Shown: piece by piece, positions 1 through 64,000 of the stretch | Numbering within the stretch: position 1 is the stretch's first letter | Layout: every line of letters starts with the position of its first letter | From: Methylotenera versatilis 301 | GTDB taxonomy: Bacteria > Pseudomonadota > Gammaproteobacteria > Burkholderiales > Methylophilaceae | Length of the DNA: 64,000 nucleotides | Reading direction: 5' to 3' | Assembly: GCF_000093025.1 (NCBI RefSeq) | Contig: NC_014207.1 | Location: 2,232,001-2,296,000 of the forward strand | Notes under the pieces: model-generated | The model's input: only the letters and a program-made list of their open reading frames with translations | Told to the model about the DNA's origin: nothing | The model's database searches: none | Made by a program: the position numbers and the translations under genes

Positions 1-1189
1 GGCCAAGGCGCTTAGCTGAGTACATCGCTTCATCAGCACACTTCAATAAATTTGCTGGGGTAGCGCCAGACTTTGAATAAATCGCCACGCCTAAGCTACC
101 GCCAATTTCCAGCATTTTACCTTCAACTTCAAAAGGTTTAGTCAGGGCTTTAATGATTTTTTCTGCGGCTACCGTCGCTTGCTGCTCGTCGTCCACTTTT
201 GGCAATAGAATCACAAACTCATCGCCACCTATCCTAGCAACTGTATCATCTGTGCGGAGTAATTCTTTCAAGCGCCCCGCCACACTCACCAATAATTGAT
301 CCCCTACCTCATGCCCATAATCATCATTAACGGCTTTAAAATAATCCAAATCCAAGAACATAATAGCTACCATATGCTTTGAACGCTTAGCAGCTTTAAA
401 TGCTTGCGCGGCTCGGTCATCTAGCAGCCTACGATTTGGTAGGCCTGTCAGTGCATCATAGTAGGCTAGCTCTGAAAGCACAGTAGTTGATTCAAACAGT
501 TGCTTGAGCAAGTTCTCAACATACTCGTTTCTAAGAATCAGCCCAGTTAATATCAACAAAAAGAATAAAGTTAGCAAGGCCGGGAATAAGGTTTTACTCA
601 GCAAGCGCTGATTCCATCCTTTTGCAGCTACATCGACGTTCAACATCACAAAATTTGGCGTTTTAACCGTAACACTCACAGGTACGCGCGCACTGATCCA
701 TGTTCCCCAGTGGTCTGTGACAGGACCCTCGACAATAGGTACTCTTATTTTCATCACGCGCTTTAGCTCGTCACTCGCTTCTGTAAATATTTCAGCCAAC
801 TTAGATATTTCAGAGGGTGGCTGTGGGCTGGCATCAAGTAAAAATCTAACCTGTTTTTTACTTTGAGTTTTATCTAAATACAGTAGATAGATAAAGTGAC
901 AATCCACATTCACTCTACATGCGCTGTTCAGCTTTGAATTTAGTTCAACTAAATCTTTTACCTTAATTAGATCTGGATCAGTATTTAAGGTCTTTGCAAA
1001 AGGCTGCCAGTCGATAGATTTCTCGATAGTTCTAGCGTAAGTGATTAAGTTATTACGCATCTCCTCGTCTTGCGCTTGCTTGGTATGTATGACAAACAAC
1101 ACACCTGCAGCCGAGGTAATCGTAAATAAAAGAATATAGAAAAATCTAGAGCTAGATAAAAAGGATTTTAATCCGCCGAACTTAATCAT
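1..1189 (-). CDS. Membrane-anchored diguanylate cyclase (GGDEF), C-terminus cut by window edge
   Basis: Synthesises c-di-GMP from two GTP. Translating the minus strand from the ATG at 1189 gives an N-terminal membrane segment, a roughly 160-residue periplasmic sensor region, a second membrane segment and a GGDEF domain with an intact GGDEF signature (about 217-234). An RxxD inhibitory site (RTDD) lies five residues before GGDEF, so product inhibition is likely. The reading frame is open to base 1 and ends in a sequence typical of the end of GGDEF domains (ADEAMYSAKRLG), so only a short tail is missing. The sensor region was not recognised and its ligand is unknown. Confidence 0.9.
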   Translation of the reverse strand, partial: MIKFGGLKSFLSSSRFFYILLFTITSAAGVLFVIHTKQAQDEEMRNNLITYARTIEKSIDWQPFAKTLNTDPDLIKVKDLVELNSKLNSACRVNVDCHFIYLLYLDKTQSKKQVRFLLDASPQPPSEISKLAEIFTEASDELKRVMKIRVPIVEGPVTDHWGTWISARVPVSVTVKTPNFVMLNVDVAAKGWNQRLLSKTLFPALLTLFFLLILTGLILRNEYVENLLKQLFESTTVLSELAYYDALTGLPNRRLLDDRAAQAFKAAKRSKHMVAIMFLDLDYFKAVNDDYGHEVGDQLLVSVAGRLKELLRTDDTVARIGGDEFVILLPKVDDEQQATVAAEKIIKALTKPFEVEGKMLEIGGSLGVAIYSKSGATPANLLKCADEAMYSAKRLG

Positions 1190-1298
1190 GAAAGTTTCGT
1201 TTCTGAATTCTGAATAGACTCTTGATTTGGAATCAAGATGTGTGGCTGGAGTTACTACAAAAGTAGTGTTTTAGGGTTCCAAGATTAGCTAAGCGTGA

Positions 1299-2108
1299 CT
1301 ATCTCAACCCTAAAACATCCTGCATATCAAAAAGTCCAGTTTGCTTGCCAATTAGAAATTTTGCAGCGCGTAAAGCGCCAGATGCAAATGTAGCGCGGCT
1401 ACTGGCTTTGTGCGTCAACTCTACGCGTTCACCTAAGCCTGCGAATAGCACCGTGTGATCTCCCACCACATCGCCACCACGTACCGTAGCAAAACCAATG
1501 GTGCTAGGATCGCGCTCGCCCGTTACGCCTTCACGGCCATAAACGGCGCACTCTTCTAAGTTGCGACCCAGCGCGCTTGCTGCAGCTTCACCCAAACGCA
1601 AAGCTGTACCAGATGGAGCATCCACCTTGAAGCGATGATGCGCCTCAATAATTTCGATATCGAAACCTTCATTCAACACTTTAGCAGCAGACTGAACTAA
1701 GTTAATCAATAAAGACACGCCAACACTAGTGTTTGGCGCAAAAACAATGGCTATATTTTTAGAAGCCGCCTCAATCAGCAACTTTTGTTCTGCTGAAAAC
1801 CCTGTCGTGCCGATAATCATTTTGACATTGTGTTTTTGGCAGGCAGCTAAATACATCAAGCTAGCTTCTGGACGGGTAAAATCGACCAAAATATCCGCAT
1901 TTATCAAGGCTTCATCTATACTATCGGTGACTTTAACGCCTGTAATCTTACCTTGTTGTTCGCCCGCATCGCGGCCAAGTTGAGGATTGCCTGAACGATC
2001 AAGAGCCCCATGCAACACTAAGTCCGTATCAGCAAAAACGCATTCAAGAAGAGCGTGACCCATGCGACCAGAACAGCCTGCGATGACTACTTTTAAGGGA
2101 TTTGCCAT
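1299..2108 (-). CDS. dapB: 4-hydroxy-tetrahydrodipicolinate reductase
   Basis: NAD(P)H-dependent reductase of the diaminopimelate/lysine pathway, cytoplasmic and tetrameric in known members. The 269 residues match family length. Visible motifs are the Rossmann nucleotide loop GCSGRMG (residues 11-17), TTGF (101-104), the catalytic EAHHRFK stretch with His157/His158 and Lys161, and DAPSGTA (163-169). It lies about 95 bases downstream of the bamE-like gene on the same strand, so co-transcription is possible. Nothing is abnormal. Confidence 0.97.
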
Positions 2109-2202
2109 GATTCTAACTACCTAATAAATCTATAATATTTAAAAAAACAAATGTTCTCGTCATTACCTAACACCGCTTTGCGAGTTAGTCTGCCCTGAAA
2201 AA

Positions 2203-3228
2203 TTAGAAACCAATTTTTTCTAGCATTCTGTCAAAAAAACTTGGCTCACCTTCTGGAGGTAAATCTTTTGGCTTAGGTACAGATTTATTACCTGCACGTG
2301 GCGCCGCTGGCGCAGGAGCGGCTTCTAGTTCAGCATCTTCAGTCAATTTCATACCTCTATCAAACTTCATACCTGCAGCTGATTCATATGACTTAACTGG
2401 CTCAGTTACAGTTTTAACTGGCTCAGCTTTAGTTTGCGTAACAACAGCTTTTTTTTCGGGTACAGCTTTCATTTCAACCACTGGGCTAGATTGCACAGGT
2501 ACAACCTCTTTTACAGGCTCAACAACTGGCGGCACTTCAGCTACAGCAGCAGGCGCTTCCACAGGTGTAGATGCTGCAGTAGGTACATTCATTGGCAATG
2601 CCTCCAGCGGCACAGCCATCATCGACTGCGGCTCATCTGATTTCGGCTCTTCTATAGGTGTTGCAGATTTTCTAGCTAGCTCATCTTTAGCCTGCTCTGC
2701 TGCACTTTTGGCAGCCTCTTCAGCTTCGGCCTTTGCTTTAGCAGCCGCGGCTTCTTTAGCTAGTGTTGCTTCGTCTTTTTGCCAAAACTTCAACTTATTG
2801 AGCACGCCTTTTTCTTCAGGTTTTTCAGTTGGGTTTATGACGCGCGTACCACTATTTGTAGATCCTTCATCGGTTTTTGGTTCACTTCCTTTTGGAATCA
2901 CATCACCACGCACCGCTTTTAACGAGTCACCTTCAAAATCTAAAATCACGCGACGCTGCTCGGTAATTTTGCCTTTTTCGCGCATTTGGTAAACATAATC
3001 CCAGCGATTACCGTGAAAGCTATCTTGAATTAAGGGCGTACCCATAATAAAACGCACTTGCGATTTGGTCATACCAGGTCGCAATTGCAACAACATTTTA
3101 GAAGTCACTACATTGCCTTGTTGCACATCCAGCTTGTAAGGTTTTATTGTTGGCAATGCCGTGCCGCATGACGCGCAGAGAACTGCTAATAAAATAACTG
3201 TGTACCGCAAAGTAGAAAAAATACGCAT
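2203..3228 (-). CDS. bamE: Outer membrane assembly lipoprotein BamE with long C-terminal extension
   Basis: BamE (SmpA/OmlA) is a lipoprotein of the outer-membrane BAM complex. The first 115 residues hold a signal segment ending in CASC (likely lipidated Cys21, though the -3 position is a non-ideal Cys) and the SmpA/OmlA core with LRPGMTKSQV, MGTP and the RWDYVY strand. Typical BamE proteins are about 110-120 residues; this one has 341. The extra 220 residues are Ala/Glu/Lys/Pro/Val-rich, partly coiled-coil-like and partly Pro-rich repeats, followed by a short conserved-looking end. It is divergent from fur with 88 bases between. The function of the tail is unknown. Confidence 0.9.
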   Translation of the reverse strand: MRIFSTLRYTVILLAVLCASCGTALPTIKPYKLDVQQGNVVTSKMLLQLRPGMTKSQVRFIMGTPLIQDSFHGNRWDYVYQMREKGKITEQRRVILDFEGDSLKAVRGDVIPKGSEPKTDEGSTNSGTRVINPTEKPEEKGVLNKLKFWQKDEATLAKEAAAAKAKAEAEEAAKSAAEQAKDELARKSATPIEEPKSDEPQSMMAVPLEALPMNVPTAASTPVEAPAAVAEVPPVVEPVKEVVPVQSSPVVEMKAVPEKKAVVTQTKAEPVKTVTEPVKSYESAAGMKFDRGMKLTEDAELEAAPAPAAPRAGNKSVPKPKDLPPEGEPSFFDRMLEKIGF

Positions 3229-3316
3229 ATTATGACTTTAGTTTGAATTAGCGTTAATATAACACGTAGATAGCGAACCAAAAAACACTGTCATTATTAA
3301 ATGTGAGTAAACAACG

Positions 3317-3736
3317 ATGCAAGATCAAAAAGACTTAAAAAACGCAGGCCTGAAGGCTACATTACCTAGACTAAAAGTATTAAGCCTGTTTGAAAATAGT
3401 AAAGAACGCCATTTGTCGGCCGAAGATATTTATAAAGTGATGCTCAACTCAGGTGAAGATGTTGGCTTAGCGACGGTTTATCGAGTACTTACTCAATTTG
3501 AGCAAGCTGGCTTGCTTGTACGCCACCATTTTGAAAGCGGCAAAGCCGTTTTTGAGCTGAATCAGGGCGGACATCACGACCATATCGTATGTATGAAATG
3601 TGGTCGTGTAGAAGAGTTCTATGATGCAGAAATCGAAAAAAGGCAAGAAGCTGCTGCCGCGAAATTTGGTTTTAAAATGCAAGATCACTCACTCACCATT
3701 TACGGCATTTGCGAAAAACAGCCTTGCGATAAATAA
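3317..3736 (+). CDS. fur: Ferric uptake regulator Fur
   Basis: Metal-dependent repressor of iron uptake genes. The 139 residues include an N-terminal winged helix (LPRLKVLSLFE ... DVGLATVYRVLTQFEQAG) and the metal/dimer domain with HHDHIVCMKCG near residues 90-100 and a second Cys pair near the C-terminus (CEKQPC), as in structural-zinc Fur proteins. It is divergent from the bamE-like gene and ends only three bases before the convergent recN stop. No clear Fur box was identified in the short upstream region. Confidence 0.96.
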   Translation: MQDQKDLKNAGLKATLPRLKVLSLFENSKERHLSAEDIYKVMLNSGEDVGLATVYRVLTQFEQAGLLVRHHFESGKAVFELNQGGHHDHIVCMKCGRVEEFYDAEIEKRQEAAAAKFGFKMQDHSLTIYGICEKQPCDK

Positions 3737-3739
3737 TAT

Positions 3740-5416
3740 TTAACGCGCCAACATCTCTTTTGCATGTTGGCGTGTGGTTTCAGTAATCTCAATACCACCC
3801 AACATCCGTGCAATTTCCTCTACGCGCGCTTCATCATCTAACACGGCAATTGTACTGAGCGTTTGCGCATTCACCAACGACTTGCTCACGCGTAGATGAT
3901 GCGTACCTAATGCTGCGACCTGCGGCAAATGGGTAATCACAAGCACTTGGCGTTCAGTTAAGTTTTTACTGTCTTGCTGCTCACCTAATTGCTTCAAAAG
4001 CTGCCCCACAACCTCAGCGACACCGCCACCGATACCAACATCTACCTCGTCGAATATCATGGTTGGAATACTTTCTTTTTGCGCGGTAACGACACGAATG
4101 GCTAAACTAATACGCGAAAGTTCTCCTCCAGAGGCTACTTTAGCAAGCGGTCTGGCAACCACTCCTGCGTGACCTGCAACCAAAAACTCAACCTGCTCAA
4201 GTCCATTGATTGTTGGCGCTTGCTCTGTAAGCGCCACTTCAAACTTACCGCCGCTTAAAGACAAGCGCTGCATTTCTGTGCTGATTTGTGCACCTAGTTT
4301 TGCTGCCGCAGCTTTTCGACCATCACTCAGTTGTTTCGCTAACTGCATGTAAGTAGCCAAAGCTTGAGTTTCCTGCTTGGCAAGCTCGCCATCATTTGCA
4401 AACAGTTCTAATTCCGCCATGCGCGCTTGTGAGTTAAGAAGCAACTCTGCTAACTCTTCTGGTTTAACGCGGTTTTTGCGAGCAGTGTTATGTATGTTTT
4501 GGATTCTGGAATCCAACTTCGCAAGCCCTGCTGGATCTAGTTCGGCACGTTGAAGATAGCGATTTAAAAAGCGCGAGGTTTCTTCAAGTTGAATAATGGC
4601 TGAATCAAGCGTTTCAGCGGCCTCAGCCATTGCAGTGTCATATTCACACAGGCTTTGCAACTTATGTTGAACCTGAGACAGCAAGCGCATGGCGGATAAT
4701 TCACCCTCACTTAACAACTCACGGCACTCCTCACCACCGGTAATCAAGCCAGCGCCATTTGATAAACGCAAATGCTCTTGCTGCAATTCTTCCCATTCGA
4801 CAGGGCTTAATGAAACTTGCGCTAACTCACGCGTGTTGTCGCGTAAATCTGCTAGTTCGTCAGCATATGCGCTAGCATTTTTTTCAACTTCTAAACGTTG
4901 CTGATTAAGTGCATGCCATACTTTATATTGCGCCGAGACTTGTAATGCCAAGCCGGACAAGCCGCCGAAGTTATCTAACACATTGCGCTGCGTGGCAAGT
5001 TTTAGTAGAGAGTGATGCGCATTCTGGCTGTAGATATCCACCAGCAATTCACCTAACTCTTTGAGTTGAGCAACCGTCACTGTTGCGCCATTGATAAAAG
5101 CACGCGAACGACCATCAGCGTACATCACTCGGCGTAAAATCAGTTCGTTTGCTTCATTTTCCATTTCCGCATCGACTAACCATTGCTTCGCTTCTAGGTT
5201 ATTCGTAATAGCAAAAATGGCGCTAATTTCAGCTTTATCACATCCCGCGCGGGTGACGCCACCTTCTGCGCGCGCGCCTAATGCTAACGATAAGGCATCA
5301 ATTAAAATAGACTTACCAGCACCAGTTTCACCGGTCAGCACGGTAAAACCAGTTTCGAAGTCTAAATCAAGTTGATTGACGATAACAAAATCACGAACAG
5401 AGAGGCTTTGTAGCAT
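3740..5416 (-). CDS. recN: DNA repair protein RecN
   Basis: SMC-like ATPase acting in double-strand break repair. The 558 residues match the family. Walker A GETGAGKS is at residues 29-36, the middle is helical coiled coil, and the C-terminal half carries the ABC-type signature (SGGELSRISLA) and Walker B (MIFDEVDVGIGG). It starts eight bases downstream of the nadK stop, so nadK-recN is very likely one operon, an arrangement common in proteobacteria. The far ends converge with fur almost without spacing. Confidence 0.96.
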   Translation of the reverse strand: MLQSLSVRDFVIVNQLDLDFETGFTVLTGETGAGKSILIDALSLALGARAEGGVTRAGCDKAEISAIFAITNNLEAKQWLVDAEMENEANELILRRVMYADGRSRAFINGATVTVAQLKELGELLVDIYSQNAHHSLLKLATQRNVLDNFGGLSGLALQVSAQYKVWHALNQQRLEVEKNASAYADELADLRDNTRELAQVSLSPVEWEELQQEHLRLSNGAGLITGGEECRELLSEGELSAMRLLSQVQHKLQSLCEYDTAMAEAAETLDSAIIQLEETSRFLNRYLQRAELDPAGLAKLDSRIQNIHNTARKNRVKPEELAELLLNSQARMAELELFANDGELAKQETQALATYMQLAKQLSDGRKAAAAKLGAQISTEMQRLSLSGGKFEVALTEQAPTINGLEQVEFLVAGHAGVVARPLAKVASGGELSRISLAIRVVTAQKESIPTMIFDEVDVGIGGGVAEVVGQLLKQLGEQQDSKNLTERQVLVITHLPQVAALGTHHLRVSKSLVNAQTLSTIAVLDDEARVEEIARMLGGIEITETTRQHAKEMLAR

Positions 5417-5424
5417 AACTAAAT

Positions 5425-6294
5425 TTAGCCCCAGTTCAGTTTGTTGCGCAGCATATCAAAATAACAATAATCGCTTGGATGCAATAAAGAAACCGTCTGC
5501 TCTGCACGATTGACAGTAATTTTATCGCCGACTTCTAACGTCACCTGAAATTGACCATCAAAGCTCAGGTGCGCCTCGTCAAACTGCATCAAGGTAATTT
5601 CAATTAAGCTATCACTATGTACGGCAATTGGTCGATTACTCAGCGTATGCGGACAAATTGGCACTAATGAAATCGCTTGTAAATTAGGATGTAGGATCTG
5701 ACCGCCCGCTGAGAGCGCATAAGCGGTAGTGCCCGTAGGCGTGCTTATAATCAAGCCATCGGCACGTTGTTTATGCACGAATTTGTGGTCGATAGTCACT
5801 TCCAACTCAATCAATCGCAAAGCACTTTTAATCACCACGTCATTCAATGCAAAATTGTCATGGACTAATTTTCCATCACGCATCACCTGTGCTGTTAGCA
5901 TCACGCGTGGCTCTTCAATAAAATCACCGGATAAAATTTTATCTAATTGCTCAAGCATGTCCTCGGCACGTAAATCGGTTAAAAAACCAAATCGTCCGCG
6001 GTTAATGCCGACTAGTGGCACATTATGATCTATCAGGCTGCGCGCCACGCTGAGCATGGTGCCATCACCGCCCATCACTATCACCAAGTCAACTTTACTA
6101 CCTATTTTTTCTAATGATTCCGTTTTAAAGCCGGTCAGGTCAACATATTGAGCTGTGTTATTTTCTATCCATATATCGAGATCTTTTACAGCTAAATGAT
6201 GCACCAAATCTGTCAAATCACTCTGCATCAATTGTAGAGCCGATTGGTTCATGTATTTGCCAATGATGGCGATAGACTTAAATGTTTGATTCAT
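5425..6294 (-). CDS. nadK: NAD kinase
   Basis: ATP-dependent phosphorylation of NAD to NADP. The 289 residues contain the diacylglycerol-kinase-like GGDGTM motif (75-80), the GINRGRFGFLTD segment, and the conserved TPTGTTAYALSAGG loop. Start ATG at 6294 fits the usual family N-terminus (SIAIIGKY). It is first gene of an operon with recN and is divergent from hrcA; the 148-base intergenic region holds an 18-base tandem repeat. Confidence 0.97.
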   Translation of the reverse strand: MNQTFKSIAIIGKYMNQSALQLMQSDLTDLVHHLAVKDLDIWIENNTAQYVDLTGFKTESLEKIGSKVDLVIVMGGDGTMLSVARSLIDHNVPLVGINRGRFGFLTDLRAEDMLEQLDKILSGDFIEEPRVMLTAQVMRDGKLVHDNFALNDVVIKSALRLIELEVTIDHKFVHKQRADGLIISTPTGTTAYALSAGGQILHPNLQAISLVPICPHTLSNRPIAVHSDSLIEITLMQFDEAHLSFDGQFQVTLEVGDKITVNRAEQTVSLLHPSDYCYFDMLRNKLNWG

Positions 6295-6329
6295 GGCGAA
6301 ATTAAATCACAGATGCCTTTTTGCGCCAA

Positions 6330-6365
6330 GTGAAAGCTAAAGATATAGTTAAAGCTAAAGATTAT
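6330..6365. repeat. Imperfect 18-bp tandem repeat in nadK/hrcA divergent region
   Basis: Two consecutive 18-base units (6330-6347 and 6348-6365) share GTxAAAGCTAAAGATxxx with few differences. The position between divergent genes suggests a regulator site or replication slippage. No known operator is recognised; it is not a CIRCE element. Confidence 0.5.
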
Positions 6366-6442
6366 GGTAAAAGCGTATTATGTGAACAAATTAGCTAGTT
6401 ATCAGTATGACGAATGCCATAAATCGGGCAAAATATATAGCC

Positions 6443-7459
6443 ATGGACAAACGCGCGCAGATATTATTAAAAACCTTGGTTGAACATTACATTAGTGATG
6501 GTCAACCTATCGGTTCGCGCACGCTATTGCAGCATTCTGGCTTAGATGTGAGTGCGGCAACTATACGCAATGTAATGAGTGACTTGGAGCAACTTGGCTT
6601 TATCGCCAGTCCGCACACTTCGGCAGGCCGCATTCCGACACAAAAAGGTTATCGCCTATTTGTCGATTCACTGCTGACAGTGCAACCGCTAGAAACGCAA
6701 GCAATACAGCAACTCAAAAGCGGTTTGTCTTCACCCAACCCCACCGAATTGATTGCCAGCGCGGCAGATATGCTTTCACAGCTAACGCAATTTGCAGGTT
6801 TGGTGATGATTCCTAAGCGCAAGCGTGTGGCTTTTAAGCATTTGGAATTTTTACCTTTATCTGAAACTCGAATTTTAGTCATCATCGTTACTAGCGATGG
6901 CAATGTGCAAAATCGCATACTGATGGCAGAAAAGAAATATTCGCAAAGTGAGCTGACGCAAGCCAGCAATTACTTTAATGCAAATTTTTCAGGTCAAACC
7001 TTTGAAGAGGTGCAACAAAAACTGCATATTGAGCTCCAACAAATGCAATCGGATATGAATCGCCTGATGGCAGCCGCGCTGGAAGCTAGTAGCAAAGCTG
7101 TGGATAGCAATAAAGATGGCGTTGTGATTGCCGGAGAGCGTAATTTGCTTCAAGTTGATGAACTCTCCACCAACGTAAGCAGCTTGCGTAAGTTATTTGA
7201 AATATTTGAGCGCCGCACTTCGCTGATGCAATTGCTTGATAATAGCCAACGTGCTGAAGGCATACAAATATTCATCGGCGGCGAAAGTGGGTACTTACCT
7301 TTAGACGAATGCAGCATGATTACCGCCCCGTATGAAGCTGATGGTCAGGTAGTCGGCACGCTAGGCGTCATTGGTCCAACACGTATGGCTTATGAACGCG
7401 TGATACCGATTGTGGATGTCACTGCGAAACTATTATCAAATGCATTATCGAATAATTAA
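6443..7459 (+). CDS. hrcA: Heat-inducible transcription repressor HrcA
   Basis: Repressor that binds CIRCE inverted repeats before groESL or dnaK operons and is stabilised by GroEL. From the ATG at 6443 the protein is 338 residues and begins MDKRAQILLKTLVEHYI, like the family; an in-frame ATG at 6407 would add 12 residues without family support. N-terminal winged helix (GSRTL ... SAATIRNVMSDLE), HrcA signature (SAGRIPTQKGYRLFVD) and C-terminal GAF-like domain are visible. No CIRCE repeat was seen at the grpE-dnaK operon here, so its targets may lie elsewhere. Confidence 0.95.
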   Translation: MDKRAQILLKTLVEHYISDGQPIGSRTLLQHSGLDVSAATIRNVMSDLEQLGFIASPHTSAGRIPTQKGYRLFVDSLLTVQPLETQAIQQLKSGLSSPNPTELIASAADMLSQLTQFAGLVMIPKRKRVAFKHLEFLPLSETRILVIIVTSDGNVQNRILMAEKKYSQSELTQASNYFNANFSGQTFEEVQQKLHIELQQMQSDMNRLMAAALEASSKAVDSNKDGVVIAGERNLLQVDELSTNVSSLRKLFEIFERRTSLMQLLDNSQRAEGIQIFIGGESGYLPLDECSMITAPYEADGQVVGTLGVIGPTRMAYERVIPIVDVTAKLLSNALSNN

Positions 7460-7485
7460 ATAGAAAAAATACTTAGAAACCATAC

Positions 7486-8592
7486 ATGGCTTACTACAAC
7501 CCAGAACCAAAGTACGAACACGGCGACCAACTTAAAGTTGGTATTTTATTGGCTAATTTAGGTACGCCAGATGCGCCAACAGCCCAAGCTTTACGTCCCT
7601 ATTTGCGTCAATTTTTAAGCGATACTCGCGTAGTAGAAATCCCTCGCGCCCTTTGGTGGTTTATTTTAAATTGTATTATCTTAGCTATTCGACCAAAAAA
7701 ATCGGCAGAAAAATACGCGCAAATATGGCTGAAAGAAGGTTCGCCTTTATTGGTTCACGCGCAGAAACAAGCTACTTTATTACGTGGATTCTTAGGTCAG
7801 AAAATCAAGTCACCCTTTGCTGTTGAGTTGGGGATGAGCTATGGCAACCCAAGCATGCAATCTGCCATTGATAAGTTAAAAGCTCAGCACTGCGACCGTG
7901 TTTTAGTGTTTCCGCTGTATCCGCAATATGCGGCTAGCAGCACAGCATCAGCCATGGACGCCGTGTTTCGCGTATTGCTCAAAACACGCAACCAGCCAGC
8001 CATTCGTAGCATACGGAATTACAATGACCACCCTGCTTATATTGCCGCGTTGGCCTCTAGCGTGCGCGAACATTGGAGAATCAACGGTAAGCCAAGTAAG
8101 TTAGTGATGAGCTTTCACGGCGTGCCAAAAGTACATTTAACCAGTGGCGACCCCTATCATTGCCAATGCCACAAAACTGGTCGTCTATTGGCTGAAGCTT
8201 TAGAGCTAAGCAAAGACGAATATTTAATCGCGTTTCAATCGCGCTTTGGTAAGCAAGAATGGTTAAAGCCTTACCTTGCTAGCACTCTCGAGGATTTAGG
8301 CAAAGCTAAAACCAAACGTATTGATGTTATCTGCCCAGGTTTTAGTAGTGACTGCCTAGAAACCTTAGAGGAAATTGCCATGGAAGGTAAACACATCTTC
8401 CAAAGTAATGGCGGTGGTGAGTACCACTACATACCAGCATTAAATGAAAATGAAGCTTGGATACACGCCATGACAGCAATTGCGCTAGAAAATCTGCAAG
8501 GTTGGGTTTCAATTGAGTGGGATTACGATTTAGTTAATAAAGGCAATGAAATGACTAAATTACGTGCTCAAGCTTTGGGTGCTAAGCAATAA
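7486..8592 (+). CDS. hemH: Ferrochelatase
   Basis: Inserts Fe(II) into protoporphyrin IX, the last step of protoheme synthesis. The 368 residues show FPLYPQY (142-148), the catalytic His211 in MSFHGVP, and the conserved CPGFSSDCLETLEEI stretch with its acidic metal-path residue. It follows hrcA by 26 bases and may be transcribed with it. Length and motifs are normal. Confidence 0.97.
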   Translation: MAYYNPEPKYEHGDQLKVGILLANLGTPDAPTAQALRPYLRQFLSDTRVVEIPRALWWFILNCIILAIRPKKSAEKYAQIWLKEGSPLLVHAQKQATLLRGFLGQKIKSPFAVELGMSYGNPSMQSAIDKLKAQHCDRVLVFPLYPQYAASSTASAMDAVFRVLLKTRNQPAIRSIRNYNDHPAYIAALASSVREHWRINGKPSKLVMSFHGVPKVHLTSGDPYHCQCHKTGRLLAEALELSKDEYLIAFQSRFGKQEWLKPYLASTLEDLGKAKTKRIDVICPGFSSDCLETLEEIAMEGKHIFQSNGGGEYHYIPALNENEAWIHAMTAIALENLQGWVSIEWDYDLVNKGNEMTKLRAQALGAKQ

Positions 8593-8630
8593 GCGCTATA
8601 CTTTTGCTTTAAGCAGACTTCACACACTTT

Positions 8631-9620
8631 ATGATAGTAATTACTGGCGGCGCAGGGATGATAGGCTCTATCATCGCTTGGCATCTGAATACAAAACTTC
8701 AACGTGACGACATGGTGATTGTTGACCTCATCACGCATGAAAACCAATGGCAGAATTTGGTTAAACGGCAATATGTGCAATATTTGGATAAAGACCAACT
8801 GATGCCATGGTTGGAAGGCCGTCAGGATATTGAAGCAATCATCCACATGGGTGCTATCAGCGCAACAACCGAGCGCGACTTTAACAAGCTCGTTGAAGCC
8901 AATATTCATTACTCACAAAACCTGTGGACGTGGTGCGCCAACAATAACGCTGCTTTCTTCTACGCAAGTTCAGCCGCCACTTATGGCGATGGCGAGCATG
9001 GTTATGATGACGTTTCCATTGAAAATCTTCGCCCACTGAATGGCTATGGTTACTCAAAACATTTTTTCGACCAATGGGCTTTGCAACAGGTAAACAAGGG
9101 ATTGGCAGTGCCATCAGCATGGGCAGGCTTCAAATTCTTTAATGTTTACGGCCCAAACGAATATCATAAAGAACGTATGGCAAGCGTGGCATTTCACAGT
9201 TTTAACCAATTTAAAGAAACTGGCACCGTCAAGCTTTTCAAAAGCCATAAAGAAGGTTATTCAGATGGCATGCAATTACGCGATTTTGTGTATGTGAAAG
9301 ATGCAGCAGCAGCCGTTGTGCACTTTCTAACCGCAGCCTTAAGTGGCAAAGCCTGCACTAATGGCATCTATAACATTGGTACTGGCAAAGCGCGCGCATT
9401 TAAAGATTTAGCCACTAGCGTGATGTCCAGCATGGGTAAATCGCCCAACATTACCTACATTGATATGCCTGAAGATCTACAAGGTAAATACCAATACTTT
9501 ACCGAAGCTACCGCAGCTAAACTACGCGCAGCAGGTTATACGCAGCCGTTCTGCAGCTTAGAAGAAGGTGTACAAGATTACGTACAAAACTATTTAATGC
9601 ATGATGATGCTTATTGCTAA
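8631..9620 (+). CDS. hldD: ADP-L-glycero-D-manno-heptose 6-epimerase
   Basis: Last step in making ADP-L-glycero-D-manno-heptose for the LPS inner core. Short-chain dehydrogenase fold: NAD(P)-binding GGAGMIG (residues 6-12), SSAATYG with the active-site Ser/Thr region, and YxxxK in YGYSKHFFD. FFNVYGPNEYHKE is the typical substrate-binding stretch. The 329 residues match the family. It is followed after ten bases by hldE and then waaF, forming a heptose operon. Confidence 0.96.
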   Translation: MIVITGGAGMIGSIIAWHLNTKLQRDDMVIVDLITHENQWQNLVKRQYVQYLDKDQLMPWLEGRQDIEAIIHMGAISATTERDFNKLVEANIHYSQNLWTWCANNNAAFFYASSAATYGDGEHGYDDVSIENLRPLNGYGYSKHFFDQWALQQVNKGLAVPSAWAGFKFFNVYGPNEYHKERMASVAFHSFNQFKETGTVKLFKSHKEGYSDGMQLRDFVYVKDAAAAVVHFLTAALSGKACTNGIYNIGTGKARAFKDLATSVMSSMGKSPNITYIDMPEDLQGKYQYFTEATAAKLRAAGYTQPFCSLEEGVQDYVQNYLMHDDAYC

Positions 9621-9630
9621 GTTAAAGTAA

Positions 9631-11103
9631 ATGACCTATATGAATTCGCAATTAATCGACACTGTACGTCAATTCACAGGCAGCAAAAAATCCATATTAG
9701 TCATCGGCGATGTGATGTTAGATCGTTACCTAATAGGCAATGTGAATCGCATTTCACCTGAGGCGCCTGTACCTGTCGTGCTGCTTAAACAATCAGAAGA
9801 TAGAGCTGGCGGCGCAGCCAACGTAGCCGCAAACTTATCTGGCTTAGGGCTAAACACCGAAATCATCGGCTGTATCGGTGACGATGTGACAGGCAAAATT
9901 CTAACGCAAATAATTGCGGACTCTGGCATAGGAGTCGCGAACATTATGACTTCTAAGTTACGTCCAACCGTCTCGAAAACTAGAGTGATGAGCGGCAATC
10001 AACAAATTGTGCGTATTGATGATGAAAGCGCTGCAGCTTTTACTGTTGAAGAAAACCAGCAGCTACTCAGCAATGTAACTCAAGCCCTAAACAATAAACC
10101 TGCCATGGTCATTTTGTCTGATTATGCTAAAGGCGTGTTAAGTGACAACACCTGTAAAGCCATCATTGAGTATTGCAAACAGCTGAACATACCTGTCATT
10201 GCCGACCCTAAAGGCCGTGATTACGGCAAATATAAGGGCGCCAGCACGCTCACCCCCAACAAAAAAGAAACTGCCGAGGCCTGTGGCGTCGACATCAATG
10301 AAACAGAAGCATTACTGCATGCCGCCGAACAGTTGAAAAATCAGCTGAACTTAGACTTTCTTGCCGTCACTCGTGGCGAAGAAGGTATTTCGCTTATTGA
10401 CGATAAACAGATACAACATATTCCAGCTACTGCAAAAAAAGTATTCGATGTTTCAGGTGCTGGTGACACGGTAATTGCCACACTGGCTGCAGGTTTAGCG
10501 CATGGCTTAAATCCACACGATGCCTTACAACTTGCGAATATTGCCGCAGGTATTGTAGTCGGCAAAGTCGGCACTGTGCCCGTTTCAAAAGCCGAACTAC
10601 TAAAAGCATTAGTGAGCGAAGACGGTCAATCGCAAGCTGATAAAATTTGTGATAATGCTCAACTGGCTGAACTAGTAAGTCGCTGGAAAGCTAATCAACA
10701 AAAAATAGTCTTTACCAATGGTTGTTTTGATTTACTACATGCAGGACATGTGACCTATTTAGAAGCGGCCAAGAAAACTGGTGATAAATTAATTCTAGGG
10801 TTAAATACCGATCGCTCTGTAAGCGCCCTGAAAGGCCCAACACGCCCAGTAGTACATGAAGGCGATAGAGCTCGTGTATTAGCCGCATTGGCCTCGGTAG
10901 ACGCGGTTATTTTATTTGACGAAGACACGCCATTACAACTAATAGACGCCATACGTCCAGATGTCATTGTGAAAGGTGATGATTACACAGAAGACCAAGT
11001 AGTAGGCGGCACTGAGGTTAAATCGTGGGGCGGTAGTGTCAAATTGATTCCATTGGTGCAAGGCCGCAGCACTAGCAACATCATCAAAAAACTAGGTGCG
11101 TAG
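9631..11103 (+). CDS. hldE: Bifunctional heptose 7-phosphate kinase / heptose 1-phosphate adenylyltransferase
   Basis: Two-domain enzyme of ADP-heptose synthesis. Residues about 1-330 are a PfkB-type sugar kinase (GDVMLDRYLIG, AGGAANVAANL, catalytic GAGDTVIATLA). Residues about 350-490 are a nucleotidyltransferase with TNGCFDLLHAGHVTYLE and GRSTSNII. At 490 residues it is the full-length fused form; in many betaproteobacteria the two activities sit in separate proteins. Its TAG stop shares one base with the GTG start of waaF, implying translational coupling. Confidence 0.95.
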   Translation: MTYMNSQLIDTVRQFTGSKKSILVIGDVMLDRYLIGNVNRISPEAPVPVVLLKQSEDRAGGAANVAANLSGLGLNTEIIGCIGDDVTGKILTQIIADSGIGVANIMTSKLRPTVSKTRVMSGNQQIVRIDDESAAAFTVEENQQLLSNVTQALNNKPAMVILSDYAKGVLSDNTCKAIIEYCKQLNIPVIADPKGRDYGKYKGASTLTPNKKETAEACGVDINETEALLHAAEQLKNQLNLDFLAVTRGEEGISLIDDKQIQHIPATAKKVFDVSGAGDTVIATLAAGLAHGLNPHDALQLANIAAGIVVGKVGTVPVSKAELLKALVSEDGQSQADKICDNAQLAELVSRWKANQQKIVFTNGCFDLLHAGHVTYLEAAKKTGDKLILGLNTDRSVSALKGPTRPVVHEGDRARVLAALASVDAVILFDEDTPLQLIDAIRPDVIVKGDDYTEDQVVGGTEVKSWGGSVKLIPLVQGRSTSNIIKKLGA

Positions 11104-12128
11104 TGGCGAAGTTGCAATCAACTCAATCCAAAATATTGGTACTTGGCCCATCATGGGTCGGCGATATGGTGCTTGCGCAAAGCCTGTTCAAAACGCTTAA
11201 ATTAAAAGACCCTAACTGCATTATTGACGTTGCCGCACCAGCATGGACATTACCTCTCATAGAGCGCATGCCAGAGGTGAATAAAGGCATCGCCCTGCCC
11301 TTCAAACACGGTGAGTTTGCGCTGTTTGAACGTATTAAATTTGGTAAAAGTCTGCGCAATGAAGCCTATACCCAAGCAATCATTCTGACCAACTCCCTTA
11401 AATCTGCCATCTTGCCCTTTGCCGCAAATATTCCGCAACGCACCAGCTTTTTAGGTGAGTTGCGTTACGGTTTGGTCAATGATGTGCGTAAACTGGATAA
11501 AATCAAGCTACCGCGTACCGTGGATAGGTTTGTTACTTTGGGTTTGAACAAGAGAGCCTCACTACCTGACAACATCCCCAATCCATCGCTCATAGCCAAT
11601 AAAGACAATGCACTGGCTACTTTACAGAAACTAGGCATTCCATCGCCAAACAGTACAATATTAGGGCTATGCCCAGGTGCAGAATATGGAGAAGCAAAAC
11701 GCTGGCCTGCGGAATACTATGCTGAAGTTGCAGGTGAAGCATTAAGTAAGGGCTGGCAGGTCTGGCTATTTGGCTCTGAAAAAGACATCCCTGTCACCAC
11801 TGCCATCAATACTCTAACCAACAATCGATGCGTAAATTTAGGCGGCAAAACTAATTTAAGTGAAGCGATAGATTTAATGTCGCTTTGCGACAACGTCATC
11901 AGTAATGACTCTGGGCTCATGCACGTTGCTGCTGCATTAGATAAAAAATTGGTCGCGATATACGGTTCATCTAACCCTCATCACACGCCACCAATGAATA
12001 ACAAAGCAGTAGTTGAGTATTTAGGGCTGGAATGCAGCCCTTGTTTTAAACGTGTATGCCCACTCGGTCATTTGAACTGTCTAAAAAACATATCCCCGCA
12101 ACAAATCATCCATCATATCCAAAATTGA
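11103..12128 (+). CDS. waaF: Lipopolysaccharide heptosyltransferase II
   Basis: Adds the second heptose to the LPS inner core at the cytoplasmic face of the inner membrane. A glycosyltransferase family 9 protein of 341 residues with GPSWVGDMVLAQSLF at the N-terminus, GLCPGAEYGEAKRWP in the middle and SNDSGLMHVAAALDKKLVAIYGSS in the donor-binding half. The start is GTG at 11103, overlapping the hldE stop. A second block of LPS genes with waaC lies at 19-25 kb. Confidence 0.95.
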   Translation: MAKLQSTQSKILVLGPSWVGDMVLAQSLFKTLKLKDPNCIIDVAAPAWTLPLIERMPEVNKGIALPFKHGEFALFERIKFGKSLRNEAYTQAIILTNSLKSAILPFAANIPQRTSFLGELRYGLVNDVRKLDKIKLPRTVDRFVTLGLNKRASLPDNIPNPSLIANKDNALATLQKLGIPSPNSTILGLCPGAEYGEAKRWPAEYYAEVAGEALSKGWQVWLFGSEKDIPVTTAINTLTNNRCVNLGGKTNLSEAIDLMSLCDNVISNDSGLMHVAAALDKKLVAIYGSSNPHHTPPMNNKAVVEYLGLECSPCFKRVCPLGHLNCLKNISPQQIIHHIQN

Positions 12129-12275
12129 TTTACATCACGTGTAAAAATCAAACTGGCTCAAAGAAAAATTAATTAACTTTAACATTAAGATACATTTATT
12201 CAGTGTCAGCCTCTTGTAAGGAAGCAATCTTAATATGCGGATATACTACTTTAAATATCTGCATAAGGATTACTC

Positions 12276-13082
12276 ATGAAAGTAAAGTCACTAATACAAT
12301 TAGCCGCATTACTTATACCAATCTCATTTACAGCTCCAGCGTTCAGTGCTGAGGACGCTTCCATGCATCAGGTTTATCTCGCAGCAGAGGCAGGCAAATT
12401 CAATGAAGCACAGTCCATGATGGATAAAGTGCTACATGACCACCCTAATAGCGCTAAAGCACATTATGTTGAGGCTGAGTTGTTAGCAAAACAAGGACGC
12501 TATACAGGTGCCCAAGATGAGTTAGATATTGCAGAGCGTTTGCAGCCTAGTTTATCTTTTACAAAGCCTCAGGCATTAGAAAAATTAAAAGCTCAAATTG
12601 CCCAAACGCACTCGGTCAACCCATCAGGGACTAACCACAATAATCAACAAGCAAATAATAACGGAACGCCATGGGGAATGATTTTATTGATGGTATGTTT
12701 AATTTCATTTATTTACTTAGCTGCGAAATGGATGTCTAGTCGCAATCCGACCCTTATGCCTGCGAACGACAACCCAAATAATGCTCACCAACAACCATAT
12801 GTAAACGCAGGGCTAACACCTTTGGCAACGCAAAGTAGCGGAGGACTAGGGTCAACTATCATGACGGGGTTAGCAACGGGTGCTGCGGTAGGTGCAGGGA
12901 TGGTGGCTGGTGAAGCATTGATGCATCATTTTACTGATGGTGATCATAATAATAGTGGTTTTATCAATACAGCTCAAGCAAACGATGAGGTCCTAAATCA
13001 GAATGATATGGGTGGTAATGATTTTGGTATCGCAGACAATTCGTCTTGGGATGATAACTCAGGGAATGATGATTGGACATAA
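12276..13082 (+). CDS. Secreted or membrane-anchored tetratricopeptide-like protein of unknown function
   Basis: 268 residues. A signal peptide (about 1-24, ending AFSA) is followed by a TPR-like helical pair (about 28-100: VYLAAEAGKFNEAQSMM, AKQGRYTGAQDELDIAERLQP), an Asn/Gln-rich linker, one membrane helix near residues 129-146 and a low-complexity Gly/Asn/Asp-rich tail. An imperfect hairpin lies directly before the ATG. TPR proteins usually hold protein partners, so an envelope scaffold is plausible. Not recognised as a named family. Confidence 0.75.
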   Translation: MKVKSLIQLAALLIPISFTAPAFSAEDASMHQVYLAAEAGKFNEAQSMMDKVLHDHPNSAKAHYVEAELLAKQGRYTGAQDELDIAERLQPSLSFTKPQALEKLKAQIAQTHSVNPSGTNHNNQQANNNGTPWGMILLMVCLISFIYLAAKWMSSRNPTLMPANDNPNNAHQQPYVNAGLTPLATQSSGGLGSTIMTGLATGAAVGAGMVAGEALMHHFTDGDHNNSGFINTAQANDEVLNQNDMGGNDFGIADNSSWDDNSGNDDWT

Positions 13083-13168
13083 TGCTTTAACGCCTTCACA
13101 TTATTTATATATGAAATTAAGGTTAATACTAATTTAGCTTAACCGTATTAATCAGAACAGAGGTCAAA

Positions 13169-13735
13169 ATGAGCGAAGAGTTTGAGGTAAAAGGTCCCCA
13201 CGAAGAGGTTTTAGAAGCCAATGAAGAAAGCAGTGGCTTTAACGGTAGACTTGCTGTGATGACAGCGGTAATGGCGACTATAGGCGCGATTTTATCTTAT
13301 GAAGCCAGTGTCACACTTGGAGAGGCAATAATTTTTAAGAATGAAGCTTCTATCCAGAAAACCAATGCATCAGATCAATGGAATTTTTATCAAGCGAAAA
13401 ACAATAAACAAAGCTTGTCCGAACTTGCCGCGAAATTAACCACAGGCAAAGACCAAGTTGATAGTAAAAATGATGCTTTGCATTATGCGACGGAAAAATC
13501 AGACATCAAAAAGAAAGCTGAAGAGTTCGAAAAACTGAGTCATAAAGCCGATGAAAACTCTGAGCATTCTATGCATCTTCATCATCGCTGGGCCACAGGA
13601 ACGACTGCATTACAGATTGCCATCTCACTTGCAGCTATAACATTACTAACACGCAGAAGATGGTTACAATATGCCAGTATGACATGTGCTTTAGTTGGAT
13701 TCGGTTTCGGCATATGCGCTTGGTTTGGAATTTAA
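13169..13735 (+). CDS. DUF4337-type membrane protein
   Basis: 188 residues with one hydrophobic helix near 28-45, a long charged helical region (about 50-140, coiled-coil-like, with SDQWNFYQAKNNKQSL typical of DUF4337) and two C-terminal hydrophobic helices. The function of the family is not established. It lies 16 bases before the next gene on the same strand, so both are probably co-transcribed. Family assignment rests on the N-terminal pattern and SDQWNFYQAK. Confidence 0.8.
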   Translation: MSEEFEVKGPHEEVLEANEESSGFNGRLAVMTAVMATIGAILSYEASVTLGEAIIFKNEASIQKTNASDQWNFYQAKNNKQSLSELAAKLTTGKDQVDSKNDALHYATEKSDIKKKAEEFEKLSHKADENSEHSMHLHHRWATGTTALQIAISLAAITLLTRRRWLQYASMTCALVGFGFGICAWFGI

Positions 13736-13750
13736 TTTACTAGCGAAAAA

Positions 13751-14437
13751 ATGAATAACAACTCAAGACTATCAAAACTGCCTAAATTATTTCGCATAAT
13801 TCTGTCTAGACCAAGACTATTCAGTTCGATTCTAGCTGGAATTCTCATCGCAATTTTTTTGCCAAAATCTTTAGCATTACACCCTGTAACCAGAGCAATC
13901 ATCGGCTGGAATGCAGGAGCTTGGCTCTATTTGATAGCCTCAATTCGAATGATGTTTTGGACTACCCATGAAAAGATACGTATGAGAGCAATAGCTCAGG
14001 ACGATGGTAGGTATGTGATTTTAGGCATGGTAATCTTTGCAGCGATAGTCACTATAGGCGCTATTGTTGCTGAACTATCAGTTGTCAAAGACATGCATGG
14101 TATGCTTAGGTCGGCGCACATCACGCTTGCTGTACTGACTATATTATCCTCTTGGACATTTACTCAAGTAATGTTTGCATTACATTACGCCCATGACTTT
14201 TATGTTACCAAAACACAGACTGATTCAGGGGGGTTAGAGTTTCCTGGAACACCCATGCCTGAATATAGTGACTTCCTTTATTTTTCCTGTGTAATAGGCA
14301 CTTCAGGTCAAACTGCGGACGTAAGTTTTACTAATAGAAAGATGCGAAGAACAGGCTTGGTGCACTGCGTTTTAGCCTTCTTCTTTAATACTACTTTAGT
14401 GGCTTTAACAATTAATATTGCTTCAGGATTAATTTAA
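13751..14437 (+). CDS. DUF1345 family integral membrane protein
   Basis: 228 residues with about five or six hydrophobic segments and the DUF1345 hallmarks [10 protein letters not shown], a DDGRY segment after the second helix, [15 protein letters not shown] and [22 protein letters not shown]. The pattern resembles ion-channel-like membrane proteins, but no function is known. It follows the DUF4337 gene closely and converges with the LpxO-like gene. Confidence 0.85.
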
Positions 14438-14515
14438 ACTTTCTACTAATCTTGCCTCCACAACCAGCTAAACTGCAGCTTCAATTATAGACATAGCAGC
14501 TTCGGGCTTTTAAAA

Positions 14516-15415
14516 CTACATTTTCCAAATTAAGTAAATTACCAAAACGATTAAAGAAAATTTGGTGACTTTATAGACGGTTTTATTCCAATTTTTAAAA
14601 CGACGACGATACTGTCCGACTACCCAAGCATAATGAAATAGCTGATTGATTACTCCAGTTTGATCACCATCATCATTAGGTGAACTTGCAGCAGTAACAA
14701 TATTTTTGGCTAAAAAGCGGTTAACAGCCTGCGCCCAGCGGAAGCGCATTGGCCTCTCAACATCGCAAAACAGAATAATACGATCTTGGTCTGTACGGTT
14801 ATACGCTTCGTGTATGTAAGTTTCATCAAACATCACGGCTTCGCCATCACGCCAGCTATAGGGCACACCATCTACGTTAATGAAACACTCGTCGTGATTT
14901 GGCGTAGTTAAACCTAAGTGGTAACGTAGTGATCCACCGTATGGGTCACGGTGCGGATTCAATTTTGCACCAGGTGGTAATTCTGCAAACATCGCCGCTT
15001 TAATAGTTGGAATCTTGCTTAAAATTTCCACTGTTTTAGGGCAGTAAATTGCTGCAGATGGATGTTGCGCGTCATACCATTTTAAATAAAACCGTTTCCA
15101 GCCAGTTTTAAAGAATGAATTAAAACCTGCATCATTATTGTTTTTTGAAGCAGCGATACGCTCTTGCTCTCGCATATTGAGCGCTTCCTCGCGAATAACC
15201 TGCCATGAATCAGTCACCGCTTGCATTTCAGGAAAATGGCTTGCAGACAAATACGGCGTGGTCGGCACTTTGGAAAATATGTACATAAACAAATTAAAAG
15301 GCGCGACGAAGGCCGAATGATCAAATAACTGTTTAAGAATAGGATGGCGAACTTTTCCACGGAAATGAATAAAGCCTACCGCAGTTAAGAACAATGCAAC
15401 TATGAAGTATTTCAT
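14516..15415 (-). CDS. Aspartyl/asparaginyl beta-hydroxylase family, LpxO-like lipid A dioxygenase
   Basis: Fe(II)/2-oxoglutarate-dependent hydroxylase; LpxO relatives 2-hydroxylate a lipid A acyl chain. The 299 residues begin with a membrane segment and hold the HxD...H iron triad (HRDPYGGS near 153; HEAYNRTDQDRIILFCDVERP near 220) and GEAVMFDETYIHEA. A second hydrophobic helix forms the C-terminus. Location among envelope genes supports lipid A modification, but related enzymes act on other substrates, so no symbol is assigned. Confidence 0.85.
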   Translation of the reverse strand: MKYFIVALFLTAVGFIHFRGKVRHPILKQLFDHSAFVAPFNLFMYIFSKVPTTPYLSASHFPEMQAVTDSWQVIREEALNMREQERIAASKNNNDAGFNSFFKTGWKRFYLKWYDAQHPSAAIYCPKTVEILSKIPTIKAAMFAELPPGAKLNPHRDPYGGSLRYHLGLTTPNHDECFINVDGVPYSWRDGEAVMFDETYIHEAYNRTDQDRIILFCDVERPMRFRWAQAVNRFLAKNIVTAASSPNDDGDQTGVINQLFHYAWVVGQYRRRFKNWNKTVYKVTKFSLIVLVIYLIWKM

Positions 15416-15528
15416 ACTAAATATACTTAACCTTATGATTGAACTGCTGATTATTATACAATCATGAAAAAAGTGATAGCCAAATCAACATAAAACGATA
15501 TGTTTTAATTAAACTTAAGGCTAATCAC

Positions 15529-16191
15529 TTAACTGATTAGCTGAGCAATATTATTAAATACTGTTAGCTTATTTTCTTGGCAAAATGCTTGCCAGTCTGG
15601 CACTTCTGTCCAATCACTAAGGAAAATAAAATCTAATCCCGCGCGATCGGCGGCTTCAAAGTCATACTTACTATCGCCTAAAAATAAGGCTGGAAACTGA
15701 ATATTAGCGCTAGACTTTTCACGTGCCAATACCTCATCTTTATTGTCTGGGCTGCCAAATAAACCGCCGTCGAACATATGGTCAATCTTGCGCTTAGCAA
15801 ACAGCGTACGAATTTCTTGCTGATCGCCTCCTGAAAGTATCATCCAATTGGCACTCTGTGTAGCTGTACGCAAATCAAATATACCTTTTGCTAGATCACA
15901 TTGCATTAAGCCAACCTCTAGCTCTTTACTGAACTCATCTAATAGTGCTTGAATAGCTTTGTCTGTGACAGGCTGGTGCAAAATCTCACGTATGTAATAA
16001 TCAAACTTATGGTATCGCGAGATACCGCCTAGATTAACGTGATAATCCACTAGTGCTTGCGCCTCTATATCTGTTGCCCCTAAATTCGTTGCAGTGCGAA
16101 AGTATGCCTCCGTCTTTACCACATTGGAGTTAAGCACAACGCCATCACAATCAAATACGATGGTTTTATATTTTGTAATATCAATTTTCAA
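15529..16191 (-). CDS. HAD-superfamily hydrolase (phosphatase)
   Basis: 220 residues with HAD motif I (FDCDGVVLNSN, nucleophile Asp14 and Asp16), motif II Ser/Thr in MILSGGDQQ, motif III Lys and motif IV LFLGDSKYDFEAADRAG. The cap region suggests a phosphoglycolate- or sugar-phosphate-phosphatase-like fold. It lies downstream of eda on the same strand but a hairpin terminator separates them. The substrate cannot be read from the sequence. Confidence 0.88.
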   Translation of the reverse strand: MKIDITKYKTIVFDCDGVVLNSNVVKTEAYFRTATNLGATDIEAQALVDYHVNLGGISRYHKFDYYIREILHQPVTDKAIQALLDEFSKELEVGLMQCDLAKGIFDLRTATQSANWMILSGGDQQEIRTLFAKRKIDHMFDGGLFGSPDNKDEVLAREKSSANIQFPALFLGDSKYDFEAADRAGLDFIFLSDWTEVPDWQAFCQENKLTVFNNIAQLIS

Positions 16192-16231
16192 AAAATATTC
16201 CTAATAGTCAGAATGACAAAGTCTTATAAAC

Positions 16232-16258
16232 AAAAAGGGCTAGGCAATTGCCCAGCCC
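16232..16258 (-). terminator. Rho-independent terminator after eda
   Basis: On the minus strand a stem GGGCT-GGGCAATTGCC-AGCCC, nearly self-complementary, is followed by five T residues. It stands between the eda stop and the HAD gene start, so it should end most edd/eda transcripts. Confidence 0.75.
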
Positions 16259-16281
16259 AGTTTAATTTAACTTAAATACAC

Positions 16282-16908
16282 TTATGCAGCTTGAATGGCA
16301 CTTGCTTCTTTAGCCAGTTTTGTAATATGCGCCCAATCTTTACGCGCCACAGCATCCGCTGGAGTAAGCCATGTGCCGCCACAGACTACTACGTTTGGCA
16401 AGGCTAAAAATTGAGGCGCTGATTCAACAGTTACTCCACCTGTAGGGCAGAATTTTACATCACCAAATGGGCCAGCAAAGCCTTTAAGCAAGTTGATACC
16501 ACCCACAGCAACCGCCGGGAATAGTTTTAAGAAATAATAGTCATCTGCGTTTGCTATCATGATTTCAGAACCAGTAGAAACGCCCGGTAATAAGGATAAG
16601 CCAATTTTACGTGCAAACTGGCCTAGCTCAGTCGTATAGCCAGGACTCACTGCAAATTTACAACCGACATCAAGTGAAGCTTGTGCATCCTTTAAATTAC
16701 GCACTGTACCTGAACCCAAAATGGCATCTGGTACATGTTTAGCTATTTGTTCCATGGCTTGCAACGCACAAGAAGAGCGCAACGTGACTTCCAGCACGCG
16801 AATACCACCTTCAAGCAATGCTTCAGCCATAGGCACAGCGTCTTCAACGTTATTAATCACAATCACTGGAATAACTGGACCTTGTTTAGCTAAATCTAAT
16901 GTATTCAT
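16282..16908 (-). CDS. eda: 2-dehydro-3-deoxy-phosphogluconate (KDPG) aldolase
   Basis: Splits KDPG to pyruvate and glyceraldehyde 3-phosphate in the Entner-Doudoroff pathway. The 208 residues show Glu40 in LEVTLRS, GSGTVRN, the Schiff-base Lys128 in YFLKLFPA and the phosphate-binding TGGV. It follows edd on the same strand with a 220-base spacer. In methylotrophs with the ribulose monophosphate cycle the pathway can cleave formaldehyde-derived hexose phosphate; that link is inference here. Confidence 0.96.
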   Translation of the reverse strand: MNTLDLAKQGPVIPVIVINNVEDAVPMAEALLEGGIRVLEVTLRSSCALQAMEQIAKHVPDAILGSGTVRNLKDAQASLDVGCKFAVSPGYTTELGQFARKIGLSLLPGVSTGSEIMIANADDYYFLKLFPAVAVGGINLLKGFAGPFGDVKFCPTGGVTVESAPQFLALPNVVVCGGTWLTPADAVARKDWAHITKLAKEASAIQAA

Positions 16909-17128
16909 GTTTCTTTTCTACCTAGTTAATTAAAAATTGATATATTTTAAATATCCAAAATGAATTCCCGTGTCTTTTGATTTTTTTATGAAAGCAAAAG
17001 TCGGGAATGAAGGCATCAAAAATGTGCTTAATAAAACTTTATAATTGCCCGACAAGTAAACATAAAGCGCGTACAGAATGTTTAGTCTGGTAAGCAACAG
17101 AAGCAACGTTATCGGCTGATTTACAAAT

Positions 17129-18943
17129 TTACAGCCAGGTAATTGCGCCCTCTTCGGCTGATAAGACGTTTCTACGCATTCCGCCAAACAACTCACGGCC
17201 CAAATCATGCGCATTTTGATGACGTTTTGTATCTGAAAGCTCTGCAACTTCGCGCTCTGCCCATTCATCCTCATCCACGAGCACGTTAACCATTCCAACG
17301 GTCGCGTTTAAACGAATAATATCGCCATCGCGCACTCTAGCTAACGGGCCACCCGCAGAAGCTTCTGGCGTCAAATGAATTGCCGCTGGAATCTTGCCAG
17401 ACGCGCCACTCATTCGGCCGTCAGTGACAATCGCCACTTTAAAGCCTTTATTTTGTAATACAGCAAGAGGCGGCGTCAATTTATGTAACTCGGGCATGCC
17501 ATTCGCTTTTGGACCTTGAAAACGTACGACCGCAATAAAGTCTTTTTCAAGTTCGCCCCGGTCAAACGCAGCCAACAATTCTTCTTGTGCATCAAATACA
17601 ATGGCCGGTGCTTCAATGATATGACGGTCTTCAGGTACTGCTGAAATTTTAATCACACTGCGACCCAAATTGCCTTTAAGCAAGCGTAAACCACCAGACT
17701 CACTGAATGGGAAGGCAGCTGTACGCACAATCGTTTCATCGCTGCTTTCTTTTGCTAGATCTTTCCATACTAATTTTCCATCTTCATTAGCAGGCAATTT
17801 ACCATAGTCGCGCAAGCCACCATAAGCAACGGTGAATACATCTGGGAACATATACCCAGCATCAATCAGCTCACGAATCACAAATGCAGGGCCGCCAGCT
17901 GCTTGGAACTCATTCACATCTGCCTTGCCATTTGGATAGACACTTGCCAACAACGGTGTTGTTTTAGCCAAGTGATAGAAATCAGTCCAATCAATCATAA
18001 TACCCGCAGCACGTGCAATTGCTACCCAGTGAATCAAATGGTTGGTAGAGCCACCCGTTGCTAGTAAAGCAACCATAGCATTCACAATCACATGTTCGTC
18101 TACTAACTTACCAATTGGAGTGAACTGGTTTTTCTTTGTATTTTCCAACACCATTTTAACAGCTTCACGAGTCAGCAATTCACGCATACCGTCATGTGGA
18201 TGGACAAATGCTGCGCCCGGTACATGTAAACCCATTGCTTCCATCAGCATTTGGTTACTATTCGCGGTACCGTAAAATGTACATGTACCAGCACCGTGAT
18301 AAGCAGCAGATTCTGATGCCAATAACTCTTCTCGTCCTACTTTACCTTGTGCATATTGCTCACGTACTTTAGATTTTGCTGTATTGTCTAAACCAGTACT
18401 CATAGGACCTGCTGGTACAAAAACGCATGGCAAATGTCCAAAATGTAATGCACCAATCAACAAACCAGGAACAATTTTATCGCACACGCCCAACAACAAC
18501 GCTGCATCAAATACATCATGTGAAAGTGCGATTGCAGTACTCATAGCGATGGTATCACGACTAAATAGTGACAACTCCATGCCTGGCTCACCTTGCGTGA
18601 TGCCGTCACACATAGCAGGTACGCCACCCGCCACTTGTGCAGTCGCACCGTATTTACGCGCTTCATCACGAATAATTTCAGGATAGCTTACGTACGGTTG
18701 GTGTGCAGATAACATTTCGTTATATGCAGTCACAATACCAATGTTAGGCGCTTTTTCAACCACAACACGCAACTTGTCGTTAGCTGGCATAGCCGCGAAG
18801 GCATGCGCAACATTAGCGCAACCTAAACGATCCGCACCTTTTTGACGATTTATCATCGCATTTACGCGATGCAGATAAGCCGTTCGTGTTGGACGACTTT
18901 TTTCTACAATGCGTTCTGTAACTTCTATATGAGATTGCTTCAT
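17129..18943 (-). CDS. edd: 6-phosphogluconate dehydratase
   Basis: Iron-sulfur dehydratase converting 6-phosphogluconate to KDPG. The 604 residues match the IlvD/Edd family, with [33 protein letters not shown] and [15 protein letters not shown] supplying the cluster-region cysteines, and [22 protein letters not shown] near the end. It is upstream of eda. Nothing unusual is seen. Confidence 0.97.
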
Positions 18944-19150
18944 TTTATATATGACCAGAAAAATTAATGTACTGACTCAATTATCCTCAATGCAGGGCTT
19001 ATCGTCAAACTTAATGATTGCCCATCATCTTGAATTCGTAACAATTGCATTTAAACTGAGGCATAATTACGGCCTAACATCCTGATGCGCCTCATTGAGT
19101 TAAAAATACTCGACGTTAACATCTCATCACAATGGAAAGCTGCAGTTAAT

Positions 19151-20026
19151 ATGAAAGTTAGTGTATTTACATTTATTCGGAATGGCTCCTTGCTAGGCTA
19201 TCCATTTATAGAAAGCATATGCTCGGCATTACCTTTATGTGATGAATTCGTAATTGCCGTAGGTGACAGTGAAGACGATACTCTAGCTCGTATAAAAGCA
19301 ATCAACTCAGAAAAAATCGTCATCATCCAAACCCGTTGGAATGAGAAAATGCAGGATCGTGGGTTCGTGTACGCTCAGCAAAAAATGATTGCACAATATA
19401 ACTGCACTGGAGATTGGGCATTCTATCTTGAAGGAGATGAGATCTTACACGAAAGCGATATTCCAAAAATACGCTCATCAATGGAGCAGCACTTGGACAA
19501 TCCAGAAGTTGAAGCGCTTGCATTTAACTACCTCCACTTTTTCGGCAGCCCTGATTGGCTCGCCATAAGCCCAGCATGGTATAGGCAAGAATGTAGAATC
19601 ATTCGAAACACTATTCGCAGTTGGGCGCCAGATGGTCTGTATTGGGTAGTGATGGATAAAAATAGAAAAGGACGTCACCCAAAAGCCGCACTTATTGGCG
19701 CACCAATTTACCATTACGGGCATGTGCGCAGTATTGCAGCCATGCATGAAAAAAACCAGCGCGTTGGCAAATACTGGGGACATGACCACCCACTATTCAA
19801 TGGCTATCAAATTGATGCGCAGGCTCTCAGCCCTTTTTCTGGACGACACCCGGATATTGTCAAAAACTGGCTTGCACATGAGGCAGAAAAATCATTTACG
19901 CCCAATCCAAGCTATCAGCCAACTAAACGAGAGTTAAAGCATCGCTGGGCGATGAAACTAGAGCGCCTGTTTGGATGGGAGCTTAGCAAAAAGCATTTTT
20001 CTCTTACTAAAAACACCAAAAATTAA
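19151..20026 (+). CDS. Glycosyltransferase, family 2-like
   Basis: Probably transfers a sugar during LPS-core or O-chain assembly. From the ATG at 19151 (291 residues) the protein begins MKVSVFTFIRNGSLLGYPFIES, a standard nucleotide-sugar-binding start; an upstream ATG at 19085 adds 22 unsupported residues. Acidic motifs GDSEDDTL and LEGDEILHESD fit a GT-A fold. It opens a run of LPS genes reaching 24915. Donor and acceptor are unknown. Confidence 0.85.
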   Translation: MKVSVFTFIRNGSLLGYPFIESICSALPLCDEFVIAVGDSEDDTLARIKAINSEKIVIIQTRWNEKMQDRGFVYAQQKMIAQYNCTGDWAFYLEGDEILHESDIPKIRSSMEQHLDNPEVEALAFNYLHFFGSPDWLAISPAWYRQECRIIRNTIRSWAPDGLYWVVMDKNRKGRHPKAALIGAPIYHYGHVRSIAAMHEKNQRVGKYWGHDHPLFNGYQIDAQALSPFSGRHPDIVKNWLAHEAEKSFTPNPSYQPTKRELKHRWAMKLERLFGWELSKKHFSLTKNTKN

Positions 20027-20029
20027 TTT

Positions 20030-21244
20030 ATGACAAATCGTTATTCAGCAACTTCTGAGCAAATTCTAGTTTATTTAGCTATATTTGCTTGTTTAAGCAT
20101 TGCACTGCCAACTGCATTCATGAGCATTTCCATGGGGCTATTTGTAATAATATGGGCTGTTTCAGGCAACTATTCTGAAAAATTTCAAATCATTCGCAAT
20201 CACCCTGCTGCACTAATGTCAATTGCTCTATTTTGCTTATATGGCCTATGCATGTTCTACTCTAGCGCACCATGGAGTACGCGTTTAACTTGGTGGATGA
20301 AATATCATAAGCTGTTATATATACCAATGATTATTAGCATATTATCCATTGAAAAGTATAGACGAATCGCGCTATATGCATTTTTGACTGGCATGTTATT
20401 AGTGTTGTTTATTTCATATTTGAAATGGATGGGTCTTTTTCCCCACAAGGACATAGGGCAAGGCTATTTTGTATTTAAAGGCAGAATCGCACACAACATT
20501 TTCATGGCGTTTTCTATGTATCTTATGTTACACCTTGCCGTTATACAACGATCCAATATAAAACGCTGGGTTTGGATTAGCCTAAGCATTCTTGCCTCAT
20601 TGAATATACTTTTTTTAGTCAATGGCAGAACTGGCCAAATTTTGATGCTTGTCTTATTCATCTGGTTTTGCTGGGAAACATGGGGCATGAAGTCGATAAA
20701 ATGGCTAATAGCACTGTTGCTAATGACTACCGTAATTTCTGTTTATGCTCCAAACACGCCCAACTTCCGTTTAACTGAAATTAAACAAGAAATCGATACT
20801 CACAAACCAAATGAAGCACCAACATCTTCTGGTGAAAGATTAGAGTTTTATAAAAACGCGTTGATTCTGATTAAGCAACATCCTGTTTTGGGTGCTGGTA
20901 CTGGAAGCTTTGAACATGAGTATCGGTTAATTGCCGAAAAACAAAATACACTTTCAACCTATGTGCCCAACCCACACAATGAATTTCTTTTAACATGGCA
21001 AGAGTTAGGTATTTTTGGCTTAATACTTCTATTAGCATTCTTCGCTACTCACTGGATAACAAGTTATAAAATAGATAGATCGCAGCTTAACAATGAACAC
21101 TATAGTTACGCTTTACGTGGTCTTATTATTACTATTTTTGTTGGCTCATTATTTAACTCATTATTACTAGACGCTGGTGAAGGTAAGTTTTATTGCGTAA
21201 TAGCAGGTGTGCTTCTAAGTGCATATAAGCCAAGAAAAAATTAG
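20030..21244 (+). CDS. O-antigen ligase / polymerase family membrane protein
   Basis: 404 residues with about ten to twelve hydrophobic helices and a large periplasmic loop bearing the Wzy_C-type signature (GERLEFYKNAL ... HPVLGAGTGSFEHEY ... NPHNEFLLTWQELGIFGL). Such proteins attach O-chain to lipid A-core (WaaL) or polymerise O-units (Wzy). The position between core glycosyltransferases favours WaaL, but sequence alone does not separate the two. It starts three bases after the previous stop. Confidence 0.85.
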   Translation: MTNRYSATSEQILVYLAIFACLSIALPTAFMSISMGLFVIIWAVSGNYSEKFQIIRNHPAALMSIALFCLYGLCMFYSSAPWSTRLTWWMKYHKLLYIPMIISILSIEKYRRIALYAFLTGMLLVLFISYLKWMGLFPHKDIGQGYFVFKGRIAHNIFMAFSMYLMLHLAVIQRSNIKRWVWISLSILASLNILFLVNGRTGQILMLVLFIWFCWETWGMKSIKWLIALLLMTTVISVYAPNTPNFRLTEIKQEIDTHKPNEAPTSSGERLEFYKNALILIKQHPVLGAGTGSFEHEYRLIAEKQNTLSTYVPNPHNEFLLTWQELGIFGLILLLAFFATHWITSYKIDRSQLNNEHYSYALRGLIITIFVGSLFNSLLLDAGEGKFYCVIAGVLLSAYKPRKN

Positions 21245-21248
21245 CCTA

Positions 21249-21995
21249 ATGAAATCTTCAATATCCATCATTATCATCACAAAAAATGAGGAGCACGACA
21301 TACGAGACTGCCTTCAATCCGTTGCGTGGGCTGATGAAATAATAGTACTTGATTCAGGAAGTATGGATAAGACTCTAGAGATTGCTAAAGAATATACCAG
21401 CCATGCATACACTAGCCCTGATTGGCAAGGTTTTGGAATACAGAAAAACCGTGCTCTAGCTTACGCCTCTTGCGACTGGGTACTATCACTAGATGCTGAT
21501 GAGCGCGTTAGCGACGAGTTACGCATTGAAATTCAACATGCTATTTCAAAAGAAAATAACGTGGTTTATAGCATGCCAAGGCTCTCAAGTTATTGTGGTA
21601 AGTTTATTCGTCATTCTGGCTGGTGGCCAGATTATGTAGCGCGACTTTTTAAGCGAGGACGTGCAGAATTTAGCAATGATTTAGTGCATGAACGTCTTAT
21701 TTTTGATGTAACAGTAACTAAATTAACTTCACCACTACTCCATATCACTTATAAAGATTTAGACGAAGTCATCGCGAAAATTAATCAATATTCAACGTTA
21801 GGAGCAAAGAATAGTTTAGAAAAGGGTAAACGCGGCAGCTTAGCTAGTGCGCTTGGGCACGCTTTTTGGGCTTTCATTAGAACCTACATCTTACGTGCTG
21901 GTTTTTTAGATGGTACAGAAGGTCTGATGCTAGCTATATCTAACGCTGAAACAACTTATTATCGCTACTTAAAACTGTACTACTTAAATAAATAG
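21249..21995 (+). CDS. Glycosyltransferase family 2, LPS core (WaaE/KdtX-like)
   Basis: 248 residues from ATG 21249, chosen because the family starts SISIIIITKNEE; an earlier ATG at 21219 overlaps the previous gene. Motifs are DSGSMDKTLEIAKEY, VLSLDADERV and the WaaE-typical HSGWWPDYVARLFKRG and VHERLIF. WaaE adds beta-1,4-glucose to heptose I of the core in some Gram-negatives, and that role is plausible here. A C-terminal amphipathic segment probably contacts the membrane. Confidence 0.88.
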   Translation: MKSSISIIIITKNEEHDIRDCLQSVAWADEIIVLDSGSMDKTLEIAKEYTSHAYTSPDWQGFGIQKNRALAYASCDWVLSLDADERVSDELRIEIQHAISKENNVVYSMPRLSSYCGKFIRHSGWWPDYVARLFKRGRAEFSNDLVHERLIFDVTVTKLTSPLLHITYKDLDEVIAKINQYSTLGAKNSLEKGKRGSLASALGHAFWAFIRTYILRAGFLDGTEGLMLAISNAETTYYRYLKLYYLNK

Positions 21996-22028
21996 TTGCA
22001 ATAGCTTTACATACTGAATGACAAATCA

Positions 22029-23057
22029 ATGAAAATTTTAGCGATTCAATTTAAATACTTAGGCGATGCCGTCATTCTCACTCCCGCGCTAAAAGCATTA
22101 ACAACTCAAATACCCAACGCTGAACTTCATGTTTTAGTTGCCGCCGAAATTGCACCATTACTAGAAAACTTGCCATGGATTAACAAAATATGGGCAATGC
22201 CCAGAAGTCGAGGAAAGGCCAAACTATCGCAAGCGCTGCCTTTTATCAAAGCGTTACGCAAAGAGAAATTTGATCGATCCATTGATTTTGGTGGAAATGA
22301 CCGAGGTGCTTTACTAAGCTTGTTGAGTGGCGCGCGCATTAGGTTAGGAGCTATTGAAAGAGACAAACCTAAACTGATGCAACGAATTTGCTACACACAG
22401 ATAGCCCAAAGGGCTAATCCAAGTGCACCCTATTTTGATTTACATTTTGAGCTGCTTTCAGCTTGGAACATCAAGCGACCAGATTCGCTTCGTCTAGAAA
22501 CTGTATGCAAACATTTTGAGATTGACGCTTTAGAGAAAATACTGCCTAGAAACTCTATTATCTGCCATATCACCACCTCTCAACCAAAAAAAGATTGGCC
22601 CATTACACACTGGGCAAAGCTTCACGACTTGGCAAGAGTGGAAGGTTTAACACTTACTTTCTCAGCAGGTAACAATGAACGAGAGCGGAATTTACTTAGC
22701 GAACTTAAAAAACTGCGCCCTGATGCTCAAATGCTTCCTGCGCTTGCTGGATTAAATATGTTTCTATGCGCATTAAAATCTTCCAGAATACTTATTTGCG
22801 GTGACACTGGACCACTACATTTCGCTGAAGGTTTGGGCATCAAGGTGTTAGGGATATTTGCGGTAGGGAATTCAATTAAACAAGTAGCGCCTATCTATCA
22901 CCAAGATCAGCTTATTTGTGCAAAAAGCTGCGCTTGTGAAGCTACACCTAGCAATGTAGATTACTGCCAATCGACACAGCCTTGTATGGCAAGTATTCCG
23001 CCAGAAGCCGTTTTTATAAAACTAAAAAATATACTAGCAAAAAGCAATTTCAACTAA
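22029..23057 (+). CDS. Glycosyltransferase family 9 (heptosyltransferase-like)
   Basis: 342 residues, GT-B fold: FKYLGDAVILTPALKAL at the N-terminus, ITTSQPKKDWPITHWAKL and CGDTGPLHFAEGLGIKVLGIF in the donor domain. This resembles WaaQ-type third heptosyltransferases. A Cys-rich C-terminus (CAKSCACEATPSNVDYC) is notable. It directly abuts waaC with no gap. The precise linkage is unknown. Confidence 0.88.
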   Translation: MKILAIQFKYLGDAVILTPALKALTTQIPNAELHVLVAAEIAPLLENLPWINKIWAMPRSRGKAKLSQALPFIKALRKEKFDRSIDFGGNDRGALLSLLSGARIRLGAIERDKPKLMQRICYTQIAQRANPSAPYFDLHFELLSAWNIKRPDSLRLETVCKHFEIDALEKILPRNSIICHITTSQPKKDWPITHWAKLHDLARVEGLTLTFSAGNNERERNLLSELKKLRPDAQMLPALAGLNMFLCALKSSRILICGDTGPLHFAEGLGIKVLGIFAVGNSIKQVAPIYHQDQLICAKSCACEATPSNVDYCQSTQPCMASIPPEAVFIKLKNILAKSNFN

Positions 23058-24029
23058 ATGCATATCCTCATTATTAAAACCACCTCACTCGGCGACGTAG
23101 TCCACAATTTACCGGTAATTGCGGATATTAGAAAACAATATCCAAGCGCGCACATTGACTGGGTGGTAGAAGAAAATTTTGCTGAAATCCCAGCAATGCA
23201 CCCAGATATCAATAAAGTCATTAAAGTAGCTATTCGGCGTTGGCGTAAATCACTCTTATCAAAGAATACTTGGCGTGAGTTCACGAATTTCAAGAAGCAA
23301 TTACAAACACAGCAATACGATGTTGTGATTGACTCCCAAGGTTTATTGAAAAGCAGTTTAATCACGTATTTAAGCAATAGCGACAATAAGTGTGGGTACG
23401 ACAGTCATTCGGCACGCGAGTCTATGTCTAGTTGGTTTTATGATCACCGATATACAATTTCTTTTCAGCAACACGCAGTGATCAAAAATCGTACACTTGC
23501 AGCATTAAGTTTGGGATACGAACCTCCGAATACCCCCCCAGATTATGGCATTCAAGCTTCAGCAAAAACCATAGAAAATCTGAACCAACCATACGTCATT
23601 GCGCTGCATGGTACTAGCCGCGATAGTAAGTTATGGCTGACTGAGCACTGGATTCATTTAGGTAAACAGCTAGAGAAACAAGGCATCAGCCTAGTACTTC
23701 CCTGGGCAAGTAATGCAGAGCATCAACGCGCGCAATTGATTGCTAACACACTGCAACATGCTGTTGTTTTACCTAAACTCAATATCGCAGCACTTGCAGA
23801 AATCATCAGCCAATCACAAGCGGCTATTGGCGTCGATACAGGCCTGTCGCACCTTTCAGCCGCGCTAAACAAGCATGTTGTGGCTATCTATACTGATACA
23901 AACCCTGTGCTCACAGGCGTAATGGCTGGCACACAAGCATGCGTGAATTTAGGCGGCATAAATGTGCAACCATCCCCACAAGACGTGATGTCGCAGTTAA
24001 AAGCTTTCAATATCCTCACTCATGAATAA
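23058..24029 (+). CDS. waaC: Lipopolysaccharide heptosyltransferase I
   Basis: Adds the first heptose to Kdo2-lipid A. The 323-residue GT9 protein begins MHILIIKTTSLGDVVHNLPV, typical for WaaC, and has DSQGLLKSSLIT, LHGTSRDSKLW and GVDTGLSHLSAALNKHVVAIYTDT. It starts the base after the previous stop and overlaps the next gene by eight bases, so the operon is tightly coupled. Assignment as WaaC rather than a paralogue rests on the N-terminal and GVDTGLSH motifs. Confidence 0.92.
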   Translation: MHILIIKTTSLGDVVHNLPVIADIRKQYPSAHIDWVVEENFAEIPAMHPDINKVIKVAIRRWRKSLLSKNTWREFTNFKKQLQTQQYDVVIDSQGLLKSSLITYLSNSDNKCGYDSHSARESMSSWFYDHRYTISFQQHAVIKNRTLAALSLGYEPPNTPPDYGIQASAKTIENLNQPYVIALHGTSRDSKLWLTEHWIHLGKQLEKQGISLVLPWASNAEHQRAQLIANTLQHAVVLPKLNIAALAEIISQSQAAIGVDTGLSHLSAALNKHVVAIYTDTNPVLTGVMAGTQACVNLGGINVQPSPQDVMSQLKAFNILTHE

Positions 24030-24915
24030 AATGAAGCCTCTCATTAAAAAAGTGTTCACTACATTTGTCGTGAGTTGCCTCAAGCTATTACGATTTCTAC
24101 CGTTGCCCATTATTCATGGGCTGGGTGTGGTGCTTGGGTTAATAAGCTTCTTATTTAATAAAGATCATCGCGACCATGCTATACGTAATCTTAAGCAATA
24201 TAATCTAACTACGAACAAAACAGGGCTCATAGGCCTGTTATTTAAATGCACTCTGGAAAATAGTAAAGGTGCACTTGAAACCTTTGCTATTTGGTTTAAA
24301 CCTCAATCCCAAGTCATCCCTTGGGTAAAAAAAGTGTTTGGCTGGAGTGACGTAGAAAAAGGACTGCAATCCGGCAAAGGCGTCATATTTTTGACGCCGC
24401 ATTTAGGTTGCTTTGAAATCACATCACTTTACTATGGCGCACGTCACCCTATGACAGTTCTTTACCGCCCTCCGCGCCAAAAATGGCTGTTACCGTTGAT
24501 TACCGATGGAAGAGAGCGTGGGCAAATCACTTTAGCGCCGGCCAATGCACAAGGAGTGAAGCAGTTATTACAAGCACTTAAACGTGGCGAAGCCATTGGC
24601 ATTTTACCTGATCAAGCCCCTTTAGCAGGAGAAGGTGAATGGGCACCTTTCTTTGGTCATCAAGCTTACACCATGACACTTGCCTCAAAATTAGCACACA
24701 AGACTGGCGCACAAGTCTTTATGGCCTTTGGCGAACGCTTAAGTTTTGGGCGTGGCTATAATATCCACATTCGTGCAGTTAACGCTGGTGGCATTGATAC
24801 GCCTACTTTATTGAACGCAGAAATTGAACGTACCATTCAGCAATGCCCCGCCCAATATTTATGGATGTACGACCGCTATAAGGTTCGCAACCAACCACCC
24901 CCACCGGCACTGTAA
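24022..24915 (+). CDS. Lipid A biosynthesis acyltransferase (LpxL/HtrB family)
   Basis: 297 residues with one N-terminal membrane helix and the HxxxxE-type acyltransferase core: TPHLGCFEITSLYYG, YRPPRQKW, GILPDQAP and QYLWMYDRYKVRNQPP near the C-terminus, as in LpxL/LpxM. It transfers a secondary acyl chain to lipid A at the inner membrane. The start overlaps the waaC end by eight bases. Whether it is the lauroyl (LpxL) or myristoyl (LpxM) enzyme cannot be told. Confidence 0.9.
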   Translation: MNKMKPLIKKVFTTFVVSCLKLLRFLPLPIIHGLGVVLGLISFLFNKDHRDHAIRNLKQYNLTTNKTGLIGLLFKCTLENSKGALETFAIWFKPQSQVIPWVKKVFGWSDVEKGLQSGKGVIFLTPHLGCFEITSLYYGARHPMTVLYRPPRQKWLLPLITDGRERGQITLAPANAQGVKQLLQALKRGEAIGILPDQAPLAGEGEWAPFFGHQAYTMTLASKLAHKTGAQVFMAFGERLSFGRGYNIHIRAVNAGGIDTPTLLNAEIERTIQQCPAQYLWMYDRYKVRNQPPPPAL

Positions 24916-24975
24916 TGCAACTGATTTTGCCATTAAGTGTTCACCGTTTAATTTTCATTATTTTCATCTAAAATA

Positions 24976-25004
24976 CTTGAGATTTTACAAAACGCCTCCA
25001 TTAT
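24976..25004 (+). promoter_or_regulatory. Sigma-32-like heat-shock promoter of grpE
   Basis: CTTGAGA, a 13-base spacer and CTCCATTAT resemble the sigma-32 consensus CTTGAAA ... CCCCATnT. It lies about 48 bases before the grpE ATG. No CIRCE repeat is seen. Confidence 0.65.
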
Positions 25005-25051
25005 GTGTTCATTGTTTTAAATCATTGCTGATCAATAATTAGGGAAACTTC

Positions 25052-25576
25052 ATGACTGAAAATACAAAAGACTCACAAAACAACAGCTCACAATCTGAAG
25101 AAGATTTTCAACAAAGTGGCGCCGCAGGCTCATTAGATGATCGTATTGGTGAACTAGAAGCTCAACTCAAAGAAGCACAAGCTGCAGTTTTATACGTAAA
25201 AGCTGATGGTGAAAATATACGCCGCCGCGCGATGGATGATATTGAAAAAGCACGCAAATTTGCACTAGAAAAATTCTCAAATGAATTACTTGCTGTAAAA
25301 GATAGTCTAGATGCGGCCTTACTGATTGAGGCGGCTGACGTGCAAAGCTATAAAGACGGTGTGCAAATCACCACCAATCAACTAGCTTCTGTATTTGATA
25401 AATTCAATATTGCTGAAATTAACCCCTTAGGTGAAAAGTTTGATCCTAACAAACATCAAGCCATCAGCATGCTGGAAAATAGTGGCGAACCAAATACCGT
25501 AACATCAGTATTACAAAAAGGTTACACGCTGAATGATCGCGTACTACGTCCAGCTTTAGTGATGGTGGCTAAGTAA
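25052..25576 (+). CDS. grpE: Nucleotide exchange factor GrpE
   Basis: Releases ADP from DnaK. The 174 residues have a charged, Gln/Ser-rich N-terminus, a long coiled coil (about 28-75: [24 protein letters not shown]) and the conserved beta domain ([18 protein letters not shown] ... [22 protein letters not shown]). A Shine-Dalgarno-like AGGGAA precedes the ATG. It heads the grpE-dnaK-dnaJ cluster with an apparent heat-shock promoter. Confidence 0.97.
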
Positions 25577-25592
25577 TTGATTGAAAAATTAA

Positions 25593-25633
25593 GCTAGATT
25601 TCCAATTAAATCAAAATCTTAATTAAATCTAGC
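25593..25633. repeat. AT-rich inverted repeat between grpE and dnaK
   Basis: GCTAGATTT (25593-25601) and AAATCTAGC (25625-25633) are perfectly complementary; an inner AATTAA/TTAATT pair extends the stem past a two-base bulge. There is no T tract. It is not a CIRCE sequence. It could be a weak terminator or a processing site, just upstream of the dnaK promoter. Confidence 0.6.
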
Positions 25634-25643
25634 AATCTCAGAC

Positions 25644-25674
25644 CTTGAAATAACAAAAACAATCACCACAATAG
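25644..25674 (+). promoter_or_regulatory. Sigma-32-like heat-shock promoter of dnaK
   Basis: A perfect CTTGAAA (25644-25650), 15-base spacer and CCACAATAG (25666-25674) fit a sigma-32 promoter about 80 bases before the dnaK ATG. Separate promoters for grpE and dnaK are therefore likely. Confidence 0.65.
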
Positions 25675-25755
25675 CTTTAAGGTAAAAATTTAACACGGCT
25701 GTTTACCACAAAGTAATGCAGCAAATTAATTAGTAAAAAATAAGGAATAGGAATT

Positions 25756-27681
25756 ATGGGAAAAATTATTGGTATTGACTTAGGTACAACAAACTCTTGC
25801 GTAGCTGTAATGGAAGGTGGAAAACCTCGCGTGATTGAAAATGCTGAAGGTACACGCACTACGCCTTCTATTATTGCATATCAAGAAGATGGTGAGATTT
25901 TGGCTGGCGCCCCAGCAAAACGCCAAGCAGTGACTAACCCTAAAAATACACTGTACGCAGTTAAGCGTCTAATTGGTCGTCGTTTTGATGAAAAAGAAGT
26001 ACAAAAAGATATCGGTTTAATGCCGTACACCATTGCAAAAGCTGATAACGGCGATGCATGGGTTGAAGTTCGTGGCGTAAAAATGGCACCTCCGCAAATT
26101 TCTGCTGAAGTGTTACGCAAAATGAAGAAAACTGCTGAAGACTATTTAGGCGAAGAAGTGACAGAAGCAGTGATTACTGTGCCAGCTTACTTTAACGATA
26201 GCCAACGCCAAGCGACTAAAGATGCAGGCCGTATTGCAGGTTTAGATGTTAAACGTATCATCAACGAGCCAACTGCCGCGGCATTAGCTTTTGGTTTAGA
26301 CAAACAAGAAGGCGATCGTAAAATTGCCGTGTATGACTTGGGTGGCGGTACATTTGACGTTTCAATCATCGAAATCTCTAGTATTGATGGCGAACATCAA
26401 TTTGAAGTGCTTTCAACCAACGGTGATACATTCTTGGGTGGTGAAGACTTTGATAACCGTTTAATCGACTTTTTAGCGGATGAGTTCAAAAAAGAAAATG
26501 GCGGTTTAGATCTACGTAACGACTTGTTGGCAAAACAACGTTTGAAAGAAGCTGCTGAAAAAGCAAAAATCGAGCTTTCAGGCGCTACGCAAACTGAAGT
26601 GAACTTGCCATACATTACTGCAGATGCAACTGGCCCTAAACACTTAGTGGTAAAAATCACCCGTGCAAAATTAGAAAGCTTAGTTGAAGATTTGATTGAA
26701 CGCACAATGGCACCATGCCGTGTAGCGATTAAAGATGCTGGCGTTTCAATTGATGACATTACCGATGTAATTTTGGTTGGTGGTCAAAGCCGTATGCCAA
26801 AAGTGCAAGAGAAAGTAAAAGAGATTTTTGGTAAAGAGCCTCGTAAAGACGTTAATCCAGATGAAGCAGTAGCTGTTGGTGCTGCGATTCAAGGCGGCGT
26901 GTTAAAAGGTGATGTTAAAGATGTGTTGTTACTTGACGTGACGCCATTATCACTAGGTATTGAAACACTTGGTGGTGTGATGACTAAAGTGATTAAGAAG
27001 AACACAACGATTCCAACCAAAGCATCACAAACATTCTCGACTGCTGATGACAACCAAAATGCGGTGACGATTCAAGTGTTGCAAGGTGAGCGTGAAAAAG
27101 CTGCTGCGAACAAGTCATTGGGTCAATTCAACCTAAGCGATATTCCACCAGCACCACGTGGTATGCCACAAATTGAAGTGACATTCGATATTGATGCGAA
27201 CGGTATTTTGCATGTTTCTGCTAAAGATAAAGCCACTGGTAAAGAAAATAAAATTACCATTAAAGCGAATAGCGGCTTGTCTGAAGCTGAAATTCAACAA
27301 ATGGAAGAAGATGCCATTAAATATGCAGATGAAGATAAGAAATACCGTGAATTAGTTGATGCACGTAACGCGGCTGATGGCATGGTACATAGCGTGAAAA
27401 AATCATTAGCTGAGCATGGCGATAAATTAGATGCTGCTGAAAAAGAAGCGATTGAAGCGGCTATTAAAGGTGTTGAAGAAGTGTTGCAATCAGATGATAA
27501 AGACGCGATTGAAGCCAAAACAACAGTATTGACTGAAGCATCACAAAAACTAGGTGAAAAAGTCTATGCTGCTGAGCAAGCTGAAGCCAACACTCAAAGT
27601 GCGCAACCTAGCCAAGAAACTGAAAAAACAGTCGATGGTGACGTGGTAGATGCTGAGTTTGAAGAAGTGAAAAAAGACTAA
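25756..27681 (+). CDS. dnaK: Molecular chaperone DnaK (Hsp70)
   Basis: ATP-dependent chaperone of 641 residues. The ATPase domain begins [17 protein letters not shown] and includes [16 protein letters not shown] and [12 protein letters not shown]; the substrate domain contains [14 protein letters not shown]; the C-terminus ends in EEVKKD, the family's terminal motif. Works with GrpE and DnaJ encoded on either side. A strong hairpin terminator separates it from dnaJ, so dnaJ is probably expressed at a lower level. Confidence 0.98.
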
Positions 27682-27708
27682 TTCACAATTTTTAGTCTTT
27701 AGCTTATA

Positions 27709-27743
27709 GTCGTTAGCATCACAAAATGATGCTAACGACTTTT
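27709..27743 (+). terminator. Rho-independent terminator/attenuator between dnaK and dnaJ
   Basis: A perfect 13-bp stem GTCGTTAGCATCA / TGATGCTAACGAC with loop CAAAA is followed by TTTT. It should reduce read-through from dnaK into dnaJ. Confidence 0.8.
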
Positions 27744-27787
27744 CGCTATCAACACCCTGCTAACAACAACTAAATAATGGCTGAATT

Positions 27788-28909
27788 ATGGCAACTAAAA
27801 GAGATTATTACGAAATATTGGGCGTTAATAAAGACGCTTCAGAAGAAGAGATCAAAAAGTCTTATCGCAAACTTGCGATGAAACACCATCCAGATCGTAA
27901 TCCTGACAACCCAAAAGCAGAAGAACAGTTCAAAGAAGCTAAAGAAGCTTATGAAATGCTGTCTGATGACCAAAAGCGTGCAGCTTATGACCAATACGGC
28001 CATGCAGGTGTAGAGCAAGGTGGCGGTGCAGGTGGCTTTGGTGGCGCAGGTTTCGGTGATGCATTTGGTGATATTTTTGGCGATATTTTCGGCGGTGGTC
28101 GTGCTGGCGGACAACGCAATAACGTTTACCGTGGCGCTGACTTACGCTACAACATGGAAATTTCGCTTGAAGATGCGGCCAAAGGGACTGAATCAAAAAT
28201 TCGCATTCCTGTGCAATCTACTTGTGAAACCTGTAAGGGTTCGGGCGCACGCCCTGGCACGCAACCTGTAACCTGCACAACCTGTGCTGGTCACGGCCAA
28301 GTGCGTATGCAACAAGGCTTTTTTTCGGTACAACAAACCTGTCCAAAATGCCACGGTAACGGCAAAATGGTCAAAGATCCTTGCCCAACTTGTAGCGGTG
28401 CAGGTCGAACCAAACAGAACAAAACGCTCTCAGTTAAAATTCCAGCTGGTGTAGATGAAGGCGATAGAATTCGTTTAAGCGGCGAAGGTGAAGGTGGCGT
28501 GAATGGCGGCCCAACCGGTGATTTATATGTTGTGATTCATCTAAAAGAGCACAATATTTTCCAACGTGAAGGCGGAAACTTACACTGCGAGATGCCAATT
28601 AGCTTTAGTACAGCAGCTTTAGGTGGCGAAATCGAAGTGCCAACCTTAGGCGGCTCTGCCAAAATGAAAATTCCGGCTGAAACGCAAACAGGCGGCGTAT
28701 TCAGGTTACGTGGCAAAGGTATTAAACCGCTACGCCAATCTGAAAGTGGTGATTTAATGGTGCACGTAGTTGTTGAAACGCCAGTCAAATTAACGGAAAA
28801 ACAAAAAGATTTACTTCGTGAATTTGAAACCAGCACTCAAGCGGACTCTGGTAAACATAGCCCAAAAAATAAAAGCTGGGTAGATAAAGCAAAAGATTTC
28901 TTTGGTTAA
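27788..28909 (+). CDS. dnaJ: Chaperone DnaJ (Hsp40)
   Basis: Co-chaperone that stimulates DnaK ATPase. The 373 residues show the J domain with HPD near residues 33-35, a Gly/Phe-rich linker (about 77-110), four zinc-finger repeats ([32 protein letters not shown]) and the C-terminal substrate domains. Length and layout are canonical. It is followed by a strong terminator. Confidence 0.98.
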
Positions 28910-28918
28910 CTTACTCTT

Positions 28919-28956
28919 AAAACAAAACAGCCCGCAATAGCGGGCTGTTTTGTTTT
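28919..28956. terminator. Strong terminator after dnaJ, shared with parC
   Basis: A perfect 17-bp stem (left arm 28919-28935, right arm 28940-28956, core CAGCCCGC/GCGGGCTG) with a four-base loop and A/T-rich flanks works in both orientations. It separates the convergent dnaJ and parC genes. Confidence 0.9.
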
Positions 28957-28995
28957 AAGGCTTCATTGAAATGAGAAACTAAATTCAACTATAGA

Positions 28996-31281
28996 TTAAA
29001 AGAGTGAAACTTGGCGCTTTACTGGAGCTTTAGTTTCCTTCACGTCATGCCCTTTTCTAGCACGTTTGAGCAAGAATTTACTTAAAGCTTCTCCCTCAAG
29101 CACTTTGACTTTACCTCTAATAATCACATTTGCAGAGAGTCCATCACTTAGCTCAATACGAGACAATGAAGCCTTATCTGGAATATCCATCATACGCACA
29201 CCTTTACCGCCATTTGGGTACTCGTTCACTTCACTGATAGGGAACACCAAAAATTTATTTTCGGATGAAGTCACGGCAACGTGCGTACGTTCATCCAATT
29301 TGATTGGTGGCAATATCAAGGCACCATCTTCTGGCTTCATAAAAGCTTTACCAGCTTTAGGTCTTGCCACTAAGCCTTTCAACGGCGCAACAAATCCGTA
29401 GCTATTCGATGTGGCGAATAAGTATCGGTCGTCATCTTTACCAGAAAGTGCATGCGCTAATTTAGCGCCGTTTTGCACTTCAATGATTGAACTGAGCGGA
29501 ATACCATCGCCCTTACCGCCTGGCACTGTCGAAGCATCGAAAGCGTAGCATCGACCATTAGTATCTAACAAGACAATCGGTAGCACTGTGCGTGTCTCAA
29601 TCACAGCAAATTCGCCATCGCCTGATTTCCACACGATTGACTCGCGCTCAACACCATGACCTTGTCTAGCTCTAATCCAACCATTTTTAGAGATAAGAAT
29701 AGTCACAGGTTCATCGACTACAAAAGCCTTTTGACCGCCTTGTACACGCTCTACTGGCTCGATTAATGTACGGCGGTTATCACCATATTTTTCTGCATCT
29801 TGTTTGATTTCTTTTGCCGTGAGTTTGCGTAATTTATTATCACTACCTAAGATGTTCTGCAAACCATCGGCTTCTTCACGTAAGTCTTTTAATTCTTTTT
29901 CAATCTTAAAGCCTTCTAATCTAGCTAACTGACGTAGTCTGATTTCCAGAATATCTTCGGCTTGTATTTCACTTAATTGAAACGCTGCAATCAAATCGGT
30001 TTTCGGCTCATCTGAATTACGAATCACACGAATCACTTCATCGATATGCAAGAAGGCAATCATGCGGCCTTCTAAAATATGGATACGTTTATTGATTTTG
30101 TCTAAATCAAACTGGCAACGTCTGCGCACCACATTCAGGCGGAAGGCAATCCACTCTTTAAGAATCGCAATCATGCCCTTTTGCGCAGGACGACCATCGG
30201 TGCCTATCATGACCATATTCACTGGGCATGAGACTTCCATGCTGGTGTGTAGCAGCAAGAACGCCATCAGCTCATCGCTGGAAACCTTGCTGGTTTTCGG
30301 CTCAATAATCAGACGAACATCTTTTTTGCCTTCGCTTTTCACCGTATCAATCATGCTCAAAGCAGATTGCTTCACTAGCAACTGATCTTGGTCTATGGTT
30401 TTTTTGTCTTTTTTCGGCTTAGGGTTCGATATTGCAAGAATTTCATCCTGTATCGTTTCCACAGAAACGCCATGCGGCAATTCATGAATGATAATGCGCC
30501 ATTGTCCGCGTGCCATCGGCTCGACTATCCATCTAGCGCGCAGCCTCAATGAACCGCGACCTGTTTCATAGGTAGAAAGAATGTCTGCGGTTTGTGTAAT
30601 CAGCTGACCACCACCTGGAAAATCTGGGCCAGGCACATACTGCATAAAATCAGCAGTGGTAGCGTCTGGATTATCCATCACATGCAACACTGCATTGGCG
30701 ATTTCGCGCATATTGTGTGGAATCATTTCTGTTGCCATACCCACGGCAATGCCAGAAGCACCATTCAACAGCATCATCGGTAAACGTGCTGGTAGCAATA
30801 CTGGCTCTTGAAAAGCGCCATCGTAATTGCTCTGAAAATCGACTGTGCCGCGATCAATTTCGGACAATAGCAAATCAGCAATCGGCGATAAGCGCATCTC
30901 GGTGTATCGCATCGCGGCGGCGCCATCGCCATCACGTGAGCCGAAGTTACCTTGCCCATCAATCAATGGGTAACGTAGCGTAAAGTCTTGCGCCAATCGA
31001 ACCGCAGCTTCATACGCAGAGCTATCACCATGCGGATGGTACATACCGAGCACGTTACCAACCACGCGCGCAGATTTGACTGGCTTAACCCCAGCGATTA
31101 AGCCCATTTCTTTCATGGCAAATAGAATTCGTCGTTGTACTGGCTTTTGACCATCTTCTACTGAAGGTAGCGCACGACCTTTCACTACAGAAACGGCATA
31201 AGCTAAATAGGCTTCTTCTGCATATTCGCCAATTGGCACTGCATTTTCTTCATTATTATTTTCTAGCATACTGGTATCCAT
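28996..31281 (-). CDS. parC: DNA topoisomerase IV subunit A
   Basis: Decatenates chromosomes with ParE. The 761 residues include the catalytic Tyr126 in AAMRYTE, the [11 protein letters not shown] region (quinolone-resistance region with wild-type-like Ser87/Ser88 and Glu91) and C-terminal beta-pinwheel repeats. The start overlaps the parE stop by one base, so ParE and ParC are translationally coupled. The ParC rather than GyrA identity rests on the parE neighbour and shorter C-terminal domain. Confidence 0.96.
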
Positions 31282-33266
31282 TAAACATCCGCCTCCACAT
31301 CATTACCGCGACGTTCTATCCATTCTTTTCTGGCTGCAGATTCATTCTTCGCCATCAACATATCAAACATTTTGAGCGCGCCTGCCACTTCACCTTCGGG
31401 CAAACGTACCTGCACCAAACGACGTGTATCGGGGCATAAAGTAGTTTCCCACAACTGCTCTGGGTTCATTTCGCCAAGACCTTTGAAGCGCTGTATACCT
31501 AGCTTTTCTTCAGCGATACCTTCGCGTTTGAGCTTTTCTATCGTAGACATTTTCTCAGAATCATCTGACACATAGATTTTACGCAAAGGCTTGCTTTTGC
31601 CCTGGGCGGGTACATCAATGCGATACAGAGGAGGTTGTGAGATATACACATGGCCACGCTCAATCAGTTTAGGTGCGTGCCTTAATAGCATTGTGAGTAA
31701 TAGCACCTGAATGTGCGAACCATCAACGTCCGCATCTGACAATATGCACAATTTTCCATAACGCAAACCTGAGAAATCAGGGTTATCTTTGAGCGTGTGT
31801 GGCTCAATACCTAGCGCCACAAAGATGTCATGCACCTCAGAGTTGCCGAATATGCGCCCTGCATCGACTTCCCATGTATTTAACACCTTACCGCGCAAAG
31901 GCAGTAAAGATTGGAACTCATTATTGCGCCCCATCTTCGCGCTACCGCCAGCGGAGTCACCTTCTACTAAGAACAATTCCGCTTCCATCGTCCCTGCCGC
32001 TTCACAGTCAGTGAGTTTGGCTGGCATGAGATTAATGCCGCTAGATTTACGCTTTTCAATTTTTTGCGTAGATTTATTACGTGCCGCCGCTGAGCGGTTC
32101 ACCAAGTCTGAAATACGCTTTGCATGGTCTACGTTTTGACTCAACCATGTTTCCATATAAGGCTTCACGGCAGACGCCACCATTTTCATGGCATCGCGAT
32201 TAGTCAGCTTCTCTTTGGTTTGACCTTGAAATTGCGGATCCAATACTTTTGCCGCCAACACATAACATACGTTATTCCACACATCTTCTGATGAGACTTT
32301 AACGCCGCGTTGCATCATGCTGTGATGCTCCATAAACGACTTAACCGCCTCAAATACCCCATTACGCATGCCAGCCTCGTGCGTGCCGCCAGACAGCGTA
32401 GGAATCAGGTTCACATAAGACTCACCGCGTCCGCCGCCTGAACCAAAAGATAACGCCCAAATCGCGCCCTCACCTTTTGATATGCCATCGGTATTCTCAT
32501 GATGGTAAAACTCACCTGAAATAATAGGAATGGGCGTTTCATCATCTTCGTACTCGCGTTCGCCAATTAATTCGTCCAAGTATTGTGGCAGGCCATCAAC
32601 ATACGTCCATGAGCGCTCTTCAAAGCCATCATTGCCTTCAATTGACAATGTCACGCTCACACCACGCAGCAACACTGCTTTTGATTTAATCAAATGCTCT
32701 AACTGTTGAAGTGAAACCTTGGGCGAATCAAAGTATTTAGGATCAGGCCAGCACTTTACCGTGGTACCTGTATCTTTTTTAAGGCACTTGCCGGTTTCTG
32801 TTAAGGGTGTGACGCAGTTGCCATTTTCAAAAGAAAGACTATGCACTTTACCATCGCGCTTAACCGTCACGTCTAATCTTGTAGATAGCGCATTGGTGAC
32901 AGAAACACCTACCCCATGCAGACCACCTGAAAAGCGATACGAACTATTTTCGTCTTCTTTATCAAACTTACCACCTGCGTGCAATTGCACGAACACAAGC
33001 TCCACAGCCGGCTGTGTTTCACCTTTAGGAATCTCTACTGGAATACCACGACCGTTATCAGACACCTCAACCGCACCATCTTTAAAAATAGTGACTTGAA
33101 TAGTGGTCGCATGACCGCCCAATGCTTCATCGGCCGCGTTATCAATCACCTCTTGCACAATGTGCGTAGGAGATTCTGTGCGTGTGTACATACCGGGTCT
33201 GGCGCGTACAGGTTCTAATCCTCTGAGAACCTTTACCGAGTCTGCGTCGTATTCTTTTTCTGCCAT
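31281..33266 (-). CDS. parE: DNA topoisomerase IV subunit B
   Basis: ATPase subunit of topoisomerase IV, 661 residues. GHKL ATPase motifs [26 protein letters not shown] and [15 protein letters not shown] are at the N-terminus; the TOPRIM domain has [15 protein letters not shown] and [10 protein letters not shown]. First gene of the parE-parC pair. No anomaly is seen. Confidence 0.97.
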
Positions 33267-33573
33267 TACTCTAACCTTTGAAATTGATGTTCCACGTCTA
33301 ATTAAATCTGGCTTAATTTATTGAAGTTTAATTGACTTGGCGCTATTTTAAAGAACTAATTAACTTTTTGAGCGAGTTGCGATTAAAAATTCACTTTAAC
33401 AGAGATTTGCGATATAACTGCAACAAGGATTCTGGTGATGATGAGTCTCCACAATTTCTGTGGATAACATTGTGAGGTGTATGGGGATATAAGCGCTAAG
33501 TCACTGCTATGGCTAGAAATCCAGAAATCGAACCAATTTTAAGCAATCACTTTAATGACCCTAAATAATCATC
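33267..33573. other. Intergenic region between parE and the thioredoxin-like gene
   Basis: Divergent spacer of 307 bases. It must hold the promoters of both flanking genes, but no clear pair of boxes stands out. A perfect DnaA-box 9-mer (TTATCCACA on the minus strand) is at 33459-33467. A possible 19-codon reading frame beginning near 33510 ends just before the next ATG; it is not supported further. Confidence 0.5.
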
Positions 33574-33894
33574 ATGCAAAATACTCAAATGAATAAAGCC
33601 GATATTGAGCAATTAAAAGGGCTTACTGTCATTGAGTTTGGCACTAACTGGTGTTCTTATTGCCAAGCCGCTCAAGCAATCATAGCTAAAGCCCTACTTA
33701 ATTATCCCAATGTGAAACATATCAAGATTGAAGATGGTAAAGGGCAGAGATTAGGGCGTCTGTATATAGTCAAACTTTGGCCTACGTTGATATTTCTAAA
33801 AGATGGTATCGAACTTACTCGCCTAGTACGCCCGAATAATGAGCAAGCCATTAGCGATGCCTTACATCAGATAACTAATGAAACATCACATTAA
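33574..33894 (+). CDS. Thioredoxin-like protein
   Basis: 106 residues, one thioredoxin fold with active site WCSYC (Cys27 and Cys30) and the cis-Pro region LWPTLIFLKDG. No signal peptide, so cytoplasmic. The redox motif CSYC differs from the CGPC of housekeeping thioredoxin, suggesting a specialised partner. It ends 26 bases before creB and may be co-transcribed with the Cre system. Confidence 0.88.
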   Translation: MQNTQMNKADIEQLKGLTVIEFGTNWCSYCQAAQAIIAKALLNYPNVKHIKIEDGKGQRLGRLYIVKLWPTLIFLKDGIELTRLVRPNNEQAISDALHQITNETSH

Positions 33895-33920
33895 AAGCCT
33901 TTCTCATCTAAAATACTGGC

Positions 33921-34595
33921 ATGCCACTCCATGTACTGATTATTGAAGACGAACCTGCAATCGCAGAAACGCTTATTTATGCTTTTAAAGAGGCAGGTAT
34001 CGCCACCACACACAAGCTTCTAGGTGGCGATGCGATAACGCAAATTAAACAGCAGACTTTTGATTTTGTGATTTTAGATGTGGGCCTGCCTGATATGACT
34101 GGCTTTGATGTATGCAAGCTGATACGTGCTGAATCTAATATTCCCATATTGTTTTTAACCGCGCGTAATCATGAAATTGATCGCATTGTTGGCTTAGAAA
34201 TAGGCGCCGATGACTATGTCACCAAGCCGTTTAGCCCTCGCGAGGTCGTAGCACGTGTGAATGCAATACTGCGTCGTACAGCGCTAAAACAAGAGTCTCA
34301 ACATAAAAACGTGTCATTTGTAGTGGATGAGTTAGCCAATCGTATTCAATACCGTGGTCAGCTGTTAGATTTAACACGCTATGAATTCCTACTACTTAAA
34401 ACTTTGATTCAGCAACCGCAACGCGTATTTTCGCGTAATCAATTAATGGATATTGTGTGGGTAAATGCTGAGAATACGTTGGAGCGCACTGTGGATGCAC
34501 ATATTAAGACTTTGCGCGCAAAATTACGCGCGGTTGATATGCAGAGTGAAGCCATCATTACGCATCGTGGTATGGGTTACAGCCTTCAGGCTTAA
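33921..34595 (+). CDS. creB: Response regulator CreB (OmpR family)
   Basis: 224-residue two-component regulator. Receiver domain with acidic pocket IIEDE (8-11), phospho-acceptor Asp53 and conserved Lys in VTKPFSPREV; C-terminal winged-helix DNA-binding domain with RYEFLLLKTLIQQPQRVFSR. Naming as CreB rests on the following histidine kinase and creD. In enteric bacteria CreBC responds to growth in minimal medium and envelope stress; the signal here is unknown. Confidence 0.9.
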   Translation: MPLHVLIIEDEPAIAETLIYAFKEAGIATTHKLLGGDAITQIKQQTFDFVILDVGLPDMTGFDVCKLIRAESNIPILFLTARNHEIDRIVGLEIGADDYVTKPFSPREVVARVNAILRRTALKQESQHKNVSFVVDELANRIQYRGQLLDLTRYEFLLLKTLIQQPQRVFSRNQLMDIVWVNAENTLERTVDAHIKTLRAKLRAVDMQSEAIITHRGMGYSLQA

Positions 34596-34641
34596 AATAA
34601 GACCATGATATTAGCGCTCAATATTTCAAACTACCCGTTTC

Positions 34642-34709
34642 GTCATTCCGTGCTTGACACGGAATCCAGTGACTTAAAGACACTAGATACCGACTTGCGT
34701 CGGTATGAC
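34642..34709. repeat. Palindromic dispersed-repeat-like element between creB and creC
   Basis: 68 bases bounded by GTCAT and ATGAC. It contains two perfect hairpins, ATTCCGTG/CACGGAAT (34645-34665) and ATACCGAC/GTCGGTAT (34687-34706). The layout matches the common GTCATTCCG...CGGAATGAC intergenic repeats of proteobacteria; a half unit occurs at 41423-41450. Confidence 0.65.
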
Positions 34710-34732
34710 AAAAAAGTAAATTGAGTTGAAAA

Positions 34733-36190
34733 ATGAAAATTAGTCTTAAAATTTTCTTAGGTTATTTCTTACTGGTCGGCCTTGCGGCTTGGTTTGTGTT
34801 GTATGTGTTTGTCGATGAAGTTAAGCCTGGCGTGCGTCAAGCCATGGAAGATACGCTGGTAGATACGGCAAACGTACTGGCTGAACTTGCAGCAAACGAT
34901 GTGAAAACTGACACGATTCAAACTGGTAACTTTGCGCAAAGCCTCATTAAATATCAGTCTCACGCCACCAAAGCGAATATCTGGGGTATCAAGAAACAAT
35001 CTGCGGACTATCGTGTTTATATTACCGACACCAATGGCATTGTCATTTTTGATTCAGCAAATCTGGCACTGGGCCAAGATTACTCCAAATGGAACGATGT
35101 TTATCTCACGTTAAAGGGCAAGTACGGCGTGCGTTCCAGCCCTGCTGTGATTGGCGATGAAGAAAGCGACACGATTATGTACATCGCTGCGCCAATTAAA
35201 GACGGCGGTAAGATTATCGGCTCACTCACGGTAGCTAAAGCTAATCGCACCTTATTGCCATTTATTGAACGTGCGCAAAATAAAATTATTCGATGGGGCG
35301 CTTTATTATTTGGGCTTTCGCTCATTATTGGCGTGCTGTTCACATGGCGATTTACCCGAAAAATTAACGCATTGCGCGACTATGCAGTAAAAATCACAAA
35401 CGGTGAAAAAGCTGCACCTCCAACATCCAGCAACGACGAACTCACTGAACTCGCTAAAGCGATGCAAACCATGCGCGGCGAGTTAGATGGTAAGCAATAT
35501 ATTCAAGACTCAGTGCAACACCTAACGCATGAACTAAAAAGCCCTATCACCGCCATTCAAGCATCGCTGGAGCTTATTTCACCCAGCATGCCGCCAGAAA
35601 CCCAAGCGCATTTTTTGGCACAAATTAAAACGCAATCAAACCGCGTACAGACCATTATTCAAAACATGTTGGGCTTAGCAACGCTAGAACACCAACAGCA
35701 ACTACAACACTTAACTACCGTAAATTTAAATGACTTAGTGCAAACGCAGATTACGCACTTAACTAACAAAGCCGTACAAAATCATGTTCTGTTTAAATTT
35801 TCACCACTTAACCCGATTGAGATTCAAGCGGATACATTTTTACTTGGTCAGGCGATATACAACTTACTTGAAAACGCGCTTGATTTTAGTCCGCCAAATG
35901 GTGAAATTAACATTGCTACTGAAACCAGCCAAACGCAAATCAAACTCACTGTAAGTGATATGGGAAGCGGCATTCCTGACTACGCTTTGGATAAGATATT
36001 TGATAAATTCTATTCCTTACCTCGCCCTGATTTTTCAATCAATGCTGGGCAAAAAAGCACGGGGCTAGGGCTAAACTTTGTACAAGAAGTCGTGAAACTG
36101 CATGGCGGTTCGGTCACGTTAGAAAATAGACCACTTCCAAATGGCGAGGTATATGGCGCAATTGCCACCATCACATTACAAAAAAAATAA
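34733..36190 (+). CDS. creC: Sensor histidine kinase CreC
   Basis: 485 residues: membrane helix (about 7-27), periplasmic sensor region (about 30-180), second membrane helix (about 182-203), HAMP, dimerisation/phospho-acceptor helix with HLTHELKSPITAI, and ATPase domain with N box ENALDFSP, G1 DMGSGIPD and G2 STGLGLNFV. Autophosphorylates on His and passes phosphate to CreB. A repeat element splits the usually tight creB-creC junction. Confidence 0.92.
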   Translation: MKISLKIFLGYFLLVGLAAWFVLYVFVDEVKPGVRQAMEDTLVDTANVLAELAANDVKTDTIQTGNFAQSLIKYQSHATKANIWGIKKQSADYRVYITDTNGIVIFDSANLALGQDYSKWNDVYLTLKGKYGVRSSPAVIGDEESDTIMYIAAPIKDGGKIIGSLTVAKANRTLLPFIERAQNKIIRWGALLFGLSLIIGVLFTWRFTRKINALRDYAVKITNGEKAAPPTSSNDELTELAKAMQTMRGELDGKQYIQDSVQHLTHELKSPITAIQASLELISPSMPPETQAHFLAQIKTQSNRVQTIIQNMLGLATLEHQQQLQHLTTVNLNDLVQTQITHLTNKAVQNHVLFKFSPLNPIEIQADTFLLGQAIYNLLENALDFSPPNGEINIATETSQTQIKLTVSDMGSGIPDYALDKIFDKFYSLPRPDFSINAGQKSTGLGLNFVQEVVKLHGGSVTLENRPLPNGEVYGAIATITLQKK

Positions 36191-36283
36191 CTCAATACTT
36201 CACACTCACTTCACACAAGCACATCAAGGCTTCACCCACGCCTACTATTCTGCTAACTCCACATTACACATTCGGAGTTCATC

Positions 36284-37642
36284 ATGAATCGGGCATTTAT
36301 TTTTAAAGTCATCGGGATTTTCCTTCTCACCATGGTCATGTCGTGGGCGGTGATGTACATCAACTCGCTAATTTCTGAACGACAAAATCGGCAAAATGAA
36401 GTTAAACAGGAAATCGCAAAAAGCTCTGCAGGTGAGCAGACCATTACAGGTCCAGTATTAGTGGTGCCATATATTGAAGAGTATGCAGAAACCACTACAG
36501 AAAACGGCATCAAAAAAACCGTCAATATACGTGAGCAACACTGGAAGTTTATTCTGCCTGAAAATCTAGAGTTGAAAGGTGGTTTCACCAATCAGTTTAA
36601 GAAACTCGGTATTTATAAGGCGTTGATGTATGAACTAGGCGGCAATTTCAAAGGCACATTTAAACTCCCTGCGCACTTAGGCATTAGTGCACAACGTCAG
36701 AACAGTACACTTAGCGTTCAGCCTGCTTACATTGCTATCGGCATTAGCGACCCACGTGGCATTAGCGGACAGCCAGAATTCACTTGGAATAGCCGCACGC
36801 TTAATTTTGAGCAAGGTAGTAATGTGCGATTATTAGGCAACGGCGTTCACGTACAAGTTGGTCAGATCGAAAATGCTTACGAACAAAATATTGCATTTGA
36901 GTTTAAGCTTAACTTGCGCGGTATGGAAAATTACAACTACGTGCCTATCGCGGAAAACAATGTGATTAATCTGCAATCTAGCTGGCAGCACCCGCATTTC
37001 GGCGGCAGTTTTTTGCCTGACCCAACCACTCAAAAGATCTCACCTGCGGGCTTTCAGGCACAATGGGCGGTCTCATCACTATCTAGCAGCAACCAAGCTT
37101 CATTAATCAGCAATCTGGAAAGTGGTGAAAGAAAAAATGAATTAGAAACACTTAACATAGGCTTTGTTGAGCCGATTAACGTCTACAGCCAAGCCGACCG
37201 CGCAACTAAATACGGACTACTATTCATAGGCTTAACTTTTGCTGGCTTCTTTATTTTTGAAATCTTGAAACAATTACGCATCCACCCAGCTCAGTACACT
37301 TTTGTTGGCTTAGCTATGGCTTTGTTCTATTTACTACTTATTTCACTATCAGAACATATCAGCTTTGCGTCAGCCTACTTCTCTGCAAGCTTAGCCTGCG
37401 TAAGTTTATTAGGCTATTACCTGAGCTATGTATTAAAAAGTAAAGCAAACGGCATGCTGTTTGCTGGCTTGCTCACCTCTCTTTACGGCGCCTTGTACGC
37501 TATATTAGCCTCAGAAGATAACGCATTACTTATGGGTTCGTTGCTGGTGTTCGGCTTACTGGCTGTGACCATGGTGATTACGCGTAAGGTAGATTGGTAT
37601 CAAATCAGTGCTAAAGAATCCCCTTCATTTAACAACGTATAA
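36284..37642 (+). CDS. creD: Inner membrane protein CreD
   Basis: 452 residues with an N-terminal membrane helix, a large periplasmic domain (about 40-300) and four or five C-terminal helices. Markers are AGEQTITGPVLVVPY near residue 46-60 and a C-terminal membrane domain with FIGLTFAGFFIFEILK and HPAQYTFVGLAMALFYLLLISLSEH, characteristic of CreD. CreD is induced by CreBC and its loss or excess alters envelope phenotypes and colicin tolerance in enteric bacteria. Last gene of creBCD. Confidence 0.93.
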   Translation: MNRAFIFKVIGIFLLTMVMSWAVMYINSLISERQNRQNEVKQEIAKSSAGEQTITGPVLVVPYIEEYAETTTENGIKKTVNIREQHWKFILPENLELKGGFTNQFKKLGIYKALMYELGGNFKGTFKLPAHLGISAQRQNSTLSVQPAYIAIGISDPRGISGQPEFTWNSRTLNFEQGSNVRLLGNGVHVQVGQIENAYEQNIAFEFKLNLRGMENYNYVPIAENNVINLQSSWQHPHFGGSFLPDPTTQKISPAGFQAQWAVSSLSSSNQASLISNLESGERKNELETLNIGFVEPINVYSQADRATKYGLLFIGLTFAGFFIFEILKQLRIHPAQYTFVGLAMALFYLLLISLSEHISFASAYFSASLACVSLLGYYLSYVLKSKANGMLFAGLLTSLYGALYAILASEDNALLMGSLLVFGLLAVTMVITRKVDWYQISAKESPSFNNV

Positions 37643-37692
37643 AGTATTGTGAATACTGAATTAATTATCATACATATTAACTAGTTACTCAT

Positions 37693-37724
37693 ATAAAAAA
37701 GCCCGCAACTGCGGGCTTTTTTAT
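37693..37724. terminator. Bidirectional terminator between creD and the convergent gene
   Basis: Perfect stem with core GCCCGC/GCGGGC, loop AACT, flanked by six A and six T. The right arm overlaps the stop codon of the minus-strand gene at 37721, so one hairpin serves both directions. Confidence 0.9.
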
Positions 37725-37981
37725 AAACTTAAACTTGTCAGAATAGCGGTCAACTCTTTAGCCGTATCTGTAAAATCTTCAAACCTTTTACCCGCTGTTT
37801 TAGCATACCAATACTTGCTGTTCCACTCATCACCTTCAATTTTATGCAATACAGCATGCAGCCAATTGGCAGAGGTATCTTTATGGTCTTGCGCGATATT
37901 ATGGGCAGTATCCCAGTCACCATCTAGTGCAGCTTGCACGGCAATTTTTAGTTGAGCAACATTCAACACAGTGTTACTCAT
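37721..37981 (-). CDS. Small hypothetical protein
   Basis: 86 residues, acidic, mostly helical, no signal peptide or membrane helix. [55 protein letters not shown] reads like a TPR-like hairpin and is a recurrent conserved pattern in betaproteobacterial hypothetical proteins, judged from memory only. It overlaps the GIY-YIG gene by eight bases, implying coupled expression. Function unknown. Confidence 0.8.
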
Positions 37982-38222
37982 TAAAGTATTGCAGTTTTTT
38001 ATTTCTTGGTAGACTCTTCAATTGCGCCTCAGCGACGCTGGCGCTTGATCTATCAGGGTACGGCTTTGAAGCGATGATTTTAATTGGTGGATTGGCGCGA
38101 GTGTAACGCGCACCTTTGCCTGATACGTGGGTGGCAAAACGCGCTTCTACATCATTGGTAATACCTGCGTAATATGCGCCGTTATTGCATTCCAGCAGGT
38201 ATAAAAACCAAGAGGTAGTCAT
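37974..38222 (-). CDS. GIY-YIG domain endonuclease-like protein (YhbQ/UPF0213 type)
   Basis: 82 residues covering a single GIY-YIG domain: [17 protein letters not shown] holds the degenerate GIY...YIG motif, followed by a catalytic Arg region ([18 protein letters not shown]) and the conserved C-terminal [18 protein letters not shown] with a catalytic Glu. Stand-alone members have been linked to DNA nicking or repair, but the physiological role is unclear. Confidence 0.88.
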
Positions 38223-38255
38223 GAGTTTTAAACGACTAAATTAAAAACAACTGAA

Positions 38256-38645
38256 TTAATAAGTTCCAGCTTGTATGAACTCAACTTTGTAGCCATCTGG
38301 GTCTTCTACAAAAGCAATCACCGTGGTGCCGTGCATCATGGGTCCTGCTTCACGGACGACTTTTCCACCTGCATTTCGTACAGCCTCACAGGCTTTATAT
38401 GCATCATCGACTTCTAATGCGATATGCCCATACGCTTTGCCCATGTCGTAGCTTTCTACGCCGTAGTTATATGTAAGCTCTAGCACTGTATGGTCACTTT
38501 CTGCGCCGTAACCTACAAAAGCCAAAGTAAACTTACCATCGGGAAAGTCGTTATGGCGTAGTACCTTCATGCCTAAAACTTCAGTATAGAACTTGATTGA
38601 ACGCTCCAAATTACCAACACGGAGCATAGTGTGTAGCATGCGCAT
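38256..38645 (-). CDS. gloA: Lactoylglutathione lyase (glyoxalase I)
   Basis: Converts the methylglyoxal-glutathione hemithioacetal to S-lactoylglutathione. The 129 residues align by position with E. coli GloA: metal ligands His5, Glu56, His74 and Glu122 are all present. These features fit the Ni/Co-activated short form. It lies in a run of minus-strand housekeeping genes. Confidence 0.96.
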
Positions 38646-38692
38646 ATAAATTCCTTTTTCGTTATTGTGTAACCATTATTATGGTGTAGTCA

Positions 38693-39444
<752 letters not shown>

Positions 39445-40017
39445 TTAGTCGTTAGTATCTGTTGATTTTAACAGATGATAAAACACATTACCCGCTTTGC
39501 TTTGTTTGACGACTTGCCAGCCTGCTACAAACTCAGCATTTTCATCAAGTGCGTACTCAGCTTCTGCATACACAAAACCATCAGGCTTTAAATGTTGCAA
39601 GAGCAAAGGCAATACTTTTGGGAGCCATTGTTGATTGTACGGTGGGTCTAAGAAAATCAGGTTGAATTTTTGTTGATTAGCATTCAGAAAAAGCATGGCA
39701 TCTTGATGCAAAACCTGCGCTTGCTCGGCTTTTAATAGCTGCTTATTCTCAAGCATGGCTTTATAAGCGGGCATAGATTTTTCTACCAAGGTGACCGAGG
39801 TTGCGCCACGAGATAGTGCTTCAAAACCCATCACACCAGTACCCGCAAATAAATCCAAACAAGTTTGACCTGTTAATTCCTGCCCTAGCCAATTAAATAC
39901 CGTTTGCCGCACGCGCTCTGGCGTGGGACGCAAGCCAGTTGCATCAGGGAACTTGATTAAGCGGCTTCGCCATTCGCCAGCGTTAATGCGCACGGTATTT
40001 AGTTTTTGTGTTGCCAT
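39445..40017 (-). CDS. rsmD: 16S rRNA (guanine966-N2)-methyltransferase
   Basis: Methylates G966 of 16S rRNA with S-adenosylmethionine. The 190 residues show the SAM-binding DLFAGTGVMGFEALSRGA and the catalytic N6/N2-type motif LDPPY (in NLIFLDPPYNQQW), plus N-terminal RINAGEWRSRLIKFPD. Upstream of coaD without a gap. Confidence 0.96.
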   Translation of the reverse strand: MATQKLNTVRINAGEWRSRLIKFPDATGLRPTPERVRQTVFNWLGQELTGQTCLDLFAGTGVMGFEALSRGATSVTLVEKSMPAYKAMLENKQLLKAEQAQVLHQDAMLFLNANQQKFNLIFLDPPYNQQWLPKVLPLLLQHLKPDGFVYAEAEYALDENAEFVAGWQVVKQSKAGNVFYHLLKSTDTND

Positions 40018-40098
40018 TTGAATTTGCTGGTTTACTAAATATAAACCAGCATTTTACTACTAAAGACCTTGGCAAATTTATGTAGCTACTTCAAAAGC

Positions 40099-41409
40099 CT
40101 ACTTTGCCGCATCACCGACAATAATTGTGACAAAATTCTCGGCTTTCAATCTGCGGTTAAACGCTTCTTTAATTTGCGCGGTAGTGACACTGGCTACTTT
40201 TGCGTTGTAGTCATCTAGGTAGCTAAGTGGCAGTTTGTAAAAACCAATCACGGCTAGATAGTCCAAAATCTTGCCATTACTATCAATACGCATAGGAAAG
40301 CCGCCAATGATGTTGGCTTTTGCGGCTTTTAACTCAGATTCCGTAACGCCATCTTTAAGAAATTTATCTAAAGTTTCACGCACTAATTTCAGCGCATCGT
40401 CTGCCTGGTCTTTTTTGGTTTGCAAGCCAATTTGGAATGGGCCTAGCTCTGCCATCGGCATGAAGTAGCTGTACACGCTGTACACCAAACCACGTTTTTC
40501 ACGCACCTCTTCAGTTAAGCGTGACACAAAACCACCGCCACCCAAAATGTAATTACCCACATACAAAGGAAATAAATCTGGATCGCCACGTTTAATGCCT
40601 GGGTAACCTAATAAAATATGCGATTGTGATGCCGGATGCACAATACGTTGCTCTATCGCTTTAGTTGGATAAGCCACAGGTGGAATCGGCGCAATCGCCA
40701 CAGACTTAGGCATGCCACTCGATATATTTTCTGCAATTTTATTTGCTTGCTCGCGTGTTAAGTCGCCAATCATGGCAATCACTGCACCCTTTGCGCCATA
40801 ATATTGACTGTAAAAGTTTTGTAGATCTTCACGTTTAATTTTAGCAACGGTATCGACTTCACCACTTTCATCCAAGCTATACGGATGCGACCCATACATC
40901 GCTTTCATAAAAGCCTTGTTTGAAATACTTTCGGGCTGCGTTTCAGCTTCTTGCAAGCCAGAAATAATTCGTGCTTTTTCACGCGCCAACACCGCTTCCG
41001 GAAAGTCAGGTTTCTGTAGAACTTTTATAAACACATCTAACGCGAGCGTTTGTTCACGTGCGCTGCTTAAAGTTCGTAATTTGAACCCAGCACGATCAGC
41101 ATCAAAATCTCCGCTCAGAATAGCGCCAATATCCGCCATTTTATTAGCAATGACTTCATCAGTCATGCCATCTGCACCCAATGTCATCATGTATTTAGTA
41201 ATGCCTGCCACGCCTGATTTCTCAGCGGTATCATGCGCGCTGCCTGCAGCAAAATTGACGCTTAAATCGACAATCGGCAGATCATGATTTTCTACAAAAT
41301 AAACCTCAGAACCAGTGCTGGTTTGCCATTGCTGGATTTTGACTGCAGCGTTACTGTTAAGTGCAACTAAGCTACTCACTACAATTGTTAAAATTTGAAT
41401 TATTTTCAT
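40099..41409 (-). CDS. M16 family protein lacking the zinc motif (non-catalytic partner)
   Basis: 436 residues with a signal peptide (about 1-21) and the two-lobed M16 insulinase fold. At the position where active members have HxxEH the sequence reads GVAGITKYMMTLGADG, so zinc cannot bind. The R/Y-type C-terminal substrate region (EKRGLVYSVYSYF) is retained. It follows an intact M16 peptidase on the same strand, fitting the heterodimeric M16B arrangement with one active and one inactive subunit, acting in the periplasm. Confidence 0.9.
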   Translation of the reverse strand: MKIIQILTIVVSSLVALNSNAAVKIQQWQTSTGSEVYFVENHDLPIVDLSVNFAAGSAHDTAEKSGVAGITKYMMTLGADGMTDEVIANKMADIGAILSGDFDADRAGFKLRTLSSAREQTLALDVFIKVLQKPDFPEAVLAREKARIISGLQEAETQPESISNKAFMKAMYGSHPYSLDESGEVDTVAKIKREDLQNFYSQYYGAKGAVIAMIGDLTREQANKIAENISSGMPKSVAIAPIPPVAYPTKAIEQRIVHPASQSHILLGYPGIKRGDPDLFPLYVGNYILGGGGFVSRLTEEVREKRGLVYSVYSYFMPMAELGPFQIGLQTKKDQADDALKLVRETLDKFLKDGVTESELKAAKANIIGGFPMRIDSNGKILDYLAVIGFYKLPLSYLDDYNAKVASVTTAQIKEAFNRRLKAENFVTIIVGDAAK

Positions 41410-41422
41410 TTTATTACCTTAA

Positions 41423-41450
41423 CTGGATTTCCGCCAATGCGGGAATGACG
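41423..41450. repeat. Half unit of the GTCATTCC-type dispersed repeat
   Basis: A GGATT...CCGC-caat-GCGG...GAATGAC hairpin between the two M16 genes has the same layout as the element at 34642-34709. Identity as the same family is inference. Confidence 0.5.
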
Positions 41451-41473
41451 AACTTTAAAATTAACTTAACTCA

Positions 41474-41578
41474 GTCAATTGAAAATGGCTAAGCAAGACT
41501 AGGCGCTCAATGCCGACGTGTATGTTTTATACACGAGGTGTTGTGCAACAACGTATTGCGACGCTATTTTCAATTGAC
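41474..41578. repeat. 105-bp imperfect palindrome between the M16 genes
   Basis: Outer arms GTCAATTGAAAAT (41474-41486) and ATTTTCAATTGAC (41566-41578) are perfect complements. The centre has CGTGTAT/ATACACG around GTTTT, and the parts between are partly complementary. The element starts next to the stop codon of the upstream gene. Could be a small non-autonomous repeat or a terminator-like structure. Confidence 0.65.
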
Positions 41579-41580
41579 GC

Positions 41581-42957
41581 TCAATGTACATGGGGCTTGC
41601 CTTGCGGCTTCGCATTCGGATCTATCGGCTGCGGATCTAAAGTCGCAATGGTTAAATTATCTTTAACTAGATATTTCTTAGCGACCGCTTGCACTTGCTC
41701 TGACGTCACCGCGCGTAACTTTGCTTGGTAGCCATCTAAAATCTTCCAAGAGAAGCCAATCGTCTCTACCGTACCTATCTGCATGGCTTGGTAAAACATC
41801 GAGTCGCGTTGATAAACGTCTGAGGCAATCACACCAGCTTTAACGCGATCAAGCTCTTCAGTGGTCACACCAGATGTTTTGATTTTTTCTATTTGTTGCA
41901 GCAAAGCCGCCTCTACTTCATTCACGGTTTTGCCTTCGCTTGGCGTGCCGTCTAATTCAAATAAGCTCAAACGTCCGCGTTCCAAAAGGTCATAGCCAGC
42001 ACTTACATCGACAGCCAGCTGTGTATCTCGCACTAAGCTTTGATTAAGTCTCGCAGCGGGATTGCCACTTAACACGCCAGCTAATACTTCTAGCGCATAC
42101 GGCTCCCAGTCTGACTCTGGGTTATTCAATGCAGGTACATGGTAACCCATGAGAATATATGGCTGTTTAGCTGGCGCCTTAACTATAATGCGACGCTCGC
42201 CAATTTGTGGCGGCTCGACTTGTGGCTTACGTGCAGGCAATACTTTTGGCGTTAATTTACCAAAATACTGTTGAGCAAGCTTGTAAACATCACCTGCTTT
42301 TACATCACCAACCACCACTAGCGTGGCATTATTAGGCGCATACCAGTTGTGATACCACTCACGCGCATCTTCATAAGTCATATTTTCTAGATCGTTCATA
42401 AAACCAACAACCGGTCGTGCGTATGGGTGTGCGCGATAAACCGTGCCCTGAAAAGCCTCATTCACCATGGCTTGCGGCTTATCATCGGTGCGCCAACGAC
42501 GCTCTTCCATCACCACTTTAATTTCTTTATCAAACTCTACTTTAGTCAGCTGTAGGTTCGCCATGCGGTCAGCTTCTAACTCAAAAGACAGTGGTAATTG
42601 TGACTTTTCAAGTTGCTGAAAGTAACAAGTGTAATCAGCACCAGTAAAGGCATTCTCCTTACCGCCTGCTGCTGCGATTAAGCGTGAAAACTGACCTGCT
42701 TTCACTTTTTTAGTGCCCTTAAACATCATGTGTTCGAGCACGTGCGCTACGCCAGTTTTACCATTCACTTCATCCATACTGCCAGCGCGATACCACACCT
42801 GCGAAACCACCACTGGCGAGCGATGGTCTTCTTGCACTACAAGTTTTAAACCATTATCAAGTTTGAACTCCTGTATTGAACTTTCTGCAAAAACGGTAAT
42901 TGGCATTGCTAACATTAAAATTAATAAGCTTTTGATACGCACCTTGTACTTCTCCAA
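41581..42957 (-). CDS. M16 family zinc peptidase (catalytic subunit)
   Basis: 458 residues with a signal peptide ending near residue 24 and the inverted zinc motif HVLEH (His72, Glu75, His76); the third ligand is probably a Glu in the following LSFELEADRM segment. C-terminal lobe carries the Arg-Tyr type substrate region. Periplasmic processing peptidase by family. Its inactive paralogue lies downstream, separated by a 105-bp palindrome and a short repeat. Confidence 0.93.
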   Translation of the reverse strand: MEKYKVRIKSLLILMLAMPITVFAESSIQEFKLDNGLKLVVQEDHRSPVVVSQVWYRAGSMDEVNGKTGVAHVLEHMMFKGTKKVKAGQFSRLIAAAGGKENAFTGADYTCYFQQLEKSQLPLSFELEADRMANLQLTKVEFDKEIKVVMEERRWRTDDKPQAMVNEAFQGTVYRAHPYARPVVGFMNDLENMTYEDAREWYHNWYAPNNATLVVVGDVKAGDVYKLAQQYFGKLTPKVLPARKPQVEPPQIGERRIIVKAPAKQPYILMGYHVPALNNPESDWEPYALEVLAGVLSGNPAARLNQSLVRDTQLAVDVSAGYDLLERGRLSLFELDGTPSEGKTVNEVEAALLQQIEKIKTSGVTTEELDRVKAGVIASDVYQRDSMFYQAMQIGTVETIGFSWKILDGYQAKLRAVTSEQVQAVAKKYLVKDNLTIATLDPQPIDPNAKPQGKPHVH

Positions 42958-43214
42958 ATTCTTGTTAATGACTGTCTTCTAAATAAATCTTATCTGATTA
43001 TAGCTTGGCTAAGGTTTTAAAGTCGCCATCATTCTAAACCAGCTGTGTGACATGAACAGTTGCGCGTTAGTTCATCACAGAAAAATACCAAGCTAAAATG
43101 CAATTTATATTATTCCAAATAATTATATGCTTATCCAAATAAAGTATTTTCGCTTATTTAAATTAGTGGATAAAGTGACCTGCACACAACCAACTGTAGC
43201 AACAAAGGCAAGCA

Positions 43215-44462
43215 ATGAAACTTACACTAAAATTCCTACCTCTCATTATTATTGCAGCATCAGCCGAGGCCAACGCCACTGATGGCTACTTTACACATGG
43301 TTATGGCGTTAAATCTCAAGGGATGGGTGGTGTAGGCATTGCATTGCCGCAAGATGCACTAGCAGCAGCTGCAAATCCTGCTGGTATGGGTTTAATTGGT
43401 GACCGTGTTGACTTCGGCGTAACTTGGTTTAGGCCGCAACGTGAATCTGAACTGGTTAACACTGCTGGCGGCTCAAAGTTTTTTGATGGCACCTATGACG
43501 CGAACGATACTGAAAATTTTATCATTCCAGAATTCGGCTACAACCGTCAAATCAACTCTAATTTAACTTTGGGCGTGAGTGTTTATGGTAATGGTGGAAT
43601 GAATACCGATTATAAAAATGGCATTCCTTTATTTGGCAGTACTGGTAGCGCGGGGGTTGATTTAATACAGGTATTTGTAGCGCCTACTGTCGCTTGGAAA
43701 CTTACGCCAACTCAAACCGTAGGCGCCTCTCTAAACCTAGCTTATCAACGGTTTGAAGCGAAGGGGCTGCAAGGCTTTGCCCCAGCAAGCACATCCCCAA
43801 GCAATCTAACTAACAATGGTCACGACAACTCCTACGGCGCCGGTCTGCATTTAGGCTGGATTGGTCAAATCAATGATGTGGTTAGTTTGGGTGCAAGCTA
43901 TCAAAGCCGTACCTACATGAGCAAGTTTGACAAATATAAAGGCCTGTTTGCTGAGCAAGGGGATTTTGACATTCCTTCAACCTATGGTGTTGGTATTGCA
44001 GTCAAAGCAACACAACAACTCACACTAGCTGCTGATGTAGAGCGTATCAATTATAGTGATGTGGCTTCTGTTGGTAATGCTTCTTTATCAAACCTTGGAA
44101 ATGGCCTAGGTTCTGATAATGGCGCGGGGTTTGGATGGCGTGACGTGACTGCGACTAAACTAGGTGCCAGCTATGCCTATAGCGATGCACTCACGCTTAG
44201 AGCAGGCTACAATCATTCAACGCAACCCATTCGCCAAACGGATACTTTGTTCAACATCCTTGCTCCTGGCGTCATTCAAGATCATTTCACACTAGGTGGG
44301 ACTTGGGTACTTGCCAATAAATCTGAAGTTTCACTCTCATACATTCACGCATTTGAAGAAAAGGTCCATGGAAACGGCTCTCTCCAAGGCTTTGGCGGCG
44401 GTGAAGCCAACCTAAAAATGTATCAAGACTCACTCGGCATTGCTTACGGCTGGCAGCTTTAG
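43215..44462 (+). CDS. FadL/OmpP1/TodX family outer membrane transporter
   Basis: 415 residues, signal peptide (about 1-21), then the FadL-like N-terminal plug TDGYFTHGYGVKSQGMGG ... ALAAAANPAGMG and a predicted beta-barrel of alternating strands. The protein ends with LGIAYGWQL. Family members carry hydrophobic substrates such as long-chain fatty acids or aromatics across the outer membrane. The substrate here is unknown. Confidence 0.9.
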   Translation: MKLTLKFLPLIIIAASAEANATDGYFTHGYGVKSQGMGGVGIALPQDALAAAANPAGMGLIGDRVDFGVTWFRPQRESELVNTAGGSKFFDGTYDANDTENFIIPEFGYNRQINSNLTLGVSVYGNGGMNTDYKNGIPLFGSTGSAGVDLIQVFVAPTVAWKLTPTQTVGASLNLAYQRFEAKGLQGFAPASTSPSNLTNNGHDNSYGAGLHLGWIGQINDVVSLGASYQSRTYMSKFDKYKGLFAEQGDFDIPSTYGVGIAVKATQQLTLAADVERINYSDVASVGNASLSNLGNGLGSDNGAGFGWRDVTATKLGASYAYSDALTLRAGYNHSTQPIRQTDTLFNILAPGVIQDHFTLGGTWVLANKSEVSLSYIHAFEEKVHGNGSLQGFGGGEANLKMYQDSLGIAYGWQL

Positions 44463-44539
44463 TTTAAGTTATAATTTACGCAACAAAGCCGCGCGCATAA
44501 GGTGTGTGGCTTCTTTTCATTTAACGTTAATGAATACTT

Positions 44540-44971
44540 ATGACAATCGACTGGAATCACTTTACGCCTTGGTCTGCACTTGCTGGTGGTGGACTAATCG
44601 GCATTTCCGTAGCGCTTTTAATATTATTAAATGGCCGCATTGCTGGCATCACTGGCATTATCGGCAGATTATTTAAGCCTGTTAAAGGCGACGTAGCTTG
44701 GCGTATTGCTTTTACTTTTGGATTAATTATTGCGCCTATTATTTGGCTTCTATTCGGTAAATTACCTGAAATCACAATTGATGCAAATTATGGCTTATTA
44801 GTCGCTGCTGGCTTAATTGTCGGCTTTGGCGCCCGCCTCGGTTCAGGCTGCACCAGCGGCCATGGCGTATGCGGAATCTCTCGCTTATCGCCTCGCTCCA
44901 TTGTCGCCACTCTTGCCTTTATGGGCACTGGGTTCTTAACCGTATTTATTGCGCGTCACTTACTGGGTTGA
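44540..44971 (+). CDS. YeeE/YedE family membrane protein, N-half
   Basis: 143 residues with four hydrophobic helices and the signature [22 protein letters not shown], containing conserved Cys residues of thiosulfate/sulfur-carrier YeeE-type channels. It is half the length of TsuA-like proteins, and the next gene supplies a second four-helix half, so the pair likely forms one transporter. Often located near sulfur metabolism or rhodanese genes, not seen here. Confidence 0.88.
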
Positions 44972-44979
44972 TTGTAAAA

Positions 44980-45408
44980 ATGAAGAAGCATTTAAGTGTT
45001 ATTACTGCATTGTTTTCTGGCCTTATATTTGGCTTTGGACTTATTCTAGCGGGTATGGCGAACCCCGCCAAGGTATTAGCTTTTTTAGACATTACTCCAC
45101 TATGGGATCCTTCTTTAGCGCTTGTTATGGGCGGGGCAATAGCCGTTGGCTTCGTAGCGTTTAAAATTGCAGGTAAACGTACAAACAGCTTTTTAGACTT
45201 ACCTATGAATATTCCTACTTCGCGATTGATTGATAAGCGCTTAGTAATTGGCGCTCTCATATTCGGGATTGGTTGGGGTTTAGCTGGTATATGCCCTGCG
45301 CCCGCATTTGTATTGCTCGGTACAGGAAGTATCAAAGGTGTTGTATTTCTAATTGCAATGTTAATTGGCATGGGCATCTTCGAACTTACTGAAAGTCGCC
45401 CTAAGTAA
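44980..45408 (+). CDS. YeeE/YedE family membrane protein, C-half (DUF6691 type)
   Basis: 142 residues from the ATG at 44980; an upstream in-frame start at 44869 would overlap the previous gene. Four helices, with GLILAGMANPAKVLAFLD and GWGLAGICPAPAFVLLGTG, the latter holding the conserved Cys. Eight bases separate it from the first half gene, consistent with a split two-subunit sulfur transporter. Confidence 0.88.
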   Translation: MKKHLSVITALFSGLIFGFGLILAGMANPAKVLAFLDITPLWDPSLALVMGGAIAVGFVAFKIAGKRTNSFLDLPMNIPTSRLIDKRLVIGALIFGIGWGLAGICPAPAFVLLGTGSIKGVVFLIAMLIGMGIFELTESRPK

Positions 45409-45503
45409 CAATCACCAACCAAGGATTAAAAGCAACTTCACGGCACGAGCCGAAAATTAAGTTAAAATAGCACTTATCAAATCCGCCAAAATATTGAGTA
45501 GCT

Positions 45504-46505
45504 ATGTTCGATTTTTTCAAAAAAAAACCATTTCAGCCTGAGCACGAAGAAACTACTGAGCAAGTAGATACTGCACTCACCGAAGCGCAAGTAGCCGCAC
45601 AAAGCTGGAGTGAGCGCCTAAAACAAAGCCTCAGCAAAACACGTAAACAGCTCGGCAATCAACTTGCCAGTTTGTTTGGTGGCGGCAAAATCGACGCAGA
45701 AGTTTATGAAGAGCTAGAAACTATTTTAATCACTTCAGATGTAGGCGTGAATGCTACTAAAAACCTGCTTGCCGACATTAAAAACCGCGTAAAAGTGCAA
45801 AGTCTAGATGATACAGTTCAGCTTAAAGCCGCGCTAAAAGAAGCTATGTCTGACTTACTTACGCCACTACAAAAGCCGCTCGATACCAGCGGCCAAAAGC
45901 CCTTTGTGATTATGCTAGCAGGGGTGAATGGCGCAGGTAAAACTACGTCAATTGGCAAGCTTGCGCATGCATTTCAAGCAGAAGGTAAGTCTGTACTCAT
46001 TGCCGCAGGTGATACATTTAGAGCTGCCGCACGCGAACAACTGCAAATTTGGGGAGAACGCAATAACGTACATGTCGTTTCGCAAACCAGTGGTGACGCG
46101 GCTGCCGTGATGTTTGATGCCATCAACTCAGCAAAAGCTAAGAATATCGACATCGTACTAGCAGACACTGCAGGCCGCTTGCCTACGCAAATGCACTTAA
46201 TGGATGAAATTGCCAAAGTTAAACGCGTGATGGATAAAGCCCTGCCTGGTGCACCTCACGAAGTGTTATTGGTGCTAGACGCTAACACTGGCCAAAATGC
46301 CGTGACGCAAGTAAAAACCTTCGACGACGCACTAGGTGTTACAGGCTTGGTTCTTAGTAAGCTAGATGGTACCGCTAAAGGCGGCGTCATTGCGGCGATT
46401 GCTGAAGCACGCCCTATCCCAATTCGTTACATTGGCATCGGCGAAGGCATAGACGATTTACGACCGTTTATTGCTGCGGATTTTATTGATGCAATGATTG
46501 ATTAA
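45504..46505 (+). CDS. ftsY: Signal recognition particle receptor FtsY
   Basis: GTPase docking SRP-ribosome complexes to the inner membrane. The 333 residues have a short acidic A region, the N domain (from about 35) and G domain motifs [24 protein letters not shown] and [10 protein letters not shown]. It heads the ftsY-ftsE-ftsX cluster, a conserved gammaproteobacterial and betaproteobacterial order. Confidence 0.97.
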
Positions 46506-46541
46506 TAATTTCATTCACCATTTAACGATATAATCTCTTCA

Positions 46542-47228
46542 ATGATTAAATTCGACCAAGTCACCAAACGCTACCCCGGTAGCAATGAAGCTTTAAAAAA
46601 CGCCAGCTTTACGATTGAAGCGGGTGAACTGGCATTTGTGACGGGGCATTCTGGCGCAGGTAAAAGCACCTTACTTAAACTCATCGCGGCAATTGAGCGC
46701 CCTACTAGCGGCACTGTGCTTATCGCTAACCAAAATATCAGCAAACTTAAACCATCCGCAATTCCATTTATGCGCCGCAAGTTTGGTTTGATTTTTCAAG
46801 ATCATAAATTGCTATATGACCGCAATTGCTTCGAAAATGTGATTCTGCCTTTGCACATCAACGGCATCACAGGTAATGAAGCTGCAAAGCGTGTGCGTGC
46901 TGCTTTAGATAAAGTTGGTCTATTACATAAAGAAAAAGCCATGCCAATTACGCTATCAGGTGGCGAGCAGCAGCGCTTAGCGATTGCACGTGCAGTGGTG
47001 AGTCGCCCTTCTATTTTGATAGCAGATGAACCAACGGGTAATTTAGATGCGAGTTACGCGGCAGACATTATGGCGATTTTTCATGCGTTTCATCAGGTTG
47101 GCGTGACTGTTATTGTTGCAACGCACGACGCTTTAGGCATGAGCACTACACAAAATCGCGTGCTACATCTTAATCAAGGCCAACTTACGCATACTCAATC
47201 TGGGCTTGATGGAGTTCATCATGAATAA
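46542..47228 (+). CDS. ftsE: Cell division ATP-binding protein FtsE
   Basis: 228 residues. ABC ATPase with Walker A GHSGAGKSTLLK, signature LSGGEQQRLAIARAVV and Walker B ILIADEPTGNLD. With FtsX it controls septal peptidoglycan hydrolysis. The TAA stop overlaps the ftsX start. Confidence 0.97.
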   Translation: MIKFDQVTKRYPGSNEALKNASFTIEAGELAFVTGHSGAGKSTLLKLIAAIERPTSGTVLIANQNISKLKPSAIPFMRRKFGLIFQDHKLLYDRNCFENVILPLHINGITGNEAAKRVRAALDKVGLLHKEKAMPITLSGGEQQRLAIARAVVSRPSILIADEPTGNLDASYAADIMAIFHAFHQVGVTVIVATHDALGMSTTQNRVLHLNQGQLTHTQSGLDGVHHE

Positions 47229-48141
47229 CTGGATTAACCAGCACATACAAACCATTAAATTGGTGCTTGGTCGTATGCAAAATAATACATTATCGACATT
47301 CATGATTAGCCTTGTGATTGCTGTTGCACTGTGTGTGCCAGGACTATTTTATTTGGGTGTAGATCATTTATCCAAATTTACTAATCACATGCAAGATGAA
47401 ACAGAGATTAGCCTTTTTCTAAAGCTTGATGCAGATAAAGATGCCGTGACAGAAATCGGCGAGGTTTTAGCAAAGAATGATTCGATTAAAAGCTTTCATC
47501 TTGTCTCCAAAGAAAATGCATGGCAGGCACTTAAGAATAAAACCGAAGCTGACAATGAAACAGACAGTAAAATTGCCGATCTAGAAAAGAATCCATTACC
47601 AGATGCATTCTTCATTCAAGCTAAATCTACAGAGCCTGAAGCTCTAGAAACTCTCAAACAAGCGCTTCAAAGCATTCCTGGGGTTGAACACGTATTGCTG
47701 AATACTGATTGGGCAAAGCGCTTATCTGCACTATTAACACTAGGCAAAAAGATTATATTATTTGTAACCGCCCTACTTGCTGTCGCTTTGCTAGTCATTA
47801 TCGGCAACACCATACGCATGCAAATACTCACACAAAAAGATGAAGTGATAGTAAGCAAACTGATAGGTGCAACCAATAGCTTTATTCGCATTCCATTTTT
47901 ATATGCTGGCATTCTTTACGGATTATTTGGCGGGCTATTGGCAATCTTCATGCTGATGTTAGCGGTGAAAGTGTTTAATCTATCTGTGCAACAACTATCC
48001 AGCTTGTACAGCAGCGACTTCAGCTTACCTTTATTCAATGGTCAGCTTTTTATCGGCATCATCGGCTTCGCCAGTTTCATTGGCTGGCTGGGATCATATC
48101 TCGCTGTCTCTCGCTCCATCGCCTCAATTAAAATTAATTAA
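47221..48141 (+). CDS. ftsX: Cell division protein FtsX
   Basis: 306 residues from ATG 47221; an upstream ATG at 47206 is also in frame. N-terminal cytoplasmic part, one helix, a periplasmic domain (about 60-170: DETEISLFLKLDADKDAV, the FtsX PE-like domain) and three C-terminal helices. ATGAATAA overlaps the ftsE stop by eight bases, the normal coupled arrangement. Confidence 0.95.
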   Translation: MNNWINQHIQTIKLVLGRMQNNTLSTFMISLVIAVALCVPGLFYLGVDHLSKFTNHMQDETEISLFLKLDADKDAVTEIGEVLAKNDSIKSFHLVSKENAWQALKNKTEADNETDSKIADLEKNPLPDAFFIQAKSTEPEALETLKQALQSIPGVEHVLLNTDWAKRLSALLTLGKKIILFVTALLAVALLVIIGNTIRMQILTQKDEVIVSKLIGATNSFIRIPFLYAGILYGLFGGLLAIFMLMLAVKVFNLSVQQLSSLYSSDFSLPLFNGQLFIGIIGFASFIGWLGSYLAVSRSIASIKIN

Positions 48142-48159
48142 GACATTTCCATAATGTTT

Positions 48160-48197
48160 GAGTAACTCTTACCTCTGAGTAGAGGTAAGAGTTACTC
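48160..48197. terminator. Perfect 16-bp hairpin after ftsX
   Basis: GAGTAACTCTTACCTC (48160-48175) and its exact reverse complement (48182-48197) enclose TGAGTA. No T run follows, so it may terminate poorly or act as a 3' stabiliser of the ftsYEX transcript. Confidence 0.65.
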
Positions 48198-48362
48198 AGT
48201 TAATTAGGCTTTGCAATCAATGCTTCTCTCATTAAGTCGCAACTGTTAAGTTATGTAATTTCAACGAGCTAACCTTAGTACTAGACATAAATTTCATATA
48301 TATTTACTGCAAGAGTGTGAGTTACATGCTCAGTAGACATTAAAAAAAATAAGTTTCTAGAA

Positions 48363-48755
48363 ATGACTTCTAATATACCCACTGTAAATTTTCTGCAAAT
48401 CATTAACACGCATGCTGTTTGGAAAAACATCTTAAATGAGATGCTAGCAAACGAATTAAGAATAAAAATAAACCTTGATCCTGACCATCTTAAAAAAGAT
48501 AACTTATGCCACTTTGGCCAGTTGATTCAGGTTAACCCTCATAGGTTTTCAGCATTGCCAGCTTTTGTAGGAGTTCGCAGTTTACATAAAAACTTTCATG
48601 GTATCTCTTCGGAGATTGTGCGCTTATATCAAGATGGGCAGCATACAAAAGCTACAGAACTGTTAAATGGTAGGTTTGAATTAGTATCTAGAAACCTAAA
48701 ATCTAAATTAATTTTGTTATCTCAAGAATACGTTGCAGCTGCAGGGAGTTTATAG
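48363..48755 (+). CDS. Stand-alone CZB (chemoreceptor zinc-binding) domain protein
   Basis: 130 residues forming a single helical domain. His17, Cys49 (NLCHFG), His75 and His79 (SLHKNFHG) reproduce the His3-Cys zinc site of CZB domains, which regulate chemoreceptors and the cyclase DgcZ and can respond to zinc or hypochlorous acid. No signal peptide, membrane helix or fused output domain is present. The neighbouring EAL and GGDEF genes suggest it feeds a c-di-GMP pathway, which is inference. Confidence 0.8.
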   Translation: MTSNIPTVNFLQIINTHAVWKNILNEMLANELRIKINLDPDHLKKDNLCHFGQLIQVNPHRFSALPAFVGVRSLHKNFHGISSEIVRLYQDGQHTKATELLNGRFELVSRNLKSKLILLSQEYVAAAGSL

Positions 48756-48932
48756 CTTTAAAAAAAACCTCATGTACTAAACAAATTATAGTTGTTAACT
48801 TTTGCGAAGCATTAATAAAAGTTGCATAGCAACTCAATAGCCCTCAATTTAGCGTGTGATAATTTCCCACAAACAAGTAATTATATGGTAGTCTTGTGTT
48901 GTTATCTTACAGTTAATACTGGAGAGTATAAA

Positions 48933-49244
48933 ATGACAGCTAACGATAGTGAAGCAAGATGGGTGCTCTTACAAGTCAGCATTGAGAATGAATGCTTTAC
49001 AGTTCTAGACAGACGGTCAAAAAGAAGACGCGCATATCATGTGCCTTTTTTGAAGCATGCTGTAATTTTTGAACAAGAAGTATATATATTTACCTCAAAC
49101 TCAAAAATAATGCAGCTGAATTTATTGACAGCTTCAAGGCAGTTTTTATCCATTAATCAATTAATGGATTTAAAAGAAATACAACAAACTCACGTCTTTT
49201 ATGGTGGTCATCATAAGCAGCTGGTAACGGCATCAACCAATTAA
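48933..49244 (+). CDS. Small hypothetical protein
   Basis: 103 residues from ATG 48933, chosen for the GGAGAG ribosome site at 48921-48926; an in-frame ATG at 48822 has no such site. No signal peptide or membrane helix; one Cys; repeated beta-rich stretches (WVLLQVSIENECFTVLD, AVIFEQEVYIFTS). A 14-bp hairpin terminator-like structure follows. No family recognised. Confidence 0.6.
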   Translation: MTANDSEARWVLLQVSIENECFTVLDRRSKRRRAYHVPFLKHAVIFEQEVYIFTSNSKIMQLNLLTASRQFLSINQLMDLKEIQQTHVFYGGHHKQLVTASTN

Positions 49245-49264
49245 TAAGTTAACAATTGCAGGTT

Positions 49265-49297
49265 AATACTCATATTAAGGCTATTAATATGAGTATT
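49265..49297. terminator. Perfect 14-bp hairpin after the 48933 gene
   Basis: AATACTCATATTAA and TTAATATGAGTATT enclose GGCTA. Flanking A/T-rich sequence on both sides makes it a plausible bidirectional terminator. Confidence 0.6.
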
Positions 49298-49765
49298 CAT
49301 TTAATTTATCGAGTTGGTAATCACCAGTTTGAGTTGCTCAAATAGATACGTTAAGCGTCATCGCTCATCAACTTCTATGAGTTATGACAAACTTTAATTC
49401 TGACATCTCTCAATAATTTATTTTTTTAAATTTTAAAAGAGTTGTTAACTACTCACTACATTGTTTACATTTATAGCTAAAACAAACAATTTAAAGCTCT
49501 TAACTGATTTATAAAGTACAAGTTACTTTCCGCAGAAAGTAATCTATAACAGTCACTGACACACCTTAGTAGTGAGATTTCTACTAGGCAGACAGTGGAA
49601 AATGGAGCTTACGACCTTAAGTGGGTGAAGCCCACATATTAGTTTTTGCATGTCATCATCTCTACACATTCTTTATTTTCAAACGCATAATTCTAAAAAC
49701 AATAGAACATTATTGCGTTTGTGTACTCATAACACTTGTCACTAAATTTCATAATAAGGTTAATC
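49298..49765. other. Long AT-rich spacer with a hairpin cluster
   Basis: About 470 bases without a convincing gene. The first 200 are AT-rich. From 49520 to 49655 a group of hairpins is seen: TTACTTTC/GAAAGTAA, CCTTAGTAG/CTACTAGG enclosed by CACTG/CAGTG, and GTGGG/CCCAC followed by a T-rich stretch. This may be a structured RNA or leader of the small protein downstream. Confidence 0.5.
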
Positions 49766-49939
49766 ATGGTAAATGAAGAAGGCTATCAAGAAGCGCTTAC
49801 TTTAGAAGAGATGGTAGCGCATGTTTGTTTTTGTAAGTTGCACGAAATTTGCTATGACAAAAATAGTAGTGAATGCATGCGTAACAGAAACATTTACGCA
49901 GAGTTTATGAAGAAAAAATCAGAAGAGCGATTAGCTTAA
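49766..49939 (+). CDS. Small Cys-rich hypothetical protein
   Basis: 57 residues from ATG 49766, with AAGG a few bases upstream; an earlier in-frame TTG at 49736 is possible. Four Cys (VCFCKLHEIC...EC) and several Met/Arg/Lys. It is followed after nine bases by a 50-residue membrane protein, and the shared RBS spacing suggests one operon. Could bind metal; family unrecognised. Confidence 0.55.
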   Translation: MVNEEGYQEALTLEEMVAHVCFCKLHEICYDKNSSECMRNRNIYAEFMKKKSEERLA

Positions 49940-49948
49940 GGAGTTTCT

Positions 49949-50101
49949 ATGCAAAGCAATGAACCATTAGTCCGTCTACTTGAGGCAACCCATTCCAAAT
50001 TATCTGAGATTAATACCAATATGCTCAAAGTGTTTTGGATAGTGGCAATTTTTGCATTGTTATATTTTGGACTGATGCTCTATATACTATTCTTTAGATA
50101 G
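49949..50101 (+). CDS. Small single-pass membrane protein
   Basis: 50 residues: a soluble amphipathic part (residues 1-26) and one membrane helix (about 28-48: VFWIVAIFALLYFGLMLYIL). A strong TAAGGAG ribosome site lies five to ten bases before the ATG, overlapping the preceding stop, which supports real translation. Such small membrane proteins often modulate transporters or kinases; the partner here is unknown. Confidence 0.65.
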   Translation: MQSNEPLVRLLEATHSKLSEINTNMLKVFWIVAIFALLYFGLMLYILFFR

Positions 50102-50110
50102 CTTTAAACT

Positions 50111-50149
50111 GATTAGCCCAACTTCAAGCTAGGGTAGCTAATCGCTTTT
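50111..50149 (+). terminator. Candidate terminator after the small membrane protein
   Basis: GATTAGC (50111-50117) pairs with GCTAATC (50137-50143), with inner partial pairing and a downstream GCTTTT. The stem is short, so strength is uncertain. Confidence 0.45.
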
Positions 50150-50332
50150 AATATACAGTTTGTTGGTATGCTTCTAATAATTCCGTGAGTTTCCCTCAAA
50201 TTATTAAAAGGGTGAGTCATCAGAATTAAGCTAACTTATTGCCTCTCGTTACCGATTTAAAACCTAATCTTTAGACATATACTTAACTTGGTGTTTGGTT
50301 AATGTTGTTATCTTTATTTAAGGTCATGCTCT

Positions 50333-51124
50333 ATGAGTAATTTATCTACCCCAGTCATTCATAATAGATCTAAAACAGGATCACTGCCATGTGTAGGTTG
50401 CAAAAACAGTACTGAATTGGATTTCGACTTTGAATATGCTTTTCAGCCAATAGTCGACATGAGTACAAAAACCATATTCGCACATGAGGCTTTAATCAGA
50501 GGACCAAATGGAGAAGGTGCCCATACTATTTTAAGTAAAGTTAATAACGATAATACATACCGTTTTGATCAGGCATGCAGAGTTAAGGCGGTTAAGACCG
50601 CTGCGGAACTGAATCTTAAAGGAATGTTATCCATTAACTTTATGCCTAACGCAGTATATAGACCTGAACTATGTATCAGCACGACTTTAGAAGCTGCAAA
50701 AAAATACAATTTTCTAGCAAGTAACATTATTTTTGAATTTACCGAACAAGAAATAGTTCAAGACACTAAGCATCTCTTAAACATTGTTTCAGAGTATAAA
50801 AAACTAGGATTTAAAACTGCTCTTGATGATTTTGGTGCTGGTTACGCTGGCTTAAACCTATTGGCTAATTTTCAACCTGACATTATCAAAATTGATATGG
50901 ATCTGATTCGCGATGTTGACACAAGTAAGTCGCGTCAAACAATTATTAAAGCCGTTACACGTATGTGTGAAGAGCTGAATGTCATAGTACTTGCCGAAGG
51001 CGTGGAAACTGCCAATGAAAGAGACGTTTTATTAAACTTTGGCATCAGTCTTTTTCAAGGTTATCTTTTCTGCAAACCTGCTTTTAAAGCAGAAGGAACT
51101 GTTGACCCGAAGTCTTGGGGCTAA
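50333..51124 (+). CDS. EAL-domain c-di-GMP phosphodiesterase
   Basis: 263 residues: a short N-terminus with a CVGC pair (Cys20, Cys23) and a complete EAL domain. The catalytic set is present: EALIR (from Glu52), Asn in INFMPN, Glu in FEFTEQ, DDFGAGY, Lys in IKIDMD, AEGVET and QG in FQGYLF. It should hydrolyse c-di-GMP. The CVGC pair may bind metal or respond to redox. A GGDEF gene follows 71 bases later, a matched synthesis/degradation pair. Confidence 0.92.
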   Translation: MSNLSTPVIHNRSKTGSLPCVGCKNSTELDFDFEYAFQPIVDMSTKTIFAHEALIRGPNGEGAHTILSKVNNDNTYRFDQACRVKAVKTAAELNLKGMLSINFMPNAVYRPELCISTTLEAAKKYNFLASNIIFEFTEQEIVQDTKHLLNIVSEYKKLGFKTALDDFGAGYAGLNLLANFQPDIIKIDMDLIRDVDTSKSRQTIIKAVTRMCEELNVIVLAEGVETANERDVLLNFGISLFQGYLFCKPAFKAEGTVDPKSWG

Positions 51125-51195
51125 TTCGCCTCAATGCCTTGCATTATTGATCTCCAGTAATTAACGCTTTTTAAAATTACATTTTCAAGGACATT

Positions 51196-52185
51196 ATGGC
51201 AACACAAATCAAACAATGCCCGACACCTCCGAATGAAGCAGATCGACTTCGCGCACTACGCGCTTATGACATTCTCGACTCGCAACCAGAAATTGATTTT
51301 GATACGTTAACGCGATTAGCAGCTAATGCACTCAATATGCCAGCGGCTGTCATTGGACTGATGGATGCTGATAGACTTTGGTTCAAATCTGAACTTGGTC
51401 TTGGAGTACCGCAACTTGATAGGAAAATTGCATTTTGCGCATATGCTGTATTAAGCCCACAAGAGCTACTTATTGTTGAAGATCTTCGGTTGGATGCTCG
51501 CTTTAAAGATAACCCACTCGTTACTCAAGCACCCTACTTACGCTTTTATGCAGGTGCTGCACTTATTGATCCGCAAGGATACGCTTTAGGTACGATAGCA
51601 GTAGTCGATACAAGCCCTCGGACCTTGAGTGAGACTCAAGGCTTAATGTTAAAGGATTTATCAAAGTTGGTTATAACAGCTTTGGAAAGCCGTTACAGAG
51701 CAATTTTGTTAGAAAATCTAGCGATGACAGACCATCTGACTGGCTTAGCTAACAGAGCTCGATTTGAGCGTACTCTGAACTCGGAAATCGCTCACTTTCG
51801 TGTCACAGGCAAGTCATTTACAGTGTTCTACATGGATCTAGATAACTTTAAGATAATAAATGATACTTATGGACACTCTGCTGGCGATGAAGTGCTGGTG
51901 GAGGTAGCTCATCTAATATCGAAACAGGTTAGAACTGAAGATCTACCTGCGCGATTAGGTGGTGACGAATTTGGTATATTTATGCGTGAAGATAATAAAG
52001 GCTTGACTGAATCACTTGCTAAACGCATTGTTGATACGGTCACAAAACCCATTACTTTGACTACCGGCCATCAAGTCAGCATTGGTATTTCAATTGGTAT
52101 TGCTACCTATTCAGATGACACGCAGACTGTCGATACTTTAATGGGTTTGGCTGATCAAGCCTTATATATTGATAAACGAAATTAA
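51196..52185 (+). CDS. GAF-GGDEF diguanylate cyclase
   Basis: 329 residues: GAF domain (about 20-165, with FCAYAV, EDLRLDARF and FYAGAALIDPQGYALGTIAV) then a GGDEF domain with intact GGDEF near residue 254 and an RTED inhibitory site five residues before it. Produces c-di-GMP and is likely feedback inhibited. Soluble, no membrane segment. Directly downstream of an EAL phosphodiesterase. Confidence 0.93.
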   Translation: MATQIKQCPTPPNEADRLRALRAYDILDSQPEIDFDTLTRLAANALNMPAAVIGLMDADRLWFKSELGLGVPQLDRKIAFCAYAVLSPQELLIVEDLRLDARFKDNPLVTQAPYLRFYAGAALIDPQGYALGTIAVVDTSPRTLSETQGLMLKDLSKLVITALESRYRAILLENLAMTDHLTGLANRARFERTLNSEIAHFRVTGKSFTVFYMDLDNFKIINDTYGHSAGDEVLVEVAHLISKQVRTEDLPARLGGDEFGIFMREDNKGLTESLAKRIVDTVTKPITLTTGHQVSIGISIGIATYSDDTQTVDTLMGLADQALYIDKRN

Positions 52186-52647
52186 ATTTTTTTAAAGTTG
52201 ATGATTGCTTGCTCAGAGTTAATTTTGGTTGATTAAGCGCACTCGAATTGCCCATATTTCTTTTTGTTTAGGTGGTGCTTTTTAACAATTAACTTAGCTT
52301 TGTTCCATGGTTCATGAGGATGTAAATTTGAAGTTTCAATTACGACCCCTAGAAAACAGGGATCAATAGTTTGCACTTATTTCAAAGTGACCGCATTAAC
52401 TGGATGTCTCTATAGCAGGCGCCAATAATCGGTGCTTAAGACCCTAAGGAGACATTGGTAATAAACTTACCAATTAGTCCACCGATAGGTTTTCCTTAAA
52501 CTCACAGATAATAAATTATTCTTAATGAGTTTTATATTAGTTGTCGTATTTTGTATTCTAGAATACCCTTAATAGGTAAACATTAAATTGGGTGAAGTTG
52601 AAATGCCGCATGAGATTTCGTTAATCTGGCATTCAAGTATTTAAATT
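52186..52647. other. Long spacer with a predicted pseudoknot RNA
   Basis: 462 bases, no convincing gene. At 52428-52498 an outer stem ATCGGTG/CACCGAT encloses an inner stem ATTGGTAA/TTACCAAT with loop TAAAC. TAAGGA (52445-52450) inside the loop can pair with TCCTTA (52493-52498) outside, an H-type pseudoknot. The fold resembles a riboswitch-like module. The remainder is AT-rich with no clear promoter. Confidence 0.45.
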
Positions 52648-53187
52648 ATGCTCAAGAAATACCTTAACTCATCTAAGCACATTCAAAGACTTGTACTTAC
52701 CAGTTTTGTGGTCACCTTTGCATGTGCACGAATCATCGTTCTCCTTATTATGACTCGAGACATTCCAGACTTGTTTCTTCATATTGGTGGTACACATGTA
52801 CATCATATGAACTATGGTATTTTTCTGCTTTCTATTGTTGGGGCAGTGCTTTTGTTTACTTCACCAACCAAAAAGTGGTTAGGTGCAATTGCGATTGCTT
52901 ATGGGATTGGATTAGCGCTAACATTTGATGAATTCGGCATGTGGCTGCATTTGGGAGGTAGCTATTGGCAACGAGCTAGTTTTGATGCAATTACCATAGT
53001 TGGCGGTCTGCTATTACTTGCAGCATATACACCACCAACGCATTGGACTTGGCGTCGACTCTCCGGCGCTATACTTATAGTGGTTGTACTTATCATTTTT
53101 TGCTGGCGCTTATCTTTTACTTTGACTTCAATTGAACAGAGAGCACTTCCAAAACTTGAAAGTATCGAAACTCAAGGACCACGTTAA
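52648..53187 (+). CDS. Integral membrane protein of unknown function
   Basis: 179 residues with four to five helices. Notable is a histidine-rich loop (GGTHVHHMNYG near residue 48-58), a DEFGMWLHLGGSYW segment and a charged C-terminus. The H-rich loop with a conserved Asp/Glu motif might bind metal. The same arrangement is remembered from uncharacterised membrane proteins in other phyla. No function is assigned. Confidence 0.7.
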   Translation: MLKKYLNSSKHIQRLVLTSFVVTFACARIIVLLIMTRDIPDLFLHIGGTHVHHMNYGIFLLSIVGAVLLFTSPTKKWLGAIAIAYGIGLALTFDEFGMWLHLGGSYWQRASFDAITIVGGLLLLAAYTPPTHWTWRRLSGAILIVVVLIIFCWRLSFTLTSIEQRALPKLESIETQGPR

Positions 53188-53298
53188 TTATGATAACGAT
53201 GTTACATATACAGATTGTCAACTGAAAATAGTTCCCGCTGGGAAAATGATGAGAGTACGATTTATATTTGTATTTAATTCCTTTTAAAGGAGATTGCC

Positions 53299-54366
53299 AT
53301 GATTCAAGATCGAGCGGCAGGTGCCATTATGGGCGCTCTTATCGGCGACGCTCTTGGCTTAGGATGCCACTGGTATTATGACCTTGACGATCTGCACCGA
53401 GATTACGGTCCTTGGATCACGGGCTATACCACCCCCAAGCCAGATCGATACCATGGAGGAATGTCTGCTGGACAGCTTTCACAGGCTGGCCTGATCTTTG
53501 TCATGTTATTACGTTCCGTGGTGGAGCAAGAAGACTATCAAGAAGATGACTTTACCCGCCGCATGGATCAGGAGTTGTTCCCTCAACTCAACGGAACCCC
53601 TGCCTTTGGGCCTGGCGGGTACACCAACCAGTCGATACGCGAAACCTATCGGCGAAGAGTCGAACAGAACAAGCCATGGTCTGAAACTGGTGGCCATGCT
53701 GATACAACGGAGGCGGCTGAACGTACCATCGTGCTGGCGGCGCTTTACGCGAAACATCCGCTGAAGTTAGCTCAGTCCGTTTCGTCCAATTGCATCCTTA
53801 CACAATGCGACGAAGCAATAGTCGCCATGACCACTGCATACAACTGCGTTCTATCACAGCTGGTTAACGGCGAAAAGCTTAGCCCTTCAATTTCAGACAC
53901 GCTTATGAAGTTAGTGCACAAGGGGGAATTGCCATTTCATGCCGTCACAAAAAGAAATTTCGAAGGTCCGCGTCCTGGCGACCCAGATCCACCTCGCGCC
54001 GGACGGTTCTCCTCTCCCGATGCACTGCTTACTCCGCATTATGCGGCGCTCGCTGCGATTGATGAAGGCATTAAAATTGAGCCCGCATGGAAAGTGTCTT
54101 TAGTATATGGCATGCCTTGTGCCATATACCACCAACTTCCTGCCGCCTATTATCTTGCTGCACGTTTTTCTGATGACTTTGAGTCTGCAGTCCTGCATGC
54201 CCTAAATGGTGGAGGACAGAATATGTCTCGTGCCATGCTCACTGGTGCTCTTGTAGGGGCTCAAGTTGGATTGTCAGGTATTCCAAAGCGTTTCATCGAT
54301 GAGCTTGAGAATGGGCAAGAGCTAATGCAGCTAGCTAAAAAAGTAGGCGAGTTGGCACTTCGGTAG
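53299..54366 (+). CDS. ADP-ribosylglycohydrolase-fold protein lacking canonical metal aspartates
   Basis: 355 residues with ADP-ribosylglycohydrolase fold landmarks: MGALIGDALGLGCHWYYD at the N-terminus, TTEAAERTIVLAALYAKHP, and a C-terminal NGGGQNMSRAMLTGALVGAQVG. In DraG/ARH enzymes the last is GGDTDTxAaixGalaGA and the first catalytic segment is SDDT. Here both acidic pairs are replaced (SAGQLSQ and GQNMSR), so magnesium binding as in classic enzymes is unlikely. Higher GC than the preceding genes; possibly acquired. Confidence 0.82.
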   Translation: MIQDRAAGAIMGALIGDALGLGCHWYYDLDDLHRDYGPWITGYTTPKPDRYHGGMSAGQLSQAGLIFVMLLRSVVEQEDYQEDDFTRRMDQELFPQLNGTPAFGPGGYTNQSIRETYRRRVEQNKPWSETGGHADTTEAAERTIVLAALYAKHPLKLAQSVSSNCILTQCDEAIVAMTTAYNCVLSQLVNGEKLSPSISDTLMKLVHKGELPFHAVTKRNFEGPRPGDPDPPRAGRFSSPDALLTPHYAALAAIDEGIKIEPAWKVSLVYGMPCAIYHQLPAAYYLAARFSDDFESAVLHALNGGGQNMSRAMLTGALVGAQVGLSGIPKRFIDELENGQELMQLAKKVGELALR

Positions 54367-54496
54367 CATTTCACTATAGGTCTGCAGAGGTTGGTTGGTG
54401 TAAATCAGTTTATGGACTTCACCGGCTTTAGCGGACATTTGAAATCTTCACTCTCTACTCTAAGTGGGCACTTATGTTTGAATTGTAGGGGCTAAG

Positions 54497-55513
54497 CTAG
54501 CTAACTATTGAGTCCGTCTTGAGCAATCTGGCGTAAGTATTTGCGGTGATTTTATATGATTCAAGTCGTGCTTCATGATCGAAAATCTGGGAGGTGATCA
54601 TTATTTCATCAGCTTCTGTTTTGTCGATAAAAGTTAAGATTTCATTCGAGACCTTTTGGGCATTACCTATAGCTGAACACGATAGAATTTGATTAAGCAT
54701 AGCTCGCTCTGCACCGCCGAGTTGATCCCAAAAATTAGAAATTGGAGGCGGTAACTTGGATGGATTTCCACTTCGCAGGTTAATAAATGCCTGTTGCATT
54801 GATGAAGCTAAAAAGTGTGCTTCTTCATCTGTATCTGCCGCAAAGACATTGAATCCTAACATTACATAGGGGTTATCCAAATATTGCGAGGGTCTAAACG
54901 TACTTCTATATATTTCAAGTGCCTGCATCATATAGGTAGGCGCGAAATGCGAGGCAAATGCATAGGGTAAGCCTAAGCTTGCTGCTAGCTGTGCGCCGAA
55001 CAAACTGGAGCCAAGAATCCATATTGGGACATTTAATCCAGTTCCAGGAACGGCTTCTACTGGCCCCTTTGGTTTTGAGGAAAAGTAATCCAACAATTCC
55101 ATTACATCATCGGGGAAAGTATCTGAAGCTGAGTCAAGATTTCGCCGTAATGCAGCCGCTGTAATCTGATCTGATCCGGGTGCACGTCCAATACCTAGAT
55201 TGATTCGTTTTGAAAACAAAGACTCTAAAGTACCGAATTGTTCAGCTATCACTAAAGGCGAGTGATTTGGCAGCATGATTCCACCAGCACCCACTCTAAT
55301 TGTTGTTGTACCTGCGGCGACATGCCCAATCAGAATAGATGTGGCCGCGCTTGCAATCCCTGGCATCCCATGGTGCTCCGCCAACCAGTAACGATGATAT
55401 CCCCACTTTTCAGCATGCTGAGCAAGATCGAGAGTGTGCTTAAAAGATTGAGACGCATCACTCCCCTCGCAAATCGGAGAAAGATCAAGTACAGATAACT
55501 TAGGTCTTATCAT
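54497..55513 (-). CDS. Luciferase-like (LLM class) flavin-dependent oxidoreductase
   Basis: 338 residues from ATG 55513, preceded by AGAGAAG; an ATG at 55531 is possible. Bacterial luciferase TIM-barrel pattern: [57 protein letters not shown] and GIGRAPGSD. Probably uses FMN as cosubstrate with a separate reductase. Resembles the MsnO8 subgroup. Substrate unknown. Confidence 0.9.
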
Positions 55514-55573
55514 TTCTTCTCTTTTAAACATTTAATATGTTTGATTTTGATTAGGCTTATCGTAAACATAATC

Positions 55574-55747
55574 TCAGAAGTTACTGGCAACTGTGCATTC
55601 AATAAATGACATATAGGCATCCTCTGAAGAGCAAACCTTTGATAGAGCTTCCTCGGTGTAGCATTCATTATAGGATGCTAATGCCTCAAAGTAAGTATTC
55701 TTCAATGTGACTAACTGCTCTTTATACGATAAAAAAAGTATGTTCAT
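55574..55747 (-). CDS. Small hypothetical protein with three Cys
   Basis: 57 residues from the ATG at 55747. Sequence is helical and acidic with Cys29, Cys39 and Cys51 spaced about eleven residues apart (NECYTEEALSKVCSSEDAYMSFIEC), the kind of spacing seen in small metal or disulfide proteins. Ribosome site is weak (GAAAGTGA). The evidence is only an open, compositionally reasonable frame; confidence is low. Confidence 0.4.
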   Translation of the reverse strand: MNILFLSYKEQLVTLKNTYFEALASYNECYTEEALSKVCSSEDAYMSFIECTVASNF

Positions 55748-55965
55748 AATTCACTTTCAATTTGTTTTAAATGTTAATTGCAAAGATAAACCAACTTGAG
55801 AAGAATTTCTGTGTGGGAACGAACATAGGTTTGAAAGTGCAGGGTTTTATTGGTGCTGCAAAAAACAGTAGCTGAGCGACACTCCTAATACTGTAGAAAT
55901 CTTCATATAATTTGACAAGTTTCAAGTGGTGCAGCAAGGCTAAATAAAGCCTAAGCACTGTCCTT

Positions 55966-56259
55966 TCAATCTTCAATGACTAAAGGCAAACCCATATCAA
56001 TTCTGGCCAGTCGCTGAGCCATCTTTATCATTGACTCAGTGAAGCTCTCAATGTCTGTATCAGCTAAAGAGATTTGCTTGTACTTTTCATAGGCCGACTC
56101 AAATGAGGCTTCTTGGATATAAGCGATGAGTTGCATGTAGCGATCCCGCTGCTTGGTATTGTTACAATTGGTCATTTCGCAACACAGGTTTTCTAGATGC
56201 ATAGAGAAGTAAGCAATGAATTCGAGATGGAAACTATTCTCGATGTTAATCTTGTCCAT
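55966..56259 (-). CDS. Hypothetical helical protein
   Basis: 97 residues, mostly helical, with Cys pair [10 protein letters not shown] near residue 25. No signal peptide or membrane segment. It starts ten bases after the stop of the broken LON-domain gene on the same strand, so they may form one transcript. Function unknown. Confidence 0.6.
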
Positions 56260-56269
56260 GCAGATAACT

Positions 56270-56896
56270 CTAAGCTAGCTTGCGTGAGCCAGCATCCAAA
56301 ATATCATGGATTAACTCCAACCTGAGAATGGGACTATCCAGTTGCATCAGGCGCTGTTTCTGCAGTAATGGCAAATCCAACAACTCAACCCATCGATTAG
56401 CAACCCATGAGGCACCTTCTAATTTGTACGGCTCAATAACAGGCAAATTCTCAGTGGGGATATTTTGTTCTGGCAAAGATTCCAGTAGTCGCTGAAGTCA
56501 GATACTAGTCATTTGTAAATCTTCAGGAATAGGCAACTCAAGATCATTGGGAATGTCGTTGACTTCACCAATCAACAAACCATCTTTTTGTTGCGTATAA
56601 GAGTCAACTCTCACTCTGCGCTGCCCGACACAACGAATCATCATCAGCCCAACGGTCGTAACATCAGCATCCACAATATCAACCAATGTCCCTATATTTG
56701 CAAATGGAAAGTTACCCTGCGGATCAGCTTCACCTTCTGGCATGACCGTGACAACAGCAAAAGATGATTTATTTCTGAGACAGTTTCGTACCATATCAAG
56801 ATACCTGACTTCGAATATTCTGAGGGGTAACAATCCCCCAGGACAAATAACCAAACTCAGAGGAAATAGTGGCAGAGGGTAAGTGTTCATGGGCAT
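56270..56896 (-). pseudogene. LON substrate-binding-domain protein interrupted by an in-frame TGA
   Basis: The frame from ATG 56896 encodes MPMNTYPLPLFPLSLVICP... and PLRIFEVRYLDMVR, the N-terminal domain of Lon-like peptidase S16 proteins. At 56498-56500 it meets TGA, and in the same frame continues LQRLLESLPEQN and a family-like C-terminus WVANRWVELLDLP to a stop near 56270. The two parts together are about 207 residues, the usual family length. A single nonsense change, or a sequencing error, therefore breaks the gene; read-through is also possible. Confidence 0.75.
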
Positions 56897-57426
56897 TTAT
56901 TGTATGGCAATTTGAATTGGCAAGTAATGACAGATTAGGTTCTTTATATTACAGCTAATCTGACGATTAGTTCCGACTTAGCACTTACACAAATTAAAGA
57001 TTACTTAAGAAATTCCAGTTTCATCACCAAGCGCATTAGCATTTTCGGCCATTTCAGTAGATTCAATTTTGATAATATCTAAGAACTCAATCCGTTTGAT
57101 TTGCATTTGCTCCGTCAGGACAAATGAAATTCTGTCATTCTAAGTCATGCCTACCCTCATCCAGCTGACCAATTATTCTCATTCAAATTGACCAGTAACT
57201 CTCATGGCTACTGACCATCCATCCCTTTTAAGTCAACTTTTCATCAAGACCAAAAAATTAGATTTCTTTATAGACGACGGTTAGAGTTGTTGCTCACGAC
57301 CCATAGTAGACATTACTCCTGAAGCACTAAAAGTGTAGTTAGCATCTATTATTGCAGCTTATTTAGTCGTGTCTCAGACAGCTCAACTGCTGTGTTCAAC
57401 AAACAACTAACTTACAACCGATAACT
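56897..57426. other. Intergenic spacer with tandem TGACCA repeats
   Basis: 530 bases. Three TGACCA words at 57166, 57189 and 57212 are spaced exactly 23 bases, with similar text between (TGACCARTWAYTCTCAT). Such spaced repeats occur at ends of IS21-type elements, so this may be a remnant, but no transposase is present. A 33-codon minus-strand frame (57006-57107) has a GGAG near its ATG but unusually close to it. Confidence 0.45.
57006..57107 (-). CDS. Possible 33-residue peptide
   Basis: Minus-strand frame starting MQIKRIEFLDIIKIES and ending GDETGIS. GGAG lies only three bases before the ATG, too close for a standard ribosome site. Composition is peptide-like but no homologue is known. Probably spurious or a gene remnant. 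Confidence 0.2.
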
Positions 57427-58698
57427 TCAATTCTTATATCTCTTGAAAATTACCGAGGCATTGACCCCTCCAAAACCGAACCCGTTAGATAACGCATATT
57501 CAATTTTTCGATGTAGTGGTTGTTTCCCCACAATCATGAGTCCATTTGAACGTTCATCTACTTGCACTAAATTGATAGTAGGAGGGCAACATTGCTCTTG
57601 AACAGCTTTAATCGTGAAGATGGCTTCAAGACCTCCTGCAGCCCCTAATAAATGTCCCGTTGAAGATTTAGTTGCACTGATGGCCGGCTGGAGATTATTA
57701 TTTCCAAAAACGCGTTTGATTGCCGCCAGCTCTCCTGCATCACCAACTGGCGTAGAGGTTGCGTGCGCATTGATATGGTCAATCGCATCAGGATTTATCC
57801 CTGCTTGATTTAGCGCTATCGACATCGCTCTCGCTGCCCCTGAGCCATCTTCAGGACTTGACGTAATGTGGTAGGCATCCGATGTTGTCCCATAGCCAAC
57901 CAACTCCGCCAATGGAGTCGTACCTCTCGCCATTGCATGTTCATAAGATTCGATGACCAAAATGCCAGCGCCTTCACCCATTACAAAGCCGTCACGACCA
58001 ATATCAAAAGGTCTTGAGGCTAACTCTGGGTTATCTGCATAATTGGTACTCAGAGCCTTAGCAGCTGCGAATCCTCCAAGACTCACTTTATCGATACAAG
58101 CCTCTGCGCCGCCACAAATGACTATATCAGCTTCATTTGAATGAATTAATCGGGCAGCATCGCCAATTGCTTGTACTCCAGCTGCACAGGCTGTTACAGG
58201 CGCACCTAATGGTCCTTTAAATTGGTGTTTAAGTGCTACTTGACCGGCTGCTAGGTTAACTAAGAATGAAGGGATGGTAAAAGGTGACAGCCTATCAATG
58301 CCTTCTAGTTCGACTTTACGAACAGCATTGGCAATGGAGGGAAACCCACCTATCCCAGAGGCGATAATTGTAGCAGTTCGTTCACTTTCAGTTTCATTTT
58401 GAGGACGCCATCCAGCTTGAGAGATAGCCTCTTCAGCGGCTATTAATGCAAATTGAATAAATCTATCTATTCTTCGAAGTTCTTTAGGGGAAATATGTTG
58501 CAATAGATTTATACCAAATACTGGATCTACTTCGCTAGGTTTTACCCAACCGGCAATGGTCACAGGACTACCTGCGGCTAATGAGTCTGGAAGATTAGTA
58601 ATGCCAGATTTTCCTGCAAGTAGGTGTTTCCAAGCTAATTCAACACCTGTCCCTAGTGGGCTTACAATTCCCATTCCAGTCACGACAATTCTTTTCAT
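57427..58698 (-). CDS. fabF: Beta-ketoacyl-ACP synthase II
   Basis: Condenses malonyl-ACP with acyl-ACP. The 423 residues have KAS landmarks: VTGMGIVSPLG, catalytic Cys in VTACAAGVQ, His in NAHATSTPVGD and STGHLLGAAGGLEA. It is not in a fab cluster but last in an operon after an MFS exporter, 11 bases apart, so it may be a specialised extra copy acting with a nearby acyl substrate. The housekeeping KAS II is probably elsewhere. Confidence 0.9.
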   Translation of the reverse strand: MKRIVVTGMGIVSPLGTGVELAWKHLLAGKSGITNLPDSLAAGSPVTIAGWVKPSEVDPVFGINLLQHISPKELRRIDRFIQFALIAAEEAISQAGWRPQNETESERTATIIASGIGGFPSIANAVRKVELEGIDRLSPFTIPSFLVNLAAGQVALKHQFKGPLGAPVTACAAGVQAIGDAARLIHSNEADIVICGGAEACIDKVSLGGFAAAKALSTNYADNPELASRPFDIGRDGFVMGEGAGILVIESYEHAMARGTTPLAELVGYGTTSDAYHITSSPEDGSGAARAMSIALNQAGINPDAIDHINAHATSTPVGDAGELAAIKRVFGNNNLQPAISATKSSTGHLLGAAGGLEAIFTIKAVQEQCCPPTINLVQVDERSNGLMIVGKQPLHRKIEYALSNGFGFGGVNASVIFKRYKN

Positions 58699-58709
58699 AT
58701 AATTACCCT

Positions 58710-60122
58710 TTAAGATTTAGTCTTTGCTGATTGTTTTGGATGCGTGTTAATAGGAATGCACAATATGGCCGTCATTAAAGCTAATGCAATATGGATTAAA
58801 TATGTTGGTTTAAAATCTGCTATTTGAAGCTGCGATTTTGCTAAAAAAAGAACCGTAATTGAAACGCCGATGACCGTACCAATTTGTCGCATCGCTTGGT
58901 TGATTGCAGAGCCAACAGCATAGTCTTTTGGCGGTAAGCCAAAAACTGCCGCAGCGGATAGTGATGGCATTACCAGGCCAACTGACATGCCACTTAATAG
59001 CAAACCCGGTAACCAATCTCTTGCGTAATTTGGGCTTGCATCAGGGACTAACAAAAACCATAGTCCACTTAAGGCATAAGTAATTGCACCGGTGATTAAT
59101 AAGGGGCGATGACCAATTTTTGAAGCGATTTTTCCGGATAATATCGCGGTTGGTACAACGACCAATGGTCCTGGCATGATCGCGGCACCAGCTAAGGACT
59201 GACTGAAGTGCCATATATTTTTCATCCAAAAAAAGAATGAGAAAAACATGATAGAAAATGCAATGCCAAAAGCAATCCCAGCTAAATTTGAAAACAGAAA
59301 AGTTTTGTTTTTAAACAGTCCTAAGTCAAACAATGGCTCAGGGTTATATTTAGCCCAAGGGATGTAACTTAAAATAATGACAAGCCCCAGCACGATTATT
59401 CCGACGAGTTCCGCTTGACTCCAATCTGCTGACTTCATTTCGACAATTCCGTAAGCAATTGCCCCAACCCCAAGGATTAGCTGCAACATCCCCAGTAAAT
59501 CCAAGCGCATTTTGTCTCTGGGTTGCACCGATTCATGCAGTATTGTTGCACTTTGCCAAATGCAAAACAGTCCAATCGGGATGTTAATGAAAAACGCCCA
59601 CTCCCAGCCGCCTACATCGATAATGTATGAGCCAATGCCAGGGCCTAAAGCTGCCGCCAGCGCACCCACCGCACCCCACGCGCCCATTGCTATCATGCGT
59701 TTTTCTTTGGGAAATGCCTCAAGTACCAACGCTAATGCTGCAGGTGAGAGTAAGCAAGCGCCTATAGATTGAAACACCCTTGCTACGATTAACCAAAAAA
59801 CACTAGGTGATACGCCGCATGCAAATGATGCTGAAATAAATAGTAAGGTACCCAGCATAAACATTTTTTTTCTTCCATATTTATCCGCTATGCCGCCTGC
59901 AGGAATCATCATGGCGGCATAAACAATGGAATACCCACTCATCGCCCAAGATAAATCACTGGCTTTGGAATTAGGAAAACTCTGCAGAATATTATTAAAT
60001 CCCGCATAAAGAATAGTGCTATCGAGTGACGCCATAAAAATCGCGATACTAGCGATTGCAAATACTCGCCATGCACTAGGCGCTAATTTTTCTGTTTCTA
60101 TGGAAAATTCTGCTAGTTTCAT
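58710..60122 (-). CDS. MFS exporter, DHA2-like drug/proton antiporter
   Basis: 470 residues with about 14 predicted helices and motif A-like GGIADKYGRKKMF, plus PAALALVLEAFPKEKRMIAMGAWG as in QacA/EmrB relatives. Efflux of hydrophobic compounds is the family role. Middle gene of the operon hydrolase-MFS-KAS II. The TetR-type regulator diverges from the operon's first gene, as expected for an efflux operon. Confidence 0.9.
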   Translation of the reverse strand: MKLAEFSIETEKLAPSAWRVFAIASIAIFMASLDSTILYAGFNNILQSFPNSKASDLSWAMSGYSIVYAAMMIPAGGIADKYGRKKMFMLGTLLFISASFACGVSPSVFWLIVARVFQSIGACLLSPAALALVLEAFPKEKRMIAMGAWGAVGALAAALGPGIGSYIIDVGGWEWAFFINIPIGLFCIWQSATILHESVQPRDKMRLDLLGMLQLILGVGAIAYGIVEMKSADWSQAELVGIIVLGLVIILSYIPWAKYNPEPLFDLGLFKNKTFLFSNLAGIAFGIAFSIMFFSFFFWMKNIWHFSQSLAGAAIMPGPLVVVPTAILSGKIASKIGHRPLLITGAITYALSGLWFLLVPDASPNYARDWLPGLLLSGMSVGLVMPSLSAAAVFGLPPKDYAVGSAINQAMRQIGTVIGVSITVLFLAKSQLQIADFKPTYLIHIALALMTAILCIPINTHPKQSAKTKS

Positions 60123-60197
60123 TTGTTATATCGATACCAAATTGAAGTAATTAAAAGCACTGGCCACACTCAGTTAAAAAGTGCGGCCATCTGAGGG

Positions 60198-61103
60198 TTA
60201 ATGGTTTAAGAAATAGTTAGCACTATTCACAAAACTATCGTGGTACTGAAAAATTGAACCGTGATTAGAGTCAGGATAAAGCACCAGTTGAGCATTTTTA
60301 AGTTGCTTGTACATAGTGATTGAGCCTTCAGTGTTTAACATCGTGTCATTGCTACCAGTGACGACTAATACAGGCTGGTTGATTGCTTTCAATGTTTTAA
60401 ATTCAGGGTCTGGTGTACTGGTAAATACAATCAATGCTTTACCATGTGCATCAGCAATTGCCTTACCGCTCTCAGGGTCACGATCTTTTGTTCTTGCATA
60501 TGCTCTAGACAAGAACTCACCACCTGCTTTTTTGCCTGCATCTGTTTGACTGAAAAATAGATAATCGCGTGGATCAGGTGCATTTGTTCTTGAAAATGCT
60601 TCACCAAGCACCTTCATCAAATTGTTGCCGCCGCCTTGATAAGTAGTTCCTGCCAGAATAACTTTATGTATTAATTCAGGATGTTGTACAGCTAATTCTT
60701 GAGCAATAAAACCACCCATAGAAAATCCTAGTAAATCAACTTGTTTGTAACCTAGTGCCCCAATAAATGCATAGGCATCCGTTGTCATTTGTTCAATGTT
60801 ATCTGCAACTACACCGTTAGTTGCACCGATGCCTCTATTGTTAAATACAACAACCGGTCGGGTTTTAGCGAAATCATTCACGACAGCTGGATCCCAAGAA
60901 TCCATCGTGCCAGTAAAGTGTTGCAAGAATACCAGTGGAGTTCCTGACTTTGGTCCCAAAGTCCGATATGAGAATTTAACGCCATTGGCTTCTATGTATT
61001 TGGTAGGGGTTGTTTCTAATTTATCTTCTGCAAATGCAGCACTAGGCTCAATTACAGAAAATGTTGCGGCAATTAACAATAGCGATTTTAAGATTTTATT
61101 CAT
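60198..61103 (-). CDS. Secreted alpha/beta hydrolase
   Basis: 301 residues. N-terminal signal peptide (about 1-25, ending AFAE), then an alpha/beta hydrolase core with oxyanion region LQHFTGTMDSWDP, nucleophile Ser in GFSMGGFIAQ, and the acid and His positions near GSNDTMLNTEG and SNHGS. Resembles haloperoxidase-type hydrolases. Periplasmic or exported; substrate unknown. First gene of the operon, with a candidate promoter and operators upstream. Confidence 0.9.
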   Translation of the reverse strand: MNKILKSLLLIAATFSVIEPSAAFAEDKLETTPTKYIEANGVKFSYRTLGPKSGTPLVFLQHFTGTMDSWDPAVVNDFAKTRPVVVFNNRGIGATNGVVADNIEQMTTDAYAFIGALGYKQVDLLGFSMGGFIAQELAVQHPELIHKVILAGTTYQGGGNNLMKVLGEAFSRTNAPDPRDYLFFSQTDAGKKAGGEFLSRAYARTKDRDPESGKAIADAHGKALIVFTSTPDPEFKTLKAINQPVLVVTGSNDTMLNTEGSITMYKQLKNAQLVLYPDSNHGSIFQYHDSFVNSANYFLNH

Positions 61104-61165
61104 TTACTACTCCTTCTAATTTAAGTATGTATTGCTAATAAACTTACTGAAAATTGATATTTAAT

Positions 61166-61177
61166 TACCAATCGGTA
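61166..61177. promoter_or_regulatory. Operator-like site 1 (TACCAATCGGTA)
   Basis: An inverted-repeat word TACC-n4-GGTA followed by CAT lies just downstream of the hydrolase promoter's -10 box, where a repressor would block transcription. A second similar word is at 61222-61233. Together they are candidate sites for the adjacent TetR protein. Confidence 0.6.
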
Positions 61178-61181
61178 CATA

Positions 61182-61211
61182 AATATAATCTAACGACTCT
61201 TGCTTTGTCAA
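61182..61211 (-). promoter_or_regulatory. Promoter of the hydrolase-MFS-KAS II operon
   Basis: On the minus strand TTGACA (61206-61211), an 18-base spacer and TATATT (61182-61187) form a near-consensus sigma-70 promoter. Operator-like site 1 lies immediately downstream, consistent with TetR repression. Confidence 0.6.
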
Positions 61212-61221
61212 TATATTTCTG

Positions 61222-61233
61222 TAACAATTGGTA
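61222..61233. promoter_or_regulatory. Operator-like site 2 (TAACAATTGGTA)
   Basis: Resembles site 1 and is followed by the same CAT. It sits between the tetR ATG and the shared promoter region, so it could also autoregulate tetR. Confidence 0.5.
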
Positions 61234-61258
61234 CATTATTAAATTAGCAGGATTTGAA

Positions 61259-61861
61259 ATGACCAACGAGGTTAAAAAGTCGCGAGGTCGTCCAAGAGTT
61301 TTTGATATGGATGAAGCTCTGGACATGGCATTGAAAATTTTTTGGGCAAGAGGCTATGAGGGAGCATCAATAGCTGAATTGACTGAAACAATCGGCGTTA
61401 GCAAACCCAGCTTGTATGCTGCTTTCGGGAATAAAGAAGAGTTATTTTATAAAGCATTAATGAGATATGCTTCTGGACCAGTGGCTTTTGTGAATGATGT
61501 TCTTAAGGAACCAACTGCACGCAAAGTCGCTGAAAGTTTTTTGCTAAGAGCTGCTGAATTTCTTACTGACCCACAACACCCCAAAGGTTGCATGATCGTT
61601 CAAGGAGCGCTTTCGAGTGGCGAGAGTGCTGAACTAGTTCGAGATATTCTAATCAATTTCAGAAAGTCGTATGAAAAAAAATTGGAAGATCGCTTCACGA
61701 AAGCTATCGTTGATGGCGATTTATCTAGCGATGCTAATCCTAAAAGCTTGGCAAAATATCTAGCCACCTTACACCAAGGTATGTCAGTGCAAGCAACTAG
61801 TGGCGCGACAAAAGATGAGCTTTTAGATATTGCTAATATAGCCCTGAAGATATGGCGCTAA
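61259..61861 (+). CDS. TetR family transcriptional regulator
   Basis: 200 residues from ATG 61259, chosen because earlier starts add a non-conserved 35-residue leader. Helix-turn-helix KSRGRPRVFDMDEALDMALKIFW ... SIAELTETIGVSKPSLYAAFGNKEELF is typical of AcrR-type repressors. Divergent from a secreted hydrolase, MFS exporter and KAS II operon, which it probably controls in response to a lipophilic ligand. Confidence 0.9.
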   Translation: MTNEVKKSRGRPRVFDMDEALDMALKIFWARGYEGASIAELTETIGVSKPSLYAAFGNKEELFYKALMRYASGPVAFVNDVLKEPTARKVAESFLLRAAEFLTDPQHPKGCMIVQGALSSGESAELVRDILINFRKSYEKKLEDRFTKAIVDGDLSSDANPKSLAKYLATLHQGMSVQATSGATKDELLDIANIALKIWR

Positions 61862-61987
61862 AAATAAATAGAATTCTCTTTCGTAATGGAAATTGTCTGC
61901 AATCGGGAAGCCAAAAGCAGTCAGAACAAACTGGTACATTCGACCCTATATAGTCACTCCATCCTGTTTTCAGCGATACTAATCACA

Positions 61988-62172
61988 ACTGGCAGGTAGC
62001 TGTCAGTGAAGACAGGACATGCACCTGCGGATTACGAATATTCGACCCTAACACTCGATGTTTTCCGCTTTGGCTTCGAGTCCGCAGGTGCGCTTGGGTT
62101 TATTAACGAATACTCAGGGCTCGCCGCACAACCGGCTCGCTATATTGGCTTCGCAAAACCCAGCATGCATGT
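61988..62172 (+). ncRNA. Predicted bridge (seeker) RNA of the IS110 element
   Basis: A 5' hairpin CTGTC/GACAG (62000-62015) is followed by a large stem-loop with perfect 11-bp stem (62021-62031/62081-62091) and a second with stem TGGGTTT/AAACCCA (62095-62101/62156-62162). Both loops carry ACGAATA at the left (62034, 62106) and TGGCTTCG at the right (62071, 62146), framing guides TTCGACCCT and TCCGCTT in loop 1, and CTCAGGGCT and CTATAT in loop 2. Loop 1 guides match the flanking target; loop 2 guides match the element ends. Transcription ends are not defined. Confidence 0.8.
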
Positions 62173-62206
62173 CCATATTGATAATCTACCACTAGTGGAG
62201 ATGATT

Positions 62207-63478
62207 ATGAAGACGCAATCTACACATTCTTTTACTGCTTTTATTGGCATTGATTGGGCCGACAAGAAGCATGATTTCTGTTTACTAGCTGCTGGTGCAG
62301 AACAACGGGAATTCGGAACCTTTGACCATACGCCTGAAGCCATTGCCTTATGGGCAAAGGCCTTGCATGATCGCTTTGATGGACCAATTGCGATCTGCCT
62401 TGAGTTATCCAAAGGCCCCTTGGTTTATGCGCTGCAGCGGTGTCCGTTTCTGGAGATATTTCCAGTACACCCGTCTACACTTGCCAAATACCGAGAAGCC
62501 TTCGTCCCCAGCCATGCCAAAGACGACCCAACGGATGCTGAAATGGCACTGGAGATATTGCTGCGTCACCCAGACAAGCTGGATCCTATCCAGTTGCAAA
62601 GTTCGCCTATGCGCATCTTGTCCAGACTCGTCGAAGAACGACGTACTTTAGTGAATGACGTGATAAGCATCACCAATCGTTTAACCAACGCACTTAAGCA
62701 ATACTACCCGCAAGCATTGGACTGGTTCGAGCATAAAGATACCTTGATATTCTGTGACTTTCTGAGCCGCTGGCCAACCCTCAAGCAGGTTAAACAGGCA
62801 AGACAATCCACGCTCGAATCATTCTTCCACCAGCACAATGTACGCCGTGCTTATCTCATTGAAAGACGTATTCAGGGGATTCGATCTGCAACTGCGTTGA
62901 CAGATGACGAAGCCGTGATTCGGCCCTATCAGATGGTCGTACAAGCGATGGTTGAACAATTACGCGCTCTATTACTAGCCATCGACCATTTCGATACTGA
63001 AATCGATCAGATTGCTAAAAGCCTGCCAGATTATGATTTGTTTGCCGCTTTACCTGGTGCGGGACATATCATGGCGCCTAGACTATTGGTTGCCTTTGGT
63101 GAGGAGCGTGATCGATATACCAATGCAGCGCAGATCCAGCGATATTCTGGTGTCGCGCCAGTGGTCGAGCGCAGCGGTAACAAGTGCTGGGTACATTGGC
63201 GTATCGCCTGTCCAACATTTTTAAGACAGACCTTTGTGGAATGGGCAGGTTCTACCATTCCTAGATCGTTCTGGGCTGGCGCTTACTATCAGCAGCAGCG
63301 TAACAAAGGCTGTTCTCACCGTGTTGCAGTTCGAGCCTTGGCATTTAAGTGGATTAGAATCCTCTATCGTTGCTGGGAATCAAGAATACCTTATGACGAG
63401 TCTATTTATTTAAACTCGCTACGACGCAGAGGTTCACCCTTACTAACAAACCTGTCGGAAAATGCAAAAATAACTTGA
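62207..63478 (+). CDS. IS110-family transposase (DEDD recombinase)
   Basis: 423 residues from ATG 62207, which has GGAG six bases upstream (an ATG at 62201 lies within that spacing). The RuvC-like domain has Asp in FIGIDWADKKHD, Glu in CLELSKGPL and paired Asp in AKDDPTDAEMA. The C-terminal Tnp domain contains LPGAGHIMAPRLLVAFG and a Ser-bearing segment (IQRYSGVAPVVERSG). Cuts and joins DNA with bridge RNA guidance in the family. Right end of the element follows the stop by only about 17 bases. Confidence 0.93.
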   Translation: MKTQSTHSFTAFIGIDWADKKHDFCLLAAGAEQREFGTFDHTPEAIALWAKALHDRFDGPIAICLELSKGPLVYALQRCPFLEIFPVHPSTLAKYREAFVPSHAKDDPTDAEMALEILLRHPDKLDPIQLQSSPMRILSRLVEERRTLVNDVISITNRLTNALKQYYPQALDWFEHKDTLIFCDFLSRWPTLKQVKQARQSTLESFFHQHNVRRAYLIERRIQGIRSATALTDDEAVIRPYQMVVQAMVEQLRALLLAIDHFDTEIDQIAKSLPDYDLFAALPGAGHIMAPRLLVAFGEERDRYTNAAQIQRYSGVAPVVERSGNKCWVHWRIACPTFLRQTFVEWAGSTIPRSFWAGAYYQQQRNKGCSHRVAVRALAFKWIRILYRCWESRIPYDESIYLNSLRRRGSPLLTNLSENAKIT

Positions 63479-63600
63479 CGGAGTGACTCAGGGCGCGAAG
63501 CGGACTTACGTAAACCTAACATAGAGGTTATCTTTTTGAGAAACACTTAGTACAAATGTCTGATGAGTCTACTTAAGCTTTTAGGAAAAATCAGCATAAG

Positions 63601-63626
63601 AAAAAGGCCGCAAAAGCGACCTTTTT
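63601..63626 (-). terminator. Terminator after the autotransporter gene
   Basis: AAAAAGGCCGC-AAAA-GCGACCTTTTT is a stem with one G-T-type mismatch; on the minus strand it ends in five T residues, just after the autotransporter stop. Confidence 0.7.
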
Positions 63627-63648
63627 ATAACTCACTAGAAAGTTAAAG

Positions 63649-64000
63649 TTAGAATTTCCATAACCCAACCACTTGACCAGACACAGCGTTATAACCAGAA
63701 GCTTTTTCGCCATCAAGATTTACACTGAAAGTAAAATTCTTAGTTTTTTGGAAAGCGATAGCGGCTCCAATGTTATAGGAGTTACTAGCAAGCTCCTGAC
63801 CTGGAGTGCTAAATGCTGCACCACCACCTGTAAATGTAGACGTAGTATCAATGCCATTGCTATTAAAATCATGACGCCAATTAGCATGTACTGATGGAAG
63901 TATGGTCAACCCGCTTGCAAGATCTTTTTGAGTCGACAATTTAGCACCGAATACACTACGCACTCGGTTAGCGGTTTCGCCTTGTACGTTCATAGACAAC
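63649..64000 (-). CDS. Autotransporter beta-barrel domain protein, N-terminus beyond the window
   Basis: 117 residues of the C-terminal translocation barrel are visible, with alternating strands (GLTILPSVHANWRHDFNS, NSYNIGAAIAFQ, FTFSVNLDGEKASGYN) and a terminal GLWKF, the outer membrane sorting signature ending in Phe. The reading frame is open at the right edge, so the passenger domain lies outside. A terminator follows. Confidence 0.85.
   Translation of the reverse strand, partial: LSMNVQGETANRVRSVFGAKLSTQKDLASGLTILPSVHANWRHDFNSNGIDTTSTFTGGGAAFSTPGQELASNSYNIGAAIAFQKTKNFTFSVNLDGEKASGYNAVSGQVVGLWKF

Follow-up and report, generated by a model that had tools for sequence, protein, structure and literature searches.

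A new IS110-family element in Methylotenera versatilis 301 with a predicted bridge RNA whose guides track target sites among relatives

Introduction

The 64,000-nucleotide stretch of Methylotenera versatilis 301 DNA analysed here (the window) contains, close to its right-hand end, an element for which a preliminary description had proposed that a bridge RNA can be read directly from the left end, with four guides matching the ends and flanks. This raises the question of whether the matches reflect RNA-guided choice of the insertion site and, if so, where the target ends and the element begins. We favor, at a probability of roughly 95%, an IS110-family insertion sequence that looks intact and is mobilized through recombination guided by a bridge RNA. 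The class of mechanism is already known and the element is a new member of it; its subfamily differs from the description of IS621 in the core, the closing helix and the end repeats. The features are listed in Table 1.

Table 1. Features of the element and its flanks, in window positions.
Feature	Position	Strand	Basis or remark
IS110-family element, 1,550 bp, TATAGT to CTCAGGGCGCGA	61949..63498	+	copies in G000 and G027, empty sites of relatives
Left target TTCGACCC and target core dinucleotide TA (61947-61948)	61939..61948	+	same as loop-1 guide
TATAGT, -10-like box of would-be junction promoter; TATAG is the right donor, complementary to 62140-62144	61949..61954	+	
Left arm of 9-bp subterminal inverted repeat (AGTCACTCC)	61952..61960	+	
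5′ stem-loop of predicted bridge RNA	61962..62017	+	single-sequence fold only; absent from consensus
Outer closing helix, 62016-62022 with 62167-62173, enclosing both loops	62016..62173	+	covariation
Target-binding stem-loop, 62023-62038 with 62075-62089; inner mini-hairpin 62050-62053 with 62059-62062	62023..62089	+	
Left target guide TTCGACCC, then TA facing the core	62041..62050	+	tracks left flank in relatives
Right target guide TCCGCT, then UU facing the core	62064..62071	+	tracks right flank in relatives
Donor-binding stem-loop, 62092-62101 with 62156-62164; 62107-62110 with 62150-62153	62092..62164	+	
Left donor guide CTCAGGGC	62113..62120	+	same as 63487-63494
Right donor guide CTATA, then UU facing the core	62140..62146	+	complementary to TATAG 61949-61953
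Transposase/recombinase, 423 aa, DEDD (PF01548) and Transposase_20 (PF02371), G--P----SG motif	62207..63478	+	
TTGACG, -35-like box, 18 nt from TATAGT over joined ends	63475..63480	+	sequence
Right arm of 9-bp subterminal inverted repeat (GGAGTGACT)	63480..63488	+	
Right end: left donor CTCAGGGC, GC, donor core GA	63487..63498	+	G027 right junctions
Right target AGCGGA	63499..63504	+	flank; other copies AGCGGA, AGCAGC or TGCAGA

Results

The transposase and the extent of the element

The transposase has the domain organization of the IS110 family, a DEDD/RuvC domain (PF01548) with a C-terminal PF02371 domain containing the conserved SG. Its score against NF033542 ('IS110 family RNA-guided transposase') is 143.1 bits, a little over the cutoff of 140, and the only solved structures matched at E ≤0.001 are those of ISCro4 (E 9.7e-6) and IS621 (E 3.5e-4); together with the two domains, these matches bear out the proposed family assignment. 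The motifs GIDWADKKHD, ICLELSKG, HAKDDPTDAEM and GVAPVVERSG, taken to include the catalytic residues, are located in the protein. Only 20 nt of the element remain 3′ of the stop codon. The SG motif of the C-terminal domain of the family is described in the text of PMC11187229.

The genome is a single contig of 3,059,871 bases and holds a second, near-identical copy (1,564 bases aligned), in which GCCGACCC-AA precedes TATAG on the left and GCGA is followed by AGCGGA on the right. Several further copies, cut at contig ends, are present in a sister genome of the same genus (G027). Three of its left junctions read CGACCC-AT, CGACCC-AA and CGACCC-TA before TATAG, and four right junctions read CTCAGGGCGCGA followed by AGCGGAC, AGCAGCT, TGCAGAG and TGCAGAC (pattern [AT]GC[AG]G); the 12-base right end is identical at these four and the flanks beyond it differ, and the dinucleotide preceding the element varies from copy to copy. 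It is apparent from this comparison that the sites fit the guides, that the two bases before TATAG are derived from the target, and that GCGA is a constant end of the element. The ends in Table 1 were set by comparing left and right flanks of the copies in G000 and G027, together with the empty sites of relatives described below.

All of the matches in the preliminary description are real, but its boundaries move by one base at each end. The A at 61948, which it counted as the left end, belongs to the target, and the A at 63498, which it counted as the start of the flank AAGCGGA, belongs to the element, because the same-genus copies vary at the former position and are constant at the latter; AAGCGGA was rejected as the flank for this reason.

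Two further observations concern the surroundings. Near the second copy (L002, 860-965) there are more pieces resembling its flank and right end (ATTGGGTCGGCAGTGATGATT, GTCACTCAGGGC). In the window, an inverted repeat at 63601-63634 with T's after it resembles a terminator, and short stretches similar to it are present in about 15 genomes of the genus.

Four guides in a conserved fold

Sequence comparison establishes the target sites, guides, ends and predicted RNA fold. In loop 1, TTCGACCCT is present at both 62041-62049 and 61939-61947, and TCCGCTT (62064-62070) complements AAGCGGA (63498-63504), as originally claimed. In loop 2, CTCAGGGC at 62113-62120 repeats 63487-63494, the next base being T rather than G as had been noted, and CTATAT (62140-62145) complements ATATAG (61948-61953). 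The reported common frame, ACGAATA...TTCG, is found in both loops. An IS110 element is expected to have a long non-coding left end that is structured and whose target and donor loops match its flanks and ends, and the window element conforms to this. The left donor guide is nearly constant among relatives, and L053 has CTCAGAG in loop and right end alike. Two extra bases separate CTCAGGGC from the core at the right end (GC in the window; GT, AC or AT elsewhere), so that the distance to the crossover is 2 nt longer for the donor guide than for the target guide (63487-63498 versus 62113-62123).

Positions 61960-62200 fold at -81.5 kcal/mol against a shuffle mean of -61.7 (z = -4.47), and none of 200 shuffles folds as well. 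The fold was aligned over 18 left ends, taken from 25 representatives less than 90% alike with the seven Colwellia-type ones excluded. The consensus has 43 pairs, 22 of them with compensatory change, and 96.4% of cells are paired, compared with a mean of 84.1% for shuffles and 28.6-39.3% for slid controls. In the outer helix, 5 of the 7 pairs are changed on both sides yet remain paired (99.2% of cells); its first two bases also belong to the 5′ stem-loop of the single-sequence fold. Compensatory change is found in 9 of 15 pairs of the target-binding stem and in 5 of 8 pairs of the outer donor-binding stem, the inner four donor-binding pairs being invariant. A scan against Rfam gave no match. 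Covariation, the additional copies and the empty sites of relatives all agree with a left-end bridge RNA that has target and donor loops and four guides.

Guides and flanks among relatives

The search for relatives yielded 93 loci, 80 kept of 113 found in genome contigs and 13 in viral contigs. The guide test took 84 of these, omitting partial ones (L072, L077, L078, L081, L090, L091, L093, L094 and L095), and added the window element, the second copy and seven E. coli loci to give 93 rows; 80 were readable, and the other 13, in which a left end or loop was not found or the two were oddly spaced, were excluded. On the left, the six flank bases adjoining the core were scored against the element's own guide in the best of three registers. 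Among 49 distinct pairs, 33 fit at 6/6, eight at 5, four at 4 and four at 3, whereas flanks set against the guides of other elements average 3.1, and none of 10,000 permutations, which ignore relatedness, reached the observed sum. The guide classes that fit at 6/6 are CGACCC, TGACCC, GAGCGA, GTGCCA and TACCAC, and L017 (TTAGCT) fits at 5. On the right, scored by Watson-Crick pairing at the best position within a 16-nt stretch, 19 of 27 distinct pairs fit at 5/5, seven at 4 and one at 3 (0 of 10,000 permutations, again ignoring relatedness). There are four types of right flank and guide: AGCGG/CCGCT, TGTTA/TAACA, TGCGG/CCGCA (L079 only) and GGTTA/TAACC (L033 only). The guide matches exceed chance, because relatives with other guides mostly have other, matching flanks.

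Loop-1 guides that fail to follow their flanks at other sites had been named in advance as evidence against a bridge RNA. They follow them at 5-6/6 in 41 of the 49 pairs and poorly in eight (L018, L022, L053 and L076 at 3/6; L012, L025, L033 and L043 at 4/6), and in Colwellia-type elements the left guide fits the flank only in part. L043 (Rahnella bonaserana) carries a GTGCCA guide at a GAGCGA site, which is either mis-targeting or a guide altered after insertion. In Noviherbaspirillum autotrophicum, the left flank is the same in L006, L007 and L076 (GGGGCGGTTCA) and does not fit their CGACCC guide; L006 and L007 have a left end without its first part, and L008 of the same species is cut by the contig.

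Empty sites and the nature of the target

Comparison with empty sites in related genomes, suggested at the outset, gives three exact ones in E. coli, where the relatives are labelled IS110 or ISEsa2 family. These are GTCCGCTCTGTGCCA-GG-AGCGGACATTG (L190, against occupied L182), GTCCGTTGTGAGCGA-GA-AGCGGACATTG (L195 and L196, against L186) and GTCTGCTATGAGCGA-AA-AGCGGACTTTACC (L197 and L198, against L187). They fix the crossover: at all three chromosomal sites of these enteric relatives the insertion lies exactly 3′ of the dinucleotide, with no base lost or duplicated, as in the specific insertion typical of IS110, and the right junction is GA. Two of the three (GG and AA, versus GA) are informative about the fate of the core. 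Comparisons of L188 with L199, L200 and L203, and of L184 with L201 and L202, are unusable as empty sites because a different sequence follows directly after the hairpin. In all five of the E. coli loci L190-L194, the side downstream of a gene that is GTPase-type or hypothetical ends, at about 660-690 of each locus, in a hairpin GTCCGC...GCGGAC; four different sequences follow it directly (L193 resembling L194), as if at a module boundary.

No empty site was found for the window's own insertion, the nearest candidate (L179) being a degenerate relative of another site. Exact search of the same genome for CGACCCN{0,8}AAGCGGA found none, a search there for an ortholog of the L157 flank was likewise negative, and the ortholog of the L155 flank ends about 100 bases before the insertion, so that it offers no empty site. 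The empty target predicted earlier, TTCGACCCTAAGCGGA, is the same string under the corrected boundaries, and its parse becomes TTCGACCC-TA-AGCGGA; its central part, CGACCCTAAGCGGA, is present uninterrupted in same-genus genomes. In 37 such genomes (own included), CGACCCN{0,6}AGCGGA occurs 39 times against 63 in a backward control and is thus rarer, and only its spacing is special, being exactly two bases in 25 of 39 (counted by hand). Several of these 25 uninterrupted CGACCC-NN-AGCGGA places in the genus have AAAGCAGAC about 27 bases upstream.

With G-T pairs counted, the bases preceding the left target can pair at 6-7 of 7 positions with those of the right target in 37 of 71 sites, compared with 7.7% for shuffled flanks, so that about half of the targets are small hairpins in which the left guide reads the loop. 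The sites of the window element and of the second copy show no clear hairpins (5/7 and 4/7). Palindromic repeats are known as targets of insertion sequences (PMC1525189); a literature search for this target repeat found no paper that looks relevant among the titles listed.

The core dinucleotides

The core had been given as CT, which does not stand: near-identical copies carry AT, AA or TA before TATAG, and the right-end dinucleotide is GA. The rejected CT lies one base too far left, the window element having TA on the left and GA on the right, and the IS621-type arrangement of CT at both ends is not found. The variation before TATAG in near-identical copies implies that both bases are target-derived and that the top-strand crossover would fall after the second, i.e. 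after 61948 on the left and after 63498 on the right. According to the text of PMC11208158, IS621 has CT at both ends and is cleaved on the top strand after positions 8-9; the cut position is the same as for the window element and the core differs (PMC11208158, PMC11208160).

Both ends could be read at 72 distinct sites, and at 53 of them the left and right dinucleotides are unequal. The main type accounts for 62 sites, with GA (61) or AA (1) on the right, and the left is AA (19), GA (19), GG (9), TT (4), AC (4), AT (3), TA (2), AG (1) or TC (1); the ten Colwellia-type sites have CT (8) or TT (2) on the left and GT (9) or AT (1) on the right. The reverse pattern, with the left constant and the right varying, is absent among the 72 sites. 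Facing the core, the right target guide has UU in main-type sites (UC in one), AG in nine of the Colwellia type and AU in L053; the right donor guide has UU there in 62 of 62 main-type sites, AG in 9 and AU in 1. The preference for purine cores is not independent support for the UU reading, because unoccupied repeats are also often AA. In this subfamily, the cores apparently need not match: the dinucleotide of the target would be kept at the left junction and that of the element at the right. Our tentative reading is that A and G cores are tolerated through U-A and U-G pairing and that the surviving product is the top-strand one.

Predicted junction promoter and subterminal repeats

Across 72 pairs of ends, a TTG[A/T]C box lies 17-18 nt from the -10-like box in 54 and 14 nt away in 5, and none was found in 13. 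The 9-bp subterminal repeat is perfect in the window, and L053 and L079 also match at 9/9 with other letters. Among 36 distinct end pairs the mean match is 6.9/9, compared with 5.5 for mismatched ends (0 of 10,000 permutations, relatedness uncorrected), and five of the 36 match at only 4-5/9.

Relation to known systems

The bridge RNA of an IS621-type element is transcribed, about 177 nt long and bound by the recombinase. The window element resembles IS621 in its domains, its left-end RNA and the order of guides (LTG-RTG, then LDG-RDG), as well as in the would-be junction promoter, the predicted top-strand crossover after the core and the palindromic repeats among targets, as set out in the text of PMC11208160 and PMC11208158. 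By the same texts, the IS621 protein has 326 aa rather than 423, and its core is CT at both ends rather than NN (target) and GA (element). The IS621 text, figures aside, describes a 5′ stem-loop and two stem-loops with no helix closing both, in contrast to the closing helix here, and the 9-bp subterminal inverted repeat is a further difference; the text of PMC11208160 gives 2-3 bp for the IS110 group.

ISEc21 and other IS110-type seekRNA elements likewise carry a non-coding region upstream, with target matches that follow the same order in the RNA, and the transposase cluster of ISEc21 spans 345-385 aa, whereas 423 aa falls within the 395-455 aa of the IS110 subgroup (text of PMC11187229). The same text places identifiable subterminal repeats in the IS1111 group, those elsewhere being absent or short and imperfect, and reports natural re-targeting of IS1111-type elements, which is also seen among relatives of the window element. 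The likeness to IS1111 covers RNA-guided target choice and subterminal inverted repeats, with 9 bp lying within the 7-17 bp range of that group. The IS1111 RNA is downstream of the transposase, in contrast to the upstream position here (61962-62173), and its repeats are usually 11-13 bp with 7- and 3-bp extensions, versus 9 bp with extensions of 3 and 10 bp (PMC11187229, text).

Another close group is ISEsa2 ('IS110-like element ISEsa2 family transposase' in RefSeq/PLSDB), with a transposase about 50% identical (H18, H20). The ISEsa2-labelled E. coli elements L186-L188 share the loop frame ACGAATA, the type of right end and the kind of target with the window element, and differ in the left guide, GAGCGA versus CGACCC; GTGCCA is the guide of another enteric group, which carries just the label 'IS110 family'. 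The papers that name ISEsa2 seem to be surveys of genomes. The literature searched, which includes the text but not the figures and supplements of the 2024 papers (six further elements are drawn in PMC11208160), holds no description of a subfamily with such a core, helix and repeats.

Discussion

By analogy with IS621, transcription of the RNA, circle formation, binding and catalysis may be envisaged as follows. Joining of the ends would create the promoter TTGACG-N18-TATAGT, which would transcribe the left end. Loop 1 of the RNA would recognize a short target, TTCGACCC-NN-AGCGGA, by pairing with each of its two strands, and loop 2 would pair with the joined ends of the element itself (CTCAGGGC...GA-TATAG). 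The DEDD/serine recombinase would then cut the top strands directly after the core dinucleotide and swap them.

Two explanations would dispense with guided targeting, and we regard both as very improbable. The junction sequences could be fixed ends of the element, the guides then matching these ends and not a chosen target; all five left flanks in G000 and G027 share CGACCC and four of six right flanks start with AGC, as this would have it. Uninterrupted sites of that form in other genomes speak against it, relatives with other guides mostly have other, matching flanks, the right flanks vary within G027, and three exact empty sites of relatives contradict it; counting the flanks as part of the element was rejected. 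Alternatively, the left end of an ordinary IS110 element could be a regulatory leader or attenuator with guide matches arising by chance. The non-coding regions of such elements can regulate transposases, and two small RNAs reportedly regulate ISPpu9; yet both guides track the flanks (0 of 10,000 permutations each), and the left ends share a common fold with compensatory changes.

A different challenge, directed at the core and not at the bridge RNA, is that the unequal dinucleotides are not the recombination core, with the true two-base stagger at another place, such as immediately 3′ of the crossover, and the ends simply fixed. The two extra right-end bases (GC, GT, AC or AT) favor this, since they make the donor register 2 nt longer than that of the target. 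Against it, the top-strand cut after positions 8-9 in IS621, as given in the text of PMC11208158, falls at the same place as here, and the RNA bases track the class of dinucleotide (UU with mostly AA, GA or GG; AG with CT or TT; AU with TT), although these classes also follow phylogeny. We consider this alternative unlikely, at something like one chance in a few. A more far-reaching reading, to which we give a little under even odds, is a natural subfamily of bridge recombinases whose two cores are not identical and are mostly purines, with UU opposite them in both right guides (G-U wobble being permitted), and in which insertions are resolved to the top-strand product, with the target's dinucleotide on the left and GA on the right.

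Many natural insertions, together with three exact empty sites of relatives, allow the guides of this predicted bridge RNA to be checked. Since the donor and target cores are unlike, each natural insertion also preserves a record of the strand from which the surviving core came; IS621, having CT at both ends, offers no such record. If the reading of non-identical cores is correct, identity of the core would be dispensable, and processing of the second strand would be biased or would take place at the position of the first cut.
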